Origin: Solirubrobacter pauli
GTDB taxonomy: Bacteria; Actinomycetota; Thermoleophilia; Solirubrobacterales; Solirubrobacteraceae
Direction of reading: 5' to 3'
Length of the DNA: 64,000 bases
Assembly: GCF_003633755.1 (NCBI RefSeq)
Contig: NZ_RBIL01000002.1
Location: 496,001-560,000, forward strand
Made by a program: the position numbers and the translations under genes. Below, one piece after another: positions 1 to 64,000 of this stretch (within the stretch, counting starts at the first letter, position 1; each line of letters opens with the position of its first letter). A model generated the notes under the pieces. That model ran no database searches and was not told the DNA's origin. It saw only the letters and a program-made list of their open reading frames with translations.

Positions 1-1
1 C

Positions 2-1267
2 GCCGAGCCGGCCGACGACAGCGGCTGGGACGGCTCGATCGGTTCGAGCTCGCCCTCGTCGCGCGAGACGCAGGACGCCACGGACGCCGACGACTCGGCC
101 CCGGTGACCGCCATGGGCGACGTCGCCGGTCCGAGCGCGTCCACGAGCACGCCGTCGACCGACGACGACGCCCCGGCCGCCAAGGCCGAGAGCGCCGCGC
201 CGGCCGAGGACACGACGCCGACGATGACCGCCATGGGCGACGTCGCGGCGCCGCCGAGCCACGCCGGCCCCGCCGGCGAGGACGCGGCGGACACCACCAC
301 CACCACGGCGCCGGAGACCACCGACGCCGCACCCGCGGACGAGACGCCCGCGTACACCGCCATGGGCGACTACGCCGGCCCGTCGACGCCGACGGTGGAC
401 GACTCGGACCTGAACATCGGTCCGAGCTCGCCCTCCTCGCGGGAGCAGCAGGAGACGCCGTCGACGATGGCGCCGTCCACCGCTCCCACGCAGAGCAACA
501 ACCGCACGAACACCACGTCCGCCTCCGAGGAGGAGGACGACGACACGCCGGCCGCGTACACGCCGATGGGCGACTACGCGGGCCCGTACGACGTCACGGA
601 CCCGGAGCTGACCGACACGAGCGACCCGTCGCTGCAGCAGTACGGGCCCGTGTACGACCCGTCCGAGCCCGTGTCGACCATGTCCGACGAGCCGACGTAC
701 ACGCCGATGGGCGACCTGGCGATGCCGGGCACGCAGGCGCAGACGCCGAGCTCGACCTCGGTCCTGACCGGACCGGAAGAGGGCGTGGGCGTGTCGCTGA
801 CCGGCGCGTTCGGCCCGTACGGGGCGACCGTCGGCGGCTCGATCGACAAGGACCGCGTCGCGGTCTCACTCGGTCCGGCGGCCGGCTACGGCCTGTCCGG
901 CAGCGTGGGGCCGGCCGATCCACCGGACCAGCTCCTCAGCGGGGCCGGCACGGTGTCGGGCGGCATCGGGCCCGTCGGCGGCTCGCTCGAGGTCAACACC
1001 GCCACCGGGATCACCGGGACGGTGGAGACGTCGATGGAGCACAACCCGGCGATCTCGCAGACCACCGCGCACTCGATCAACATGAACAACCAGGGCCAGG
1101 TCACCACCGACACCCAGGAGAAGGTCAACTTGGGCGTGTCGGAGGGCGTCACGGTGACCTACACGGTCACCCTCTCCATACCTCTGGACTGGGTCCAGAC
1201 GGTCGGGAACTGGGTCGGCCTCGGTGAGCCACCCCGCAACGGCCGGGTGACCGGCGGCGGGTTCTAG
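2..1267 (+). CDS. Repeat-containing acidic protein with glycine-rich C-terminus (5' truncated)
   Basis: The frame is open from base 2 to the TAG at 1265-1267, so the true start lies upstream of the window; a GTG at 104 is only an internal possibility. I do not recognise the family. The first two thirds is rich in Asp, Glu, Thr, Ser and Pro and looks disordered. It carries five copies of a short motif, T(A/P)MGD(V/Y/L)A, each preceded by Y, M or V, beginning at bases 104, 224, 353, 557 and 698. A second repeat, IGxSSPSSRExQ, occurs at 38-76 and 416-454. From about base 780 the protein changes to a Gly/Ser/Val-rich segment with alternating pattern (such as LTGAFGPYGATVGGSI), suggesting a beta-rich domain, and ends in a Trp-containing stretch (DWVQTVGNWVG). 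Localisation cannot be judged because the N-terminus is missing. Its stop codon shares a CTAG with that of the opposing uricase gene. Confidence 0.8.
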   Translation, partial: AEPADDSGWDGSIGSSSPSSRETQDATDADDSAPVTAMGDVAGPSASTSTPSTDDDAPAAKAESAAPAEDTTPTMTAMGDVAAPPSHAGPAGEDAADTTTTTAPETTDAAPADETPAYTAMGDYAGPSTPTVDDSDLNIGPSSPSSREQQETPSTMAPSTAPTQSNNRTNTTSASEEEDDDTPAAYTPMGDYAGPYDVTDPELTDTSDPSLQQYGPVYDPSEPVSTMSDEPTYTPMGDLAMPGTQAQTPSSTSVLTGPEEGVGVSLTGAFGPYGATVGGSIDKDRVAVSLGPAAGYGLSGSVGPADPPDQLLSGAGTVSGGIGPVGGSLEVNTATGITGTVETSMEHNPAISQTTAHSINMNNQGQVTTDTQEKVNLGVSEGVTVTYTVTLSIPLDWVQTVGNWVGLGEPPRNGRVTGGGF

Positions 1268-2112
1268 ACCAGCGGATACGGGTCCCAGACGGGACCGGCC
1301 TCGGGGGCGCCGTCGCGCACGACGGCGCCCTCGATCAATCCGTAGGGACGATCGTCGGCGTGGAAGACCTCGTTCGGGTTCTCCAGGCCGAAGGGTGAGA
1401 GGTCCACGACGAAGTGGTGCTTGTTGGGCATCGACAGCCGGATCTCCGCCACACCCGGGCACGCGTCGAGCACGGCGGAGCCCATCGCGTAGAGGGTCTG
1501 CTGAAGCGACAGCGAGTGGTGCGCCGCGAAGCACTCCAGCAGCGCGGCCCGCGCCGCGCCGAAGTCGGCGGACCCGTCGTGGCGCCAGCGCGCCGCCACC
1601 TCCGTCGCCAGCACGCGGTCGTCGGTCTCGGCCAACGTCGTGTAGCGATCGCGCGGGAACCCGTGGAACTCCGAGTCGGTCGTCTTGAGCACCACGAGCC
1701 CCGACAGCCCGGAGACGAACCACTGCGCGTCCGCCTCCGCGACCACCACCGCCACCCGCTGCTCGGAGGACGCCTGCGTGAACGCGTGGTCGCTCAGCCG
1801 CGTCCAGGCGACCTCGCGGACCTCCACGCGCGCCCGCGTGATCGCGCCGCCGACGAAGTGCCGCGCCAGCAGCGCCGCGAACGCCTCCGGCGTCCCGACC
1901 CCGTGCTCGCGAGCGAACGCGTAGACGGTGTTCTTCTGCGTGTCGGTCGCCAGCACGGCCGAGTTGTCGCCGTCCAGGTGCACGGCCTCGAGCGCACCCG
2001 AAAGCGCCACGGAGACGAGCAGATCCCGCACCTCGTGCGCCGGTGCGTCGCGGACGACCCGCACCAGATGGGTCTCTGCCTTGCCGTACTGGTTGATCCC
2101 GAGCCGAGCCAT
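1264..2112 (-). CDS. pucL: Urate oxidase (cofactor-independent uricase)
   Basis: Oxidises urate to 5-hydroxyisourate in purine catabolism. The 282-residue protein has the uricase landmarks: YGKAE near the N-terminus (catalytic Lys), ATDTQKN (catalytic Thr and substrate-binding region) and MPNKHHF near the C-terminus (the Lys/Thr/His set used without a cofactor). The length fits the family. I chose the ATG at 2112-2110 because the protein then begins MARLGINQYGK, close to family N-termini; an in-frame GTG at 2130 would add six residues, and neither start has a good ribosome site. No other urate-pathway gene (hydroxyisourate hydrolase, OHCU decarboxylase) is adjacent, but a guanine deaminase gene lies 9 kb away, also on the minus strand among plus-strand genes. 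Confidence 0.93.
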   Translation of the reverse strand: MARLGINQYGKAETHLVRVVRDAPAHEVRDLLVSVALSGALEAVHLDGDNSAVLATDTQKNTVYAFAREHGVGTPEAFAALLARHFVGGAITRARVEVREVAWTRLSDHAFTQASSEQRVAVVVAEADAQWFVSGLSGLVVLKTTDSEFHGFPRDRYTTLAETDDRVLATEVAARWRHDGSADFGAARAALLECFAAHHSLSLQQTLYAMGSAVLDACPGVAEIRLSMPNKHHFVVDLSPFGLENPNEVFHADDRPYGLIEGAVVRDGAPEAGPVWDPYPLV

Positions 2113-2142
2113 CGGAAGATGATCCCGCACGACAACGATTCC

Positions 2143-2171
2143 GTCACACGGGACGCGATCTTTCGTATCAT
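2143..2171 (+). promoter_or_regulatory. Possible aceE promoter
   Basis: GTCACA (2143-2148) and TATCAT (2166-2171) are spaced 17 bases apart and resemble -35 and -10 elements. They would give a leader of about 75 bases before aceE. The match is moderate and the call is inference. Confidence 0.4.
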
Positions 2172-2205
2172 GGAACGCAGATTTCGGGCAGGCTCACCCG
2201 AGCGG

Positions 2206-2217
2206 GGCTCATGAGCC
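2206..2217. promoter_or_regulatory. Perfect 12-bp palindrome upstream of aceE
   Basis: GGCTCATGAGCC is a perfect palindrome. It lies in the uricase/aceE intergenic region, downstream of the candidate aceE -10 and 36 bases before the aceE start codon. It could be an operator within the transcribed leader; no regulator gene is next to it. Confidence 0.3.
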
Positions 2218-2253
2218 ACAATGGCCGCGCATCGAGGAGATCGAGGAGCAGCA

Positions 2254-4908
2254 ATGGCATCGCAGGTCGAGGTAGATCCCCAGGAGACACGCGAGTGGCT
2301 CGAGGCGCTCGACGCGGTCGTCGCGAGCGACGGCCCGCAGCGCGCGCAGTTCCTGCTGGAACGCGTCGTCGGTCACGCGCAGCTGTCCGGCGCCACGCCC
2401 GCGCCCGCGGGCAACACGCCGTACCTGAACACGATCCCGCCGCAGGATGAGCCACCTCATCCCGTCGACGAGGCGCTGGAGCGGCGAGTACGCAGCATCG
2501 TCCGCTGGAACGCGATCGCGACGATCCTGAACGCGAACAAGACCAGCTCGGAGCTCGGCGGCCACATCGCGTCCTACCAGAGCGCGGCCGTCCTCTACGA
2601 GACGGGCTTCAACCACTTCTGGCACGCCCCGAGCGACAAGCACGGTGGCGACCTGGTGTACATGCAGGGTCATTCGAGCCCGGGCGTGTACGCGCGAGCG
2701 TTCCTCGAGGGGCGGATCCCCGAGGAGCAGATGCGGAACTTCCGCACCGAGGCCTACAAGACCGGCCTCAGCTCCTACCCGCACCCGTGGCTGATGCCGG
2801 ACTTCTGGCAGTTCCCGACCGTCTCGATGGGCCTCGGCCCGCTGATGGCGATCTACCAGGCCCGCTACATGAAGTACCTGCAGGGCCGTGGCCTGGCGGA
2901 GACCGCCGGCCGCAAGGTGTGGGCCTTCCTCGGCGACGGCGAGACCGACGAGCCTGAATCCCTGGGCGCGATCTCGATGGCGGGCCGCGAGAAGCTCGAC
3001 AACCTGATCTTCGTCATCAACTGCAACCTGCAGCGCCTGGACGGCCCGGTCCGCGGCAACGGCAAGATCATCCAGGAGCTGGAGACCAACTTCCGCGGCA
3101 ACGGCTGGAACGTCATCAAGACGATCTGGGGCTCGCGCTGGGATCCGCTTCTCGCCCAGGACCACGAGGGTCACCTCCTCGCGCGGATGAACGAGGCGCT
3201 CGACGGCGACTACCAGACGTACAAGTCGCGCAACGGCGCCTACGTCCGCGAGCACTTCTTCGGCACCAAGCCGGAGCTGCGCGAGATGGTCTCCGGCATG
3301 TCCGACGACCAGATCTGGGCGCTCAACCGCGGTGGCCTGGATCAGCGCAAGGTCTACGCGGCCTACAAGGCGGCGACCGAGCACCACGGTCAGCCCACGG
3401 TCATCCTCGCGAAGACCATCAAGGGCTACGGCATGGGCACGGCGGGTGAGGGCCAGAACATCACCCACCAGCAGAAGAAGATGAACGAGGAGGCGCTGCT
3501 CTCCTTCCGCGACCGCTTCGAGCTCGAGATCACCGACGAGCAGGTCCGCAACCTCGACTTCTACAAACCGCCGAAGGGCTCGCCCGAGGCCGAGTTCATC
3601 CGCGAGCAGCGCGAGAAGCTGGGCGGCTCGCTGCCGGCGCGCCGCCGCAAGGCCGAGTCGCTGCCGACGCCGGAGCTGTCCGCGTTCCAGTCGCAGCTCG
3701 ACGGCACCGGGGACCGCGAGGTCTCCACGACGATGAGCTTCGTCCGGATCCTGTCGACGCTCCTGCGCGACAAGCAGCTCGGCAAGCGGATCGTCCCGAT
3801 CGTGCCCGACGAGTCGCGCACGTTCGGCATGGAGGGCCTGTTCCGCCAGCTCGGCATCTTCAGCCAGCTCGGCCAGCTGTACACGCCCGAGGACCGCGAC
3901 CAGCTGATGTTCTACCGCGAGGACAAGCACGGCCAGGTGCTCCAGGAGGGCATCAACGAGGCCGGCGCGATGTCGTCGTGGATCGCCGCGGGCACGTCGT
4001 ACTCCAACCACGGCGTCTCGACGATCCCGTTCTACATCTACTACTCGATGTTCGGCTTCCAGCGGGTCGGCGATCTCGCCTGGGCCGCCGGCGACAGCCG
4101 CACGCGCGGGTTCATGCTCGGCGGAACCGCGGGCCGCACGACGCTCAACGGCGAGGGCCTGCAGCACGAGGACGGGCATTCGCACCTGCTCAGCGCGACG
4201 ATCCCGAACTGCGTCTCCTACGACCCCACGTACGGCTACGAGCTCGCGGTGATCATCCGCGAGGGCCTGCGGCGGATGATGTCCGAGCAGGAAGACGTCT
4301 TCTACTACCTGACGTTGATGAACGAGAACTACCAGCACCCGGCCATGCCGGAGGGTGCTGAGGAGGGCATCCTGCGCGGGATGTACAAGCTCGCGCCGGC
4401 CGCCGAGGGCGAGGCGCAGGTGCAGCTGCTCGGCTCGGGCGTGATCCTGCGCGAGGTGCTCGCGGCGCAGGCGCTGCTCGCCGACGACTTCGGCGTGGCC
4501 GCGGACGTCTGGAGCGTCCCGAGCTTCACGGAGCTCGCCCGCGACGGCCAGGAGGTCGAGCGCTGGAACATGTTCCACCCGGGCGAGGACGCCAAGCAGA
4601 GCTGGGTCGAGCGCCAGCTCGGCGACGCGACCGGTCCGGTGATCGCGTCGACGGACTACATGCGCGCGTTCGCGGATCAGATCCGCCCGTTCGTCAAGCA
4701 GCCGTACCGCGTGCTCGGCACGGACGGCTTCGGCCGCAGCGACTACCGCAAGACGCTGCGCTCGTTCTTCGAGGTGGACCGCCACCACGTGGTCCTGGCG
4801 GCGCTCACCGAGCTGGCCAAGGCCGGCAAGATCGACCCGAGCGCGCCGAAGACGGCCATCGAGTCCTACGAGATCGACCCTGAGCGCCCCGCGCCCTGGA
4901 AGGTGTGA
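2254..4908 (+). CDS. aceE: Pyruvate dehydrogenase E1 component, homodimeric type
   Basis: E1 decarboxylates pyruvate with thiamine diphosphate and acetylates the lipoyl group of E2. The 884 residues match the homodimeric AceE length (E. coli 887) and not the split alpha/beta form. The thiamine diphosphate motif runs from GDGETDEPES to the NCNLQRLDG segment. I placed the start at the ATG at 2254 because the AGGAG of tcgaggagca sits just upstream; an in-frame ATG at 2221 would add 11 residues that look like a translated leader. It heads an operon with aceF (3 bases further) and lpd. The minus strand is also open here, but only as a GC-rich shadow. Confidence 0.96.
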   Translation: MASQVEVDPQETREWLEALDAVVASDGPQRAQFLLERVVGHAQLSGATPAPAGNTPYLNTIPPQDEPPHPVDEALERRVRSIVRWNAIATILNANKTSSELGGHIASYQSAAVLYETGFNHFWHAPSDKHGGDLVYMQGHSSPGVYARAFLEGRIPEEQMRNFRTEAYKTGLSSYPHPWLMPDFWQFPTVSMGLGPLMAIYQARYMKYLQGRGLAETAGRKVWAFLGDGETDEPESLGAISMAGREKLDNLIFVINCNLQRLDGPVRGNGKIIQELETNFRGNGWNVIKTIWGSRWDPLLAQDHEGHLLARMNEALDGDYQTYKSRNGAYVREHFFGTKPELREMVSGMSDDQIWALNRGGLDQRKVYAAYKAATEHHGQPTVILAKTIKGYGMGTAGEGQNITHQQKKMNEEALLSFRDRFELEITDEQVRNLDFYKPPKGSPEAEFIREQREKLGGSLPARRRKAESLPTPELSAFQSQLDGTGDREVSTTMSFVRILSTLLRDKQLGKRIVPIVPDESRTFGMEGLFRQLGIFSQLGQLYTPEDRDQLMFYREDKHGQVLQEGINEAGAMSSWIAAGTSYSNHGVSTIPFYIYYSMFGFQRVGDLAWAAGDSRTRGFMLGGTAGRTTLNGEGLQHEDGHSHLLSATIPNCVSYDPTYGYELAVIIREGLRRMMSEQEDVFYYLTLMNENYQHPAMPEGAEEGILRGMYKLAPAAEGEAQVQLLGSGVILREVLAAQALLADDFGVAADVWSVPSFTELARDGQEVERWNMFHPGEDAKQSWVERQLGDATGPVIASTDYMRAFADQIRPFVKQPYRVLGTDGFGRSDYRKTLRSFFEVDRHHVVLAALTELAKAGKIDPSAPKTAIESYEIDPERPAPWKV

Positions 4909-4911
4909 GAC

Positions 4912-6252
4912 GTGGCTAGCGAACAAGTGCTCGTCCCTGACATCGGGGACTTCGACGACGTCCCGGTGATCGAGGTGCTGGTCTCGGTGGGCGACGAGGT
5001 CGCCGCCGAGGATCCGCTGGTCGTCCTCGAGTCCGACAAGGCGACGATGGAGGTGCCGTCGCCCTCGGCGGGCAAGGTCGCGGCGATCACGGTCGCCGTC
5101 GGCGACAAGGTCAAGGAGGGCTCGGCGATCCTCTCGCTCGAGGTGAGCGGGGACGCGCCCGAGGCCGAGACGGCCCCCGAGGGCAGCGTCGAGCAGGACG
5201 TCAAGGCCGAGGAGTCGTCCGCCGCGGGCGACGTCGAGGAGCCCAAGCCGATCGACAGCTCCGAGCCGCCCGCGTCGCCGCAGGTGGAGGGCACGCCGTC
5301 CGGCAAGCCGTCCTCGCCGCAGCAGAAGGGCGGCCACAGCGAGGCGCCGCCGTACGCCTCGCCGGGCGTGCGCCGGCTCGCGCGTGAGCTGGGCGTCGAC
5401 CTGTCGACCGTGACGGGGTCCGGCCGCAAGGGCCGCATCACCAAGGAAGACGTGCAGAAGGCGAAGGACGCGCCGCAGGCCGCGCCGGCCGCCGACGCCC
5501 CGTCCTCCGGCGCCGCCGTCGAGGGCTTGAACCTCGCGCCGTGGCCGAAGGTCAACTTCGAGCGCTTCGGCGAGGTCGAGCGCCATCCGCTCACGCGCAT
5601 CCAGAAGATCAGCGGCCCGAACCTGGCCCGCAACTGGGTGATGATCCCGCACGTCACGCACAACGACGAGGCGGACATCACCGAGCTGGAGGCGTTCCGC
5701 AAGCGCACCAACGCCGAGCAGGACCAGGCGAAGGTGACGATGGTGGCGCTCCTGGCGAAGGCCGTCGTGGCGTCGCTGAAGGCCTACCCGGTCGTCAACA
5801 GCTCGCTGGACGGCGACGACCTGGTCCTCAAGCGCTACTACAACATCGGCTTCGCCGCCGACACGCCCAACGGCCTCGTCGTGCCGGTCATCAAGGACGC
5901 CGACAAGAAGGGCATCCTCGAGATCGCCAAGGACCTGACGGAGCTGTCGGGCAAGGCGCGCGCCGGCAAGCTCTCCGGCGGTGACATGCAGGGCGCGACG
6001 TTCACGATCTCGTCGCTGGGCGGCATCGGCGGCACGTCGTTCACCCCGATCGTCAACGCTCCCGAGGTCGCGATCCTCGGCGTCACGCGCTCCGCGATGA
6101 AGCCCGTCTGGAACGGCAGCGAGTTCGTGCCGCGCCTGATGGTGCCGCTGTCGCTGTCCTACGACCACCGGGTGATCGACGGCGCGCTCGCCGCGCGCTT
6201 CACCGCCCACCTGGTCAATCAGCTGTCCGATCTGCGGAGGGTCCTGCTCTGA
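4912..6252 (+). CDS. aceF: Pyruvate dehydrogenase E2, dihydrolipoamide acetyltransferase
   Basis: Transfers the acetyl group from lipoate to CoA and forms the core of the pyruvate dehydrogenase complex. The 446-residue protein begins with a GTG. It has one N-terminal lipoyl domain (residues about 1-80, lipoylated Lys in ESDKATMEV), an acidic and Pro-rich linker, a peripheral subunit-binding domain (about 145-185, [19 protein letters not shown]) and the catalytic domain with the DHRVIDGA active-site motif near the C-terminus. A single lipoyl domain is at the low end for AceF-type E2. The following E3 carries its own near-identical lipoyl domain, which may compensate. The last base of the stop codon is the first base of lpd. 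Confidence 0.96.
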
Positions 6253-8027
6253 TGGAGGTCAAAGTCCCGGACATCGGCGATTTCGACGCCGTCCCCGTGA
6301 TCGAGATCCTCGTCGCCGTCGGCGACGAGGTCGAAGAGGAGACGCCGCTGATCGTCCTCGAGTCCGACAAGGCGACGATGGAAGTGCCGTCGCCGGCGGC
6401 GGGCAAGGTGACGTCGGTCGAGGTCGCGGTCGGTGACCAGGTCGCCGAAGGCACGCTGATCCTGCAGCTCGAGGCCGCGGAGGCGAGTGCGCCCGCCGAG
6501 GCCGAGCCCGAGGGTGGCAACGTCGAGGAGAAGCCCGAGGCGCCGGCTTCCGGATACGGCGACAGCACCGGCCCGGCCGAGTCGCCCGCCTCGCCGACGA
6601 CCGACGCGCCGACCTCGCAGGGCATCCCGGAGGACGCCGACGTCAAGGTCCAGGTGGCCGTGCTCGGCGCCGGCCCGGGCGGCTACACGGCAGCCTTCCG
6701 CGCCGCCGACCTGGGGCTGAGCGTGGCGTTGATCGACGATGGCGACACGCTCGGCGGCGTGTGCCTGAACGTCGGCTGCATCCCGTCCAAGGCCCTGCTG
6801 CACATCGCCAAGGTGCTGACCGAGGCGGAGGAGACGTCGGAGTTCGGCGTCACCTTCGGCAAGCCGTCGGTCGACCTCGACCACGTGCGCGCGTGGAAGG
6901 AGGACGTCGTCGGGCGTCTCGTGGGCGGCCTGGCGCAGCTCGCCAAGCAGCGCAAGGTCCAGGTCGTCAACGGCCTCGGCGAGTTCACCGGCCCGAACTC
7001 GATCAAGGTCGGCGACACCGTCGTCGGCTTCGAGCACTGCATCATCGCGGCGGGCTCGGAAGCGGCGTCGCTGCCGTTCCTGCCCGAGGACGAGCGCATC
7101 ATCGACTCCACGGGCGCGCTCGAGATCCAGGACGTCCCGGAGCGGCTGCTCGTCATCGGCGGCGGCATCATCGGCCTCGAGATGGCGACCGTCTACGACG
7201 CGCTGGGCTCGAAGGTCACGGTCGTCGAGCTGCTCGACCAGCTCATCCCGGGCGCCGACAAGGACCTGGTGCGCGTGCTCGAGAAGCGCATCAAGGGTCG
7301 CTACGAGGCGATCCACCTCAAGACCGGCGTCGAGTCGGTCGAGGCGACCGACGACGGCCTGAAGGTCAAGTTCGGCGACAACGTGGAGACCTTCGACAAG
7401 ATCCTCGTGGCCGTCGGGCGGCGCCCGAACGGCAAGAAGGTCGGCGCCGAGGCCGCCGGCGTCACGGTCGACGACCGCGGCTTCATCGCCTCCGACGGGC
7501 AGATGCGCACGAACGTGCCGCACATCTTCTCGATCGGCGACGTGCGCGGCGAGCCGATGCTGGCCCACAAGGCCACGCACGAGGGCGTGCTCGCGTCCGA
7601 GGTGATCGCCGGCCACGACGTCACGTGGGACGTCCGCTCGATCCCGTCCGTGGCCTACACGGACCCGGAGGTCGCCTGGACGGGCCTGACCGAGACCCAG
7701 GCCAAGGCCGACGGCATCGAGTACGAGGTCGGCGCCTTCCCGTGGGTGGCGTCGGGCCGCGCGCTGTCGATCGGCCGGGCGGACGGCCTGACGAAGCTGA
7801 TCGTCGAGCCCGAGACGCATCGCGTCCTGGGCGCCGGGATCGTCGGCGTCAACGCGGGCGAGCTGCTCGCCGAGACCGTCCTCGCCATCGAGGCGGGCCT
7901 CGACGCCGAGGACATCGGCCTGACGATCCACCCGCACCCGACGCTGTCGGAGACCGTGGGCTTCTCCGCCGAGATGGCGGAGGGCACGATCACGGACCTG
8001 ATGCCCAAGCGCAAGCGGAATCCCTAG
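6252..8027 (+). CDS. lpd: Dihydrolipoamide dehydrogenase (E3) with fused N-terminal lipoyl domain
   Basis: The flavoprotein E3 reoxidises dihydrolipoamide with NAD+. At 591 residues it is about 120 longer than a plain E3 (around 470) because of an N-terminal lipoyl domain (residues about 1-80, Lys in ESDKATMEV) and a Pro/Glu-rich linker. The E3 part starts near residue 130 with the FAD motif [15 protein letters not shown]. It contains the redox disulfide [12 protein letters not shown], the NAD-binding GGGIIGLE segment, and the C-terminal [10 protein letters not shown] motif with the catalytic His. Lipoyl-E3 fusions are known, for example Neisseria P64k. The start ATG overlaps the aceF stop by one base, so the two are translationally coupled. 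Confidence 0.96.
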
Positions 8028-8698
8028 GACTCCTGCGCAGTCGGCCGCACGAGGATCTCGTTGAGGTCCACGTGCGGCGGCTGCGCGACCGCGAACATCA
8101 CCGCGCGGGCGATGTCGTCGGCGGTCAGCACGTCCTGCAGCTCGTGGGAGAAGCCCGGCGTCTCGACCATGCCGGGGGAGATGAGGGTGGTGCGCACGCC
8201 GGTGCCGTTGAAGTCCTGGCGGGCGGCCTCCGCCATGCCCGTGACGGCGAACTTGGTGGCGGAGTAGAGCGACCCCTTGAGCGCGCGGCGGCCGGCGATG
8301 CTGCTGGTGATCACGAGGTGGCCCTTGGACTCGCGCAAGGCCGCGGCCGTGGCCCGGATCGTCGCGTAGATCCCGAAGACGTTCGTGATGACCATCTGCT
8401 TGGCGTCCTCGGGGTCACCCGCCTCGAACCCGCGCGGGTGGCCGACGCCGGCGTTGGCGAACACGACGTCGATGCGGCCGAGCTGCTCGAGCGTGCGCCG
8501 GGCCAGCGCCTCGACCTGCGCGTAGTCGCCGACGTCGGTCTGCACGACCAGTCCGCCGGTCTCGTCCGCGAGCGTCTCGAGCTTGTCGACCGAGCGCGCG
8601 GCGAGCACGACGCGATAGCCGGCCTCGGCGGCCTGGCGGGCGGTGGCGGCGCCGATCCCAGTGGAAGCGCCGGCGATCAGGAACACGCGATCGTCCAT
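8024..8698 (-). CDS. Short-chain dehydrogenase/reductase (SDR)
   Basis: A classical SDR of 224 residues, probably an NAD(P)-dependent oxidoreductase of unknown substrate. Seen: the Rossmann glycine motif [10 protein letters not shown] near the N-terminus, FANAG (the NAG motif), and the catalytic Ser/Tyr/Lys set in ITSSIAG followed by YSATK. The start is the ATG at 8698, preceded by AGGA four bases away; a longer version would run into obgE. It ends tail to tail with lpd, the two stop codons sharing one CTAG. It diverges from obgE across only 23 bases. Confidence 0.9.
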
Positions 8699-8704
8699 GG
8701 TTCC

Positions 8705-8710
8705 TATCGT
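8705..8710 (+). promoter_or_regulatory. Candidate -10 element of obgE
   Basis: TATCGT ends 12 bases before the obgE ATG, inside the 23-bp divergent gap with the SDR gene. It would give a leader of about five bases without a clear ribosome site. Confidence 0.4.
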
Positions 8711-8721
8711 TACCCGGACCA

Positions 8722-10014
8722 ATGCTCGCTGATCGTGCACGGATAGAAGTCGAGGCCGGACGCGGCGGCGACGGGTCGATGTCGTTCCGCCGCGAGTCGC
8801 GGGTGCCCAAGGGCGGGCCCGACGGCGGGGACGGCGGGCGCGGCGGCGACGTGGTCCTGCGCTGCGACGACTCGCTGCGCGACCTGCAGTCGTTCCGGCG
8901 CCGCGGGCGCTACAAGGCCGACCGCGGCGGCCACGGCCTGGGCAAGCTGATGCACGGCGCCGACGGCGAGCGGCTGGTCGTGCCCGTCCCGCCCGGCACC
9001 CAGGTGGAGCGCTGGGACGGCCGCACGTTCGACCTCGTCCGGCCCGGCCAGGAGGTCACGCTGGCCCGTGGCGGTCCGGGCGGCCGCGGCAACAAGAACT
9101 TCGCGACCGCGACGCGCCAGGCGCCGCGGCTCGCCGAGCGCGGGCTGCCGGGGGAGGAGGGCATCGTCGAGCTGCACCTCAAGCTCCTCGCCGACGTCGG
9201 CCTCGTGGGGCTGCCCAACGCGGGCAAGTCCTCGCTGCTGGCGACGATGACCCGCGCGCAGCCGAAGGTCGCCGCCTACCCGTTCACGACGCTCGTCCCC
9301 GTGCTCGGGACGATCGACGCCGACGACCGCCAGCTGGTCATCGCCGACATCCCCGGGTTGATCGAGGGCGCCTCCGAGGGCGCGGGCCTCGGCCACGACT
9401 TCCTCGCGCACGTCGAGCGCACGCGGCTGCTCGTCCACGTGCTCGACCTCGCGCCGCTGGACGGCTCGGCCCCGGTGCAGAACTTCGAGGTGATCGAGCG
9501 CGAGCTGGCCGAGCACGACCCGCGGCTCGCGTCGCTGCCGCGGATCATGGCCCTCTCGAAGGCCGACCTCGTCACGCCGGAGGTGGCCGAGGAAGCCGCC
9601 GCGGAGTGGCGCGAGCGGGTCGCGTTCCCGGTGATCGTCACGTCCAGCGCGACGGCGATCGGCCTCTCCGAGCTGCGCGGCGAGCTGCTCGAGCGCGTGC
9701 CGGTCGCGCCGCCGGAGCCCGAGGGCGCCGCCGCGGGCGAGGACGACGTCGCCGAGTTCGCGGTCTTCCGGCCGGTCAAGGGCCGTCCGTCGTTCGACAT
9801 CACGCGCGGGCCGGCGGGCGAGTGGATCGTCACCGGGGAGGCGGTCGAGCGGCTGTTCATGCGCTGGGACCTCGAGAACGAGGAGGCGCAGGCGTACGTC
9901 GAGCGGCGGCTGCACCGCATGGGCGTGATCAGCGCGCTCGAGCGGGCGGGCTTCCAGCCGGGGGACGACGTCGAGATCCTCGGCACCGTGTTCGAGCTCG
10001 ACCCCACCGGCTGA
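8722..10014 (+). CDS. obgE: Obg/CgtA GTPase
   Basis: Essential GTPase that acts on the large ribosomal subunit and in stress control. The 430 residues show the three-part Obg layout: the glycine-rich Obg fold (GGPDGGDGGRGGDVVL near the start), the GTPase domain (Walker A GLPNAGKSSLL, switch DIPGLIEGA, specificity motif SKAD) and a C-terminal OCT domain (from about residue 340, EFAVFRPVKGRP). The neighbourhood obgE-proB-proA-nadD-rsfS is a common conserved arrangement; here it is broken by an inverted guaD between proB and proA. proB follows four bases after the stop. Confidence 0.97.
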   Translation: MLADRARIEVEAGRGGDGSMSFRRESRVPKGGPDGGDGGRGGDVVLRCDDSLRDLQSFRRRGRYKADRGGHGLGKLMHGADGERLVVPVPPGTQVERWDGRTFDLVRPGQEVTLARGGPGGRGNKNFATATRQAPRLAERGLPGEEGIVELHLKLLADVGLVGLPNAGKSSLLATMTRAQPKVAAYPFTTLVPVLGTIDADDRQLVIADIPGLIEGASEGAGLGHDFLAHVERTRLLVHVLDLAPLDGSAPVQNFEVIERELAEHDPRLASLPRIMALSKADLVTPEVAEEAAAEWRERVAFPVIVTSSATAIGLSELRGELLERVPVAPPEPEGAAAGEDDVAEFAVFRPVKGRPSFDITRGPAGEWIVTGEAVERLFMRWDLENEEAQAYVERRLHRMGVISALERAGFQPGDDVEILGTVFELDPTG

Positions 10015-10018
10015 GCGC

Positions 10019-11110
10019 GTGCCGGTCGCGGTCGTCAAGCTCGGGTCGTCGATCGTCGCGGAGGACAGCGGCGCGCTGCGGCTGTCCGTGGTCGCGCGGA
10101 TCTGCGAGGAGGTCGCGGCGCTGCACGCGGCCGGCGTCGACGTGGTCGTGGTCACCAGCGGGGCGATCGCGCGCGGCATCCACCTGCTCGGGCTCGGCGG
10201 GCGCCCGCGGGCGGTCGAGGAGCTGCAGGCGGCGTCCGCGGTCGGCCAGGGGCGGCTCTACCGCACCTACGACGAGCATCTGCGCGAGCGCGGCATCCAG
10301 TCGGCGCAGGTGCTGCTGACGTTCTTCGACATGAGCGCGCGCACGCACTACCTGAACGCGCGCCGCACGCTGCGCACGCTCGTCGACTGGCGGATCGTCC
10401 CGGTCATCAACGAGAACGACACGACGACCACGGACGAGATCTCGTTCGGCGACAACGACTTCCTCGCCGCGCAGGTGGCGGTGCTCGTCGACGCGTCACT
10501 GCTGCTGCTGCTGACGTCGACCGCCGGCCTGTTCACCGCGGACCCGCGCTCGGACCCCGCCGCGCGGCTGGTGGAGACGGTCGACGATCCGGCGGAGCTG
10601 GCGGCGCTGAGCATCTCCGCCGAGACGTCCGCGCTGGGCTCCGGCGGGATGCGCTCGAAGGTCGCGGCCGCCGAGATGGCGACCGCCGCCGGCATCCCGA
10701 CCGTGATCGGCTCCGGGTTCGAGCCCGGTGTGCTCGCGCGTGCCTGGGCGGGGGAGCCGGTCGGGACGCGCTTCGCGCCGCACCCGGTGCGCCAGCCGTC
10801 CTTCAAGCTCTGGCTGCGCTACGCGAAGCCGTCGCTGGGGTCCGTCGTGGTCGACGCGGGCGCGGCGCGGGCGCTGCGCGACGGCGGGACGTCACTGCTC
10901 CCGGTCGGGATCGTCGGCGTGGAAGGCGCGTTCGAGGCGGGCGACGCCGTCGAGGTCGTCGCCGACGGCAGCGCGGTCGGCAAGGGCATCTCGAACTACT
11001 CCGCGGCCGAGCTGCGGCGCGTGATGGGGCTCAAGTCGGGCGCCGTGCGCGAGGTGCTGCCCCGGGCGACCGAGGAAGCCGTGCACCGCGACTACTTCGT
11101 GCTGGTGTAG
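10019..11110 (+). CDS. proB: Glutamate 5-kinase
   Basis: Phosphorylates glutamate in the first step of proline synthesis. The 363-residue protein starts with a GTG. The amino acid kinase domain occupies about residues 1-250 (VVKLGSS, VVVTSGAIA, VINENDTT, SFGDNDFLAA). A C-terminal PUA domain follows (about 275-350). Translation continues from obgE with a 4-base gap. Its 3' end overlaps the opposing guaD by 19 bases, so the two convergent genes cannot have separate terminators between them. Confidence 0.96.
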   Translation: MPVAVVKLGSSIVAEDSGALRLSVVARICEEVAALHAAGVDVVVVTSGAIARGIHLLGLGGRPRAVEELQAASAVGQGRLYRTYDEHLRERGIQSAQVLLTFFDMSARTHYLNARRTLRTLVDWRIVPVINENDTTTTDEISFGDNDFLAAQVAVLVDASLLLLLTSTAGLFTADPRSDPAARLVETVDDPAELAALSISAETSALGSGGMRSKVAAAEMATAAGIPTVIGSGFEPGVLARAWAGEPVGTRFAPHPVRQPSFKLWLRYAKPSLGSVVVDAGAARALRDGGTSLLPVGIVGVEGAFEAGDAVEVVADGSAVGKGISNYSAAELRRVMGLKSGAVREVLPRATEEAVHRDYFVLV

Positions 11111-12396
11111 ACCGGCTCACCCGCCACGCGCGTCTCCTCGACGCACTCCTCACGGGCGAGCGTGAAGATCGCTCCGAGCGCGGCGTTCCAATCCGGTGCC
11201 TCTTCGAGCACGGCTTCCAGCGTGCCGCCGGGCGGCGGCTTGAGCAGGACGAGGTCGGCGGCCTTGCCGGGGGTGAGGTCCCCGGTCTCGTCGTCGAGGC
11301 CGATGGCGCGCGCCCCGGCGAGCGTCGCCAGGTACAGCAGGTGCGCGGGACCAAGCATGTGGCCCTCTTCGCGGACCATCTGCACGTGGTAGGCGACCAG
11401 GCCCTCCTTGAGCATCGACAGGCCGGTGCCCGCGCCGACGTCCGTGCCCATCCCGAAGCGGACCCCGTGCTCGACGTGGCGGGCCATGGGGAAGATCCCG
11501 CTGCTGAGGAACGCGTTGGAGGACGGGCAGTGCGCGACGGCCGTGTGGGCGTCCGCGAGGCGGTGCAGCTCGTCGTCGGACACGTGGACGTTGTGGGCGA
11601 GCACCGAGCGCGACGTCAGCAGGCCGGCGTCCTCGTACGTGGCGACGTAGTCGCGCGCGTGCGGGAACAGCTCCTTGACGAAGTCGATCTCGCCGACGCT
11701 CTCGTTCACGTGGCTGGTGAACAGCGCGCCGGGCGTCTCGTCGAGCAGGGTCTTGGACACGCCGAGCATCGCCTCGGTGGCGGATACGGAGAAGCGCGGG
11801 GTGACGGCGTACCGCAGCCGGCCGTGGCCGTGCCAGCGCGTCGCGAGCGCCTTGCCGGCCTCGTAGGCGGTCTCCGGCGAGACCTCCAGCTCCGGGCGCA
11901 GGTTGCGGTCGGAGGTCACGAGGCCGGAGGCGATCCGGAGCCCCGCCGCGTCGGCGGCCTCGAAGAGCGCGTGCTGGGCGGCGGGGAAGTGGCTGCCGAA
12001 CACCAGCGCGGACGTCGTCCCGTTGCGCGCGAGCAGCCGCACGAACCGCTCGGCCGCCTTGGTCGCGTGGCCGAGGTCCGCCATCTTGGCCTCCTCGGGG
12101 AGCGTCCGCAGCGCGAGCCACTCGAGCAGCTCCAACCCCATCGCCCCGATCACCGGGATCTGCGGGTAGTGCACGTGCGTGTCGACCATGCCGGGGATCA
12201 GGACGCAGTCCCGCCGGTCGAGCACGTCGGCGTCGGGGTGCTGCCTCAGCACCTCGGTCGCCGGGCCGGTGGCGAGGATCGTCCCGTCCGCGAAGGCGAC
12301 CGCGCCGTCGTCGAACGTCTCCAGCGCACCGTCGCTGGTGAAGGGATCGCGCGGCGTGTGCGCGATCCGCGCCCGGATGATCGTGGTGGCGGCCAC
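11092..12396 (-). CDS. guaD: Guanine deaminase (amidohydrolase family)
   Basis: Predicted to convert guanine to xanthine. The 434-residue amidohydrolase has the N-terminal zinc ligands in PGMVDTHVHYPQ, further His ligands in TSHVNES and LAHNVHVSD, the HCPSSNAFLSSG segment and the metal-binding Asp in GTDVGAGTGLS. The HYPQ and LLEWL signatures favour guanine deaminase over other amidohydrolases, which remain possible. It starts at a GTG seven bases after a TAGTCT hexamer, so the mRNA is probably leaderless. It is inserted in reverse orientation between proB and proA. Confidence 0.88.
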   Translation of the reverse strand: MAATTIIRARIAHTPRDPFTSDGALETFDDGAVAFADGTILATGPATEVLRQHPDADVLDRRDCVLIPGMVDTHVHYPQIPVIGAMGLELLEWLALRTLPEEAKMADLGHATKAAERFVRLLARNGTTSALVFGSHFPAAQHALFEAADAAGLRIASGLVTSDRNLRPELEVSPETAYEAGKALATRWHGHGRLRYAVTPRFSVSATEAMLGVSKTLLDETPGALFTSHVNESVGEIDFVKELFPHARDYVATYEDAGLLTSRSVLAHNVHVSDDELHRLADAHTAVAHCPSSNAFLSSGIFPMARHVEHGVRFGMGTDVGAGTGLSMLKEGLVAYHVQMVREEGHMLGPAHLLYLATLAGARAIGLDDETGDLTPGKAADLVLLKPPPGGTLEAVLEEAPDWNAALGAIFTLAREECVEETRVAGEPVYTSTK

Positions 12397-12402
12397 CCGC
12401 GC

Positions 12403-12408
12403 AGACTA
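12403..12408 (-). promoter_or_regulatory. Candidate -10 of guaD (leaderless)
   Basis: TAGTCT on the minus strand ends seven bases before the guaD GTG, the spacing expected if transcription starts at the start codon. There is no ribosome site. Confidence 0.5.
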
Positions 12409-12443
12409 GACGCGCGGCCCGGTCGGCCGGCCCGTGTGCCCCT

Positions 12444-12449
12444 TACACT
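12444..12449 (+). promoter_or_regulatory. Candidate -10 of proA (leaderless)
   Basis: TACACT ends seven bases before the proA ATG, and no Shine-Dalgarno sequence is present. The 59-bp gap therefore holds back-to-back leaderless-type promoters for guaD and proA. Confidence 0.55.
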
Positions 12450-12455
12450 TCGTGC

Positions 12456-13715
12456 ATGGCCGCCGCGACCGTCACTCCGACCTCCGTCACCGATCTCGCC
12501 CTTGCCGCCAAGGCGGCGGCGCGCAAGCTCGCGGCGGTACCGTCGGCGACCAAGGACGCGGCGCTGCTCGCGATCGCCGACGCCCTCGAGGCCCGGATCC
12601 CGGAGATCCTGGAGGCGAACGGGCGCGACCTGGACGCCGGGCGCGAGAACGGCCTCTCGGATGCCCTGATGGACCGCCTGGCGCTGACGGACGAGCGCGT
12701 GCGCGCGATCGCCGCCGGCACGCGCGCGATCGCGGCCCTGCCCGATCCCGTCGGCGAGGTCGTGGACGGCGGGCGCCTGCCCAACGGGCTCGAGGTGCGC
12801 AAGGTTCGAGTCCCGCTCGGCGTCGTGGCCGTGGTCTACGAGGCGCGGCCGAACGTGACCATCGACGCGGCCGCGCTGGCGCTGAAGTCGGGCAACGCGG
12901 TGCTGCTGCGCGGGTCGTCGAGCGCCGCGCACTCCAACGAGGTGCTCGCGCGGATCGCGACCGAGGCCGCGAGCGACCTGCCGGCCGGCGCGATCGGCCT
13001 CGTGGGCGGCGACCGGGCCGCGCTCACCGAGCTGGCCCAGCTCGAGGGCGTCGTCGACCTGATCATCCCGCGTGGGGGCGAGGGCCTGAAGAAGGCCATC
13101 AGCGCCGTCGCGAAGGTGCCTGTGATCTACGCGGCGGCGGGCAACTGCCACGTGTACGTGGACGAGTCGGCCGACCTGGCCGCGGCCGAGCGGATCATCG
13201 TCAACGCGAAGGTCCAGCGGCCCGGCACGTGCAACTCGGCCGAGACGCTGCTCGTCCACTCCGCGGTGGCGGCGCAGTTCCTCCCGGGTGCGATCGCCGC
13301 GCTGCGGGCCGAGGGCGTCGAGCTGCGCGGCGACGAGCGCGTGCGGGCGATCGACCCGAGCGTCAGCGCCGCGTCCGAGTCCGACTGGGGCGAGGAGTTC
13401 CTCGCGCTGATCCTGGCCGTGCGCGTCGTGGACTCGGTGGACGAGGCGATCGACCACGTCAACCGGTACGGCTCCGGGCACTCGGAGGCGATCATCACCA
13501 ACGACCGCTCCGCCGCCCGCGCGTTCCAGCTCGGGATCGACAGCGCCTGCATCTACGTCAACGCCTCCACGCGCTTCACGGACGGCGGGGAGTTCGGGAT
13601 GGGCGCCGAGATCGGCAACTCGACCCAGAAGCTCCACGCCCGCGGGCCGATCGGCCTGCGCGAGCTGTGCTCGACGCGCTACCTGGTCGAGGGCGACGGG
13701 CACGTGCGCGCTTGA
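12456..13715 (+). CDS. proA: Gamma-glutamyl phosphate reductase
   Basis: Second enzyme of proline synthesis; reduces glutamyl phosphate to glutamate semialdehyde with NADPH. The 419 residues are the usual length. Typical features are VPLGVVAVVYEARPNVT, the active-site Cys region in KVQRPGTCNSAET and the C-terminal EFGMGAEIGNSTQKLHARGP segment. It starts at ATG 12456 and is probably transcribed separately from proB because guaD lies between them. Its stop codon overlaps the TTG start of nadD (TTGA). Confidence 0.96.
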   Translation: MAAATVTPTSVTDLALAAKAAARKLAAVPSATKDAALLAIADALEARIPEILEANGRDLDAGRENGLSDALMDRLALTDERVRAIAAGTRAIAALPDPVGEVVDGGRLPNGLEVRKVRVPLGVVAVVYEARPNVTIDAAALALKSGNAVLLRGSSSAAHSNEVLARIATEAASDLPAGAIGLVGGDRAALTELAQLEGVVDLIIPRGGEGLKKAISAVAKVPVIYAAAGNCHVYVDESADLAAAERIIVNAKVQRPGTCNSAETLLVHSAVAAQFLPGAIAALRAEGVELRGDERVRAIDPSVSAASESDWGEEFLALILAVRVVDSVDEAIDHVNRYGSGHSEAIITNDRSAARAFQLGIDSACIYVNASTRFTDGGEFGMGAEIGNSTQKLHARGPIGLRELCSTRYLVEGDGHVRA

Positions 13716-14305
13716 GGCTCGGGCTGCTCGGCGGGACCTTCAACCCGCCGCACATCGGCCATCTCGTCTGCGCGGCGGAGGCGTGCGACCAGCTCGGGCT
13801 CGACGAGGTCGCGTTCATCCCGGTCAACCAGCCGCCGCACAAGGAGATCCACGGCGACCCGGGCGTGGAGGCGCGGGTGGAGCTCACCCGGCGCGCCGTG
13901 CAGGGCGACTCGCGCTTCTGGGTCTCCCGCGTCGACGCGGACGTCCCCGGTCGGTCCTACACGCTCGATACCCTCAGACGGCTGCATGAGTCGAGCCCGG
14001 CGGACGAGCTGACGTTCATCATGGGAGGCGACATGGCCTACTCGCTGCCCACGTGGCACGAGCCCGAGGCGGTCCTCTCCCTGGCGACGCTCGGCGTCGC
14101 CGAACGCGAGGGCATCCGCCGCGCCGACATCACCGAGCACCTCGCCGGCCTCGCCGGCGCAGACCAGATCCGCTTCTTCGACATGCCTCGTCTCGACATC
14201 TCCTCCTCGGCCATCCGCCGCCGCGTGGCGGAAGGCCGTCCGATCCGTTACCTCGTGCCCGACACCGTGGCCGAGTACATCGCCGCCGAAGGGTTTTACG
14301 CATGA
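13712..14305 (+). CDS. nadD: Nicotinate-nucleotide adenylyltransferase
   Basis: Makes deamido-NAD from nicotinate mononucleotide. The 197-residue product begins at a TTG that overlaps the proA stop, giving MRLGLLGGTFNPPHIGH, which contains the nucleotidyltransferase (T/H)xGH motif. The C-terminal ISSSAIRRR motif is also present. The TTG is chosen because the conserved glycine-rich strand begins right after it and no other start fits. It overlaps rsfS by ATGA. Confidence 0.95.
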   Translation: MRLGLLGGTFNPPHIGHLVCAAEACDQLGLDEVAFIPVNQPPHKEIHGDPGVEARVELTRRAVQGDSRFWVSRVDADVPGRSYTLDTLRRLHESSPADELTFIMGGDMAYSLPTWHEPEAVLSLATLGVAEREGIRRADITEHLAGLAGADQIRFFDMPRLDISSSAIRRRVAEGRPIRYLVPDTVAEYIAAEGFYA

Positions 14306-14673
14306 CCGCTCCCCGCGCCTCCGCGCCGATCGAGCCGGCCCAGCTCGCCGACCTCGTCGCGAACTACGCGTCGGACGTCAAGGCCCAGGACATCGTCGAG
14401 CTCGACCTCCGCGGCGTCCTCGGCTACACCGACTACTTCGTCGTCGCCACCGGCGGGTCCGACCGCCAGGTCAAGGCGATCCACGACCGCATCCACGAGA
14501 ACATGAAGAAGGACCACGGCCTGCTCCCGCGGCGCGTCGAGGGCGTGAGCGAGTCCCGCTGGATCCTCATGGACTACCTGGACGTGATCGTGCACATCTT
14601 CACCGCCGAGGCGCGCGAGTACTACCGCCTCGAGCAGCTCTGGGGCGAAGCCCCGAAGCGCGAGATCGAGTAG
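14302..14673 (+). CDS. rsfS: Ribosomal silencing factor RsfS
   Basis: Binds ribosomal protein L14 and blocks subunit joining in slow growth. The 123 residues carry the family core KAQDIVELDLRGV, the TDYFVVATGGSDRQV segment and LMDYLDVIVHIF. It is the usual partner downstream of nadD and overlaps it by ATGA. A strong hairpin terminator follows 30 bases after the stop. Confidence 0.96.
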   Translation: MTAPRASAPIEPAQLADLVANYASDVKAQDIVELDLRGVLGYTDYFVVATGGSDRQVKAIHDRIHENMKKDHGLLPRRVEGVSESRWILMDYLDVIVHIFTAEAREYYRLEQLWGEAPKREIE

Positions 14674-14703
14674 CGCGCGGGGCGGCTCGAACCCAGGAAC
14701 GAG

Positions 14704-14730
14704 AAAGGGCCGCCCGGTGGGCGGCCCTTT
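14704..14730. terminator. Strong hairpin terminator after rsfS
   Basis: A perfect 12-bp stem (AAAGGGCCGCCC and its complement) with a three-base GGT loop. It has A and T tracts on both flanks, so it may stop transcription from both directions: rsfS on the plus strand and the tRNA gene on the minus strand. Confidence 0.85.
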
Positions 14731-14737
14731 CACTTAG

Positions 14738-14810
14738 TGGAGCTAGCCGGGATCGAACCGGCGACCTCGTGACTGCCAGTCACGCGCTCTCCCAGCTGAG
14801 CTATAGCCCC
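14738..14810 (-). tRNA. tRNA-Ala (anticodon GGC)
   Basis: Read on the minus strand, 73 bases fold as a cloverleaf. The acceptor stem is GGGGCTA with TAGCTCC (one G-U pair). The D-arm includes AGCTCAGCTGGGAGAGC, the anticodon loop is CTGGCAG closed by CGTGA/TCACG, and the T-arm contains GGTTCGATCC. The anticodon GGC reads GCC and GCU. The 3' CCA is not encoded. Confidence 0.97.
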
Positions 14811-14830
14811 AAGCAGCTGGTGCGAGGAGC

Positions 14831-14836
14831 AGTTTA
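14831..14836 (-). promoter_or_regulatory. Candidate -10 of the tRNA-Ala gene
   Basis: TAAACT on the minus strand lies 20 bases upstream of the mature tRNA 5' end, leaving about 14 bases of 5' leader for RNase P. Confidence 0.4.
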
Positions 14837-14873
14837 GCGACCCCGCATCGGGGATGTGGGTCGGTCCGGGCGC

Positions 14874-14879
14874 TAACCT
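14874..14879 (+). promoter_or_regulatory. Candidate -10 of leuS
   Basis: TAACCT ends ten bases before the leuS ATG. The 78-base gap to the tRNA gene is too short for a T-box leader and contains no recognisable one. Confidence 0.4.
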
Positions 14880-14888
14880 CCGCGCCTC

Positions 14889-17345
14889 ATGGCCGAGCAC
14901 CGTTACGAGCCGCACGAGATCGAACGCAAGTGGCAGGAGATCTGGGAGCGGGAGCGCACCTGGGAAGTCTCCAACGACGTCGATGGCGCGCCGCGCTCGT
15001 ACGTGCTCGAGATGCTTCCGTATCCGTCGGGCGAGCCTCACATGGGGCACCTGAAGAACTACAGCGTCGGTGACGCGGTGGCGCACTTCCGCCGCCGCAA
15101 CGGCATGCGGGTGCTGCACCCGATGGGTTACGACGCGTTCGGCCTGCCCGCGGAGAACAACGCGATCAAGACCGGCAAGCACCCGCGGGTGGCGACCGAG
15201 GAGTCGATCGCGTCCTTCCAGCGGCAGTTCCGCTCCTGGGGCATCTCGATCGACTGGTCGCGCGAGTTCGGCACGCACGAGCCGCGGTACTACCGCTGGA
15301 CGCAGTGGATCTTCCTGCAGCTGTTCGAGCGCGGGCTGGCCTACCGCAAGGAGGCCGCGGTCAACTGGTGCCCGAAGGACGCGACCGTGCTCGCCAACGA
15401 GCAGGTCATCGACGGGCACTGCGAGCGCTGTGGCACCGCCGTCGAGCTGCGCCAGCTCGAGCAGTGGTTCTTCCGCATCACCGACTACGCCGACCGCCTG
15501 CTGGACGATCTGGAGACGATCGACTGGCCGCAGAACGTGGTCACGATGCAGCGCAACTGGATCGGTCGGTCCGAGGGCGCGGAGGTCACGTTCTCCGAGG
15601 CCGAGACGGGTCGCGACTACTCCGTCTTCACCACCCGCCCGGACACGCTGTTCGGCGCGACGTTCTTCGTGATGGCGCCCGAGCACCCCGACGTGCTTCG
15701 CCTGGCCGCCGGCACCGAGCACGAGGCGGCGGTCCGCGAGTACGTCAACACGGTCCTCACCGAGAGCCGCGAGGAGCGTGCGGACACCGACCGCAAGAAG
15801 ACCGGCGTGCCGCTGGGCCGCAGCGTCATCAACCCGGTCAACGGCGAGAAGATCCCGATGTACGTCGCCGACTACGTGCTGATGGAGTACGGCACCGGCG
15901 CGATCATGGCCGTCCCGGGCCACGACGAGCGCGACTTCGACTTCGCGACGGAGTTCGGGCTGGAGATCCGGCAGGTCGTTGACGGCGGCCCCGACGCCGA
16001 GCTGCCCTACTCGGGCGACGGCCCGCTGATCAACTCGGCGCCCGAGTTCGACGGCATCCACAACCGCGACGCGCTCGAGCGGATCGTCGACTGGCTGGAC
16101 CGCGAGGGCAAGGGCCACCGCTCGATCAACTACCGCCTGCGCGACTGGCTGCTGTCCCGCCAGCGTTACTGGGGCTGCCCGATCCCGATCGTCTACTGCG
16201 CCGAGCACGGCATGGTCCCGGTGCCCGAGGACCAGCTGCCGGTCGAGCTGCCGGACATCCAGGACTACGCGCCGCAAGGCAAGTCGCCGCTGGCGGCCGC
16301 CGAGGACTGGGTCAACACCACCTGCCCCGTGTGCGGCGGCCCCGCCCGGCGCGAGACGGACACGATGGACACATTCGTCGACTCGTCCTGGTACTTCCTG
16401 CGCTACACCGACGCCAACAACGACGAGGCGGCCTGGGACAAGAAGGTCCTGGACAGCTGGACGCCGGTCAACCAGTACGTCGGCGGCGTCGAGCACGCGA
16501 TCCTGCACCTGATGTACGCGCGCTTCTTCGTGAAGGCGCTGGCCGACCTCGGCCTGATGGAGGCGCAGGAGCCGTTCAAGGCCCTCTTCACGCAGGGCAT
16601 GATCACGCGCGACGGCGCGAAGATGTCCAAGTCCAAGGGCAACATGATCAGCCCGGCGCCGTACGTCGAGCGCTACGGCGCGGACACCGCCCGCTCGTAC
16701 ATCCTCTTCATCGGCCCGCCCGACCAGGACGCCGACTGGAACGACGAGGGCGTCGAGGGCGTCCACCGCTTCCTGGCGCGCCTGTGGCGCCTGGGCACCG
16801 ACGTCGCCGAGCAGACCGGCCAGCAGGCCCTGCTCGGCCCGCTCGAGGTGCCCGAGGGCGACGACCTCGAGCTGATGCGCAAGGCCCACTGGGCGATCGA
16901 CAAGGTCACCAACGACATGGCCGGCCGCTTCGCCTTCAACACGGCGATCTCCGCCGTGATGGAGCTCGTCAACGAGGCCTACCGCCGTCGCGACAACGTG
17001 AGCTCCGGGACGCTGCACTTCGCGACCGCCACGGCCGCCTCGCTCGTGTTCCCGTTCGCGCCGCACACCGCGGCCGACGTGTACGAGCGCCTGACGGGCG
17101 ACCGCGTGTGGGAGACCCCGTGGCCGGATGCCGACCTCTCGCTGCTCGAACGCGACGTCGTCCAGGTGGTCGTGCAGGTCAACGGCAAGCTGCGCGACCG
17201 CGTCGAGGCCTCGACGACCGCGACGAAGGAAGAGCTGGAGGAGCTGGCCCGCTCGCGTCCGAACGTGCTGGCTCATATCGACGGCAAGCAGGTCGTGAAG
17301 GTCATCGTCGTGCCATCCAAGCTCGTGAACTTCGTGGTCCGCTAG
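14889..17345 (+). CDS. leuS: Leucyl-tRNA synthetase
   Basis: Charges tRNA-Leu. The 818-residue class I synthetase has a HIGH-type motif (YPSGEPHMGHLKNY, with PHMGH), an editing domain insert (TTRPDTLFGATF, and GHDERDFDFA later), the FVDSSWYFLRY segment and the KMSKS loop (GAKMSKSKGNMISP). The C-terminal tRNA-binding part ends with QVVKVIVVPSKLVNFVV. The ATG at 14889 fits family N-termini (YEPHEIERKWQEIW). Confidence 0.97.
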   Translation: MAEHRYEPHEIERKWQEIWERERTWEVSNDVDGAPRSYVLEMLPYPSGEPHMGHLKNYSVGDAVAHFRRRNGMRVLHPMGYDAFGLPAENNAIKTGKHPRVATEESIASFQRQFRSWGISIDWSREFGTHEPRYYRWTQWIFLQLFERGLAYRKEAAVNWCPKDATVLANEQVIDGHCERCGTAVELRQLEQWFFRITDYADRLLDDLETIDWPQNVVTMQRNWIGRSEGAEVTFSEAETGRDYSVFTTRPDTLFGATFFVMAPEHPDVLRLAAGTEHEAAVREYVNTVLTESREERADTDRKKTGVPLGRSVINPVNGEKIPMYVADYVLMEYGTGAIMAVPGHDERDFDFATEFGLEIRQVVDGGPDAELPYSGDGPLINSAPEFDGIHNRDALERIVDWLDREGKGHRSINYRLRDWLLSRQRYWGCPIPIVYCAEHGMVPVPEDQLPVELPDIQDYAPQGKSPLAAAEDWVNTTCPVCGGPARRETDTMDTFVDSSWYFLRYTDANNDEAAWDKKVLDSWTPVNQYVGGVEHAILHLMYARFFVKALADLGLMEAQEPFKALFTQGMITRDGAKMSKSKGNMISPAPYVERYGADTARSYILFIGPPDQDADWNDEGVEGVHRFLARLWRLGTDVAEQTGQQALLGPLEVPEGDDLELMRKAHWAIDKVTNDMAGRFAFNTAISAVMELVNEAYRRRDNVSSGTLHFATATAASLVFPFAPHTAADVYERLTGDRVWETPWPDADLSLLERDVVQVVVQVNGKLRDRVEASTTATKEELEELARSRPNVLAHIDGKQVVKVIVVPSKLVNFVVR

Positions 17346-17362
17346 GGCCACGCGTCTTTTTT
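17333..17362 (+). terminator. leuS terminator overlapping its stop codon
   Basis: Bases 17333-17340 pair with 17345-17352 (eight pairs including one G-T) around a GCTA loop, followed after two bases by TCTTTTTT (17355-17362). The leuS TAG (17343-17345) is inside the hairpin, so termination is built into the end of the gene. Confidence 0.7.
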
Positions 17363-17390
17363 CACAGTTCCGCGCGTCTTAAGTCGCAAA

Positions 17391-17417
17391 GCGCGTGCTG
17401 ATCCGTTCAGCACGCGC
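17391..17417. promoter_or_regulatory. Inverted repeat over the comEA -35 region (candidate operator)
   Basis: GCGCGTGCTG and its exact complement CAGCACGCGC are separated by seven bases. The element ends three bases before the candidate comEA -10, so a protein bound here would cover the -35. No T-run follows, so a terminator is less likely, and leuS already has one upstream. Confidence 0.5.
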
Positions 17418-17420
17418 CCA

Positions 17421-17426
17421 TAGCTT
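17421..17426 (+). promoter_or_regulatory. Candidate -10 of comEA (leaderless)
   Basis: TAGCTT ends seven bases before the comEA ATG, and there is no ribosome site. Confidence 0.5.
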
Positions 17427-17432
17427 GCGGTC

Positions 17433-18056
17433 ATGCCCGAACGAGACCCTCGCCGGCTGGCCGCCTGGGCCGCCGCGGGCGTGGTCCTGGCGTTGCTGTC
17501 CGCCTGGTACCTCACCCGCTCGCGACCGGCGGCCGACGCCGCACCGCCACCCGCCGTCGCCACGATCGCGGCGGCGCGGGAGCCGACCGCCGAGCCGGAC
17601 GCCGCGCGCGGCGCGCGCGTGGTCGTGGACGTCTCCGGTGCCGTCAAGCGCCCCGGCGTCTACCAGCTGACGACCACGGACCGCGTCGAGGACGCGCTCG
17701 AGCGCGCCGGCGGCCCGACCCGCAAAGCGGACCTCACGGCGCTCAACCGGGCCGCCAAGCTCGAGGACGGTCGCCAGATCCTCGTCCCGACCCGCGGCCG
17801 GCCCGCCACCGCGGCCGCTCCGCCGGCGTCCGGCAGCGGCGGCGGGACCGGCGCGGCGCCGTCCGGTCCGATCAACCTCAACACCGCCACGCTCGAGCAG
17901 CTGGACACGCTGGACGGCGTCGGCCCGGCCACGGCCCAGAAGATCATCGAGTACCGTGAGCAGCACGACGGCTTCAAGACCGTCGACGAGCTCGACCAGG
18001 TCTCCGGCATCGGCGAGAAGCGCCTCGCGACGCTCCGCGAGAAGGTCACGGTCTAG
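17433..18056 (+). CDS. comEA: ComEA family DNA-binding competence protein
   Basis: Receptor that binds incoming double-stranded DNA at the cell surface. The 207 residues comprise a short basic N-terminus, one membrane anchor (about residues 9-27, AAWAAAGVVLALLSAWYL), an SLBB-type domain (about 68-130, VVVDVSGAVKRPGVYQL), a Gly/Pro linker and a C-terminal helix-hairpin-helix pair (about 148-207, NLNTATLEQLDTLDGVGPA and VSGIGEKRL). This is the complete gram-positive ComEA layout. comEC follows eight bases after the stop. Confidence 0.95.
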   Translation: MPERDPRRLAAWAAAGVVLALLSAWYLTRSRPAADAAPPPAVATIAAAREPTAEPDAARGARVVVDVSGAVKRPGVYQLTTTDRVEDALERAGGPTRKADLTALNRAAKLEDGRQILVPTRGRPATAAAPPASGSGGGTGAAPSGPINLNTATLEQLDTLDGVGPATAQKIIEYREQHDGFKTVDELDQVSGIGEKRLATLREKVTV

Positions 18057-18064
18057 GCGGGCCG

Positions 18065-20425
18065 ATGACCATGCGCGACGAGACGCGAGCGCCTGCGCGG
18101 GCCGCCCGGGCGCTCGGCGAGCGTGGGCGGCACGGGCTCGCGGTCGTGCGCGCGCATCCTCGGCACGTCGTGCTCGCGGCGCTCGTCGCCGGGCTGCTGC
18201 TCGGGCGGGCGCAGCCGGCGGTGGTGGTCCTGGCGGCGGCCGCCGCGGCGGTCGTGGCCGGGGCCTCGTGGCCCGCGCCCGCCGCCGTCGTGGCGGTGCT
18301 GGTCGGGGCGGCGTTCGCCGACGCTCGGCTCGTCGCGCTGGACGCCGGAGTCCTCGCCGACATGCACGGGCGCGTCGTGAACACGCGTGTCGTCGTGCTC
18401 GAGCCGGTGCGTGAGCGCGCGAGCGGCCCCGCGGCCGCGCGGGTCCGGGTGCTGGACGGGGCCGGCCGCGGCGAGCAGGCCGTGCTCAGCTCACGGAGGT
18501 GGCCGCGGCCCGCGAACGCGGGGAGGGGCGTGTTCGACGTGGCGGTCGGGGACATCGTCGCGGTCTCGGGGCAGGTGGGGCCGCTCGGGTTCGCGGACGC
18601 CTACCAGCGGCTGCGGAACGCGCACGCGGCGATCGAGGCCGTCCGGGTCGAGCCGACGGGGGAGCGGCGCGGTGGCGTGGCGGGCGCCCTGGACGGCGTG
18701 CGGCGACGCGCGGAGGCGGGCCTCACGCAGCGGCTCGGCGCGTCGGAGTCCGCGCTGCTGCGCGGGATGGTGCTCGGGGCGGACGAGCGGCTCACGCCCG
18801 AGGTCAAGGAGGACTTCCAGCGGTCCGGGCTCGCGCACATCCTGGCGGTGAGCGGGCAGAACGTGATGCTGCTGGCCATCCTCGTGATCGCGGCGGCGAC
18901 GCTGCTCGGGCTGCCGATCCGGACGCGGCTCGTGATCGCCGCGCTGGCGATCGCGCTGTACGTGCCGCTCACGGGCGCGGGACCGTCGATCCAGCGCGCG
19001 GGCGTGATGGGCATCGCCGGGCTGGTGGCGGCGCTCGCCGGACGGCCGACGCAGCGCTGGTACGCGCTGCTGCTGGCGGCCGCGGCGACGCTGGCGCTGA
19101 ACCCGCGGACGGTGCAGGAGCCGGGTTGGCAGCTCTCGTTCGCCGCGGTCGCGGCGCTGCTGGCGGGGTTCACGCCGCTGAGCGAGGCGTTCAAGCGCCA
19201 CCTGCCGGACCCGGTGGCGGAGGCGACGGCGCTCACGCTCGCCGCGACGATCGGCACCGCGCCGCTGATGGCGTTGCACTTCGAGGCGATCTCGCTCGCC
19301 GCCTTGCCCGCGAACCTGCTGGCGGCACCGGCGATCGCGCCCGTGATGTGGCTCGGCGTCATCGCGTGCGCCGCCGCGCAGGTCGCCGCGCCGCTCGCGA
19401 CGCCGTTCGCGCTGCTCACGGCCCCGCTGCTCGTGTACGTCCAGCACGTCGCGCGCTTGACCGCGTCCACGCCGCTGTCCGTCGTCGAGATCCATGCGAG
19501 CGCTCCGCTCGTCCTGGCTGGCTGGGCGGCGCTGGCGCTGGCGCTGCTCGCCGCCGCCGCGCTCAGGCGCGGGAGCGGCCGCCCGCCAGGGCGGCGCCTG
19601 CGCGTGGTTCCGGCCGCCGCGGGCCTGGTCGTCGCGGTGACGGCCGCGGCCACGGCGACCGCGCTCACGCGCCAGGGCGGGGCCCCGCCGCCGCCCGGCG
19701 TCCTGCGCGTCACGTTCCTGGACATCGGTCAGGGCGACGCGACGCTGATCGAGCTCGACGGCACCGCCGTGCTCGTGGACACCGGCAAGCCCGACGGCCC
19801 GATCCTCGAGCGCCTGCGGAAGGCCGGCGTCGACCGGCTCGACGCCCTGATGCTCACGCACGCGGAGACCGACCACGAGGGCGCCGCCCCGGCGGTGATC
19901 GCCGAGCACCGTCCACGGCTGATCGTCGACGGCGGCGCGGGCTGGAGCTCGCGGGTGCAGCGCGCGCTCGCCCGGCACACGGTCCACGCGCCCGCGGCGG
20001 GGGAGACGATCACGCTCGGCGGGCTCCGCTTCCGCGTCCTGTGGCCGCCGCGCCGGCCCGCCGGCTGGCGCGCGACGGGCGACCCGAACGACAACGCGCT
20101 CGTCATGCGCCTGGAGGCCGAGGGCGTCTCGGTGTTCCTCAGCGCCGACGCCGAGTCGCCCGTCCTCAGCGGGCTGGCCCTCAGCCCGGTCGACGTGCTC
20201 AAGGTCCCGCACCACGGCAGCGCCGACCCCGGGCTGCCAAGCCTGCTCGAACGCCTGCGACCCAGGATCGCCGCGATCGAAGTGGGGCAGGAGAACACCT
20301 ACGGCCATCCGGCGCCGTCGACGACACGGGCGCTCGCGGCCGCGGTGAAGACCGTCGTGCGGACGGATCGGGACGGGACGGTCCGCCTGCACGCCGACGA
20401 CGGACGGCTGTGGGTGGAGCGCTGA
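18065..20425 (+). CDS. comEC: ComEC/Rec2 DNA uptake channel
   Basis: Forms the membrane channel that takes single-stranded DNA into the cytoplasm. At 786 residues it is full length. It has N-terminal membrane segments and an OB-like region, then the competence domain with the signature GLAHILAVSGQN followed by several membrane segments (about 260-520). The C-terminal metallo-beta-lactamase-like domain starts near 545 (VTFLDIGQGDATLIE, LTHAETDHEGA, KVPHHGSADPG). The metal-binding region reads HAETDHEG, so HxxxDH is intact. With comEA it suggests natural transformation; the pilus genes are not in this window. Confidence 0.95.
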   Translation: MTMRDETRAPARAARALGERGRHGLAVVRAHPRHVVLAALVAGLLLGRAQPAVVVLAAAAAAVVAGASWPAPAAVVAVLVGAAFADARLVALDAGVLADMHGRVVNTRVVVLEPVRERASGPAAARVRVLDGAGRGEQAVLSSRRWPRPANAGRGVFDVAVGDIVAVSGQVGPLGFADAYQRLRNAHAAIEAVRVEPTGERRGGVAGALDGVRRRAEAGLTQRLGASESALLRGMVLGADERLTPEVKEDFQRSGLAHILAVSGQNVMLLAILVIAAATLLGLPIRTRLVIAALAIALYVPLTGAGPSIQRAGVMGIAGLVAALAGRPTQRWYALLLAAAATLALNPRTVQEPGWQLSFAAVAALLAGFTPLSEAFKRHLPDPVAEATALTLAATIGTAPLMALHFEAISLAALPANLLAAPAIAPVMWLGVIACAAAQVAAPLATPFALLTAPLLVYVQHVARLTASTPLSVVEIHASAPLVLAGWAALALALLAAAALRRGSGRPPGRRLRVVPAAAGLVVAVTAAATATALTRQGGAPPPPGVLRVTFLDIGQGDATLIELDGTAVLVDTGKPDGPILERLRKAGVDRLDALMLTHAETDHEGAAPAVIAEHRPRLIVDGGAGWSSRVQRALARHTVHAPAAGETITLGGLRFRVLWPPRRPAGWRATGDPNDNALVMRLEAEGVSVFLSADAESPVLSGLALSPVDVLKVPHHGSADPGLPSLLERLRPRIAAIEVGQENTYGHPAPSTTRALAAAVKTVVRTDRDGTVRLHADDGRLWVER

Positions 20426-20456
20426 TGTCCGGACCCAGACAGGCCAGGAACGCACA

Positions 20457-20473
20457 GACGCGGGCCCCGCGTC
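20457..20473 (+). terminator. Possible comEC terminator hairpin
   Basis: GACGCGGG and its complement CCCGCGTC surround a single C, 31 bases after the comEC stop. There is no T-run, so it could equally be a regulatory palindrome for the nuclease gene downstream. Confidence 0.35.
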
Positions 20474-20565
20474 GGGTTGGTCACGAAACCGTCACCTGTC
20501 GGCGTCCACGCGCTGTAAGTTGGCGGCCGTCTCTCGGATTCCCTCGCGGAAAGGACTCCCACATC

Positions 20566-23337
20566 GTGAAACCTCGCCTCTTGTCGATCCTGGGCGCGGC
20601 GCTCGCCGCCGCCGCGGTCGCTGCGCCGGCCGCGCAGGCGGCCTCGACCACCGTCGTCATCCAGGGCGTCGCCTTCCGCGGTCCCACCGGCGGCAACGAC
20701 GAGTACATCCAGATCAAGAACATCTCCGCGTCGCCGCAGAACATCGGCGGCTGGGAGGTCTTCGGCTCCACCGCCACGGGCACGTCGCCGCAGTCGCGCG
20801 CGAAGGTCCCCGCGGGCGTCACGCTCCCGGCCGGCAAGTCGTACCTGTTCACGAACGTCCAGACCGGCGGCACCGGCGGCTCCTACTCCGGCAGCGTCCC
20901 GGGCGATCAGACGTACACGAGCGGCATCAACGACGCTGCCGGCATCCAGCTGCGCGACGGAGCCGGCACGGTCATCGACTCGGTCGGCCACGTGGCTCAT
21001 CCGTGGCGCGAGGGCACGGGCCTGAACTTCCCGACCGTGAACGGGCCCGACGCGTTCATCCGCAAGGCGGCGCCGGACACCGACGACAACGCCAGCGACT
21101 TCACCGGCCCGCAGGCGTTCGCGCCCGAGAGCTGCGGAGCGGCCTGCGTCGGCACGGACCCCGAGCCGGGCGAGGGCTGCCGGGCGGTACCGGCGGTCAC
21201 GCCGATCACGAGTATCCAGACGCTCGGCGCCCAGTCCGCGTGCAACGGCACGCGCGTCCGCATCAAGGGCATCGTGACCGGCATCGACAACCTCTACGGC
21301 TCGAACTACGAGAACATCTACAAGGGCGACTCGGGCATCTGGATCCAGGAGGCGACGCGCTCGGAGACGGCAACCACGTCGAGCGCGATCTTCGTCGCCG
21401 GCATCCGTCGCGCCGTGACGAACCCCGAGGACGTGATCGGCCGTGAGGTCGTGATCGAGGGCCGCGCAGGAGCGAAGTTCGGCCAGGTCGAGGTCGTGCC
21501 GGACGGCGTGGGCTTCACCACGGACCGGGATGCCAAGGAAGTCGACCTGAACAGCGTCGCCGTCTCGGTCAGCGCGGACAAGCAGCCGCTGCCGGCCCCG
21601 GTCGTCCTCGACCAGACGAAGGCCGAGGAGCAGGATCCGATCAACCGCCCGTACTACCGCGCGCTGCAGGGCATGCGCGTGACGCTCCCGGTCGGCATCG
21701 CCACCGGCGGCGGCACGACGAAGTTCCGCGACGTGTTCGTCGAGCCGGGCACCGACGCCACGCGCCTGTTCCGCAAGAACGATGCGGCAGCGGTGACCAC
21801 GCCGTGGTCCGACGCACCCGCCGAGCTCGGCATCTCGCCCGACGGCGGCGCCGGCAACCCGGCCGACCCGCGCCTGCCGTGGCGCTCGACCACGCAGGTG
21901 GACCTGGACCTGTTCGACGTGGTCAAGGGCGTCACCGGCCCGCTGAGCTACAGCTTCAGCTACTTCAAGATCGTCCCGCAGCTGGCGGGCGCGCCCGCGC
22001 CGACGATCGAGCGCGGCCCGATCAACGCGGCCTACCCGCCGGCCGTCCCGGCGCCCGCCGAGAGCTCCCTCCGCGTGGCGTCCTTCAACGTCGAGAACCT
22101 GTTCCCCGTGGGGGAGTCCAACGACGGGCACACGATCACGCAGGCCGAGTACGACGAGCGCGTCCGCACGATCTCGTTGGCGGTCAAGAACTTCCTCAAG
22201 GAGCCGGACGTGATCGCCGTCCAGGAAGTCGCGGTCATCAACGGCAAGAACGCCCTCACCGGGCTGGCGGCCAAGCTCGGCAACTACACGGGCTACATCG
22301 CCCCGAACAACGACGGCCGCGGCATCGCGACCGGCTTCCTGGTCAAGAACGGCACGACGGCCACCAATGGCCGGGTGATCGGCCGCGACGTCCCCGGCCC
22401 GTGGGCGAACGCGGGCGTGTGCGACCTCTACCCGGGCAAGCTGTTCGACCGCGCCCCGTACGCGCTGGAGCTCAAGAAGGGCGACATCAGCTTCACCGCC
22501 CTGAGCAACCACTTCGCCTCGCAGTCGCACCAGAACCAGTGCCGCATCGACGAGGCCAAGTGGGTCCGCGACACCGCCGCCGAGATGCAGCAGCAGGGGC
22601 AGAACGTCCTCGTGGCGGGCGACCTGAACGACTTCGAGTTCTCCTCCGCGCTGAGCACGCTCGCGGGCGGCAACGTCCTCACGAACCTGTGGACGAAGGC
22701 GCCGCTCGGCCAGGCCTACTCGTACAAGTTCAACGGCCACCTGCAGACGCTGGACCACATCTTCGTCACCTCCGGCCTCGAGTCGCGCGTGACGGACTTC
22801 CGCTACGTCCACTTCGACAACGACTACTACGAGCGTCCCGAGGGCGACGGCACCGGCATCTCCGACCACGACCCGCCGGTGGTGACGTTCGGCCTGCGGG
22901 AGGGCGCGAGCGTCTCACAGCCGAGCACGCTCAACGGCAGCGTCCCGGCGACGCTGGCGCTGACGATCGGCAACGCCTCGTTCGGCACCTTCACGCCGGG
23001 CGACGCGCGGGACTACACGACGACGCTGGACGCGACGGTCACCTCGACCGGCGAGGACGCGACGCTGAGCGTCTCGGACGGATCGAGCACCGCGCCCGGC
23101 CGACTGGTCAACGGCTCCCGCGCGCTGCGCTCCCCGGTCCAGATCAACGCCGACGGCGGCGCGTTCGCGCCGCTGCGCACGGACAACGGCGCGCTCACGC
23201 TCGCGTCCTGGACGGAGCCGATCAGCACCCGCAAGGTCACGCTCGGCTTCAAGCAGTCGATCGCGGGTGACGAGGGCCTGCGCACCGGCAGCTACGCCAA
23301 GACGCTCACGTTCACGCTGAGCACCACCGCGCCGTAG
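20566..23337 (+). CDS. Secreted nuclease: lamin-tail domain plus endonuclease/exonuclease/phosphatase domain
   Basis: A 923-residue exported protein. The start is the GTG at 20566, ten bases after GGAAAGGA (20548-20555). A signal peptide with an AAPAAQAAS cleavage region follows (about residues 1-26). Next come a lamin-tail-like domain (about 27-145, EYIQIKNISASPQNIGGWEV), an OB-like central region (RVRIKGIVTGID) and an endonuclease/exonuclease/phosphatase domain from about 505. The last has SLRVASFNVENLFP, DVIAVQEV, LVAGDLNDFE, LDHIFV and ISDHDPPVV, so the expected Glu, Asp/Asn and His residues are present. It resembles bacterial ExeM/NucH-type extracellular DNases; the exact substrate is inferred. 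A C-terminal Thr/Ser-rich beta domain (about 780-923) may bind the surface. It lies directly after comEA-comEC. Confidence 0.9.
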   Translation: MKPRLLSILGAALAAAAVAAPAAQAASTTVVIQGVAFRGPTGGNDEYIQIKNISASPQNIGGWEVFGSTATGTSPQSRAKVPAGVTLPAGKSYLFTNVQTGGTGGSYSGSVPGDQTYTSGINDAAGIQLRDGAGTVIDSVGHVAHPWREGTGLNFPTVNGPDAFIRKAAPDTDDNASDFTGPQAFAPESCGAACVGTDPEPGEGCRAVPAVTPITSIQTLGAQSACNGTRVRIKGIVTGIDNLYGSNYENIYKGDSGIWIQEATRSETATTSSAIFVAGIRRAVTNPEDVIGREVVIEGRAGAKFGQVEVVPDGVGFTTDRDAKEVDLNSVAVSVSADKQPLPAPVVLDQTKAEEQDPINRPYYRALQGMRVTLPVGIATGGGTTKFRDVFVEPGTDATRLFRKNDAAAVTTPWSDAPAELGISPDGGAGNPADPRLPWRSTTQVDLDLFDVVKGVTGPLSYSFSYFKIVPQLAGAPAPTIERGPINAAYPPAVPAPAESSLRVASFNVENLFPVGESNDGHTITQAEYDERVRTISLAVKNFLKEPDVIAVQEVAVINGKNALTGLAAKLGNYTGYIAPNNDGRGIATGFLVKNGTTATNGRVIGRDVPGPWANAGVCDLYPGKLFDRAPYALELKKGDISFTALSNHFASQSHQNQCRIDEAKWVRDTAAEMQQQGQNVLVAGDLNDFEFSSALSTLAGGNVLTNLWTKAPLGQAYSYKFNGHLQTLDHIFVTSGLESRVTDFRYVHFDNDYYERPEGDGTGISDHDPPVVTFGLREGASVSQPSTLNGSVPATLALTIGNASFGTFTPGDARDYTTTLDATVTSTGEDATLSVSDGSSTAPGRLVNGSRALRSPVQINADGGAFAPLRTDNGALTLASWTEPISTRKVTLGFKQSIAGDEGLRTGSYAKTLTFTLSTTAP

Positions 23338-23364
23338 CGCGCGGCCACAGCACGATGCAGGATC

Positions 23365-23390
23365 GAGGGGGCGCCGCACGGCGCCCCCTC
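23365..23390 (+). terminator. Hairpin terminator after the nuclease gene
   Basis: A perfect 11-bp GC-rich stem (GAGGGGGCGCC and its complement) with a four-base loop, 27 bases after the stop codon. There is no strong T-run. Confidence 0.65.
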
Positions 23391-23432
23391 GGCGTTCCTC
23401 GGCCGGAGCGCGGGTACCGCTGGAACGACCGC

Positions 23433-23438
23433 TAACGT
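23433..23438 (+). promoter_or_regulatory. Candidate -10 of holA (leaderless)
   Basis: TAACGT ends eight bases before the holA GTG. No Shine-Dalgarno sequence is present. Confidence 0.5.
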
Positions 23439-23445
23439 CAACGCC

Positions 23446-24423
23446 GTGCCTGCCTTCCGCGCCGCCTACCTCATCCACGGCGACGACCACGGTCGCATCG
23501 CGGAGCGTCGCGCCCGCCTGCGGGCGATGGCCGAGGAGGAGGCCGGCACCGCCGGCGTGGAGGTCTACGAGGGTGACCAGTGCACGCCCGCCGCGGTGGA
23601 GATCGCGCTCTCGACGATGACGTTCGCGATGGGCCGGCGGTTCGTGATCGCCGACGGCGTCGAGCGGTGGAAGGACTCCGAGATGGCGCCCATCGCCGCC
23701 GCGCTCAAGTCCGCCGACCCGGAGACGCTGACGGTCGCGTTCTTCGCCCGCGAGGAGGGCCGCTACAAGGCCCCGGACAAGCTGCACGACGCCGTCAAGA
23801 AAGTCGACGGGCAGATCGCCGCCGAGAACAACGTCAAGGCGTGGGACCTCCCGAAGTGGCTGGAGGCGCAGGCCAAGACGCTGAAGATCGACCTGGACCG
23901 CGAGGGTGCGAAGACGCTCGTCGCGCAGGTCGGCGAGCGCCAGCAGCGGCTCATGCGCGAGCTGGAGAAGCTCGCGCTCGAGCATGGTCCGGGCGCGTAC
24001 ATCGGCCCGGAGGAGGTCATCGACTCGTGCGCGACCTCCGCGGAGAAGAAGGTCTGGAGCCTCGCCGACGCGCTGGTCGCGGGGGACAAGCAGGCCTCGC
24101 TGGAGCTGCTGCTCGAGCTGCGCCAGCAGGGCGAGCGGGTCACGGGCCTCATCTACAACATGGTCCGCCGGCTCCGCGACGCGGTGTCGGTGGCCGAAGC
24201 GCTGGAATCCGGGCAGGCGCCGGCGCAGGTCAAGCGCACGCTGCGGATGCCGCCGCGGGCCGCGGACAAGTTCATCAAGGACGTGGGCGCGCGGGACCTG
24301 CAGTCGCTGCGGCAGGCGCTCGCCGCGATGGCCGACCTCGAGGTGGAGACGCGGGGCGGCCTGGGCGGGGTGCTGAGCGAGGACACGGCCGCCATCCGGG
24401 CGGTCCTCACCGCCGCCGCATAA
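23446..24423 (+). CDS. holA: DNA polymerase III delta subunit
   Basis: Clamp-loader subunit that opens the sliding clamp. The 325-residue sequence matches HolA-type proteins in length and layout: an N-terminal AAA-like region without a functional Walker A (AAYLIHGDDHGRI, IADGVERWKDSEM) and the conserved ERQQRLMRELEKLALEHGP helix. The C-terminal collar helices include the QQGERVTGLIYNMVRRLRD region. Genes for comEA, comEC and holA are often neighbours in bacteria; here a nuclease gene sits between comEC and holA. Confidence 0.93.
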   Translation: MPAFRAAYLIHGDDHGRIAERRARLRAMAEEEAGTAGVEVYEGDQCTPAAVEIALSTMTFAMGRRFVIADGVERWKDSEMAPIAAALKSADPETLTVAFFAREEGRYKAPDKLHDAVKKVDGQIAAENNVKAWDLPKWLEAQAKTLKIDLDREGAKTLVAQVGERQQRLMRELEKLALEHGPGAYIGPEEVIDSCATSAEKKVWSLADALVAGDKQASLELLLELRQQGERVTGLIYNMVRRLRDAVSVAEALESGQAPAQVKRTLRMPPRAADKFIKDVGARDLQSLRQALAAMADLEVETRGGLGGVLSEDTAAIRAVLTAAA

Positions 24424-24426
24424 CAT
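24421..24426 (+). promoter_or_regulatory. holA stop codon forms a -10-like hexamer for the GH15 gene
   Basis: TAACAT begins with the holA TAA and ends ten bases before the next ATG, which has no ribosome site. Confidence 0.4.
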
Positions 24427-24435
24427 CCGGCGGCA

Positions 24436-26397
24436 ATGTCGCTGGACAACGCGAATCCTCCCCTCTCTTCGACCTTCCCGCCGATCGCGGACTACGGCTT
24501 CCTCTCCGACTGCGAGACGAACGCCCTGGTAGCGCCGTCGGGCGCGATCGAGTGGCTCTGCCTGCCTCGCCACGACGGCCCGAGCGTGTTCGGCGCGGTG
24601 CTGGACCGTGACGCCGGCACGTTCCGGCTCGGCCCGGCGGACACGATGGTCCCGGCCGCCCGGCGCTACCTGCCGGGGACGATGATCCTCGAGACCACGT
24701 GGGGCACCGACCGCGGCTGGCTGATCGTCCGCGACGTCCTGCTCGTCGGCCCGTGGCACGACAAGGACGAGCGCTCCACGACGCACCGCCGCGCGCCCAC
24801 CGACCACGACGCCGATCACGTGCTGCTGCGCACCATGCGCTGCGTGAACGGCTCGGTCGAGGTGCAGCTCGAGTGCGACCCGATCTTCGACTACGGCCGC
24901 CGCTACGCGCAGTGGGAGTACGTCGGCGAGGGCTACCACGAGGCGGTCGCGTCGGCCGAGGGCTGGGGCACGAAGCTGCGGCTGACGACCGACCTGCGCG
25001 TCGGCTTCGAGGGATCGCGCGTGCGTGCCGTCAGCACGCTGAAGGCGGGGGAGACCGCGTTCGTGTCGCTCGCGTTCTCGGACCATCCCGGCCCGAAGAC
25101 CTACGACGAAGCGTACGAGCGGCTGGTCAAGACCGCCGACTACTGGCACCAGTGGCTCGCCCACGGCACGTTCCCGGACCATCCGTGGCGCCAGTACCTG
25201 CAGCGCTCCGCGCTCACGCTCAAGGGCCTGAGCTACTCGCCGACGGGCGCGATGATCGCCGCGGCCACCACGTCGCTGCCGGAGACGCCGGGCGGCGAGC
25301 GCAACTGGGACTACCGCTACAGCTGGGTGCGCGACAGCACCTTCATGCTCTGGGGCCTGCACTCGCTCGGCTTCGAGTGGGAGGCCAACGACTACTTCTA
25401 CTTCATGCAGGACGCCGCCCAGGCGGACGACCTGCAGGTCATGTACGGCATCCAGGGCGAGCGCGAGCTGATCGAGGAGACGCTCGACCACCTCAGCGGC
25501 TACGACAACGCCCGCCCGGTCCGCATCGGCAACGGCGCCTACAACCAGCGCCAGCACGACGTGTGGGGCACGATGCTGGACTCGATCTTCCTCCACGCCA
25601 AGTCGCGCGACCACCTGCCCGAGCGCCGCTGGCCGTTGATCAAGCGCCTCGTCGAGGCCGCGATCGAGAACTGGCAGAAGCCCGACAAGGGCATCTGGGA
25701 GGTCCGCGGCGGCGACCAGCACTTCACCTCGTCGAAGGTCATGTGCTGGGTCGCGTGTGACCGCGGCTCGCGGCTCGCCACGCTGCGCGAGAACCACGAG
25801 CAGGCCGCGATCTGGCGTGAGAAGGCCGACGAGATCAAGGCCGACATCCTCGACAAGGGCTGCCGGGACGGCATCTTCACGCAGCACTACGACACCGACG
25901 CGCTGGATGCGTCGGCGCTGCTGATCCCGCTCGTCCGCTTCCTGCCGCCCGACGACGAGCGCGTCCGCAAGACCGTGATGGCGATCGCCGACAACCTCAC
26001 GATCGACGGGCTCGTGCTCCGCTACAAGGTCGAGGAGACCGACGACGGCCTCCAGGGCGAGGAGGGCACGTTCACGATCTGCTCGTTCTGGCTCGTGAGC
26101 GCCCTGAGCGAGATCGGCGAGCACCACCTCGCCCGCGACCTGTGCCAGAAGCTGCTCGGCTACGCGTCCCCGCTGCACCTGTACGCGGAGGAGATCGACC
26201 CGCGCAGCGGCCGCCACCTCGGCAACTTCCCGCAGGCCTTCACGCACCTGGCGCTGATCAACGCCGTCATGCACGTGATCCGCGCCGACGAGAAGCTCGC
26301 CGCGGGCATGCAGCCGCTGTCCGCGCACGACGAGCCGCTGCCGCTGGAGCCCGACCCGGTGGTCGTCGCGCCCGCGGCCAAGAAGAAGAAGCCCTAG
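24436..26397 (+). CDS. Glycoside hydrolase family 15 protein (glucoamylase or trehalase type)
   Basis: Predicted to cleave alpha-glucosidic bonds, for example in trehalose or in dextrins, with inversion. The 653 residues include the N-terminal beta-sandwich region typical of this group (IADYGFLSDCETNALVAPSG, IEWLCLPRHDGPSVFG). The (alpha/alpha)6 barrel follows from about residue 270 (RNWDYRYSWVRDSTFML), with the second acidic region EEGTFTICSFWLV. The N-terminal wording is close to actinobacterial GH15 trehalases, so trehalase is possible; the substrate cannot be settled by eye. There is no signal peptide, so the enzyme is cytoplasmic. The C-terminus ends in a run of Lys residues. Confidence 0.9.
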   Translation: MSLDNANPPLSSTFPPIADYGFLSDCETNALVAPSGAIEWLCLPRHDGPSVFGAVLDRDAGTFRLGPADTMVPAARRYLPGTMILETTWGTDRGWLIVRDVLLVGPWHDKDERSTTHRRAPTDHDADHVLLRTMRCVNGSVEVQLECDPIFDYGRRYAQWEYVGEGYHEAVASAEGWGTKLRLTTDLRVGFEGSRVRAVSTLKAGETAFVSLAFSDHPGPKTYDEAYERLVKTADYWHQWLAHGTFPDHPWRQYLQRSALTLKGLSYSPTGAMIAAATTSLPETPGGERNWDYRYSWVRDSTFMLWGLHSLGFEWEANDYFYFMQDAAQADDLQVMYGIQGERELIEETLDHLSGYDNARPVRIGNGAYNQRQHDVWGTMLDSIFLHAKSRDHLPERRWPLIKRLVEAAIENWQKPDKGIWEVRGGDQHFTSSKVMCWVACDRGSRLATLRENHEQAAIWREKADEIKADILDKGCRDGIFTQHYDTDALDASALLIPLVRFLPPDDERVRKTVMAIADNLTIDGLVLRYKVEETDDGLQGEEGTFTICSFWLVSALSEIGEHHLARDLCQKLLGYASPLHLYAEEIDPRSGRHLGNFPQAFTHLALINAVMHVIRADEKLAAGMQPLSAHDEPLPLEPDPVVVAPAAKKKKP

Positions 26398-26402
26398 CCG
26401 CT

Positions 26403-26417
26403 TCGCCCGGAGGGCGA
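26403..26417. terminator. Short bidirectional hairpin between convergent genes
   Basis: TCGCCC, a GGA loop, then GGGCGA: a six-base perfect stem in the 27-base gap between the GH15 gene and the opposing L7/L12-like gene. Confidence 0.45.
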
Positions 26418-26424
26418 TGCCTCG

Positions 26425-26934
26425 CTAGCCGACGCGCGCGCCGGCCGCCTCCAGCTCACGCCGGAGCGCGGCCGCCGCGTCCGGGCTCAGCCCCGACACG
26501 ACCAGGGTGGGCGCGGCCTCGACGAGCTCCTTGGCCTCGCGCAGGCCGAGCCCGCTCGCCTCGCGCACGACCTTGATCACCTTGATCTTGTTGCGCCCGG
26601 CGTCGGCGAGAAAGACGCTGCCGCCGACCGGAGGTGTCTCCGGCTCAGGCTGAGGCGCTCCCGCCGGGTGATATTGCACGACCGCGCCGGCGCGCTCGAG
26701 GTCTGGGCCCAGCGCGGCGTCGAGCACCACCGGCGTGCGTTCGACGAGCTCCTTCGCCTCGCGCAGGCCGAGCCCGGTCGCCTCGCGCACGATCTTGATC
26801 ACGACGATCTTGTTGCGCCCGGCGTCGACGAGCACGAGATCGCCCGTCCGCGGCGCGGACACGGGCACGGCGGGCAGGCCGTTGTCGGCCACGTCATCGT
26901 CGTCGCGGCCGAGCAGGCGCCGGAGGAAGCTCAT
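26425..26934 (-). CDS. Protein with two ribosomal L7/L12 C-terminal-type domains
   Basis: A 169-residue protein with a short basic/acidic N-terminus (MSFLRRLLGRDDDD) and then two copies of the L7/L12 C-terminal fold. Copy one is at about residues 37-90 (DAGRNKIVVIKIVREATGLG, LREAKELVERTP) and copy two at about 110-168 (DAGRNKIKVIKVVREASGLG, LREAKELVEAAP). These helices in true L7/L12 recruit translational GTPases. The N-terminal dimerisation domain that anchors L7/L12 to L10 is absent, so this is not the stalk protein itself. Function is unknown; competition for elongation factors or another partner is inference. It follows a paralogue nine bases upstream, and both lie next to rpsT. Confidence 0.85.
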   Translation of the reverse strand: MSFLRRLLGRDDDDVADNGLPAVPVSAPRTGDLVLVDAGRNKIVVIKIVREATGLGLREAKELVERTPVVLDAALGPDLERAGAVVQYHPAGAPQPEPETPPVGGSVFLADAGRNKIKVIKVVREASGLGLREAKELVEAAPTLVVSGLSPDAAAALRRELEAAGARVG

Positions 26935-26943
26935 GGCGCGATC

Positions 26944-27384
26944 CTAGGGGGCCACGCGCGCGCCCGCCGCCTCGAGCCGCTCCCGCAGCGCGGCCGCCGC
27001 GTCGGGCTTGAGCCCTGACGCGACGACGCCCGGCGCCGTCTCGACGAGGTGCTTCGCCTCGCGCAGCGTGAGGCCGGTGCCCGCCGCGATCGCCTTCGTC
27101 ACGCGCAGCCGGTCCGCGCCGGGATCGAGCAGGGTGACCGACGCGTCGCCGGTCGGCGTCGAGATCGGCACCACCGGGCCCGGCGGCGGCTCACGGTCCT
27201 CGACGACGGCGCCGACGCGCTCGAGCTCCTCGCGCAGCACCGGGGCGAGGGCAGGGTGGAGGCCGAGCGCGGCCGGGAGCGCCTCGACGAGCTCCGCGGC
27301 CCGCCGCGGGCCGACGTCCATCACCATGGCGATCGCGGCGACGGCCTCATCCGGCCGTGGCCCGAGGTCCACCAGTGTCAGCAC
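26944..27384 (-). CDS. Second L7/L12 C-terminal-domain protein (paralogue)
   Basis: A 146-residue protein starting at a GTG (27384-27382); a longer reading would overlap rpsT and its terminator, so I reject it. It has a diverged first domain (about residues 3-65, ELVEALPAALGLHPALAPVL) and a clear second one (about 85-146, LRVTKAIAAGTGLTLREAKH, LVETAP). The final segment (KPDAAAALRERLEAAGARV) is almost the same as the end of the downstream paralogue (SPDAAAALRRELEAAGARV), indicating duplication. It is followed after nine bases by that gene, so the two form an operon. Confidence 0.8.
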   Translation of the reverse strand: MLTLVDLGPRPDEAVAAIAMVMDVGPRRAAELVEALPAALGLHPALAPVLREELERVGAVVEDREPPPGPVVPISTPTGDASVTLLDPGADRLRVTKAIAAGTGLTLREAKHLVETAPGVVASGLKPDAAAALRERLEAAGARVAP

Positions 27385-27411
27385 GGCCGCGATTCTAGGT
27401 CCCTTAAACGC

Positions 27412-27437
27412 AAAAGGCGCCGGATGAACCGGCGCCT
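27412..27437 (-). terminator. rpsT intrinsic terminator
   Basis: On the minus strand, AGGCGCCGG pairs with CCGGCGCCT around a five-base loop (27415-27437) and is followed by TTTT: a classical intrinsic terminator 27 bases after the rpsT stop. It separates rpsT from the L7/L12-like pair unless read through. Confidence 0.85.
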
Positions 27438-27463
27438 CAGCAGCGAGTGATCGCTCGAAGGGG

Positions 27464-27733
27464 TTACTCGGCGGGCGTGCCGCGACGCAGCCGCTCAGCC
27501 CGCGCCTTCTTGCGCGCGCCGGTGTTGGCGTGCAGCGCACCGCGCTTGACGGCCTTGTCGATCAGCGAGATGAGCTTGCGGTGCTCGGTGCCCACCGTCT
27601 CGTCGTTGCCGTCGGTCACGGCGGTCTCGAGGCGCCGGAAGTACGTCTTGATCTGCGACGTATATTGGCGGTTCTCGACGCGCTCGCGCTCGGAGCGGTT
27701 GTTCCGCTTGATCTGTGACTTGATGTTGGCCAT
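27464..27733 (-). CDS. rpsT: 30S ribosomal protein S20
   Basis: Binds 16S rRNA early in small-subunit assembly. The 89-residue basic protein begins MANIKSQIKRNNRSERER and has the typical S20 core (KTYFRRLETAV, LISLIDKAVKRGALHANTGA, RKKARAERL). It is transcribed away from murJ across a 52-base gap that holds an overlapping pair of -10 elements, and it ends at a strong terminator. Confidence 0.97.
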   Translation of the reverse strand: MANIKSQIKRNNRSERERVENRQYTSQIKTYFRRLETAVTDGNDETVGTEHRKLISLIDKAVKRGALHANTGARKKARAERLRRGTPAE

Positions 27734-27768
27734 GGTGAAAAGGCCGCGGATGGTCCGCAGCGGCGGCG

Positions 27769-27775
27769 TACTATA
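27769..27775. promoter_or_regulatory. Overlapping divergent -10 elements of rpsT and murJ
   Basis: The seven bases TACTATA read TACTAT on the plus strand (27769-27774, for murJ) and TATAGT on the minus strand (27775-27770, for rpsT). Both fit TAnnnT. Plus-strand transcription would start about five bases before the murJ TTG; the rpsT leader would be about 30 bases. Confidence 0.6.
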
Positions 27776-27785
27776 GCGCGCCGGT

Positions 27786-29381
27786 TTGGCTTCTCAGCCC
27801 ACCTCACCTGCTCGCCGGACGGCGATCAACACGCTGATCTTCTCGGTCGCGACCGGTCTCTCCCGGGTCGCGGGCCTGATCCGCGAAGTCGTCGCGGCAG
27901 CGTACTTCGGGACCGGCGGCGCCGCTTCGGCCTTCACGCTCGCGTTCCAGATCCCGAACCTGATCCGCGCGCTCGTCGCCGACGCGGCGCTCTCGAGCGC
28001 GTTCGTGCCGGTCTTCTCCGAGCTGCTCGAGCAGAAGAAGCGCAAGGAGGCGATCGAGCTCGCGGGCGCGCTCGCCGGGCTGATGCTCGTGGCGTTGACG
28101 GTCATCTCGCTGATCTTCATCCTGATCGCGCCCTGGCTGATCCCGCTGTTCACGGGGGACGAGTTCACGCCGGCGTTGGACACGCTGGCGATCGGGCTGA
28201 GCCAGGTGCTGTTCCCGATCGTGGTGCTGCTCGGGCTGACGGGGCTCGTCACCGGCATCCTCAACGTCCACGACCACTTCACGATCCCCGCGATCGCGCC
28301 GCTGGTCTGGAACCTCGTGATCATCGTCGGGATGGTCGGGCTGGCGCCGCTGTTCGAGGGCGACAACCGGCTCTACGCCTACGCGGTCGGCGTCGTCGCG
28401 GGCACGCTCGTGCAGCTGCTGATGATGCTGCCGACGCTGCGGCGGATGGGCTTCCCGATCGGCCACATCCGGCTGCCGCGGCGCGGCGACGAGCGCGTCA
28501 AGCGCGTGCTGCTGCTGATGCTGCCGGTCTCGATCGGACTCGGCCTGATCAACATCAACCTGCTGCTGAACACCGTCATCGGCTCCAGCGTCTCCGACCA
28601 GGTGCCGCGCGCGATCGACGCCGCGTTCCGCATCTACATGCTCCCCCAGGGGATGTTCTCCGTCGCGGTCGCGACCGTGCTGTTCCCGCAGCTCGCCCGG
28701 CTGGCCGCGCGCAACGACTACGCGGGGCTGCGGGCGACGGTCGGCACCGGCCTGCGCCAGATCGGCCTGCTGCTGATCCCCGCCGGCGCGGCGATGGCGG
28801 TGCTGGCCGAGCCGATCGTCCAGCTCGTCTTCCAGCGCGGCGAGTGGGACGCGGAGTCCACGCGCCTCACCGCGGACGCGCTGTTCTGGTTCGCCTTCAG
28901 CCTCCCGTTCAGCGGCTTCGTGCTGATGCTCACCCGCGGGTTCTTCTCCATCCAGCAGCCGACGACGCCGACCAAGCTCGCGGTCGGCTCGCTCGTGATC
29001 AACGCGGTCGGCTCCTACCTGCTGGCCAAGCCGTTCGGGATCGCCGGCATCGTGCTCGGCACGATCGCCTCCAACGTGGCGCTCGTGCTCGCCGAGGCGG
29101 TGCTGCTGCGGCGGGCGCTCGGCGGGTTCCAGACGCGCGAGACGCTGACGGCGATGGCGAAGATGGTGCTCGCGGGCGGCGTGCTGGCGGGGGTCGCCTA
29201 CGCCGTCTGGGCCGGGCTCGACGCCCTCCTCGGCCAGTCGCTGATCGCCCAGGCGATCGCCGTCTTCACGGCGCTGGGAGCCGGCTCGGTGGCCTACGCG
29301 GCCGTCGTCCTGGCCCTTCGGATCCCGGAGGCGCGGCAGATCCTCGACCTCTTCGCGAGACGATTGCGCAGGCGCTCGTAA
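27786..29381 (+). CDS. murJ: Lipid II flippase MurJ (MviN family)
   Basis: Moves lipid II across the membrane for peptidoglycan synthesis. The 531 residues have the family N-terminus ([50 protein letters not shown]) and about 14 membrane segments. It starts at a TTG at 27786; no better start is available before the conserved region. The stop codon TAA forms part of a -10-like sequence for lepA. Confidence 0.95.
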
Positions 29382-29384
29382 TCT
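29379..29384 (+). promoter_or_regulatory. murJ stop codon forms a -10-like hexamer for lepA
   Basis: TAATCT begins with the murJ TAA and ends 11 bases before the lepA TTG; only a weak AAGAGA lies between. Confidence 0.4.
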
Positions 29385-29394
29385 AAGAGACGAA

Positions 29395-31199
<1,805 letters not shown>

Positions 31200-31203
<4 letters not shown>

Positions 31204-31604
31204 GCCACTCGGACACGTACCTGGTCGGGCGCGAGAAGATCCGCGAGTACGCGGCGTCGATCGGCGAGCAGTCGCCGATCTGCAACGACGTCGCCGCGGC
31301 GCGTGAGGCCGGCTACGAGGACGTCGTCGCTCCGCCGATGTTCGCCGCCGTCTACAAGTGGCGCGCGATGGGCCCGGCCGTGCTGGACCCGGAGATCGGC
31401 ATCGACTTCTCCCGTCTCGTCCACGGCGCGCAGGACTTCACTTGGCACCTGCCCGTGGTCGCCGGCGACGAGATCACCACCGAGGCGTCGTTCGTCGACA
31501 AGGCCAAGCGCGCCGACATCACCGTGTACACATTCAGCTCGCGCTCGACCAACCAGCGCGGCGAGCTCGTCTGCGAGGGGACATGGACGAACTTCGTGAG
31601 GTGA
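31200..31604 (+). CDS. MaoC-type dehydratase, HadA-like N-terminal subunit
   Basis: A 134-residue hot-dog-fold protein resembling the HadA/HadC subunit of mycobacterial (3R)-hydroxyacyl-ACP dehydratase (N-terminal MaoC half: [51 protein letters not shown]). This half normally lacks the catalytic His/Asp pair and works as a heterodimer with a HadB-type partner, which is the next gene. It starts at GTG 31200, overlapping the lepA stop. The acyl substrate is unknown; a role in fatty acid elongation is inferred. Confidence 0.85.
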
Positions 31605-31966
31605 CGGTCACGCCCGGCCGGTACACGACGTACCACTACGCCGGCGCGTCGGGGGACTTCAACCCGATCCACCTGGACGACGAGTTCGCCCGGTCGGTCG
31701 AGCTGCCGTCGAAGATCCTCCATGGCCTGTGGACGATGGCGCAGGTCGCGCGCGCCCAGACCGACGTGGTCGGCGACCCGCTCGCGCTCAAGTCGCTGAG
31801 CGTCCAGTTCCGCGGCATGGGCGTGCCCGAGCAGGACATCGTCATAACCTCGAAGCTCAAGTCGCAGGAGAACGGCGAGGCCGTCTTCGACTGCGAGGCG
31901 GTCCAGGACGGCAACAAGCTCGTCCGGCGCGGCAAGGCCGTCGTGCGCGTCACCGGCAGTTCTTAG
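31583..31966 (+). CDS. MaoC-type dehydratase, HadB-like catalytic subunit
   Basis: A 127-residue hot-dog protein with the hydratase-2 catalytic motif (YAGASGDFNPIHLDD, catalytic Asp and His) and ILHGLWTMAQVAR. It probably dehydrates 3-hydroxyacyl thioesters together with the preceding subunit. Two starts are possible: ATG 31583 (GAGGGG close upstream, 22-base overlap with the previous gene) or GTG 31601 (GTGA overlap). I list the longer one. The TAG stop is the start of the candidate -10 of hrcA. Confidence 0.85.
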   Translation: MDELREVTVTPGRYTTYHYAGASGDFNPIHLDDEFARSVELPSKILHGLWTMAQVARAQTDVVGDPLALKSLSVQFRGMGVPEQDIVITSKLKSQENGEAVFDCEAVQDGNKLVRRGKAVVRVTGSS

Positions 31967-31969
31967 AAT
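31964..31969 (+). promoter_or_regulatory. HadB-like stop codon forms the -10 of hrcA
   Basis: TAGAAT, which differs from TATAAT at one position, begins with the TAG stop of the dehydratase gene and ends nine bases before the hrcA GTG. There is no ribosome site, so hrcA could be leaderless. No CIRCE repeat is visible nearby. Confidence 0.5.
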
Positions 31970-31977
31970 CAGAGTCT

Positions 31978-32982
31978 GTGCTTACGCCCCGTCAGGACCT
32001 CCTGCTGAGCAAGGTGGTCGACGGGTTCGCGCGGACCGGGCAGCCGGTGGGCTCCAAGACGCTGGCGGCTGACCCCGAAGTCACTGCGGGACCGTCGACG
32101 ATCCGCAACGAGCTCGCCGTGCTCGAAGAGCGCGGGCTGCTCGCGCATCCGCACACGTCCGCGGGGCGCGTGCCGACCGACGCGGGCTACCGCTACTACG
32201 TGGACCGGCTGATGCCCGAGGCCCCGCGCGAGCAGCTCGGGCTGTCGCTGGTGCGGCGCGAGGTCGACGACGCCATGCGCGAGACGACCGAGACGCTCTC
32301 GCAGGTGACGAACCTGCTGGCGCTGGTCACCGCGCCGCCGATCGCCACGACGACGATCCGCCACATCGAGGTCCTGCTGCTCCAGCCGCAGGTGCTGATG
32401 GTGGTCGTGATCACGTCCACGGGCGGGGTGTCGAAGAAGGTCTTCACGTTCGACCGGCCGGTGGACGCGGGGCTCGCGGACTGGGCGGGCTCGTACCTGA
32501 ACGAGCGGCTCGTCGGCATGGGCCTGGGCGCGCGGATGCTCGGCTCGCGCCTGAACGACGTGTCGCTGCCGGCGACGGAGCGCGCGTTCGTGACCGAGCT
32601 CGCGCCGGCCTTCCTCGAGCTGGTCGAGACCGCCGACGACACGCTGTACGTCGACGGCGCGCACCGGCTGCTGAGCGAGTACCGCTTCCAGGACGTCTCC
32701 CAGCTCAACGCGCTGATGGAGATGCTCGAGCGGCGCGTCTCGATGCTCGGCGTCCTGTCGACCGCGCTGGGCTCCCGCGGCACGTACGTGCGGATCGGGA
32801 TCGAGAACCCCCAGCCGGCCCTGCAGTCGCTCTCGCTGGTGGCCGCCAACTACGGCCTGCCGCAGCGCAATCTTGGAACGGTGTCGGTGATCGGGCCGAC
32901 CCGGATGGACTATTCCCGCGCGATCCGCACGGTGCGCGAGGCCGCGCACGAGCTGTCGCGCTTTGTCGAGGAGCTCTACTAG
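31978..32982 (+). CDS. hrcA: Heat-inducible transcription repressor HrcA
   Basis: Represses chaperone genes by binding CIRCE. The 334 residues contain the N-terminal winged helix (PRQDLLLSKVVDGFARTGQP, GPSTIRNELAVLEERGLLAH, HTSAGRVPTDAGYRYYVD) and the GAF-like and insertion domains (ERRVSMLGVLS, YVRIGIENP). It starts at GTG 31978. dnaJ follows three bases after the stop, the usual actinobacterial hrcA-dnaJ pair. Confidence 0.96.
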   Translation: MLTPRQDLLLSKVVDGFARTGQPVGSKTLAADPEVTAGPSTIRNELAVLEERGLLAHPHTSAGRVPTDAGYRYYVDRLMPEAPREQLGLSLVRREVDDAMRETTETLSQVTNLLALVTAPPIATTTIRHIEVLLLQPQVLMVVVITSTGGVSKKVFTFDRPVDAGLADWAGSYLNERLVGMGLGARMLGSRLNDVSLPATERAFVTELAPAFLELVETADDTLYVDGAHRLLSEYRFQDVSQLNALMEMLERRVSMLGVLSTALGSRGTYVRIGIENPQPALQSLSLVAANYGLPQRNLGTVSVIGPTRMDYSRAIRTVREAAHELSRFVEELY

Positions 32983-32985
32983 CCA

Positions 32986-34116
32986 GTGCCACGCGATTAC
33001 TACGAAGTCCTCGGCGTCGATCGGGAGGCCGACGAGGCCACGATCAAGAAGTCGTTCCGGCGGCTCGCGCGCGAGCTGCACCCGGACGTCAACGCGCACG
33101 ACCCGCAGGCCGAGGAGAAGTTCAAGGAGGCGGCCGAGGCGTACGAGGTGCTGAGCGACGCCGACCGGCGCCGCACCTACGACGCGTACGGGCACGAGGG
33201 TCTCAAGGGCGCCGGCGGGGCGCCGAACTTCCAGGACTTCGGGTCGATCAGCGACCTGTTCAGCGCGTTCTTCGGGCAGGGCGGGTTCGACCAGGCCTTC
33301 GGCGGCACGCGCATGCGCGGCGGGGCCGTCCAGGGCGGCGACGTCGCGATCGCGGTGCAGATCACGCTCCAGGACGCCGCGCGCGGCTCGGAGATCGAGG
33401 TCGCCTACGACGCGACCGCGCTGTGCGAGACCTGCCACGGCAACGGCGCCGAGCCGGGCACGCCGATCGTCACCTGCGACAAGTGCCGCGGCGCGGGCCA
33501 GATCCAGGCCGTGCAGCGCACCCGGTTCGGCCAGATGGTGCGGACGGCGCTGTGCGACAAGTGCAGCGGCGACGGCCGGATCGCCGAGCAGCCGTGCCAC
33601 ACCTGCGACGGCCGCGGGATGGTCGCGGTCGAGCGGCGCGTGAAGGTCGACATCCCGGCGGGCATCGCCGACGGGCAGCGGCTGCGGATCACCAGTCGCG
33701 GCCACGCGGGCGAGCGCGGCGGGCCGGCGGGCGACCTGTACGTGGTCGTGCGCGTCAAGGAGGACGAGCGCTTCCTGCGCGACCGCGAGGACCTGATCAC
33801 CGTGGTCGACGTGCCCGCGCCGCTGGCGGCGCTCGGGACGACGATCCAGGTGCCGACGCTGGACGGCGACGTGCCGCTGGACGTGCCCGCGGGCACGCAG
33901 CCGGGGGAGACGATCCTCATGAACGGCCGCGGCATGCCGCCGATCGGGCGCGGGCGCACCGGCGACCTGAAAGTGGTCGTCAACGTCGTGATCCCGCGGC
34001 GCCTGTCGAAGAAGCAGAAGGACCTCCTCGAGCAGCTCGCCGACTCGCTGACCGAGGAGAACCTGCGCGAGAGCGAAGGCATGATCGCCAAGCTCAAACG
34101 AGCTCTGGCCGGGTGA
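32986..34116 (+). CDS. dnaJ: Chaperone DnaJ
   Basis: Co-chaperone of DnaK. The 376-residue type I DnaJ has the J domain with HPD (RELHPDVNAHDP), a Gly/Phe region (FSAFFGQGGFDQAFGG), four zinc-binding CxxCxGxG-type repeats (CETCHGNG, CDKCRGAG, CDKCSGDG, CHTCDGRG) and the C-terminal substrate domain. It begins with GTG and overlaps the next gene by GTGA. dnaK and grpE are not in the window, so this may be one of two dnaJ copies. Confidence 0.96.
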   Translation: MPRDYYEVLGVDREADEATIKKSFRRLARELHPDVNAHDPQAEEKFKEAAEAYEVLSDADRRRTYDAYGHEGLKGAGGAPNFQDFGSISDLFSAFFGQGGFDQAFGGTRMRGGAVQGGDVAIAVQITLQDAARGSEIEVAYDATALCETCHGNGAEPGTPIVTCDKCRGAGQIQAVQRTRFGQMVRTALCDKCSGDGRIAEQPCHTCDGRGMVAVERRVKVDIPAGIADGQRLRITSRGHAGERGGPAGDLYVVVRVKEDERFLRDREDLITVVDVPAPLAALGTTIQVPTLDGDVPLDVPAGTQPGETILMNGRGMPPIGRGRTGDLKVVVNVVIPRRLSKKQKDLLEQLADSLTEENLRESEGMIAKLKRALAG

Positions 34117-34862
34117 TCCGGCTCGGCATCCGCGTTCGTGCCGCGGACGCGGAAGTCGCGTACGCGCGGCTGGAACCGCTGCTCGCCGGTGGGTTCGAGG
34201 AGATCGAGGACGGCGAGCACGTCGAGCTCGTCGTCTACGGCGACGCGTTCGGAGACATCGTCTTCCCGGAGCTCGTCTCGCAGTCGCGCACGCCCGTCGC
34301 GGACGGCTGGGAGACGGCGTGGCACAAGCACCTGGAGCCGGTGACCGTGGGGAAGCTGACGGTCCGGCCGCCGTGGCTGCCCGGTCCCGGGCTCGTCGTC
34401 GACCCCGGTGACACGTTCGGGCTCGCGTCGCACCCGACCACGAAGCTCTGCCTGCAGCTGCTGCAGGAGCTCCCGCCGACCCCGCTGGCCGACTGGGGCT
34501 GCGGCAGCGGCGTGCTGTCGGTGGCCGCGGCGCACCTCGGGTTCGCCCCGGTCACGGCGATCGAGCTCGACCCGGGCGCGGTGGCGACCGCCCGCAAGAA
34601 CGGCGTCGACGCGCACGTCGCCGACGTCACCGAGGCGCCGCCGTGGGCACGCACCGTCGTGGCGAACGTCACCGCCGCGCTGCTGGGCAAGATGACCGGC
34701 ATCCCCGGGCCGCCGGAGACGCCCGTGACGCTGATCGTGTCCGGTGTGATCGTCGACCACGCCGACGTGCCGCGGACGATCTTCGAGCCGCTCGGCTTCA
34801 CCGAGGCCGACCGGCGCGAACGCGACGGCTGGGTGGCCGTCCGGTTGGAGACGAACGCATGA
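34113..34862 (+). CDS. PrmA-like methyltransferase (first of a tandem pair)
   Basis: A 249-residue SAM-dependent methyltransferase related to ribosomal protein L11 methyltransferase. It shares the MIRL start, the (D/E)PGxxFGxxSHxTT segment (here DPGDTFGLASHPTTKL) and the SAM-binding WGCGSGVLSVAAA with the following gene, but it is shorter and diverged. It may methylate a different target, or it may be the less constrained duplicate; which of the two is true PrmA is judged only by similarity. GTGA overlap with dnaJ and ATGA overlap with the next gene show tight coupling. Confidence 0.85.
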   Translation: MIRLGIRVRAADAEVAYARLEPLLAGGFEEIEDGEHVELVVYGDAFGDIVFPELVSQSRTPVADGWETAWHKHLEPVTVGKLTVRPPWLPGPGLVVDPGDTFGLASHPTTKLCLQLLQELPPTPLADWGCGSGVLSVAAAHLGFAPVTAIELDPGAVATARKNGVDAHVADVTEAPPWARTVVANVTAALLGKMTGIPGPPETPVTLIVSGVIVDHADVPRTIFEPLGFTEADRRERDGWVAVRLETNA

Positions 34863-35653
34863 TCCGCCTGTCCGTGAAAGTCCCTCGTGAGCACGCTGAG
34901 GTCGCGCTGCTCGACCTGATGGCCTTCGCCCCGGGTGGGCTCGAGGAGGTCGACCTGGGGGACGCCGTCGAGTACGTGCTCTACGGCGCCGAGGGCGAGC
35001 TGCCGGCGCTGGGCGACGTCCGCGCGGCGGTGGGCGACGCGCTCGTCGAGGTCTCCACGAGCGAGGTCGACGAGGTCGACTGGCACTCGTTCCACCATCC
35101 CCTCGACGTAGGGCCGCTGCGAGTCCGGCCGCCCTGGCACGAGCCGCGCGACGGCGCGCTGGACGTCGTGATCGAGCCCGGCATGGGCTTCGGCACCGGC
35201 TCGCACGCCACCACGCGGCTCACGCTGGAGCTGCTCACCGCGCTCACGCCCGAGGGCGCGCTCGCGGACTGGGGCTGCGGCAGCGGGATCCTGGCGATCG
35301 CGGCCGCCAAGCTCGGCTGGGAGCCCGTGCTGGCGTGCGACATCGAGCCCGAGTCGGTCGACGAGGCACGCGCGGCCGCGGCGCACAACGGCGTCGCGCT
35401 CGAGGTCACGCGCTGCGATGTGCGCCAGGGCGGCCCGCCCGCCCCGACCGTCCTCGCCAACCTCGTCCGCCCGCTCCTGCTCCAGGTCGCGGCCAACCTC
35501 ACCGAGGTCCCCGAGCGCCTGATCATCTCCGGCGTGGAGACGCACGAGATCGACGAGGTCCTGCTCGCCTTCACGCGGATCTCGCTCGTCGAGCGCGCCC
35601 GCCGCGAGGGCAACGGCTGGGCCGCGATCGAGCTGATCCGCGCCCCGTACTGA
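34859..35653 (+). CDS. prmA: Ribosomal protein L11 methyltransferase (PrmA family)
   Basis: Predicted to methylate ribosomal protein L11. The 264 residues show the PrmA pattern: the N-terminal substrate-recognition part (MIRLSVKVPREHAEVALLDL), PGMGFGTGSHATTRLTLELL, the SAM motif ADWGCGSGILAIAAAKLG and the NLVRPLLL active-site loop where PrmA normally has NILA-type residues. dnaJ-prmA is a common neighbourhood. The stop codon lies within a perfect 31-base palindrome. Confidence 0.88.
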   Translation: MIRLSVKVPREHAEVALLDLMAFAPGGLEEVDLGDAVEYVLYGAEGELPALGDVRAAVGDALVEVSTSEVDEVDWHSFHHPLDVGPLRVRPPWHEPRDGALDVVIEPGMGFGTGSHATTRLTLELLTALTPEGALADWGCGSGILAIAAAKLGWEPVLACDIEPESVDEARAAAAHNGVALEVTRCDVRQGGPPAPTVLANLVRPLLLQVAANLTEVPERLIISGVETHEIDEVLLAFTRISLVERARREGNGWAAIELIRAPY

Positions 35654-35682
35654 AGATAAAGGTGCCTGGCACCTTTATCTTC
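35652..35682. repeat. Perfect 31-base palindromic element at the prmA stop
   Basis: GAAGATAAAGGTGCC, a central T, then its exact complement GGCACCTTTATCTTC. It begins on the second base of the prmA TGA and ends seven bases before ilvA. It is clearly AT-richer than its surroundings. It could be a terminator, but no T-run follows the stem, or a dispersed palindromic repeat. Confidence 0.8.
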
Positions 35683-35689
35683 TCTCGGC

Positions 35690-36646
35690 GTGATCACGCT
35701 CGACGATGTGCAGGCTGCGGCGCGGCGGCTCGAGGGCGTCGCGCACCGCACTCCCGTTCTCAGTGGCCGCAGCCTCGACGAGGCCACCGGCGCGGGCCGC
35801 GTGCTGCTGAAGGCCGAGAACCTGCAGCGCGTCGGCGCGTTCAAGTTCCGGGGCGCCTACAACGCGGTCGCGTCGCTGCCCGCGGAGGAGCGCCGCCGCG
35901 GCGTGGCGACCGTGTCCAGCGGCAACCACGCGCAGGCGCTCGCGCTCGCGGCGCGGCTGCACGAGGTGCCCGCGGTGATCCTGATGCCCGAGGACGCGCC
36001 CGCGGGCAAGCTCGCGGCGACCAAGGGCTACGGCGCCGAGATCGTCCCGTTCGACCGTTACGAGCAGGACCGCGAGGATCTGCTGGCGGCGCTCGTCGAA
36101 GCGCGCGGGCTGACGCCGGTCCACCCGTACGACAACCCGTTCGTGATGGCCGGCCAGGGCACGGCCGCGCTGGAGCTGATCGAGGACGCCGGCCCGCTCG
36201 ACGTCCTGCTCGTCTGCGTCGGCGGCGGCGGCCTGATCGCGGGCTGCTCGACGGCCGCGCGCGGCCTCTCGCCCGACACGCGCGTGATCGGCGTCGAGCC
36301 CGAGGAGGGCGACGACTTCGTCCGCTCGCTCGCGGCCGGCGAGCGCGTCCGGGTCCCCGTCCCGCGCACGATCGCCGACGGCCAGCAGACGCCGATCCCC
36401 GGCGAGCTCACGTTCCCGGTCGTCCAGGAGCGCGTCGACGAGGTGATCACGGTCTCCGACGCGGAGATCGTCACCGCGATGCGGCTGCTGTTCGAGCGGG
36501 CCAAGACGGTCGCCGAGCCGAGCGGCGCCTGCGCGTTCGCCGCGCTGCTGGCCGGCAAGGTCGACGCGGCCGGGCTGCGCGTGGGCGTGACGATCTCCGG
36601 CGGGAACATCACCGCGGCGCGGTTCGCCGAGCTCGTCGGCACGTGA
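35690..36646 (+). CDS. Threonine/serine dehydratase family PLP enzyme
   Basis: A 318-residue fold-type II PLP enzyme, probably a threonine or serine dehydratase (serine racemase is also possible). Seen: the PLP Lys in AFKFRGAYNA, SSGNHAQALALAA, the phosphate-binding CVGGGGLIAG and the C-terminal TISGGNI. There is no C-terminal ACT regulatory domain, so it is the short, catabolic type (TdcB-like) and not a feedback-regulated IlvA. It starts with a GTG at 35690, right after the palindromic element. Confidence 0.9.
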   Translation: MITLDDVQAAARRLEGVAHRTPVLSGRSLDEATGAGRVLLKAENLQRVGAFKFRGAYNAVASLPAEERRRGVATVSSGNHAQALALAARLHEVPAVILMPEDAPAGKLAATKGYGAEIVPFDRYEQDREDLLAALVEARGLTPVHPYDNPFVMAGQGTAALELIEDAGPLDVLLVCVGGGGLIAGCSTAARGLSPDTRVIGVEPEEGDDFVRSLAAGERVRVPVPRTIADGQQTPIPGELTFPVVQERVDEVITVSDAEIVTAMRLLFERAKTVAEPSGACAFAALLAGKVDAAGLRVGVTISGGNITAARFAELVGT

Positions 36647-36678
36647 GGGGCGACGCTCGCCTGGCGGCTCGCGTCGCT

Positions 36679-36709
36679 GCGAAGGCTCGCCCGGCGGGCT
36701 CGCCTTCGC
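36679..36709 (+). terminator. Imperfect hairpin after the dehydratase gene
   Basis: GCGAAGGC and GCCTTCGC pair, then a two-base internal loop (TC/TC), then GCCC-GGC-GGGC. It lies in the 82-base gap before the transporter gene; there is no T-run. Confidence 0.4.
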
Positions 36710-36728
36710 GCGTCCCCGGTCCGCGCAC

Positions 36729-37520
36729 GTGAGCGCGGCGGCACTCGTCCTGGTCCTCGCGTCGGCCTTCCTGCACGCGGGCTGGAACGCCCTGGTCGCG
36801 GGCGCGGAGGACACGCACGCGACCGCGGCGGTGGCGATGCTGACCGGCGTCGCGGTCTTTGCGCTGCCCGCCGCGCTGACGTGGCGGGTCGAGGCCGAGG
36901 CGTGGCCGTACATCGGCGGCTCCGCGGTGCTCGAGCTCGCGTACTTCGCGCTGCTGGCCGCCGTCTACGCCCGGGCGGACTACTCGTTCGCCTATCCGGT
37001 GGCGCGCGGTGCGGCGCCCGTGATCGTCCTGATCATCTCGATCGTCGCGCTCGGCGCCGACCTGAGCGCGCTCGCCGTGATCGGGATCCTCGCGGTGACC
37101 GGCGGCGTGCTGCTCGTGCGCGGCGTCGGCGACGACACGCCGGACGCGCTGTCGGTCGGCCTCGCGCTGGCCGTCGGCGCGTGCATCGCCGGCTACACGC
37201 TCGTCGACGACCACGGCGTCGAGCACGCCGCGCCGATCCCGTACTTCGTCCTCGTCCTCGGCCTGTCGGCGATCCCGTACGCGCTCGTGATCGGCCCACA
37301 GCGCCTCAGGGCCGCCACCGACCGTCGGTCGCTGCCCGCCGGCGCGGGCATGGCCGCCGCCTACATCCTCGTCCTGGCGGCGCTCGAACGCGCACCCGCG
37401 GCGCCCGTCGCCGCGCTCAGGGAGTCGAGCGTCCTGCTCGCCGGCGCGGGCGGTGGCCGGCGCCGTCTGGTCGGCTCAGCGCTCGTCGCCCTCGGCATCG
37501 CCGCGGTCGTGTTCGGCTAG
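36729..37520 (+). CDS. EamA/DMT-family membrane transporter
   Basis: A 263-residue integral membrane protein with about 9 to 10 hydrophobic segments arranged as two EamA-like repeats (LVLASAFLHAGWNALV at the start; YARADYSFAYPVARGAAPVI in the middle, a typical DMT signature). The substrate is unknown; members export amino acids or other metabolites. It starts at GTG 36729. The last 45 bases overlap the opposing DUF192 gene. Confidence 0.85.
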   Translation: MSAAALVLVLASAFLHAGWNALVAGAEDTHATAAVAMLTGVAVFALPAALTWRVEAEAWPYIGGSAVLELAYFALLAAVYARADYSFAYPVARGAAPVIVLIISIVALGADLSALAVIGILAVTGGVLLVRGVGDDTPDALSVGLALAVGACIAGYTLVDDHGVEHAAPIPYFVLVLGLSAIPYALVIGPQRLRAATDRRSLPAGAGMAAAYILVLAALERAPAAPVAALRESSVLLAGAGGGRRRLVGSALVALGIAAVVFG

Positions 37521-37832
37521 GAACGCGGGCGAGGCGCCGCCGAGGGTCTCGATCACCGAGCGCGCCCGCCGGCAGGTCCGGAACCGTCGCGGCGGCACCG
37601 CCTCGTCCACCCGCACGACCCGCCCGGCTGCGTCCAACCAGATCAGGTCGAGCGCGAACCGCATGCCGAACGTGTGCACGGACCGGCACGGCGCCAGCTC
37701 CAGCCCCAGATCCGCGGGCATGGGGTCCATCCGCGCGAGCCCGAGACCGCGCGCGCGGCGGGTTCGAGCCTCGACGATCCGCAGCCCACCGCCCAACGTC
37801 CGCACCGGCAATCCGTCGAGACGTGTGTCCAC
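37476..37832 (-). CDS. DUF192 family protein
   Basis: A 118-residue protein of the DUF192 family, recognised by PCRSVHTFGMRFALDLIWLD, GRVVRVDEAVPPRR and the C-terminal CRRARSVIE segment. Function is not established; some members are linked to export or to the cell envelope, but no signal peptide is seen here. I start at GTG 37832 (AGGA upstream); a longer reading would cross the start of the next gene. The 3' end overlaps the transporter gene. Confidence 0.82.
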   Translation of the reverse strand: MDTRLDGLPVRTLGGGLRIVEARTRRARGLGLARMDPMPADLGLELAPCRSVHTFGMRFALDLIWLDAAGRVVRVDEAVPPRRFRTCRRARSVIETLGGASPAFLAEHDRGDAEGDER

Positions 37833-37859
37833 GGTCGCGGATCCTGCCGGATGGCGACG

Positions 37860-37865
37860 TACACT
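37860..37865 (+). promoter_or_regulatory. Candidate -10 of the GatB/YqeY gene (leaderless)
   Basis: TACACT ends eight bases before the TTG start, with no ribosome site, matching the arrangement at proA. Confidence 0.5.
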
Positions 37866-37872
37866 GGATGCA

Positions 37873-38301
37873 TTGCAGATCGCTGAGCGCATCAGAGCCG
37901 ACGTGACCACCGCCATGAAGGCGGGGGAACGCGAACGCGTCCAAGCGCTCCGCCTCGTCCTCTCCGAGCTTCAGAAGGCGGAGAAGGAAGGCGGAGCGGA
38001 CGAGCTGGCGGTCCTGCGGCGCGAGCGCAAGCGGCGTCGCGAGGCCGAAGAGGCGTATCGCGAAGCCGGGCGCGCGGAGCTCGCGGCCCAGGAAGCCCAG
38101 GAGGCCGAGATCATCGAGGCCTACCTTCCGCAGGAGCTGAGCGATGCGGAGCTGGAAGCCCTTGTCGAAGCGGGAGTTCAGTCGACCGGAGCGTCGTCCC
38201 CGCGAGACATGGGGCGGGTGATCAAGCACGTGATGGAGGCCGCCGGCGGCCGCGCCGACGGGAAGAGGGTCTCGACCAAGGTGAAGGAAGCGCTTTCTTA
38301 G
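37873..38301 (+). CDS. GatB/YqeY domain protein
   Basis: A 142-residue YqeY-type protein, related to the tRNA-binding tail of GatB. Core features are RADVTTAMKAGERERVQALR, LQKAEKEGG, a charged helix (RRERKRRREAEEAYREAGR), EIIEAYLPQELSDAELEALV and the RADGKRVSTKVKEAL C-terminus. It may interact with tRNA, but its role is unproven. I chose TTG 37873 because the family consensus begins there and a -10 lies just upstream. phoH begins directly after the stop. Confidence 0.88.
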   Translation: MQIAERIRADVTTAMKAGERERVQALRLVLSELQKAEKEGGADELAVLRRERKRRREAEEAYREAGRAELAAQEAQEAEIIEAYLPQELSDAELEALVEAGVQSTGASSPRDMGRVIKHVMEAAGGRADGKRVSTKVKEALS

Positions 38302-39279
38302 ATGGCACGTCGGCAGTTGGAAGTATCGAACGAGGTCGCCGCGGAGCTCGCCGGCTCGCGCGATGCGGCCCTGCGAACGTTGGAGGAGCAGCTCGACTGC
38401 GAGGTGTTCCTGCGCGGGAACATCGTCACGCTGGACGGTGAGGCCGAGGCGGTGCAGGCCGGCGCGACCGTGATCCGCGAGCTGTCGGCGATGGTGGAGC
38501 GCGGGCACGACATCGGGCCGGCGACGGTCGAGGCCGTCGCGCGCGTCCTGGAGTCCAACGAGTCGCCGTCGAAGGTGCTCGAGGACGTCGTCTGGCGCCA
38601 CCGCAACCTGCGGGTCGCGCCCAAGTCCGTCAATCAGAAGAAGTACGTGGACGCGATCAAGCGCTCCACGGTCACGTTCGGCGTCGGCCCGGCCGGTACG
38701 GGCAAGACGTTCCTGGCGATGGCGATGGCCACGGCCGCGCTGTCCCGGCGCGAGGTCAACCGGATCATCCTCACCCGGCCGGCGGTGGAGGCGGGCGAGC
38801 GGCTCGGCTTCCTCCCGGGCGACCTGATGGCCAAGGTGGACCCGTACCTGCGTCCGCTGTTCGACGCCCTGAACGACATGATGGACCCGGAGAAGGTCGC
38901 CACCCATCTGGAGAAGGGCGTGATCGAGGTCGCGCCGCTCGCGTTCATGCGCGGCCGGACGCTCAACGACTCGTTCGTGATCCTCGACGAGGCGCAGAAC
39001 ACGACGCCCGAGCAGATGAAGATGTTCCTGACCCGGCTCGGGTTCGGCTCGCGGATGGTCGTCACCGGTGACGTCACGCAGGTCGACCTCCCGCGCGACC
39101 AGAAGTCCGGCCTGATCGTGGTCAACGACATCCTCAAGTCGGTCGAGGGCATCGAGTTCGTCCGCTTCGGCGGCGACGACGTGGTCCGCCACAAGCTCGT
39201 CCAGCGCATCGTCGAGGCGTACGACCAGCACGCCGCCGACCAGCCGTCCGGCTTGCGGCCGGCCCGCAGAACCGCATAA
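38302..39279 (+). CDS. phoH: PhoH-like ATPase
   Basis: Cytoplasmic P-loop ATPase of the PhoH family, linked in many genomes to YbeY and Era in RNA metabolism. The 325 residues have an N-terminal KH-like region, Walker A GPAGTGKTFLAMAMA, RPAVEAGERLGFLPGD and Walker B FVILDEAQNTTPEQMK. The ATG directly follows the stop of the previous gene, and ybeY follows without a gap. Confidence 0.95.
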   Translation: MARRQLEVSNEVAAELAGSRDAALRTLEEQLDCEVFLRGNIVTLDGEAEAVQAGATVIRELSAMVERGHDIGPATVEAVARVLESNESPSKVLEDVVWRHRNLRVAPKSVNQKKYVDAIKRSTVTFGVGPAGTGKTFLAMAMATAALSRREVNRIILTRPAVEAGERLGFLPGDLMAKVDPYLRPLFDALNDMMDPEKVATHLEKGVIEVAPLAFMRGRTLNDSFVILDEAQNTTPEQMKMFLTRLGFGSRMVVTGDVTQVDLPRDQKSGLIVVNDILKSVEGIEFVRFGGDDVVRHKLVQRIVEAYDQHAADQPSGLRPARRTA

Positions 39280-39660
39280 GTGCTCGAAGTCGACGTGATC
39301 GGCGGCGCGCTCCCCGCGGAGCGCGTCGAGGAGGCGGTCGCCTACGCGGCCGCCTCGGCCGGGTTCGACCACGGCCACGTGGCCGTGTCCTTCGTCAGCC
39401 CCGAGCGGATCGCGGAGCTCAACCTGACGTGGCGCGGCAAGGTCGGCCCGACCGACGTGCTGTCGTTCCCGATCGACGAGGACGACGAGGACCCGCTGGG
39501 CGAGCGTGAGCTCGGGGACGTGTTCATCTGCCCGGAGCACACGGTCGACCTGACCGAGGCGGTCGTCCACGGCGTGCTGCACTTGACGGGTATGGATCAC
39601 GAGACGGACGAGGGCGAGATGCTCGCCCTGCAGGCCGAGATCATGGAGTGGTTGCGATGA
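39280..39660 (+). CDS. ybeY: Endoribonuclease YbeY
   Basis: Single-strand endoribonuclease for 16S rRNA 3' maturation and ribosome quality control. The 126 residues include TDVLSFP and the zinc site HGVLHLTGMDHETDEGE (three His). It starts with GTG immediately after phoH and overlaps era by ATGA, forming the conserved phoH-ybeY-era module. Confidence 0.96.
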   Translation: MLEVDVIGGALPAERVEEAVAYAAASAGFDHGHVAVSFVSPERIAELNLTWRGKVGPTDVLSFPIDEDDEDPLGERELGDVFICPEHTVDLTEAVVHGVLHLTGMDHETDEGEMLALQAEIMEWLR

Positions 39661-40544
39661 CCCGTTCCGGCTTCGTCGCCCTGGCCGGGCGCCCGAACGT
39701 CGGCAAGTCGACGTTGGTGAACGCGATGGTGGGCCGCAAGGTGGCGATCGTCTCGGACAAGCCGCAGACCACCCGCCGCGCGATCCGTGGCGTGGTGACG
39801 AGCGCCGACTTCCAGCTCGTGCTGACGGACCTGCCGGGCGTGCAGCGCCCGCGCGACGCGCTCACGGCCCGCATGCAGAAGCGCGTGGAGACCGAGCTCT
39901 CCGAGGCCGACGCCGCGCTGTTCGTCGTCAACGGCGACCAGGGCATCGGGGGCGCGGGGGACCGCTTCATCGCCGAGGCGCTCAGCCAGGCCAACCTGCC
40001 GATCGTGATCGCGGTCAACAAGACCGACCGCATGAACCACACCAAGACGGTGAAGGCCCTCGTGTTCGTCACCGAGCAGCTGGGGCTGCCGGACGCCGAG
40101 GTGTTCCCGATCTCGGCCCGCACCGGCAAGGGCGTTCCCGCGCTGACCGAGTACCTGGCCTCGCTGCTGCCCGAGGGCCCGTTCTACTTCCCGCCCGAGG
40201 ACCACTCCGACCAGCCCGAGGACGTGATGCTCGCCGAGCTCGTCCGCGAGCAGGTGCTGCTGCGGACCCGCCAGGAGGTGCCGCATGCGGTCGAGGTGCA
40301 GGTCGAGGAGATCGAGGAGCGCGACAACCTCACCACCGTGCGGGCGATCATGTGGGTGGAGACGGAGTCCCAGAAGGGCATCCTGATCGGCCACCACGGC
40401 AAGATGATCAAGTCGATCGGCACGGCGGCGCGCAAGGAGATCGAGCGCGAGCTCGCCGATCACGTCCACCTGGACCTGAGCGTGCGCGTGCGCCGCTCCT
40501 GGCGCGCGGACGACGCGCTGCTGGACCGCCTCGGCATCACTTGA
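39657..40544 (+). CDS. era: GTPase Era
   Basis: GTPase for 30S assembly that binds the 16S rRNA 3' end. The 295 residues comprise the G domain (AGRPNVGKSTLVNAM, DLPGVQRPRD, NKTD) and the C-terminal KH domain (LIGHHGKMIKSIGTAARKEI). The ATG at 39657 is chosen for its ATGA overlap with ybeY and its distance to the P-loop; a GTG three codons upstream is possible. Confidence 0.97.
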   Translation: MTRSGFVALAGRPNVGKSTLVNAMVGRKVAIVSDKPQTTRRAIRGVVTSADFQLVLTDLPGVQRPRDALTARMQKRVETELSEADAALFVVNGDQGIGGAGDRFIAEALSQANLPIVIAVNKTDRMNHTKTVKALVFVTEQLGLPDAEVFPISARTGKGVPALTEYLASLLPEGPFYFPPEDHSDQPEDVMLAELVREQVLLRTRQEVPHAVEVQVEEIEERDNLTTVRAIMWVETESQKGILIGHHGKMIKSIGTAARKEIERELADHVHLDLSVRVRRSWRADDALLDRLGIT

Positions 40545-40577
40545 CGCGCACGCTCGGCGCCGGAGAGACTGGCCCGA

Positions 40578-42317
40578 GTGCGTGACTCACAGCCTTCACC
40601 GCAGCCCATGGTGGAGTGGCTCGCCCCGCGCGTGCTGCTCCACTCCGCGCAGGAAGTCGTCCTGTCGGGCCTGTTCGCGAACTTCGCGGACAAGCGCGAG
40701 ACGATGGCCGGCCTGTCCGACGAGGCCTTCCGCTACGACCAGTCGGCCACGGACGGCGATTTCTGGTTCGACTACGCGTCGGACGTCGGCGACGGCTTCG
40801 ACTCCACGTACGCGATCGCGGAGCTGCTCGCACAGCCGCTGACGCTCGGCGACACGCGGACCGAGCGCGGCCGGCTGCTCGTGCTCGGCGGCGACCAGGT
40901 CTATCCGACGGCCAACTGGCAGGCCTACGAGGAGCGCTTCCGCCTGCCGTACGCGCTCGCGCTGCCGAGCGCGGAGCGCCCGCCGCATCTGTTCGCGATC
41001 CCCGGCAACCACGACTGGTACGACGGCCTGACCAGCTTCACGCGCGTCTTCGGCCAGCGCGGGCACGTCGGCGGCTGGCAGACGCGCCAGGCACGGTCCT
41101 ACTTCGCGCTGCGGCTGCCGCGGGGCTGGTGGCTGTGGGGGATCGACATCCAGTTCGACGCCTACATCGACGGTCCGCAGATCGAGTACTTCAAGGGGGT
41201 CGCGCGCCAGGCGGCACCCGGCGACCAGATCATCCTCGCGACCGCCAAGCCGAGCTGGATCCACATCGAGGACCCCGAGCACGCGCCGCAGTCCTGGAAG
41301 AGCCTCGCCTGGTTCGAGGAAGAGGTGATCTGCAAGGGCAGCGGGGACCGGGCGAAGCTCGCGCTGACGTTGACGGGCGACCTGCACCACTACTCGCGCT
41401 ACGAGCCGGCACAGCGCGAGCCGGACGGGCTCGGCGCGAAGGTCACCGCGGGCGGCGGCGGCGCCTACCTGTCACCGACGCACTGGCTGCCGGAGACCCG
41501 GACGCTGCCGAAGGTGCGCCGCTCGGACACGCCGGTGGACGACTCCACGGCGGAGCCGACCGCGTACGAGCGCACCACGATCTGGCCGCCGGCCGACGCC
41601 TCGAGCGCGATGGCGCGCGGCATCCTGGCCCATCGCAGCCCGAGCCGGACCAAGCGGCTGTGGCTGGTCCTGGGCCCGATCTACGCGCTGCTGGCGCTGC
41701 TCACGGCCGCCGCCGTCCGCGACCAGCACCCGAGCTTCGAGGGCGCCGTGGCCGACGGCGCGGGCATCCTGCTCGACGCGATCTCGATCTGGCTGCTGCT
41801 GCTCGTGGGTGGCCTCGCGGCCGGTCTGCGCGTCTGGGCGCGGTCGGCCGGCGCGCCGGGCCGCTTCGGCGTCTTCCACGCGCTGGCACACGTCCTCCTG
41901 GCCTGGGGCGCAACGGTCGCGCTGCTGCTGATCCCGCTCGACTGGGGCTTCCTGCGCGGCTATCTCGCAACCGCCGTCGTGTTCGTCGTGGGCGTCCTGG
42001 GGGGCCGGCTGATCTTCGTCCAGTACCTGTGGTGGACGCACCGCGCGGGCGTCAAGCGCGGCGAGCCGCTGTGGCATGCGAACGAGGTGTTCGCCGGCCA
42101 GGGCATCGCCGACTACAAGCACTTCCTGCGCTTCCGGATCGACAAGGCCGGCCGGCTGACGATGTGGGCGGTCGGGCTCGAGCAGGTTCCGCGCTACCGG
42201 CCGGAGCTCAAGGACGGCAAGCCGGACCTCGTCACGCCCGGCACCGCGCCGACCGTGTTCGACTACCGCGAGGTGCGCGCGCCGGTCACAGCGCCGACCA
42301 CGCAGCCTGTGCCGTAG
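40578..42317 (+). CDS. Metallophosphoesterase with C-terminal membrane domain
   Basis: A 579-residue protein with an N-terminal calcineurin-like phosphoesterase domain (LVLGGDQVYP, IPGNHDWYDG, LTLTGDLHHYSRY, all metal-binding motifs present) and about four membrane segments from near residue 355 to 485. A soluble tail follows (FLRFRIDKAGRLTMWAVGLE). The substrate is unknown; cyclic nucleotides, phospholipids or protein phosphate are all possible. Whether the catalytic domain faces the cytoplasm is not clear, because there is no signal peptide. It starts at GTG 40578. The 3' end overlaps the opposing PH-domain gene by 32 bases. Confidence 0.85.
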   Translation: MRDSQPSPQPMVEWLAPRVLLHSAQEVVLSGLFANFADKRETMAGLSDEAFRYDQSATDGDFWFDYASDVGDGFDSTYAIAELLAQPLTLGDTRTERGRLLVLGGDQVYPTANWQAYEERFRLPYALALPSAERPPHLFAIPGNHDWYDGLTSFTRVFGQRGHVGGWQTRQARSYFALRLPRGWWLWGIDIQFDAYIDGPQIEYFKGVARQAAPGDQIILATAKPSWIHIEDPEHAPQSWKSLAWFEEEVICKGSGDRAKLALTLTGDLHHYSRYEPAQREPDGLGAKVTAGGGGAYLSPTHWLPETRTLPKVRRSDTPVDDSTAEPTAYERTTIWPPADASSAMARGILAHRSPSRTKRLWLVLGPIYALLALLTAAAVRDQHPSFEGAVADGAGILLDAISIWLLLLVGGLAAGLRVWARSAGAPGRFGVFHALAHVLLAWGATVALLLIPLDWGFLRGYLATAVVFVVGVLGGRLIFVQYLWWTHRAGVKRGEPLWHANEVFAGQGIADYKHFLRFRIDKAGRLTMWAVGLEQVPRYRPELKDGKPDLVTPGTAPTVFDYREVRAPVTAPTTQPVP

Positions 42318-43803
42318 CGGCGTCCAGGTGGCGGATGCGCGCCGTGGTGCGCTTGCCGAACGCCACCTCGAGGTCCGCGAGCGCCGCGCGCCGCTGGAAG
42401 ACGTTCTGCGCCCACGTGTGCGACTCGCGGTAGCGCGCGGGGGCGAGGATCGTGATGCGGGCGATCCGCAGCGTGCGCACCGCGAGCCGGCCGTCGGCGA
42501 AGTGCCAGCCGGCGGCCCGCCAGCGCGCCCAGCCGTACGGGGCGAGCACCAGGGCGAAGAGCGAGAACGGGCCGACGACGAGCCAGCCGGCGCCGGCGAG
42601 GACGAGCGCCCCGAGCAGCGGCGGCGCGACGTAGCGCCGCGCCGCGCGTGCCGGTGGCCGGTCGAGCGCGACGACCGCCCCTGCGGAGCGCCGTCCACCG
42701 CCGGCCAGCGCGCGTTCGCCGCGGCCGTCCGCGGCCGCGCGCCCCGGCGCCTCGCCGTGGCCGGCGGCGCCCATCTCCGGCAAAAGCTCGTCGAGGAAAT
42801 CCTGCACCTCGCTCACCCGCACGAGCGGGAACAGCGTGCGCGCGGCGCTCGCCTCTTCGGCGTAGCCCGTGACCTCGACGCTCAGCGCGCACAGCCCGAA
42901 CGGCCGCCGGAACACGCCCTCGACCACGCGCACGGCGCGGATCCGGTGCAGCGGCACGGTCGCCTCGCTGCGTTGCAGCAGCCCGCGGCGGATCCGCAGC
43001 CGGTCCTCGCCACGGGTGACGGTGAAGCCGGCGAACGCGATGAACGCACCCAGCGTCGACAGCACCCAGGCGAGCGCGAGCAGCGCGACCGCGACGACCA
43101 CCCAGCCGGTGACGGTCTCCGGGATCAGCTGGACCGCGTTCTCGCCGCCCTCCTCCTCGGCGACCTGCGTGGCGGCCTGGCCGAGCACCGCCAGGACGGG
43201 GAGGACGATGCCGAGCTGGCCGGCCGTGAACGCCGCCGCGACCAGCTCGCGCGGGGTCAGGCTCCGGCTCACGCCGTCGGCCTCCTCCGTGACCACCGAC
43301 GGGCGCAGCGCGCGCAGCTCCGCGACCGCGTCCGGCAGCAGCGCCGGCAGCGAGATCTCGCCGCCCTTGCCGCCGGCTCCGGTCTGCACGTCCACCCGCT
43401 GGACGCCGAACCAGCGCTGCAGCACGCCCTGCTGGACGTCCAGCGCCTGGATCCGGTCGAACGGGACGTTCGTGTCCTTCTTCGACAGCAGCCCGGTGTG
43501 GTGCGAGATGCCGGCCTGGGAGATCCAGTACTGCGTCGTCGACCAGCGGACGTAGCCCATCACCACGGCCGCCACGAGACCGGCGGCGCCCCAGCCGACC
43601 GTGCGCATCAGGTCCTGGAAGTCGAGCCCGCCGCCCAGCACCGACGTGCCGAGGATCACGGCCAGCGGGAGCGCGAGGTTGCCGAGCGCGCTCGCCGAGT
43701 AGATCGCGATCGCGGCCGGGTGGAGCCTGCGCACCGGCGCCGTCGCCGGCGGGGGCGGCTCAGGCGTCGGGGTCGGTTCGGGCCAGCTCGGCGATTCGGT
43801 CAC
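42286..43803 (-). CDS. PH-domain membrane protein, YdbT-like
   Basis: A 505-residue membrane protein with three bacterial PH-like (bPH2) domains alternating with paired membrane segments. Domain cores: WISQAGISHHTGLLSKKDTN with VPFDRIQALDVQQG (about residues 95-160), IRRGLLQRSEATVPLHRIRA (about 270-345) and RIARITILAPARYRESHTWA (about 440-500). It matches the Bacillus YdbS/YdbT pair in arrangement; that pair has been tied to resistance to membrane-active compounds, but its role here is unknown. The start at GTG 43803 overlaps the upstream gene by 44 bases; an in-frame GTG at 43734 would remove the overlap. Confidence 0.85.
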   Translation of the reverse strand: MTESPSWPEPTPTPEPPPPATAPVRRLHPAAIAIYSASALGNLALPLAVILGTSVLGGGLDFQDLMRTVGWGAAGLVAAVVMGYVRWSTTQYWISQAGISHHTGLLSKKDTNVPFDRIQALDVQQGVLQRWFGVQRVDVQTGAGGKGGEISLPALLPDAVAELRALRPSVVTEEADGVSRSLTPRELVAAAFTAGQLGIVLPVLAVLGQAATQVAEEEGGENAVQLIPETVTGWVVVAVALLALAWVLSTLGAFIAFAGFTVTRGEDRLRIRRGLLQRSEATVPLHRIRAVRVVEGVFRRPFGLCALSVEVTGYAEEASAARTLFPLVRVSEVQDFLDELLPEMGAAGHGEAPGRAAADGRGERALAGGGRRSAGAVVALDRPPARAARRYVAPPLLGALVLAGAGWLVVGPFSLFALVLAPYGWARWRAAGWHFADGRLAVRTLRIARITILAPARYRESHTWAQNVFQRRAALADLEVAFGKRTTARIRHLDAATAQAAWSAL

Positions 43804-44215
43804 GGAGCTCCTCGGCGTCCCTGAGCGCCAGCAACGGGATGGTGTGCGACCCCGCCGCGGTGTGGACGACGACGGTCGCGAGGTTGAAGGACTGCTCGAG
43901 CACGCCCCGGCGCGTCTCCACGTGCTGCACGCGCACCCAGGGGACGAGCGTCTGGCGCACGCTGAACAGGCCGTGGCGGATGTCGATGCCCGGCTCCTGG
44001 ACGTCCCAGCGCCAGCGCCGCCAGCGCACCATCGGCACGAGCGGCACGCACACGAGCAGGCCGGCGACGGTCACGAGCACCGGCCACCAGCCGACCTCGT
44101 CGAGTTGCGCGATCATCACGGCGGCGACCGTCAGCGCGCCCCACAGGGCGAGCTGCCCGAAGGCCCAGACGAACCGGGCCTGCGGGGCCAGCGTACGGGT
44201 GGGGGTGGCGATCAA
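43760..44215 (-). CDS. PH-domain membrane protein, YdbS-like
   Basis: A 151-residue protein with two membrane segments (about residues 15-60) followed by one bPH2 domain (IDIRHGLFSVRQTLVPWVRV, then QHVETRRGVLEQSFNLATV). It is the small partner of the YdbT-like protein encoded next. It starts at a TTG overlapping the stop of the ArsA-like gene (TTGA), so it is translationally coupled to that ATPase. Confidence 0.85.
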   Translation of the reverse strand: MIATPTRTLAPQARFVWAFGQLALWGALTVAAVMIAQLDEVGWWPVLVTVAGLLVCVPLVPMVRWRRWRWDVQEPGIDIRHGLFSVRQTLVPWVRVQHVETRRGVLEQSFNLATVVVHTAAGSHTIPLLALRDAEELRDRIAELARTDPDA

Positions 44216-45141
44216 GCGAGCAGCTCGTCGGCCAGGTGCTCGTAGTCGGCGAGGCCGAGCTCTGACTCGAACACGAACGGCAGCGGCGTGACCGGCGCGT
44301 CGGTCGCCGCCTCCAGCCGGCGCACGTGCGTGCGCTGCGCCTTCACCCGCTCGTGCACGGACAGCGCGGCGCGCACGGCCCCCAGCGACGCCTCGTCGAA
44401 CCCGTTGCCGGCGGCCGCGCGCAGCTTCGTCACGTCGGCGGAGGAGAACCGCTCGGGCCACATCGCGTTCATCACGATCGCGTCCAGCCCGAGCCCGATC
44501 TCCGCGCGCAAGCGCGCCTCCAGCTCGATCGTCTCGGTGACCGGCATCTCCTCGGGCAGCGCGACCGCCACGTAGCCCGTCCGCCGCGGGTCGGCGAGCA
44601 TCTCGCTGACCTTGTAGGCCTGGCGGCGGATCGGGCCGACCCGCGCGATCTCGCCGAACGTCCGCGGCGTGGTCAGCATCCCGATCCCGTGCCCGGAGGC
44701 CGGCGCGTCGACCACGACCAGGTCGTACGTGTCGCTGCCGCGGTTCCAGCGCTCGGTCTGCGCGAGCTCCCAGATCTTCGCGATCGTGATCAGCTCCTTC
44801 GCGCCCGGGGCGGCGGCGATGAAGTACTGGAACGCGTGCGAGTGGCCGAGCACCTTCAGCGCGGGGCCGCCGACCTGCTTGCGCAGCCACTCCTCGAGCG
44901 CGGCCTGCGGGTCGATCGTGATCGCCCACAGCCCGTCGGCGAGCTGGACCTCCTGCTCGGGTCGCACGCCCTCGCGTGCGAAGGCCCGCGACATGCGATC
45001 CTGCTCGGCGACCTCGCAGACGATCGTCCGCCGGCCGGTCCGAGCGGCGGCGAGCCCGAGTGCGGCCGCGACGGTCGTCTTCCCGACACCGCCCTTGCCG
45101 GTCACGTATAGAAGGGAGCGATCTCGGAGAAGGGCGTCCAC
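44212..45141 (-). CDS. ArsA/Get3-family ATPase
   Basis: A 309-residue P-loop ATPase with the deviant Walker A GKGGVGKTT (signature Lys), a Switch I-like region (VVDAPASGHGIGMLTTPRTF) and nucleotide contacts such as NAMWPERF. It is a single-domain ArsA-type protein; family members drive arsenite pumps or, as Get3, deliver tail-anchored membrane proteins. No arsB or arsR is nearby. Coupling to two PH-domain membrane proteins suggests a membrane-associated role, which is inference. It starts at GTG 45141, with TAGGGT ending nine bases upstream. Confidence 0.88.
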   Translation of the reverse strand: MDALLRDRSLLYVTGKGGVGKTTVAAALGLAAARTGRRTIVCEVAEQDRMSRAFAREGVRPEQEVQLADGLWAITIDPQAALEEWLRKQVGGPALKVLGHSHAFQYFIAAAPGAKELITIAKIWELAQTERWNRGSDTYDLVVVDAPASGHGIGMLTTPRTFGEIARVGPIRRQAYKVSEMLADPRRTGYVAVALPEEMPVTETIELEARLRAEIGLGLDAIVMNAMWPERFSSADVTKLRAAAGNGFDEASLGAVRAALSVHERVKAQRTHVRRLEAATDAPVTPLPFVFESELGLADYEHLADELLA

Positions 45142-45149
45142 CGTAGTGC

Positions 45150-45159
45150 ACCCTAGGAT
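45150..45159. promoter_or_regulatory. Overlapping divergent -10 elements of the ArsA-like gene and crtB
   Basis: CCTAGG at 45152-45157 centres two hexamers: TAGGGT on the minus strand (45155-45150), nine bases before the ArsA-like GTG, and TAGGAT on the plus strand (45154-45159). The plus-strand one would suit the second crtB ATG at 45164 better than the first. Confidence 0.4.
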
Positions 45160-45979
45160 GACGATGGACTCGGCGGTAGAGCAGGGGTACGAGACGGCAC
45201 GGCGGATGCTGCGCCGCCACGACCCGACGTACTACCTCGCCACGCGCCGGTTGCCGGCGCCGCTGCGTCCCGCGACATACGCGCTGTACGGGTACGTGCG
45301 CGCGGCGGATGAGCTGGTCGACGGGCCGAGCCGTCCGGAGACGCCGCACGCGCGGTGTGCGGCTCTGGACGAGTGGGAGGGAGAGCTGACCACGCCGCGG
45401 CATCCGATCGCGCTCGCACTGCACGACGCCGCCGACCGCCACGCGCTGCCGCTGGCCGAGCTCCGCACGTACATGCGCTCGATGCGGGTGGACTCCGAGC
45501 CGCCGATCCGCATCGACACCTACGAGCAGCTCGTGACCTACATGGACGGCTCCGCGGGCACGGTCGGCCGGATCATGGCCGCGCTGCTGGGCGTCCCGCC
45601 GGATCACCACGCGGACCTCGGCCGGCTCGGCGTCGGCTTCCAGCTCGCGAACTTCATCCGCGACGTGCGCGAGGACCGCCGCCTGGACCGCATCTACCTG
45701 CCGGCGGAGGACCGAACGCGCTTCGGCGTCACCGACGCGGACCTGACCGGCTCGAGCCCCCGCCTCCAGGCGCTGCTGCGGCACGAGGCCGAGCGCGCCT
45801 GCGCGCTGTTCGCCGCCGCGGGCCCCGCGATCGCCGCGGCGCCGGCCTCCGTGCGTCCGGGCGTGCGGCTGGCGGTCGGCCTGTACCGCCGGATGCTCAA
45901 CAGCCCGCGTCCGACCGGCGTGCGCGTCTGGCACCTGCCGGGCGCGGCGCTCGAGGCGACGCTGCCGTCCCCGCGCTGA
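45158..45979 (+). CDS. crtB: Phytoene/squalene synthase family protein
   Basis: Condenses two prenyl diphosphates head to head; phytoene synthase for carotenoids is most likely, squalene synthase possible. The 273 residues have the first Asp-rich region (YVRAADELVDGP, DxxxD) and the second (NFIRDVREDRRLDRIYLPAE). The start is ATG 45158; an ATG two codons later may be the true one. A membrane protein gene follows after three bases. No phytoene desaturase gene is in the window. Confidence 0.88.
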   Translation: MTMDSAVEQGYETARRMLRRHDPTYYLATRRLPAPLRPATYALYGYVRAADELVDGPSRPETPHARCAALDEWEGELTTPRHPIALALHDAADRHALPLAELRTYMRSMRVDSEPPIRIDTYEQLVTYMDGSAGTVGRIMAALLGVPPDHHADLGRLGVGFQLANFIRDVREDRRLDRIYLPAEDRTRFGVTDADLTGSSPRLQALLRHEAERACALFAAAGPAIAAAPASVRPGVRLAVGLYRRMLNSPRPTGVRVWHLPGAALEATLPSPR

Positions 45980-45982
45980 GCC

Positions 45983-46708
45983 GTGCGGGCGCTGCTGACC
46001 TGGCCGCGCCTGCTGGTCGCCCGCCCGCGCTGGTGGTTCGTGGCGGTGCTCGTCGCGATCCCGGCGGCGTTCCTCGTCGACGGCACCCTGGACACGCGCA
46101 CGCAGTGGCTGCTGGCCGCGCTCGCCTGGTGGGCGCTGCTGGGCGCGATCGGCGCGCTGACGCCGGCCGAGCGCGGGCAGACGCTGCTGCTGGTGGCGCT
46201 GGCGACCGCCGCCGAGCTGACGTTCTCGCTCGTGCTCGAGTGGTACGCGTACCGGCTCGACAACGTCCCGCCGTGGATCCCGCCTGCGCACGGGATCGTG
46301 TTCGTGACGGCCCTGCTGTGGTCCAAGGACCCGCTCGCGGAGCGCCGGCAGGACACGGTCCGCGTCGCGGTGACCGCGGCGGCGGTCACGTACGGCGCGC
46401 TGGCGCTCGTGCTGGCCGACGACGTCGGCGGGGCGCTAGGGGTCGGGCTGCTGCTGATCTGGCTGTGGGCGCTCGGCGCCGACCGCGCCCGCTTCTACGC
46501 GATGATGTGGCTGGTCGTCTGCTACCTGGAGGCCTGCGGCGTGCTGATCGGCACGTGGGCGTGGGCGCCGACCGTGCCGCTGATCGGCGTCCCGGAGGCC
46601 AACCCGCCGAGCGGGATCGTCGGCGTCTACGGGTTCTTCGACCTGCTCGCGCTCGCGGTCGTCACCCGGTACTTCACGGTCCGGTCCAGAAACCTCGCAA
46701 ACGCTTAA
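45983..46708 (+). CDS. Integral membrane protein downstream of crtB (family not recognised)
   Basis: A 241-residue protein with about seven hydrophobic segments. Polar residues sit within or next to the membrane parts: Glu79, Glu86 and Arg91 in AELTFSLVLEWYAYRLD, His103 in WIPPAHGIVF and Glu183 in CYLEACGVLIGTWAW. It starts at a GTG three bases after crtB, so it is probably co-transcribed. It could be a prenyl- or carotenoid-modifying enzyme such as a membrane hydratase or cyclase, but I do not recognise the family, and the role is only inferred from context. Confidence 0.8.
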   Translation: MRALLTWPRLLVARPRWWFVAVLVAIPAAFLVDGTLDTRTQWLLAALAWWALLGAIGALTPAERGQTLLLVALATAAELTFSLVLEWYAYRLDNVPPWIPPAHGIVFVTALLWSKDPLAERRQDTVRVAVTAAAVTYGALALVLADDVGGALGVGLLLIWLWALGADRARFYAMMWLVVCYLEACGVLIGTWAWAPTVPLIGVPEANPPSGIVGVYGFFDLLALAVVTRYFTVRSRNLANA

Positions 46709-46739
46709 CCGCGCCAGGGGGTGGGTCGAAGAACGAGAA

Positions 46740-48110
46740 GTGTCGACCCTCGTCTTCCACAGCCGCCCCGGCTTCGACGCGCTGACCGGGCTTCCGGACC
46801 GGCCGGCGTTCCTTGCCGGGCTGCGCGCGGCGATCCGGACCGAGCAGGGGATGGCCGTGCTCTTCCTCGACCTCGACGACTTCAAGCTCGTCAACGACGG
46901 CTTCGGCCACGAGGCCGGCGACCGGCTGCTGATCCAGGTCGCGCAGCGCCTGAAGGGCGCGGTTCACGAGGGCGACCTCGTCGCCCGCATCGGCGGCGAC
47001 GAGTTCACCGTCCTGTGCGCCGGCGCGGACCTCGCCGCCGCGACGATCACCGCGGGGCGCATCCGCGGCGCGCTGTCGGCGCCGTTCGACGTCGGCGGCC
47101 AGCGCCGCCACGTCCGGGTCAGCGTCGGCTGCCGCGTCGCCGGGCCCGAGGAGGACAACGCCGACGTCCTCATGCGCGACGCCGACACGGCTATGTACCA
47201 GGCCAAGGAGGGCGGCAAGGACCGGATCGAGGTCTTCTCCGACGAGACGCGCGCGCGGCTGCTGCGCCGGCTCGAGCTCGAGCAACGGCTGCGGACCGCG
47301 CTCGAGCGCAACGAGCTCGACGTGCACTTCCAGCCGCAGATCGACCTCTCGACGGGCCGGCTCGCGGGCGCCGAGGCGCTCGTGCGCTGGGCGGACGCCT
47401 CGCCGGCGGAGTTCATCCCGCTCGCCGAGGAGACCGGGATGATCGGCCCGCTCGGCACACGCGTCCTGCGCCGCGCGACCCAGGCGCTCGCCCAGCTGCA
47501 CCGCGAAGGGCTCAAGCCGCTCACGGTCACCGTCAACGTCTCCACGCGGCAGCTCGAGGACCCCGACTTCCCGGCGATCGTCCAGACCGCGATCGCCGAC
47601 GCCGGCATCGCGGCGAGCGACCTGTGCCTGGAGATCACCGAGTCGGCGCTGATGTCCGCCAAGGACGTCGCGCTCGACCGGTTGCGCGAGTGCAAGGCGC
47701 TCGGCGTCTACGTCGGCATCGACGACTTCGGCACGGGCCACTCGAGCCTCGCGCGGCTGCGCCACCTGCCGGTCGAGGTGCTCAAGGTCGACCGCTCGTT
47801 CGTCGACGGCCTGGGCACCGAGCCCGAGGACTCCGCGGTCGTCGCCGCGATCCTCAGCCTCGCCCACGCGCTCGGCCTGCACGTGGTCGCCGAAGGCGTC
47901 GAGACACCGCTGCAGGCCAACCAGCTGATCGCGCTCGGCTGCGGGGTCGCCCAGGGCTTCCTGTGGTCGCCCGCGGTGCCGCCCGAGCAGCTGCACGGGC
48001 TCAAGACGATCGCCTCGTCGGCGCACCCGCGCGTCCGCAACCACCGCGGCGAGCGCGCTCTCGTCGACGAGATGATGCACCAGATCGGCATCGCCAAGGA
48101 CCGCGCGTGA
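46740..48110 (+). CDS. Diguanylate cyclase/phosphodiesterase (GGDEF-EAL)
   Basis: Makes and/or degrades cyclic di-GMP. The 456-residue cytoplasmic protein has a GGDEF domain (about residues 12-170: LTGLPDRPAFL, LDLDDFKLVNDGFGHEAGD, ARIGGDEFTVL) and an EAL domain (about 185-430: EALVRW, VNVSTRQL, EITESAL, DDFGTGHSSL, KVDRSFV, VAEGVET). Both catalytic motifs look intact, so either activity is possible. There is no sensor domain on the same chain; the 7-TM protein coupled to it by GTGA overlap may supply input. Confidence 0.92.
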   Translation: MSTLVFHSRPGFDALTGLPDRPAFLAGLRAAIRTEQGMAVLFLDLDDFKLVNDGFGHEAGDRLLIQVAQRLKGAVHEGDLVARIGGDEFTVLCAGADLAAATITAGRIRGALSAPFDVGGQRRHVRVSVGCRVAGPEEDNADVLMRDADTAMYQAKEGGKDRIEVFSDETRARLLRRLELEQRLRTALERNELDVHFQPQIDLSTGRLAGAEALVRWADASPAEFIPLAEETGMIGPLGTRVLRRATQALAQLHREGLKPLTVTVNVSTRQLEDPDFPAIVQTAIADAGIAASDLCLEITESALMSAKDVALDRLRECKALGVYVGIDDFGTGHSSLARLRHLPVEVLKVDRSFVDGLGTEPEDSAVVAAILSLAHALGLHVVAEGVETPLQANQLIALGCGVAQGFLWSPAVPPEQLHGLKTIASSAHPRVRNHRGERALVDEMMHQIGIAKDRA

Positions 48111-48874
48111 TCCTCACCGCGGGCCTGCTGGCCCTCATCACCGGCCTCGCCTACACGGCGCTAGGCGTGATCACGGGCTACGAGCTCGTCCGCCACCGCG
48201 ACCGCGGCTTCAGCCACTTCGGCGGCGCGTTCTTCGTCATGGCCTGGACCTGCGGCCCGCATCACCTCGTCCACGCCGTGCGGCACCTGATCAACGGGGA
48301 GGCCGCGCACCTGCCGCACGTATCGGCGCTCGCGCTCGGGCTCGTCCCCGGCCTGGTCTTCATCGGCCTGCGGGTCGAGGCGGCGTTCGGCGGACGCGGC
48401 GATCGCCTGATCGTCCGCACGCCGCTGTGGCTCACCGCGCTCCCGGTGCTGATGGCGGCCGCCGCCGGCGCGACCCTGTGGGAGGGTCTGCGCCACGCGT
48501 GGACGATGGGTGTCGACCTGCGTGTGCTGATCCCCAGCGTCTTCCTGTTCGCGTGCTACACGCTCGTCGGCCTGTTCACCGCCCGCACGCAGCTCGCCCG
48601 GCGCCCGCTGCTGGGCGGCTGGTCGCTGTCGGGGATCGCGATGAGCGGCGTCTTCCTGACGTGCGCGGGCTCGCATCTGCTCGCCGGGCTGATGGTCACG
48701 GCCGACCCGTGGAGCGTCGCGCTGGACAACATCGGCGTGCCCGCCGCGATCTACTTCCTGTGGACCGTGCACCGCCTCCACAAGGGCTCCGTGCGCGACT
48801 GGAACCGCCGCCCGCTGGTCGGCCGTCCGGCCCCGCAGGGGCGCCGTTCTCCGTGGGCTGAGCAGACCACCTAG
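48107..48874 (+). CDS. Seven-transmembrane His-rich protein coupled to GGDEF-EAL
   Basis: A 255-residue membrane protein that I do not recognise. Hydrophobic segments lie at about residues 2-28, 37-62, 71-92, 105-126, 139-160, 173-197 and 204-224. Segment two contains CGPHHLVHAVRH (Cys49, His52, His53, His56, His60), with further His at 190, 222 and 225. Such a pattern could bind metal or haem or form a redox or gas sensor; this is inference. The GTG start overlaps the stop of the GGDEF-EAL gene. The stop TAG forms part of a -10-like hexamer for hisIE. Confidence 0.8.
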   Translation: MILTAGLLALITGLAYTALGVITGYELVRHRDRGFSHFGGAFFVMAWTCGPHHLVHAVRHLINGEAAHLPHVSALALGLVPGLVFIGLRVEAAFGGRGDRLIVRTPLWLTALPVLMAAAAGATLWEGLRHAWTMGVDLRVLIPSVFLFACYTLVGLFTARTQLARRPLLGGWSLSGIAMSGVFLTCAGSHLLAGLMVTADPWSVALDNIGVPAAIYFLWTVHRLHKGSVRDWNRRPLVGRPAPQGRRSPWAEQTT

Positions 48875-48877
48875 ACT
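48872..48877 (+). promoter_or_regulatory. Stop codon of the 7-TM gene forms a -10-like hexamer for hisIE
   Basis: TAGACT begins with the TAG of the 7-TM gene and ends 13 bases before the hisIE ATG, giving a leader of about five bases without a ribosome site. No attenuator fits in this 15-base gap. Confidence 0.4.
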
Positions 48878-48889
48878 GCACGCTCCGAA

Positions 48890-49504
48890 ATGGAGCCTCC
48901 CAGTCCAGACTCATTGCGCTTCGATGACCGCGGCCTCGTTCCGTGCGTCATCCAGGATTGGCGCTCCGGCGAGGTCCTGACCCTCGCCTACATGAACGAG
49001 GAAGCGTTGCGGCTCTCCCGCGAGACGGGCGAGCTGCACCTGTTCAGCCGGAGCCGCAACGAGCTCTGGCACAAGGGCGCGACCTCGGGGAACACGCAGG
49101 CCGTCAAGGCGCTGCGCTTCGACTGCGACAGCGACGCCGTGCTGGCGCTCGTCGAGCCCGCGGGTCCCGCCTGCCACACGGGCGAGCGCACGTGCTTCCA
49201 CAAGGGCGAGACCGAGCCGCAGCTCCCCTACGAGGCGCTGCCCGGCCTCGAGCGCACGCTGGCGGATCGCAAGGCCAACCCGCAGGAGGGCTCGTACACG
49301 AACCGCCTGCTCGCCGACCCGCCGTTCATCGGCGAGAAGGTGCAGGAGGAGGCCGAGGAGGTCGCCCGCGCCGCGCGCGAGGAGACCGACGACCGCGTGG
49401 CCAACGAGGCCGCCGACGTGCTCTACCACCTCACGGTCCTGCTCCACAGCCGCGGGCTCACCCTCCAGGACGCCCAGGAGGTGCTCCTTGACCGCCGTCG
49501 CTGA
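48890..49504 (+). CDS. hisI: Bifunctional phosphoribosyl-AMP cyclohydrolase/phosphoribosyl-ATP pyrophosphatase
   Basis: Catalyses the second and third steps of histidine synthesis (HisIE fusion). The 204 residues comprise the HisI domain (about 1-115: SRSRNELWHKGATSGNTQ, DCDSDAVLALV, CHTGERTCFH, with zinc-binding Cys) and the HisE domain (about 118-204: NPQEGSYTNRLL, KVQEEAEEVA, NEAADVLYHL). It leads the trp gene cluster, overlapping trpE by 17 bases, and so links histidine and tryptophan synthesis. Confidence 0.95.
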   Translation: MEPPSPDSLRFDDRGLVPCVIQDWRSGEVLTLAYMNEEALRLSRETGELHLFSRSRNELWHKGATSGNTQAVKALRFDCDSDAVLALVEPAGPACHTGERTCFHKGETEPQLPYEALPGLERTLADRKANPQEGSYTNRLLADPPFIGEKVQEEAEEVARAAREETDDRVANEAADVLYHLTVLLHSRGLTLQDAQEVLLDRRR

Positions 49505-50941
49505 GCACCTTGAGGTCAGCCCGACGCTGGAAGAGGCGCGGGCGCTCGAGGGCGACCACAACCTGATCCCGGTGACCCACAGCTTCATCGAGGACTGCGA
49601 GACGCCCGTCTCCGCGTTCCTGAAGCTGCGCGGCGACGGCCCGGCGTTCCTGCTGGAGTCGGCCGAGCAGGGCCAGCAGGTCGGGCGCTACAGCTTCATC
49701 GGCTGGCGCCCGAAGGACGTCATCCGCTGGAGCCTGGGGGAGGACGGCGACCCGTACTCGATCGCCGGCGAGGCCGTCTCGCAGGTGCGCCAGGCCGAGA
49801 TCGCCGGGCTGCCGCCGTTCGCCGGCGGGGCCGTCGGCTTCTTCGGCTTCGACTGCGTGCGCTCGGCCGAGCGGCTGCCGGAGCCCAACCCGGACGTCAT
49901 CGGCCTGCCGGACATGGCGCTGATGCTCACGGACGTGATCGTCGCGTTCGACCACCTGCGCCACACGGTCACGATCCTCGCCAACGCCTACCTGGACGAG
50001 GACACCGACGTCGACACCGCGCACGCCCGCGCGGTCGAGGCGATCCGCCAGGTCCGCACGCGGCTCGCGGGCCCGCTGCCGCCGCTGGAGACGCACGCGG
50101 CGCGCCCGGAGCCCGAGTTCGAGTCCAACATGAGCCGCGAGGCCTTCGAGGGCAACGTCGCGCGGATCATCGAGTACATCCGCGCCGGCGACGCCTACCA
50201 GGTGGTCCCGTCCCAGCGCTGGAGCGCGAAGAACCCGGTCGAGCCGTTCAGCATCTACCGCGGCCTGCGGGCGGTGAACCCGTCGCCGTACATGTACTTC
50301 CTCGACTTCGAGGACTTCCAGATCGTCGGCGCGTCGCCCGAGCCGCTGCTGACCGTCAACGGCCGCTACGTCTCCACCCGCCCGATCGCGGGCACGCGCC
50401 CGCGCGGCGAGGACGACGCGGCGATCGCCGCCGAGCTGCTCGCCGACGAGAAGGAGCGCGCCGAGCACGTGATGCTCGTCGACCTCGGCCGCAACGACCT
50501 CGGCCGCGTCTGCACGCCGGGCAGCGTGCACGTCGAGCGCCTGATGGAGGTCGAGACGTACTCGCACGTCATCCACATCGTCTCCCAGGTGGCGGGGACG
50601 CTGCGCGAGGACGTGCGCGCGATCGACGCGCTGCGCTCGGTCCTGCCGGCCGGCACGCTCAGCGGCGCGCCGAAGATCCGCGCGATCGAGATCATCGACG
50701 AGCTCGAGCCGGTCAAGCGCGGCGCGTACGGCGGTGCGGTCGGCTGGCTCTCGTACGCGGGCGAGCTGGACACCTGCATCTGCATCCGCACCGTCGTCAC
50801 CAAGGACGGCATGGCGCACATCCAGGCCGGCGGCGGCACCGTGGCCGACGCGCGGCCGGACTACGAGTACGAGGAGTCGCGTGCGAAGGCGCGCGGCGTC
50901 GTGCGGGCGATCGAGCTGGCGACCCAGCAGGCGGCGTGGCC

Positions 50942-50945
<4 letters not shown>
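49488..50945 (+). CDS. trpE: Anthranilate synthase component I
   Basis: With TrpG makes anthranilate from chorismate. The 485 residues have the N-terminal tryptophan-binding LLES element (FLLESAEQGQQVGRYSFIG) and the chorismate-binding core (YQVVPSQRW, ASPEPLL, RPIAGTRPRG, LVDLGRNDLGRV, GTLSGAPKIRA, YGGAVGWLSY, QAGGGTVADARP). The feedback element suggests tryptophan inhibition. It starts at TTG 49488 inside the end of hisIE and overlaps trpG by ATGA. Confidence 0.96.
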
Positions 50946-51491
<546 letters not shown>

Positions 51492-51499
<8 letters not shown>

Positions 51500-52523
51500 C
51501 CCGATCCTCACCGCGGCGCTGGACGCGCTCGCGTCCCGCCAGGACCTGACGGCCGAGCAGACCGCCGCCGTGCTGGCCGAGATCATGGCCGGCAACGCCT
51601 CCGAGGTAGAGACGAGCGGCATCCTGATCGCGCTGCGCACCAAGGGCGAGACGATCGACGAGCTCGTCGGCCTCGCCACCACCATGCGCGCGTTCGCGAC
51701 CCCGGTCGACACGGGCCGCGACGACCTGATCGACACGGCGGGCACCGGCGGGGGTAGGCCCACCTTCAATGTGTCCACCACCGCCGCCCTGATCGCCGCC
51801 GGCCACGGCTGCGCGGTCGCCAAGCACGGCAACCGCTCGGCCACGGGCCTGTCGGGCTCCGCCGACGTGCTGGAGGCGCTGGGCGTGCGCATCGACCTCA
51901 AGCCGGACGCGGTCGCCCGCTGCATCAACGAGGTCGGCTTCGGCTTCATGTTCGCGCCCGCGCACCACGGCGCCACGCGGTACGTCGTGCCGGTGCGCAA
52001 GGAGCTCGCCGTCCGCACGATCTTCAACTTCCTCGGCCCGCTGACGAACCCGGCCGGCGCCAAGCGGCAGGTGATCGGCGTGTCGGACCCGAGCTTCCTG
52101 CAGCCGATCGCGGGCGCGCTCGCGCAGCTGGGCGTCGCCAAGGCGCTGGTAGTGTCGAGCAGCGACGGTCTGGACGAGATGAGCACGTCGTCGACAACAC
52201 GCGTCGTCGAGGTGGACGGCGAGGAGGTCCGCGCGTACGAGGTCGCACCGGAGGATCTCGGCATCGCCCGCGCGGAGGCCACCGCCCTCGGCGCAGGCAC
52301 GCCCGACGTCAACGCCGAGATCACCCGGCGGATCTTCGCCGGCGACCACGGCCCGGCCCGTGACGTCGCCGTGCTCAACGCCGGCGCGGCGATCTACGTG
52401 TCCGGCACCGTGGACAGCCTCGAAGCGGGCGTCCGCGCCGCCGAAGCCGCGATCGACGAAGGCCGCGCCGCGCAGGCCCTGGAGAACCTCGTGAACCTCA
52501 CCAAGGAGCTGGCGCCCGCATGA
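51492..52523 (+). CDS. trpD: Anthranilate phosphoribosyltransferase
   Basis: Joins anthranilate to PRPP. The 343 residues show DTAGTGGGRPTFNVSTTAA (PRPP site), KHGNRSATGLSGSADVLEAL, FAPAHHGA and FLGPLTNPA. It starts at a TTG (51492) within the end of trpG and overlaps trpC by ATGA. Confidence 0.96.
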
Positions 52524-53311
52524 GCGTCCTCGACCGCATCGTCGACGACACCCGCGCGGAGGTCAAACGCCGCAAGAAGGACGTCTCGATCAAGGACCTC
52601 AAGAAGCTGATCGAGCGCCGCGAGGGCGGCGCCCGGCCCTTCAGCGAGGCGTTGACGCGTCCGGGGATCTCGCTGATCGCCGAGCACAAGCGGCGCTCGC
52701 CGTCGGCGGGCCCGATCCGCGAGGGCTCCAGCGTGACGGACATCGTCCAGGCCTACGAGCGCGGCGGTGCCGCGGCGCTGAGCGTCCTGACCGAGCCGTT
52801 CCACTTCGGCGGCTCGCTGGACGACCTGCGCGAAGCGCGCACGGCGGCGACGCTCCCGATCCTGCGCAAGGACTTCATCGTCCACCGCTACCAGCTCTAC
52901 GAAGCCGCGGCGGCCGGGGCGGACGCGATCCTGCTGATCGTCGCCGCGCTCGAGCCGAGCGACCTGTCGGACCTGCTGCACGAGGCGCGCGAGCTGGATC
53001 TCGACGTGCTCGTGGAGGTCCACGACGAGCGTGAGCTCGAGGTCGCGCTGGACATCGAGGCGGACGTGCTCGGCATCAACAACCGCGACCTGTCGGACTT
53101 CACCGTCAGCATCGAGCGCACGTTCGACCTGCTGGCCGACATCCCCGCGGGCAAGACCGTCGTGAGCGAGAGCGGCTTCTCGACGCGCGACCAGCTCGAC
53201 GACCTCGAGCGCGTCGGCGTGGACGCCGTGCTGATCGGCGAGACGCTGATGCGCGCGCCCGACATCGAGGCGATCGTGCGCGACCTGACCGGCTTCGCCG
53301 AGCTCACGTGA
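52520..53311 (+). CDS. trpC: Indole-3-glycerol phosphate synthase
   Basis: Closes the indole ring. The 263-residue TIM barrel has IAEHKRRSPSAGPI (catalytic Lys; the residue before Lys is His where Ile or Val is more usual), ILRKDFIVHRYQL, LGINNRDL, VVSESGFST and LIGETLM. It overlaps trpF by one base. Confidence 0.95.
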   Translation: MSVLDRIVDDTRAEVKRRKKDVSIKDLKKLIERREGGARPFSEALTRPGISLIAEHKRRSPSAGPIREGSSVTDIVQAYERGGAAALSVLTEPFHFGGSLDDLREARTAATLPILRKDFIVHRYQLYEAAAAGADAILLIVAALEPSDLSDLLHEARELDLDVLVEVHDERELEVALDIEADVLGINNRDLSDFTVSIERTFDLLADIPAGKTVVSESGFSTRDQLDDLERVGVDAVLIGETLMRAPDIEAIVRDLTGFAELT

Positions 53312-53946
53312 TGCACGTCAAGATCTGTGGCATCACCCGGCTCGAGGACGCCGAGCTCGCCGCGTCGCTCGGCGCGTGGGCGATCGGCTTCATCCTCTGG
53401 CCCGGCTCCAAGCGCCACGTCGACCCGGCCGTGGCCGCGGGCATCGCGCGCGTCATGCGCCGCAAGGTCGAGCTGGTCGGCGTGTTCGTCAACCAGCCGT
53501 TGGACGAGATCGCCGGCCTGGTCGACGCGATCGGCCTCACGCACGTGCAGCTGCACGGCGACGAAGGGCCGTCGTTCTGCGCGGCGGTGTCGCAGCGCAC
53601 GGGCGCGAAGGTGATCAAGGCGGGGCGGATCATCCACGCGTACGACCTGCGGGAGATGGACCGCTACCACACGGACTTCCACCTGCTGGACACCGGCACC
53701 GCCGACGGCACGTACGGGGGCACCGGCAAGACGTGGGACTGGTCGCTCGTCGCGCGGCGCAAGAGCTCGATCCCGTTCCTGCTCGCGGGCGGGCTGAACC
53801 CGGACAACGTCGCCGACGCGATCGCGCAGGCGCGGCCGTGGGGCGTCGACGTGTCCAGTGGCGTGGAGACGTCCCCGGGCGTCAAGGACCACGCGAAGGT
53901 CGAAGCGCTGTTCGCGGCCGTAGAAGGGGCACATGTCGGCAGTTGA
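53311..53946 (+). CDS. trpF: Phosphoribosylanthranilate isomerase
   Basis: Isomerises phosphoribosylanthranilate. The 211 residues begin [14 protein letters not shown] (catalytic Cys) and contain [33 protein letters not shown], the catalytic Asp region [17 protein letters not shown] and [19 protein letters not shown] one codon earlier is an alternative start. It overlaps trpB by 14 bases. Confidence 0.96.
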
Positions 53947-55117
53947 ACACCGATTCGGTCCCTACGGGGGCCAGTACGTCCCCGAGACGCTCGTCCCGGC
54001 GCTGGTCGAGCTGGAGGCGGCGTGGGTCGCGGCGCGTGATGACGCCGGCTACCGCGCCGAGCTCAACGCGCTCCTGAACGACTACGTCGGCCGCCCCTCG
54101 CCGCTGTACCTGGCGACGCGCCTGTCCGAGGACGTCGGCCACGCCGTCTACCTCAAGCGCGAGGACCTCAACCACACGGGCGCGCACAAGATCAACAACG
54201 CGCTCGGCCAGACCCTGCTCGCCAAGCGGATGGGCAAGACGCGGATCATCGCCGAGACGGGCGCGGGCTCGCACGGCGTGGCGACCGCGACGGCGTGCGC
54301 GCTGCTCGGGCTCGAGTGCATCGTCTACATGGGCACCGAGGACATGCGGCGCCAGGCGCCCAACGTCCAGCGCATGGAGCTGCTCGGCGCGCGCGTCGCA
54401 CCCGTGGACGCGGGCAGCCGCACCTTGAAGGAGGCCGTGAGCGCGACGATCCGCGACTGGGTCTCCAACGTCGGCGACACGCACTACGTGATCGGCTCGT
54501 GCGTCGGCCCGGCGCCGTTCCCGGCGCTCGTGCGCGACCTGCAGCGGATCATCGGCGACGAGGCCCGCGCGCAGATCCTCGAGAAGGCCGGCCGGCTGCC
54601 CGACCGCGTGATCGCCTGCGTGGGCGGCGGCTCGAACGCGATCGGCACGTTCGTCCCGTTCGTGGACGACGCCGACGTCCAGCTGATCGGCGCCGAGGCG
54701 GCGGGGGAGGGGATCGACTCCGGTCGCCACGGCGCGCCGCTCACCGTCGGCGGTCGCGGCGGCGTCCTGCACGGCTCCTACAGCGCGATCATGCAGGACG
54801 AGGACGGCCAGATCCTCGAAGCGCACTCGATCAGCGCCGGCCTCGACTACCCGGGCACGGGCCCCGAGCACGCGTGGCTGCGCGACACGGGCCGCGCGAC
54901 CTACGCGGGCGTGACCGACGCGCAGGCGCTCGCCGCCTTCAAGCGCCTCGCCGAGCTGGAGGGGATCATCCCGGCGCTCGAGTCCTCGCACGCGGTCGCC
55001 TGGGTGCTCGGCGCGGGCCAGGAGACGGCCACCGACGCCACGATCGACCTGATCTGCCTGTCCGGCCGCGGCGACAAGGACCTCGCCGAGGTCCTCGCGA
55101 AGCTGGGGATCAGCTGA
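53933..55117 (+). CDS. trpB: Tryptophan synthase beta chain
   Basis: PLP enzyme that joins indole and serine. The 394 residues have [13 protein letters not shown], the PLP Lys in [37 protein letters not shown] and LSGRGDKD. This is the common TrpB1 type that works with TrpA, encoded next with a one-base overlap. Confidence 0.97.
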
Positions 55118-55929
55118 TGACGCGCGTGGAGACCGGCGCCGACCGTCTGGCTGCGGCGTTCAAGGGCGCCCGCGGGCGCGCGGCGCTGATGCCCTACCTG
55201 ATGGCGGGCTTCCCCGACATCGAGACGAGCGTCCGGATCGCCACCGCCTACGCGGACGCCGGCGCCGACCTCGTCGAGCTGGGCGTGCCGTTCAGCGACC
55301 CGCTCGCGGACGGCCCGGTCATCCACGCCGCCGCCACGGCGGCGCTGGAGAGCGGCGCGACCGTGCACAACGTGCTGGAGGCCGGCACGCGGATCGCCGA
55401 GCTGCTCCCGGTGGTGCTGATGGTCTACGTGAACCCGATCCTGGCGCGCGGGCCCGAGCGGTTCGCCGCCGAGCTCGCGGAGCGTGGCATCAGCGGGCTG
55501 ATCGTGCCCGACCTGCCGCTCGAGGAGTCCGAGCCCGTCCTCGCCGCGTGCGACGCGCGCGGGGTCGCGCTCGTGCCGCTCGTCGCGCCGACCACACCGG
55601 ACGACCGGCTGAGCGCCATCGGGCGGACTGCGCGTGGATTTGTCTACACGGTTTCGGTGACCGGGACGACCGGTGAGCGCGCCTCCACCTCGGCGGATCC
55701 GTCCGACCTTCTCGCCCGTGTGAAGGCCCACAGCCCGGTGCCCGTCGCGCTCGGCTTCGGCATCTCGAACGGGGCTCAGGCGAGCGCTGCGGCGGACGCC
55801 GGAGCGGACGGCGTGATCGTCGGCTCGCGGCTCGTCCGGGCCGTGGCCGAGGCGGTGGAGCAAGGCGCGGATCCCGCGCCAGCAGCGGGATCCGTCGTCG
55901 CCGAGCTCGCTGACGCGTTGGTCCGCTAG
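55117..55929 (+). CDS. trpA: Tryptophan synthase alpha chain
   Basis: Cleaves indole-3-glycerol phosphate to indole. The 270-residue TIM barrel has YLMAGFPDIET, VELGVPFSDPLADGPVI (catalytic Glu and Asp), LIVPDLPLEE, FVYTVSVTGTTG and GFGISNG. It is the last trp gene. Its TAG starts a -10-like TAGCCT before a small membrane protein gene. Confidence 0.97.
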   Translation: MTRVETGADRLAAAFKGARGRAALMPYLMAGFPDIETSVRIATAYADAGADLVELGVPFSDPLADGPVIHAAATAALESGATVHNVLEAGTRIAELLPVVLMVYVNPILARGPERFAAELAERGISGLIVPDLPLEESEPVLAACDARGVALVPLVAPTTPDDRLSAIGRTARGFVYTVSVTGTTGERASTSADPSDLLARVKAHSPVPVALGFGISNGAQASAAADAGADGVIVGSRLVRAVAEAVEQGADPAPAAGSVVAELADALVR

Positions 55930-55932
55930 CCT
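55927..55932 (+). promoter_or_regulatory. trpA stop codon forms a -10-like hexamer
   Basis: TAGCCT begins with the trpA TAG and ends ten bases before the ATG of the 54-residue gene, which has no ribosome site. Confidence 0.35.
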
Positions 55933-55941
55933 CCACGCGAC

Positions 55942-56106
55942 ATGGGAATCTTCCTTGCGCTGATCACCGGACTCGTGGTCTGGGTCGTCCTGTGGGGCAC
56001 GAGCCTGATGAAGTCGTTCGACGCGTTCATCATCGCGATGCTCTTCCCGCTGTTGGCGGCCACCGCCGCGATCGTCATCAAGTACCTGCCGCGCGGCAAC
56101 GATTAA
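55942..56106 (+). CDS. Small membrane protein (54 residues)
   Basis: An open frame from ATG 55942 to TAA 56104-56106. It encodes MGIFLALITGLVVWVVLWGT followed by a short loop (SLMKSFDAF) and a second hydrophobic stretch (IIAMLFPLLAATAAIVIKYL), ending PRGND. It is probably a two-helix membrane protein. Codon third positions are GC-rich, as in real genes here, and it sits 12 bases after trpA. Function is unknown. Confidence 0.7.
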   Translation: MGIFLALITGLVVWVVLWGTSLMKSFDAFIIAMLFPLLAATAAIVIKYLPRGND

Positions 56107-56174
56107 GCGCGCGTTGCGGTCGCGCTAAGCCCCTCCGCGGACTCGTACTTTCCGCTGGGCTGCGGTCTACGCTG

Positions 56175-56203
56175 TTGCCGCCTGAACGGGGCATGCGTAG
56201 AAT
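56175..56203 (+). promoter_or_regulatory. Promoter of the liv operon
   Basis: TTGCCG (56175-56180) and TAGAAT (56198-56203) are spaced 17 bases apart: the best sigma-70-type promoter in the window. Transcription would start near 56210, leaving a leader of about 30 bases that contains AGGAGG. Confidence 0.75.
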
Positions 56204-56239
56204 CGCCGCCCGAATACGAGCCTCATGAGGAGGGGTTCT

Positions 56240-57520
56240 TTGCGTTCTAAGTACATGGCAGCTACGGGCTGTCTTGTCGCCGCGCTTGCGATGGGCGTTG
56301 CGGCATGTGGGGATGAGGACGAGCCGGCCACCGGTGGCGGCAACAGCGGCGACCAGACGGCCGAGGGCAAGAGCCTGACGGTCTTCTCGTCGCTGCCGCT
56401 CCAGGGCGCCTCGCGCGTCCAGACGGAGGCTCTGGTCAACGGCGCCAAGCTCGCTCTCGAGCAGGCCGGCGGCAAGGCCGGCGCGCACACGATCAAGTAC
56501 GAGTCGCTCGACGACTCGACGGCTCAGGCCGGTTCTTGGACGCCGGAGGCGGAGTCCGCCAACGCGCTCAAGGCCGCCCAGGACGAGTCGACCGCGGTCT
56601 ACATCGGCGCGTTCAACTCGGGTGCTTCGAAGGTCTCGATCCCGATTCTCTCCGAGGCGGGCGTTCCGCAGATCTCCCCGGCCAACACGTACGTGGGCCT
56701 GACCACGAACGACCCGGGCTCCGAGCCCGGCGAGCCGGACAAGTACTACCCGACGGGCGATCGCACCTACACGCGCATCGTCCCGAAGGACACGATCCAG
56801 GCTGCGGCCCTCGTCACGCTCATGAAGCAGGACGGCTGCACCAAGGTCGCCATGACCAACGACAAGGAGGTCTACGGCGCCGGCCTGGCTCGCGTCATCG
56901 AGCTGTCCGCCAAGGAGCAGGGCCTGACCCTGACCTCCAACGACGCGATCGACAAGAACGCGTCCAACTACCGCTCCCTGGCCCAGAAGGCCAAGGCGGC
57001 CGGCGCTGACTGCTTCATCTACTCGGGCATCACGGCCAACAACGCGGTCCAGCAGTTCAAGGACTTCGCCGCGGCCCTGGGCTCCGACGCGGGCCTCTAC
57101 GGCCCGGACGGCGTCGCCGAGACCGGCTTCGTCTCCGAGAAGGACGGCGGCATCCCCGCCTCGCTGAACAAGCAGGTCAAGGTCACCGTCGCCACCCTGT
57201 CCCCGGATCAGTACCCGCCGGAGGGCCAGGAGTTCTTCAAGCAGTTCACGGAGAAGTACGGCGTGAGCAACCCGGATCCGTACGCGATCTACGGCTACGA
57301 GGCCATGAAGCTGGCCCTCGACGCCATCGAGCGCTCGGGCGACGGCTCCAAGGAGAAGATCAAGGAAGCCCTCTTCGCGACCAAGGACCGCAGCTCCGTG
57401 CTCGGCACCTACTCGATCGACGAGAACGGCGACACGACGCTCACCGACTACGGCGCCTACGGCGTCGAGAACGGCGAGCTGAAGTTCGACCAGACGATCA
57501 AGGCTCAGGCCCAGGGCTAA
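56240..57520 (+). CDS. livJ: Branched-chain amino acid ABC transporter, substrate-binding lipoprotein
   Basis: Captures leucine, isoleucine, valine or similar ligands outside the membrane. I place the start at TTG 56240, six bases after AGGAGG (56228-56233); the in-frame ATG at 56225 would contain that ribosome site within its codons. The 426-residue protein has a lipoprotein signal (LAMGVAAC, lipobox VAAC) followed by an acidic Gly linker and a type I periplasmic-binding fold (LTVFSSLPLQGASRVQTEAL, VAMTNDKEVYGAGLARV, AIYGYEAMKLALDAI). The true ligand is not certain. Confidence 0.93.
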   Translation: MRSKYMAATGCLVAALAMGVAACGDEDEPATGGGNSGDQTAEGKSLTVFSSLPLQGASRVQTEALVNGAKLALEQAGGKAGAHTIKYESLDDSTAQAGSWTPEAESANALKAAQDESTAVYIGAFNSGASKVSIPILSEAGVPQISPANTYVGLTTNDPGSEPGEPDKYYPTGDRTYTRIVPKDTIQAAALVTLMKQDGCTKVAMTNDKEVYGAGLARVIELSAKEQGLTLTSNDAIDKNASNYRSLAQKAKAAGADCFIYSGITANNAVQQFKDFAAALGSDAGLYGPDGVAETGFVSEKDGGIPASLNKQVKVTVATLSPDQYPPEGQEFFKQFTEKYGVSNPDPYAIYGYEAMKLALDAIERSGDGSKEKIKEALFATKDRSSVLGTYSIDENGDTTLTDYGAYGVENGELKFDQTIKAQAQG

Positions 57521-57562
57521 TCACCCCAGGGCATAGGCTGCCGCCTCACTGAGGCGTATGCT

Positions 57563-57595
57563 CGGCCGGGAGCGGGGTTTGCCCGCTCCCGGCCG
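57563..57595 (+). terminator. 14-bp hairpin between livJ and livH
   Basis: CGGCCGGGAGCGGG pairs perfectly with its complement around a five-base GTTTG loop. It may partly terminate transcription or protect the livJ mRNA end, so that the binding protein is made in excess over the permeases. Confidence 0.7.
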
Positions 57596-57636
57596 GTGCC
57601 TATTTCCGGTCGGACCTCAACCACATACGAGACTTA

Positions 57637-58688
<1,052 letters not shown>

Positions 58689-58692
<4 letters not shown>

Positions 58693-59897
58693 GCGTTGCC
58701 GCTTCCGAGGTTCAGACGCCTCCCGACCCCACCGGCAAGAAGTCCGGCTTCCAGCTTCCGGGCTGGGCCGAGAAGGGTCTCATCCCGGGCGTCGTGCTGG
58801 CCATCGCCGCCCTGCTGCCGTTCATCCCCTCCATCGGGGACAAGGCCAATCTCATGCAGCAGATGGCGGTCGCCCTCGCCTACGTGGTGATGGCGCTCGG
58901 CCTGAACATCATCGTCGGCTTCGCCGGCCTGTTGGATCTGGGTTATGTGGCGTTCTTCGCCTTCGGCGCGTTCGCCGTCGGCTGGTTCGCCTCCGGGCAC
59001 TTCGCCTACGTCAACGACGAGAAGGGCATCCACTTCCTCGTCAGTGGCAACACGCTGAACTTGCCAGGCATCCACTTCAACTTCTTGATAGTGCTTGTGA
59101 TCGCCATCGTCTTGACGACGATCGCGGGCATGATCATCGGCTTGCCGACCCTGCGTCTGCGCGGCGACTACATCGCCATCGTGACGCTCGCCTTCGGCGA
59201 GATCATCGGCCGCCTCGCGGTCAACCTGGACGAGACGACCATCCTCGGCGGCACGCCCGTCACGGCCGGTCGTCAGGGCATCTCGCCGGTGGACCGGATC
59301 GACCTGCCGTTCTTCGAGCCGTTCACGGTCTTGGACAAGAAACCCTGGTACTGGTTCGCCTTGTTCCTGGTCGTGATCGTCCTGTTCGTGAACTTCCGCC
59401 TGCGGGATTCGCGGATGGGTCGTGCGTGGGTCGCCCTGCGTGAGGACGAGATCGCCGCGGTGGCGATGGGCGTCCCGGCGGTCAAGACCAAGCTGATGGC
59501 CTACGCGTCGGGCGCCGCCTTCGGTGGCATCTCGGGCGCGTTCCTGGCGTCGCTGCTGAACACGGTGAACGCCGACCAGTTCCAGTTCTCGTTCTCGATC
59601 CTGGTGCTGGCGATGGTCATCCTCGGCGGCCTCGGCAGCATCTGGGGCGTCGTGATCGGCGCCATCGTGCTGTCGATCATCAACAACTACCTGATCCCGG
59701 ATGTCATCAACGGGGTTCCGGGCGATCTCGGCCTGGAGTTCGACATGACGCAGATCACCTTCGCGATCTACGGGTTCCTGCTGCTGCTGATGATGATCCT
59801 GCGTCCGCAGGGCCTGCTCCCCGAGCGCCGTCACAAGATGGAGCTCACCGAGCACGCGGAGACGACGGACGAAACCCTCTACACGGCACGAGCATGA
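58689..59897 (+). CDS. livM: Branched-chain amino acid ABC permease LivM
   Basis: Second permease subunit. The 402 residues have about ten membrane segments with QMAVALAYVVMALGLNIIVG, FAGLLDLGYVAFFAFGAF, LRLRGDYIAIVTLAFGEI, WVALREDEIAAVAMGVP and MVILGGLGSIWG. A hydrophilic insert (NDEKGIHFLVSGNTLNLPGI) lies between the early segments. It overlaps livH and livG by ATGA. Confidence 0.95.
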
Positions 59898-60730
59898 GCG
59901 CCACGCAGAGCTCCACTCCGGCGCCGTCACTCGCCAACCCGGCGATTCTCGACGCCAGCAACATCACCAAGCAGTTCGGCGGCCTCACGGCCGTGAGCGA
60001 CGTGTCGTTCAGCCTGCCGGAGCGCTCGATCGTCTCGATCATCGGGCCCAACGGCGCGGGCAAGACGACGTTCTTCAACATGCTGACGGGCTTCTACCGC
60101 CCGACGTTCGGCACGATCGGGTTCGCCGGGCGCAACATCACCGGCGCCCGTCCGGACGTGGTCATGAAGGCCGGGATGGCGCGGACGTTCCAGAACATCC
60201 GCCTCTTCTCGACCATGTCGGCGACCGAGAACGTCATGATCGGCATCCACTCCCGCATGAAGTCGGGGCTGGTCGGCTCGATCCTGCGTCTGCCGGGCAC
60301 GCGGCGCGAAGAGCGCGAGGTGCGCGACAAGGCGCGCTCCGAGCTCGAGTACGTCGGCATCCGCCGTCACCACGACTGGATGGCGACCAACCTCTCCTAC
60401 GGCGACCAGCGCCGTGTGGAGATCGCCCGTGCGCTGGCGTCGGACCCGAAGATCCTGCTGCTCGACGAGCCGACCGCCGGCATGAACCCGCAGGAGTCGG
60501 CGGCGCTCACGGACCTCATGCACCAGCTGCGTGACGACCGTGGCATGACGATCCTGCTCATCGAGCACGACATGAAGGTCGTCATGGGCGTCTCCGAGCG
60601 CCTGACGGTGCTCGACCACGGCGAGAAGATCGCCGAAGGGCTGCCGGCCGAGGTGCGGGCCAACCCGAAGGTCATCGAGGCCTACCTGGGCAAGGCGGCG
60701 GCCGAGACGGGGGAGCGGAAGAAGGCATGA
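59894..60730 (+). CDS. livG: Branched-chain amino acid ABC transporter ATPase LivG
   Basis: ATP-binding subunit. The 278 residues contain Walker A GPNGAGKTTFFN, the Q-loop region ARTFQNIRLF, a signature-like NLSYGDQRRVEIARAL (LSYGDQ in place of LSGGQ, usual for LivG) and Walker B ILLLDEPTAGMNPQE. It overlaps livF by ATGA. Confidence 0.96.
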   Translation: MSATQSSTPAPSLANPAILDASNITKQFGGLTAVSDVSFSLPERSIVSIIGPNGAGKTTFFNMLTGFYRPTFGTIGFAGRNITGARPDVVMKAGMARTFQNIRLFSTMSATENVMIGIHSRMKSGLVGSILRLPGTRREEREVRDKARSELEYVGIRRHHDWMATNLSYGDQRRVEIARALASDPKILLLDEPTAGMNPQESAALTDLMHQLRDDRGMTILLIEHDMKVVMGVSERLTVLDHGEKIAEGLPAEVRANPKVIEAYLGKAAAETGERKKA

Positions 60731-61437
60731 GCTTCCTCACGGTCGAGAACATCCACACCTACTACGGCAACATCCAGGCGCTCAAGGGCATCTCGTTGAC
60801 CGTGGAAGAGGGCGAGTGCGTGACGCTGATCGGCTCCAACGGCGCCGGCAAGTCCACCACGCTCCGCTCCATCTCGGGCCTCACGCCCGCCCGCACCGGC
60901 TCGATCGTCCTCGACGGCGAGGAGATCACGCATCTCCCGCCGCAGGAGATCGTGGGCCTCGGCATCGCGCAGTCGCCGGAGGGACGCAAGTGCTTCCAGC
61001 GGATGACGGTGCGCGAGAACCTCGAGCTCGGGGCGTACCTGCGCCGTGACTCGGACCAGCAGGAGAAGGACCTCCAGCGCATCTTCGAGCTGTTCCCGCG
61101 GCTCGACGAGCGTCAGGCCCAGAAGGCGGGCACGATGTCCGGCGGCGAGCAGCAGATGCTCGCCATCGGGCGCGCGCTGATGGCCAAGCCGAAGGTCCTC
61201 CTGCTGGACGAGCCGTCGATGGGCATCTCCCCGGTGCTCACCGAGCGCATCTACGAGACGATCGAGGAGATCAACCGGGAGGGCATGACGATCCTCCTGG
61301 TCGAGCAGAACGCGAACTTCGCGCTCGACGTCTCCAAGCGCGCGTACGTGCTCGAGACCGGCAAGGTGGTGATGTCGGACAACTCCGACACGCTGCGCAC
61401 CAACCCCGACGTGCAGAAGGCGTACCTCGGAACATGA
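60727..61437 (+). CDS. livF: Branched-chain amino acid ABC transporter ATPase LivF
   Basis: Second ATP-binding subunit. The 236 residues contain IHTYYGNIQALKGISL, Walker A GSNGAGKSTTLR, the signature TMSGGEQQMLAIGRAL and Walker B VLLLDEPSMGISPVL. The stop overlaps the ATG of a small membrane protein gene (ATGA). Confidence 0.96.
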   Translation: MSFLTVENIHTYYGNIQALKGISLTVEEGECVTLIGSNGAGKSTTLRSISGLTPARTGSIVLDGEEITHLPPQEIVGLGIAQSPEGRKCFQRMTVRENLELGAYLRRDSDQQEKDLQRIFELFPRLDERQAQKAGTMSGGEQQMLAIGRALMAKPKVLLLDEPSMGISPVLTERIYETIEEINREGMTILLVEQNANFALDVSKRAYVLETGKVVMSDNSDTLRTNPDVQKAYLGT

Positions 61438-61685
61438 TCATCACCGCTGCAATCACCGAAGGCGCGCTGGTCCTGTTCTGGATGTACCTGTGGCTGGTGT
61501 CCACGATCATCGCGTCGTACCTGTCGGAGCGGAAGGGCTACGGCGATCGTCCGGGCCTGGCGACGGGCCTGATCCTCTCGATCATCGGGACGATCATCTG
61601 GCTCATCATCCCCGCGAAGGCGGAGTCGAAGTGGAAGACCCTCGGCCCGGTCGGCCGGGGTCAGAAGAAGCGCGCGGCTGCGTAG
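61434..61685 (+). CDS. Small membrane protein at the end of the liv operon
   Basis: An 83-residue protein with two hydrophobic segments (about residues 10-30, GALVLFWMYLWLVSTIIASY, and 42-60, LATGLILSIIGTIIWLIIPA), a short loop with ERKGYGDRPG and a basic tail (GRGQKKRAAA). It is coupled to livF by ATGA, so it is co-translated with the transporter. Function is unknown; an accessory subunit is possible. Confidence 0.82.
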   Translation: MIITAAITEGALVLFWMYLWLVSTIIASYLSERKGYGDRPGLATGLILSIIGTIIWLIIPAKAESKWKTLGPVGRGQKKRAAA

Positions 61686-61688
61686 CAG

Positions 61689-61982
61689 CTAGCGCACGGC
61701 CTGCGGGGCGGGGTTCGCTCCGCAGGTCGTCTCGAGGTCGAAGCGCGGGCCGCGGGGTTGTTCGCACACCTCCGCGGCCTGGGCGCTCGACGTGATCGCG
61801 AAGCCGAGCAGGTCGACCTGGTCGGCCGGCTGGAGCGGGGTGGGCGTCATCGCCGCGAACACCAGCAGCCCGGCGGCGATCCCGCCCGCGAGGCGCCGCC
61901 GGCGCTCACGCCGCGCGGAGTGCCGCGAGGCCGCGTGCGTCAGCACGTCGCCGAGGCGATCCAGTTCAGGCGGAAGACCCAT
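61689..61982 (-). CDS. Single-pass membrane protein of unknown function
   Basis: A 97-residue protein: a cytoplasmic part (MGLPPELDRLGDVLTHAAS), a very basic stretch (ARRERRRR), one membrane helix (LAGGIAAGLLVFAAM) and an outer part with two Cys (VCEQPRG, TTCGANP). The layout resembles regulator-type membrane proteins such as anti-sigma factors, but no sigma factor gene is adjacent. The ATG at 61982 is likely; a TTG three codons upstream is possible. Confidence 0.6.
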   Translation of the reverse strand: MGLPPELDRLGDVLTHAASRHSARRERRRRLAGGIAAGLLVFAAMTPTPLQPADQVDLLGFAITSSAQAAEVCEQPRGPRFDLETTCGANPAPQAVR

Positions 61983-62005
61983 CCACCCCAATGATGGCGT
62001 TCGCG

Positions 62006-62833
62006 CTACTGCGATGTCGCGGATCTGAGCGCCTCGTCCAGATCCGTGTAGCGGAACGTGTATCCGAGCTCGAGCGTGCGCCGCGGAACGGCGCGCTGGC
62101 CTTCGGTGACGATCTCCGCCATGTCGCCGTAGAGCGCCTGGATGGCGAAGCTCGGGATCGGGGCGACCGCGGGGCGGTGCAGCGCACGGCCCAGTGCGCG
62201 GCTGAACTCCTTGTTCGTGACGGGCTCGGGCGCCGTGGCGTTGACCGGGCCTTCCCAGGTGGGGTCGTCGATCGCGTTCAGGTAGATGCCGACGACGTCG
62301 TCGACGTGGATCCACGGCATGTACTGCTTGCCGCCGGCCACGGGGCCGCCGACGCCGAGCTTGAACGGCAGCAGCATCTTCGAGAGCGCGCCGCCGCTCT
62401 GGTCGAGCACCACACCGGTGCGGACCAGCACGGTCCGCGACTGCGCCTGCTTGGCCTCGGTCTCCCACGCGACGCACACCTGGGCCAGGAAGTCGTCGCC
62501 GGCCGGGCTGTCCTCGTCGATCCGCTCGTCGCCGTGCTTGCCGTAGTAGCCGACGGCGCTCGAGCTGATCAGGGCCGGCTTGTGGGCGGACGCGTTGATC
62601 GCCTTCACGACGCGCCGGGTGCCCTGGACGCGGGACTGCTCGATCCGCTCGCGTGCGGCGTCGCTCCAGCGCTGGGCGACGTTCTCGCCCGCCAGGTGCA
62701 CGACCACGTCGCCGAGCTCGATCGGGCCGTCCTTGCGGAGGGAGACGGGGATGACCTCGTCACCGCGTTGTTCCAGGGCCTTCGTGAGCTTGCTGCCGAT
62801 GAGGCCGCTCGCGCCCGTGATGGTCACTCGCAT
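62006..62833 (-). CDS. TIGR01777-type NAD(P)-dependent epimerase
   Basis: A 275-residue SDR-superfamily protein of the YfcH/TIGR01777 group. Seen: the Rossmann motif MRVTITGASGLIGSKLT, DVVVHLAGENVAQRW, LISSSAVGYYG, TGVVLDQSGGAL and MPWIHVDDVVG. The C-terminus has a DUF1731-like part (RALHRPAVAPIPSFAIQALY). The substrate is unknown. It diverges from an MFS gene across 20 bases. Confidence 0.92.
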   Translation of the reverse strand: MRVTITGASGLIGSKLTKALEQRGDEVIPVSLRKDGPIELGDVVVHLAGENVAQRWSDAARERIEQSRVQGTRRVVKAINASAHKPALISSSAVGYYGKHGDERIDEDSPAGDDFLAQVCVAWETEAKQAQSRTVLVRTGVVLDQSGGALSKMLLPFKLGVGGPVAGGKQYMPWIHVDDVVGIYLNAIDDPTWEGPVNATAPEPVTNKEFSRALGRALHRPAVAPIPSFAIQALYGDMAEIVTEGQRAVPRRTLELGYTFRYTDLDEALRSATSQ

Positions 62834-62841
62834 AGCTTGGG

Positions 62842-62847
62842 TACGGT
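62842..62847 (+). promoter_or_regulatory. Candidate -10 of the MFS gene (leaderless)
   Basis: TACGGT ends seven bases before the ATG at 62854, within a 20-base divergent gap. Confidence 0.45.
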
Positions 62848-62853
62848 TCCGGG

Positions 62854-64000
62854 ATGGGTCTGGACCGCGGGTTGCTGCGCCTCGCGTCGGTCGTCGTGCT
62901 CGGCACCATCATGTCGATTCTCGACACGACGATCGTCAACGTCGCGATCGAGACGCTCGCACGCGACCTCGACGCCTCGCTGACCGCCATCCAGTGGGTG
63001 TCCACCGGCTACCTGCTGGCGCTGGCGACGGTGATCCCGTTGACCGGCTGGGCGATGGAGCGGTTCGGCGGGCGCACGATGTGGATGCTGTCGGTGACGC
63101 TCTTCCTGGCGGGGAGCGGGCTGTGCGGGCTCGCGTGGAGCGTCGAGTCGCTGATCGCGTTCCGCGTGCTGCAGGGGTTCGGCGGCGGGATGATCATGCC
63201 GATCGGCCAGGCGATCCTCGCGCAGGCCGCCGGGCCGCAGCGGATGGGGCGCGTGATGAGCGTGATCGGCGTGCCGACGCTGCTCGGCCCGATCCTCGGC
63301 CCGGTGATCGGCGGCCTGATCGTCGACAACGTCTCCTGGCGCTGGATCTTCTTCGTCAACCTCCCGGTGGGCGCGGTGGCCCTGGCGCTCGCGTTCCGGA
63401 TCCTCCCGCGCACCGACGTGCGCGGGCGCTCGCCGCTGGACGTGCGCGGGATGCTGCTGCTCTCGCCGGGGCTCGCGCTGCTGATCTACGGGCTCTCCGA
63501 GGTGGGCGCCGAAGGGACCCTGCTGGACGTGCGCGTCCTGCTCGGGCTGCTGGGCGGCGCGGCGTTGCTCGTCGGGTTCGCCCTGTGGTCGCTGAAGGGG
63601 CGCGGCACGCTGATCGACCTGTCGCTGTTCCGCGACCGGGCGTTCGCGGCGGCGTCCGGCACCACGTTCATCTTCGGCGTGTCGCTGTTCGGCGCGATGC
63701 TGATCCTGCCGCTCTACTACCAGGTGGTCCGGGAGCAGAGCGCGCTCAACGCCGGCCTGCTGCTCGCCCCGCAGGGCATCGGCGCCGCGCTGGCGATGCC
63801 GATCGCGGGGCGGATCACCGACCGGGTGGGGGCGGGGAAGGTCGTCCCGTTCGGGATCGTCGTCGCGCTGCTCGGCACGGGCGTCTACACCCAGCTCGAG
63901 GCCGACACGAGCTTCTGGGTGCTGGGGATCGCGCTCTGGGTCCGCGGACTCGGCCTCGGCATGACGATGATGCCGGCGATGGCCGCCGCTTACCAGACGC
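62854..64000 (+). CDS. DHA2-family MFS exporter (3' truncated)
   Basis: An open frame from ATG 62854 to the window end (382 codons seen). It encodes the N-terminal part of a 14-segment drug:proton antiporter of the EmrB/QacA type. Seen: the motif-D1-like SILDTTIVNVAIETLARDL, the loop GWAMERFGGRTMWM (motif A), RVLQGFGGGMIMPIGQAILA, VPTLLGPILGPVIGGLIVD (motif C) and WRWIFFVNLPVG. The substrate is unknown. The end lies outside the window. Confidence 0.9.
   Translation, partial: MGLDRGLLRLASVVVLGTIMSILDTTIVNVAIETLARDLDASLTAIQWVSTGYLLALATVIPLTGWAMERFGGRTMWMLSVTLFLAGSGLCGLAWSVESLIAFRVLQGFGGGMIMPIGQAILAQAAGPQRMGRVMSVIGVPTLLGPILGPVIGGLIVDNVSWRWIFFVNLPVGAVALALAFRILPRTDVRGRSPLDVRGMLLLSPGLALLIYGLSEVGAEGTLLDVRVLLGLLGGAALLVGFALWSLKGRGTLIDLSLFRDRAFAAASGTTFIFGVSLFGAMLILPLYYQVVREQSALNAGLLLAPQGIGAALAMPIAGRITDRVGAGKVVPFGIVVALLGTGVYTQLEADTSFWVLGIALWVRGLGLGMTMMPAMAAAYQT

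What the first reader, a model, noticed from the sequence alone, without database searches (positions are those of the whole stretch)
26425..27384. Operon of two proteins built from paired L7/L12 C-terminal domains beside rpsT
Each protein has two copies of the helix set that in ribosomal L7/L12 recruits EF-Tu, EF-G and other GTPases, but neither has the N-terminal dimerisation domain needed to sit on the ribosomal stalk. The two share their final 20 residues almost exactly, so they arose by duplication. Four factor-binding-like domains free of the ribosome could titrate or deliver translational GTPases, or serve a new role. Proximity to rpsT, lepA and murJ is consistent with a translation link but does not prove it.
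Basis: partly seen in the sequence, partly recalled or inferred. Interest (0 to 1): 0.68.

Follow-up and report, generated by a model that had tools for sequence, protein, structure and literature searches.

The report
Off-ribosome paired L7/L12-tail proteins
Next to a ribosomal-protein gene, one small group of bacteria carries two real genes whose proteins are built from paired copies of the ribosome's factor-catching domain but lack the part that attaches it to the ribosome; they may bind translation factors elsewhere in the cell, which remains to be tested.

Summary
Window 26425-26934 (-) and 26944-27384 (-) encode two small proteins (here P1, 169 aa, and P2, 146 aa), each with two L7/L12 C-terminal domains (CTDs) in tandem and no L12 dimerisation domain (Pfam, predicted structures). 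Both genes are under purifying selection. The genome has a separate L1-L10-L12 operon, so these are not its stalk protein.

The interpretation needs trimming. Both P1 domains keep the factor-binding helix pair, P2's second domain keeps it partly, and P2's first domain has lost it. P1 has a conserved N-terminal tail (MSFLRRLLGR...) in place of the L12 N-domain. The pair is confined to one genus: P2 in 5 of 7 genomes, P1 in 3 of 7 (one with a single CTD), always between rpsT and a GH15 gene; two genus genomes lack both. P2 was found nowhere else among 146 family genomes; profile scores showed no other double CTD in samples of 199 class and 396 phylum genomes. A terminator-like hairpin separates rpsT from the pair, so the rpsT link is weak.

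Best reading: P1 is a non-ribosomal, two-headed docking protein for translational GTPases, P2 a diverged partner. Binding is inferred, not shown. New variant of a known kind (L12-CTD proteins off the ribosome).

The parts
26425..26934 (-). P1, 169 aa: conserved N-tail (1-31), CTD1 (about 32-90, shortened third helix), linker, CTD2 (about 105-168)
26944..27384 (-). P2, 146 aa, GTG start: diverged CTD1 (1-63), proline-rich linker, CTD2 (about 81-145)
26935..26943 (-). 9-bp gap between P2 stop and P1 start; the context CCTAGGATCGnGCC-ATG (which includes P2's stop codon) is kept in all 3 genomes with P1
27414..27438 (-). terminator-like hairpin with TTGCGTTTAA tail between rpsT and P2; a hairpin at the same place precedes P2 in the other four P2 genomes (tail poorer in T in G012 and G048)
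27464..27733 (-). rpsT (ribosomal protein S20)
24436..26397 (+). GH15-family gene, convergent with P1; marks the other side of the locus

Best explanation
P1 and P2 are a genus-specific pair made by duplication of an L7/L12 CTD module. SHOWN: two CTD folds per chain (predicted), no L12 N-domain, a separate L12 operon in the genome, purifying selection, P1 factor-binding helices kept, P1 N-tail conserved. INFERRED: lacking the L10-binding domain, P1 does not join the stalk; instead its two CTDs dock translational GTPases (EF-Tu, EF-G, IF2, LepA, RF3 are candidates) through the same helix pair that the stalk uses, while the N-tail fixes P1 to some other partner. P2, whose first domain has lost the factor face but conserves helix 2 (GPRRAAELVE), is a diverged partner or regulator. 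The likely effect is a local reservoir or bridge for GTPases away from, or alongside, the stalk.
For: PF00542 in both proteins and no PF16320 (positive control). Both structures and their Foldseek hits. rplA-rplJ-rplL elsewhere in the genome. Factor-face residues kept in P1a and P1b in both genomes that carry two-CTD P1, and in the single CTD of G033. L7/L12 CTD helices 4 and 5 contact EF-Tu helix D (stated and cited in PMC5770553, passages read); L12 CTDs recruit factors (review PMC4592705, passages). P1 N-tail (residues 1-31): 27 of 30 aligned residues identical between own and G061, dN 0.076, the linker far freer, 6 of 13; a DNA pattern for the tail's start occurs once in the 7.1-Mb genome. 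P2a helix 2 keeps 11-13 of 14 residues, helix 1 only 4-7 of 14, over six pairs of four distinct orthologues.
Against: No binding data. The P1 helix pair is not more conserved than the rest of its CTDs (dN 0.13-0.16 against 0.04-0.14), so selection on the GTPase face in particular is not demonstrated. P1 and P2 are both missing from 2 of 7 genus genomes and P1 from 4 of 7, so the pair is dispensable. P2 dN/dS reaches 0.64. P1 of G061 ends in an unrelated tail (GATSASSSRAP for GARVG). P1's N-tail is not more amphipathic than its shuffles, so a membrane anchor is unsupported.
Confidence: 0.42

Rival explanations
1. Drifting accessory duplicates: an L12-CTD module copied long ago persists with weak, lineage-specific use and is being lost; there is no important role.
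For: Patchy presence, variable CTD number (G033 has one in P1), P2a face lost, odd C-terminus of P1 in G061; P2 dN/dS 0.28-0.64 against 0.13-0.23 in rpsT.
Against: Open frames in every carrier and dN/dS below 1 in every distinct pair compared (P1: one pair; P2: six); P1 N-tail and P1a's shortened end strongly conserved between own and G061.
Confidence: 0.27
2. The CTD fold has been reused for a non-translational protein contact, for example as a generic adaptor (the fold is shared with ClpS) or a partner of a membrane or stress system, as may hold for SHOCT-linked and hairpin-only L12-CTD proteins.
For: Family genomes hold CTDs fused to SHOCT (G029, G026) or only the helix hairpin (G010, G031, G046); a Lysobacterales protein has two hairpins and a C-terminal hydrophobic segment; ClpS appears as a weaker fold match; P2a lost the factor face.
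Against: P1 keeps the factor face nearly intact in all its CTDs; no ClpS family listed in Pfam at E <= 1.
Confidence: 0.22
3. P1/P2 still work on the ribosome, for instance docking to L11 or L10 by the N-tail as extra stalk arms.
For: Intact factor faces in P1; a phage bL12-domain protein (Salmonella phage FSL SP-076) was reported in ribosome fractions of E. coli (PMC6375957, passages).
Against: No L12 N-domain, which binds L10; ribosomes carrying the tagged phage bL12 protein could not be purified (PMC6375957).
Confidence: 0.06
4. Decoys for agents that act on L12.
For: Oxydifficidin acts through L7/L12 (PMC12119084, passages).
Against: Nothing tested here links the locus to any such agent; I did not search for resistance or biosynthesis genes.
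Confidence: 0.03

Closest known systems
Ribosomal protein bL12 (L7/L12), TIGR00855 / PF16320 + PF00542
   Same: CTD sequence and fold; P1 keeps the factor-binding helices; P1 even passes the TIGR00855 cut-off (108.9 against 84.4 bits)
   Different: No N-terminal dimerisation/L10-binding domain; two CTDs per chain; outside the rplJ-rplL operon; a true L12 is present
Stand-alone L12-CTD proteins with SHOCT (G029, G026 in this family)
   Same: CTD without the L12 N-domain; G029 has a similar short basic start before the CTD
   Different: One CTD and a SHOCT domain; no rpsT, murJ, lepA or GH15 match in the fetched stretches around them
Lysobacterales tandem-hairpin protein (L086)
   Same: Two L12-CTD helix hairpins (first by Pfam, second by eye), no PF16320 match at E <= 0.01
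   Different: Only partial CTDs (PF00542 positions 10-37 in the best stretch), C-terminal hydrophobic segment
Phage proteins with bL12 domains (Mizuno et al. 2019, PMC6375957, passages)
   Same: bL12 domain used outside the normal gene, with conserved factor-contact residues reported
   Different: Phage-borne, about 30-40% identity to cellular bL12, more commonly inside much larger polypeptides

Membership tests
bL12 ribosomal stalk protein | L7/L12 C-terminal domain | tested here: met
   PF00542 in P1 and P2; structures
bL12 ribosomal stalk protein | N-terminal dimerisation domain that binds L10 | tested here: not met
   no PF16320 at E <= 1; control L12 positive
bL12 ribosomal stalk protein | gene next to rplJ | tested here: not met
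   the true rplL follows rplA and rplJ on contig 1; P1/P2 sit beside rpsT on contig 2
bL12 ribosomal stalk protein | factor-binding face on the first two CTD helices | tested here: inconclusive
   kept in P1a and P1b, partly in P2b, lost in P2a; residue list recalled, binding not testable
bL12 ribosomal stalk protein | incorporation into 50S | not testable with these tools
   needs ribosome fractionation
Stand-alone L12-CTD proteins (no single named family) | PF00542 without PF16320, beside a separate bL12 | tested here: met
ClpS adaptor (same fold class) | ClpS sequence family | tested here: not met
   no ClpS Pfam family listed at E <= 1; ClpS only as weaker fold matches, best E 0.025 and 0.047

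The most novel reading that the evidence does not exclude
P1 is a portable, two-armed ribosomal stalk: its tail fixes it to a non-ribosomal partner or place, and its CTDs gather EF-Tu ternary complexes, EF-G or LepA there, with P2 tuning it. This would be a cellular, non-phage system that steers translational GTPases off the ribosome.
Probability: 0.17. Interest if true: 0.7.

Novelty: new variant of a known kind. Interest (0 to 1): 0.36.

Why it matters
If P1 binds translational GTPases it would show a bacterium using stalk domains as a separate docking or buffering device, and would suggest a testable function for the scattered L12-CTD proteins that lack the stalk domain. In practice it also shows how two CTDs in one chain can carry a non-ribosomal protein over the bL12 naming cut-off.

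Tried and rejected
Membrane anchor for P1's N-tail: hydrophobic moment 0.64 for the first ten residues, but about 25% of shuffles reach it, so not claimed. Within-gene homogenisation of the P1 helix pair: P1a and P1b are closer within a genome (91% and 89% nt) than between genomes (81% and 84%), but informative sites split 7 for paralogues and 7 for orthologues, none crossed; suggestive only. Recent copy of the genus's own L12: not favoured; 18 family L12 CTDs form their own group (96/94) apart from the P1/P2 domains (18 of 30 L12 loci matched my search expression, the other 12 were dropped; two single CTDs in the tree are long, unsure branches). Phage or plasmid origin: 8 phage and 19 plasmid records matched P1, none over 80% of it; the rows listed (8 of 8 and 15 of 19) are rplL, 'ribosomal protein L7/L12' or bear no annotation there. 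PHROGs: 7 families match P1, all of unknown function, none matches P2. Possible double CTDs in the class sample: six matches from five genomes (G102, G123, G145, G156, G182), among them the two best outside the genus and the one listed genome outside the family with two matches, were fetched and read; all six are ordinary L12 with one CTD. Paper searches for CTD-only L12 proteins showed no paper on such a cellular pair by title and abstract start (one search listed 10 of 40); the library lacks most subscription journals.

Organism not identified by any search; a Solirubrobacter-like actinobacterium is my guess from recall.

Full report
WHAT IS THERE. On the minus strand, downstream of rpsT (27464-27733), lie two genes: P2 (26944-27384, GTG, 146 aa) and P1 (26425-26934, ATG, 169 aa), 9 bp apart; a GH15-family gene (24436-26397, +) converges on P1. 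PF00542 matches P1 at 1.1e-35 and P2 at 2.2e-17, two stretches each at E <= 1. In the genome search at E <= 0.001 P1b, P2b and P1a (profile positions 2-44) are listed; the window's P2a is not, though P2a of G033 and G061 is (1.3e-5, 4.7e-5). Neither protein matches the L12 dimerisation domain PF16320 at E <= 1; the genome's own L12 matches it at 6.6e-16. That L12 lies on contig 1 behind rplA and rplJ.

STRUCTURE. AlphaFold2 models (alignments of window proteins and L12 CTDs from public loci) give two beta-alpha-alpha-beta-alpha-beta domains in P1 (mean pLDDT 75.9, tail and part of the linker below 50) and in P2 (85.0). Foldseek's hits at E <= 0.001 are all L7/L12 chains for both (11 for P1, 8 for P2); P1's top hit is 1ctf at rmsd 1.0; P2 matches 1rqs and 1ctf at rmsd 1.2 and 1.1. 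Which domain is covered is not printed. ClpS, which shares the fold, comes lower. pTM is 0.38 and 0.44, so the relative placement of the two domains is not predicted.

ARE THE GENES REAL? Yes. Third codon positions are the most changed class in every distinct orthologue pair (for P1, 60 of 103 changes). dN/dS is 0.29 for P1 (own against G061) and 0.28-0.64 for the six distinct P2 pairs, against 0.13-0.23 for rpsT (ratios from the dN and dS, NG86 method, which such G+C-rich DNA may bias). They are constrained but evolve much faster than rpsT.

WHERE ELSE? In the 7 held genomes of the genus, P2 is in 5 and P1 in 3: own and G061 with two CTDs, G033 with one; G012 and G048 have P2 only and are identical at P2, so they count as one lineage. 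G072 and G081 keep holA-GH15-rpsT-murJ-lepA without either gene. A P2 profile over the 146 held family genomes (at most 27 candidates scored in each) gave full-length matches only in those 5 (238-262 bits); the next were the P1s (78-91) and then single-CTD matches below 60. A P1 profile gave no sign of another double CTD in 199 class genomes: the best match outside the genus was 7.1e-20 (72 bits), where the window's P1 scores 334 and P2 88 (at most 18 candidates scored per genome, list cut). Six of those matches, including the two best, were read and are ordinary L12. In 396 phylum genomes at E <= 1e-20 only the own genome rang (at most 9 candidates scored per genome); no other genus member appears among the genomes listed for either sample. 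A much diverged double CTD could have been missed. Single CTDs without the N-domain do occur in the family: fused to SHOCT in G029 and G026, or as the helix hairpin alone in G010, G031 and G046 (of the last three only G031's protein was scanned with Pfam, at 24.3 bits just under the 25.9 cut-off). Second matches in G002 and G036 look like frame-broken L12 (by eye). A Lysobacterales MAG has a protein with one CTD hairpin by Pfam, a second by eye, and a C-terminal hydrophobic segment (L086), so pairing as such is not unique.

THE FOUR DOMAINS ARE NOT EQUAL. On the alignment, at E. coli positions K65, V66, I69, K70, R73, L80, E82 and K84 (list recalled; that helices 4 and 5 contact EF-Tu is stated in PMC5770553), P1a and P1b read K,I,I,K,R,L,E,K in own and G061, and so does G033's single CTD. 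P2b keeps a basic residue at 65, K70, L80, E82 and K or R at 84 in four of four distinct orthologues, but R73 in two of four and I69 in one. P2a of the window keeps none identically. Among P2 orthologues P2a helix 1 is variable (4-7 of 14 identical) while helix 2 is conserved (11-13 of 14): P2a has probably traded the factor face for another contact. P1a has a shortened third helix shared by own and G061. P1's N-tail (residues 1-31) has 27 of 30 aligned residues identical to G061 and is recognisable in G033; a DNA pattern for its start occurs once in the genome. Its role is unknown, and amphipathicity is no greater than in shuffles. G061's P1 ends differently.

ORIGIN. In a tree of 33 CTDs, P1 and P2 second domains group (90/83), P2b alone is 100/98, P2a is a long separate branch, and 18 family L12 CTDs form their own group (96/94). 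This fits duplication within a P1/P2 lineage rather than a recent copy of L12. The two P1 helix pairs look partly homogenised within each genome, but site patterns are split 7 to 7.

EXPRESSION. A 10-pair hairpin followed by TTGCGTTTAA lies between rpsT and P2 (27438-27414), with a hairpin at the same place in G061, G033, G012 and G048. G081, which lacks P2, has a hairpin with a T run there; G072, also without P2, shows no T run. Co-transcription with rpsT would need read-through; otherwise the pair has its own start. The sigma-70-type scan found no site directly before P2; its one site lies upstream of rpsT.

MECHANISM. Shown: predicted folds, missing N-domain, selection, distribution, preserved P1 faces. 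Inferred: P1 docks translational GTPases through the stalk-type helix pair away from the stalk, tethered by its tail, and P2 is a diverged partner. L12 CTDs recruit EF-Tu, EF-G and other factors (PMC4592705 passages). Against: P1's helix pair is not preferentially conserved and the pair is dispensable across the genus. Phage proteins with bL12 domains (PMC6375957 passages) show that the domain does move into other proteins.

VERDICT. A real, genus-restricted, double-CTD pair; not bL12 (no N-domain, tested) though P1 passes the TIGR00855 cut-off. Moderately interesting; function open.

Noticed in passing
window 26425-26934: P1 scores 108.9 bits on NCBIfam TIGR00855 (cut-off 84.4), with two matched stretches, so automatic annotation could misname it 50S ribosomal protein L7/L12.
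   Followed up: yes
window 27370-27440; L089, L090, L091, L092: In all five P2 genomes a stem-loop and a tail like TTTTGCGTTTAA (TTCGCGTTTAA in G012 and G048) end just before the P2 start; in three distinct sequences TTTAAT sits 6-7 nt before an ATG, as in leaderless promoters (reading from recall). In G033 and G061 an in-frame ATG inside TTTAATG makes the exact start unsure.
   Followed up: partly
window 26935-26950 and 27385-27400: The contexts before the two starts resemble each other (CCTAGGATCGCGCC-ATG and CCTAGAATCGCGGCC-GTG), perhaps a trace of the gene duplication.
   Followed up: no
L086 3926-4375: Lysobacterales MAG protein with two L12-CTD-like helix hairpins and a C-terminal hydrophobic segment; possibly membrane-bound.
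   Followed up: partly
L096, L097, L098 near 4750-5140: Three family genomes encode small proteins ending in only the CTD helix hairpin (such as IQAIKLHREQTGLGLAEAK).
   Followed up: partly
window 14738-14810: tRNA gene on the minus strand, the only Rfam match in the window at gathering score.
   Followed up: no
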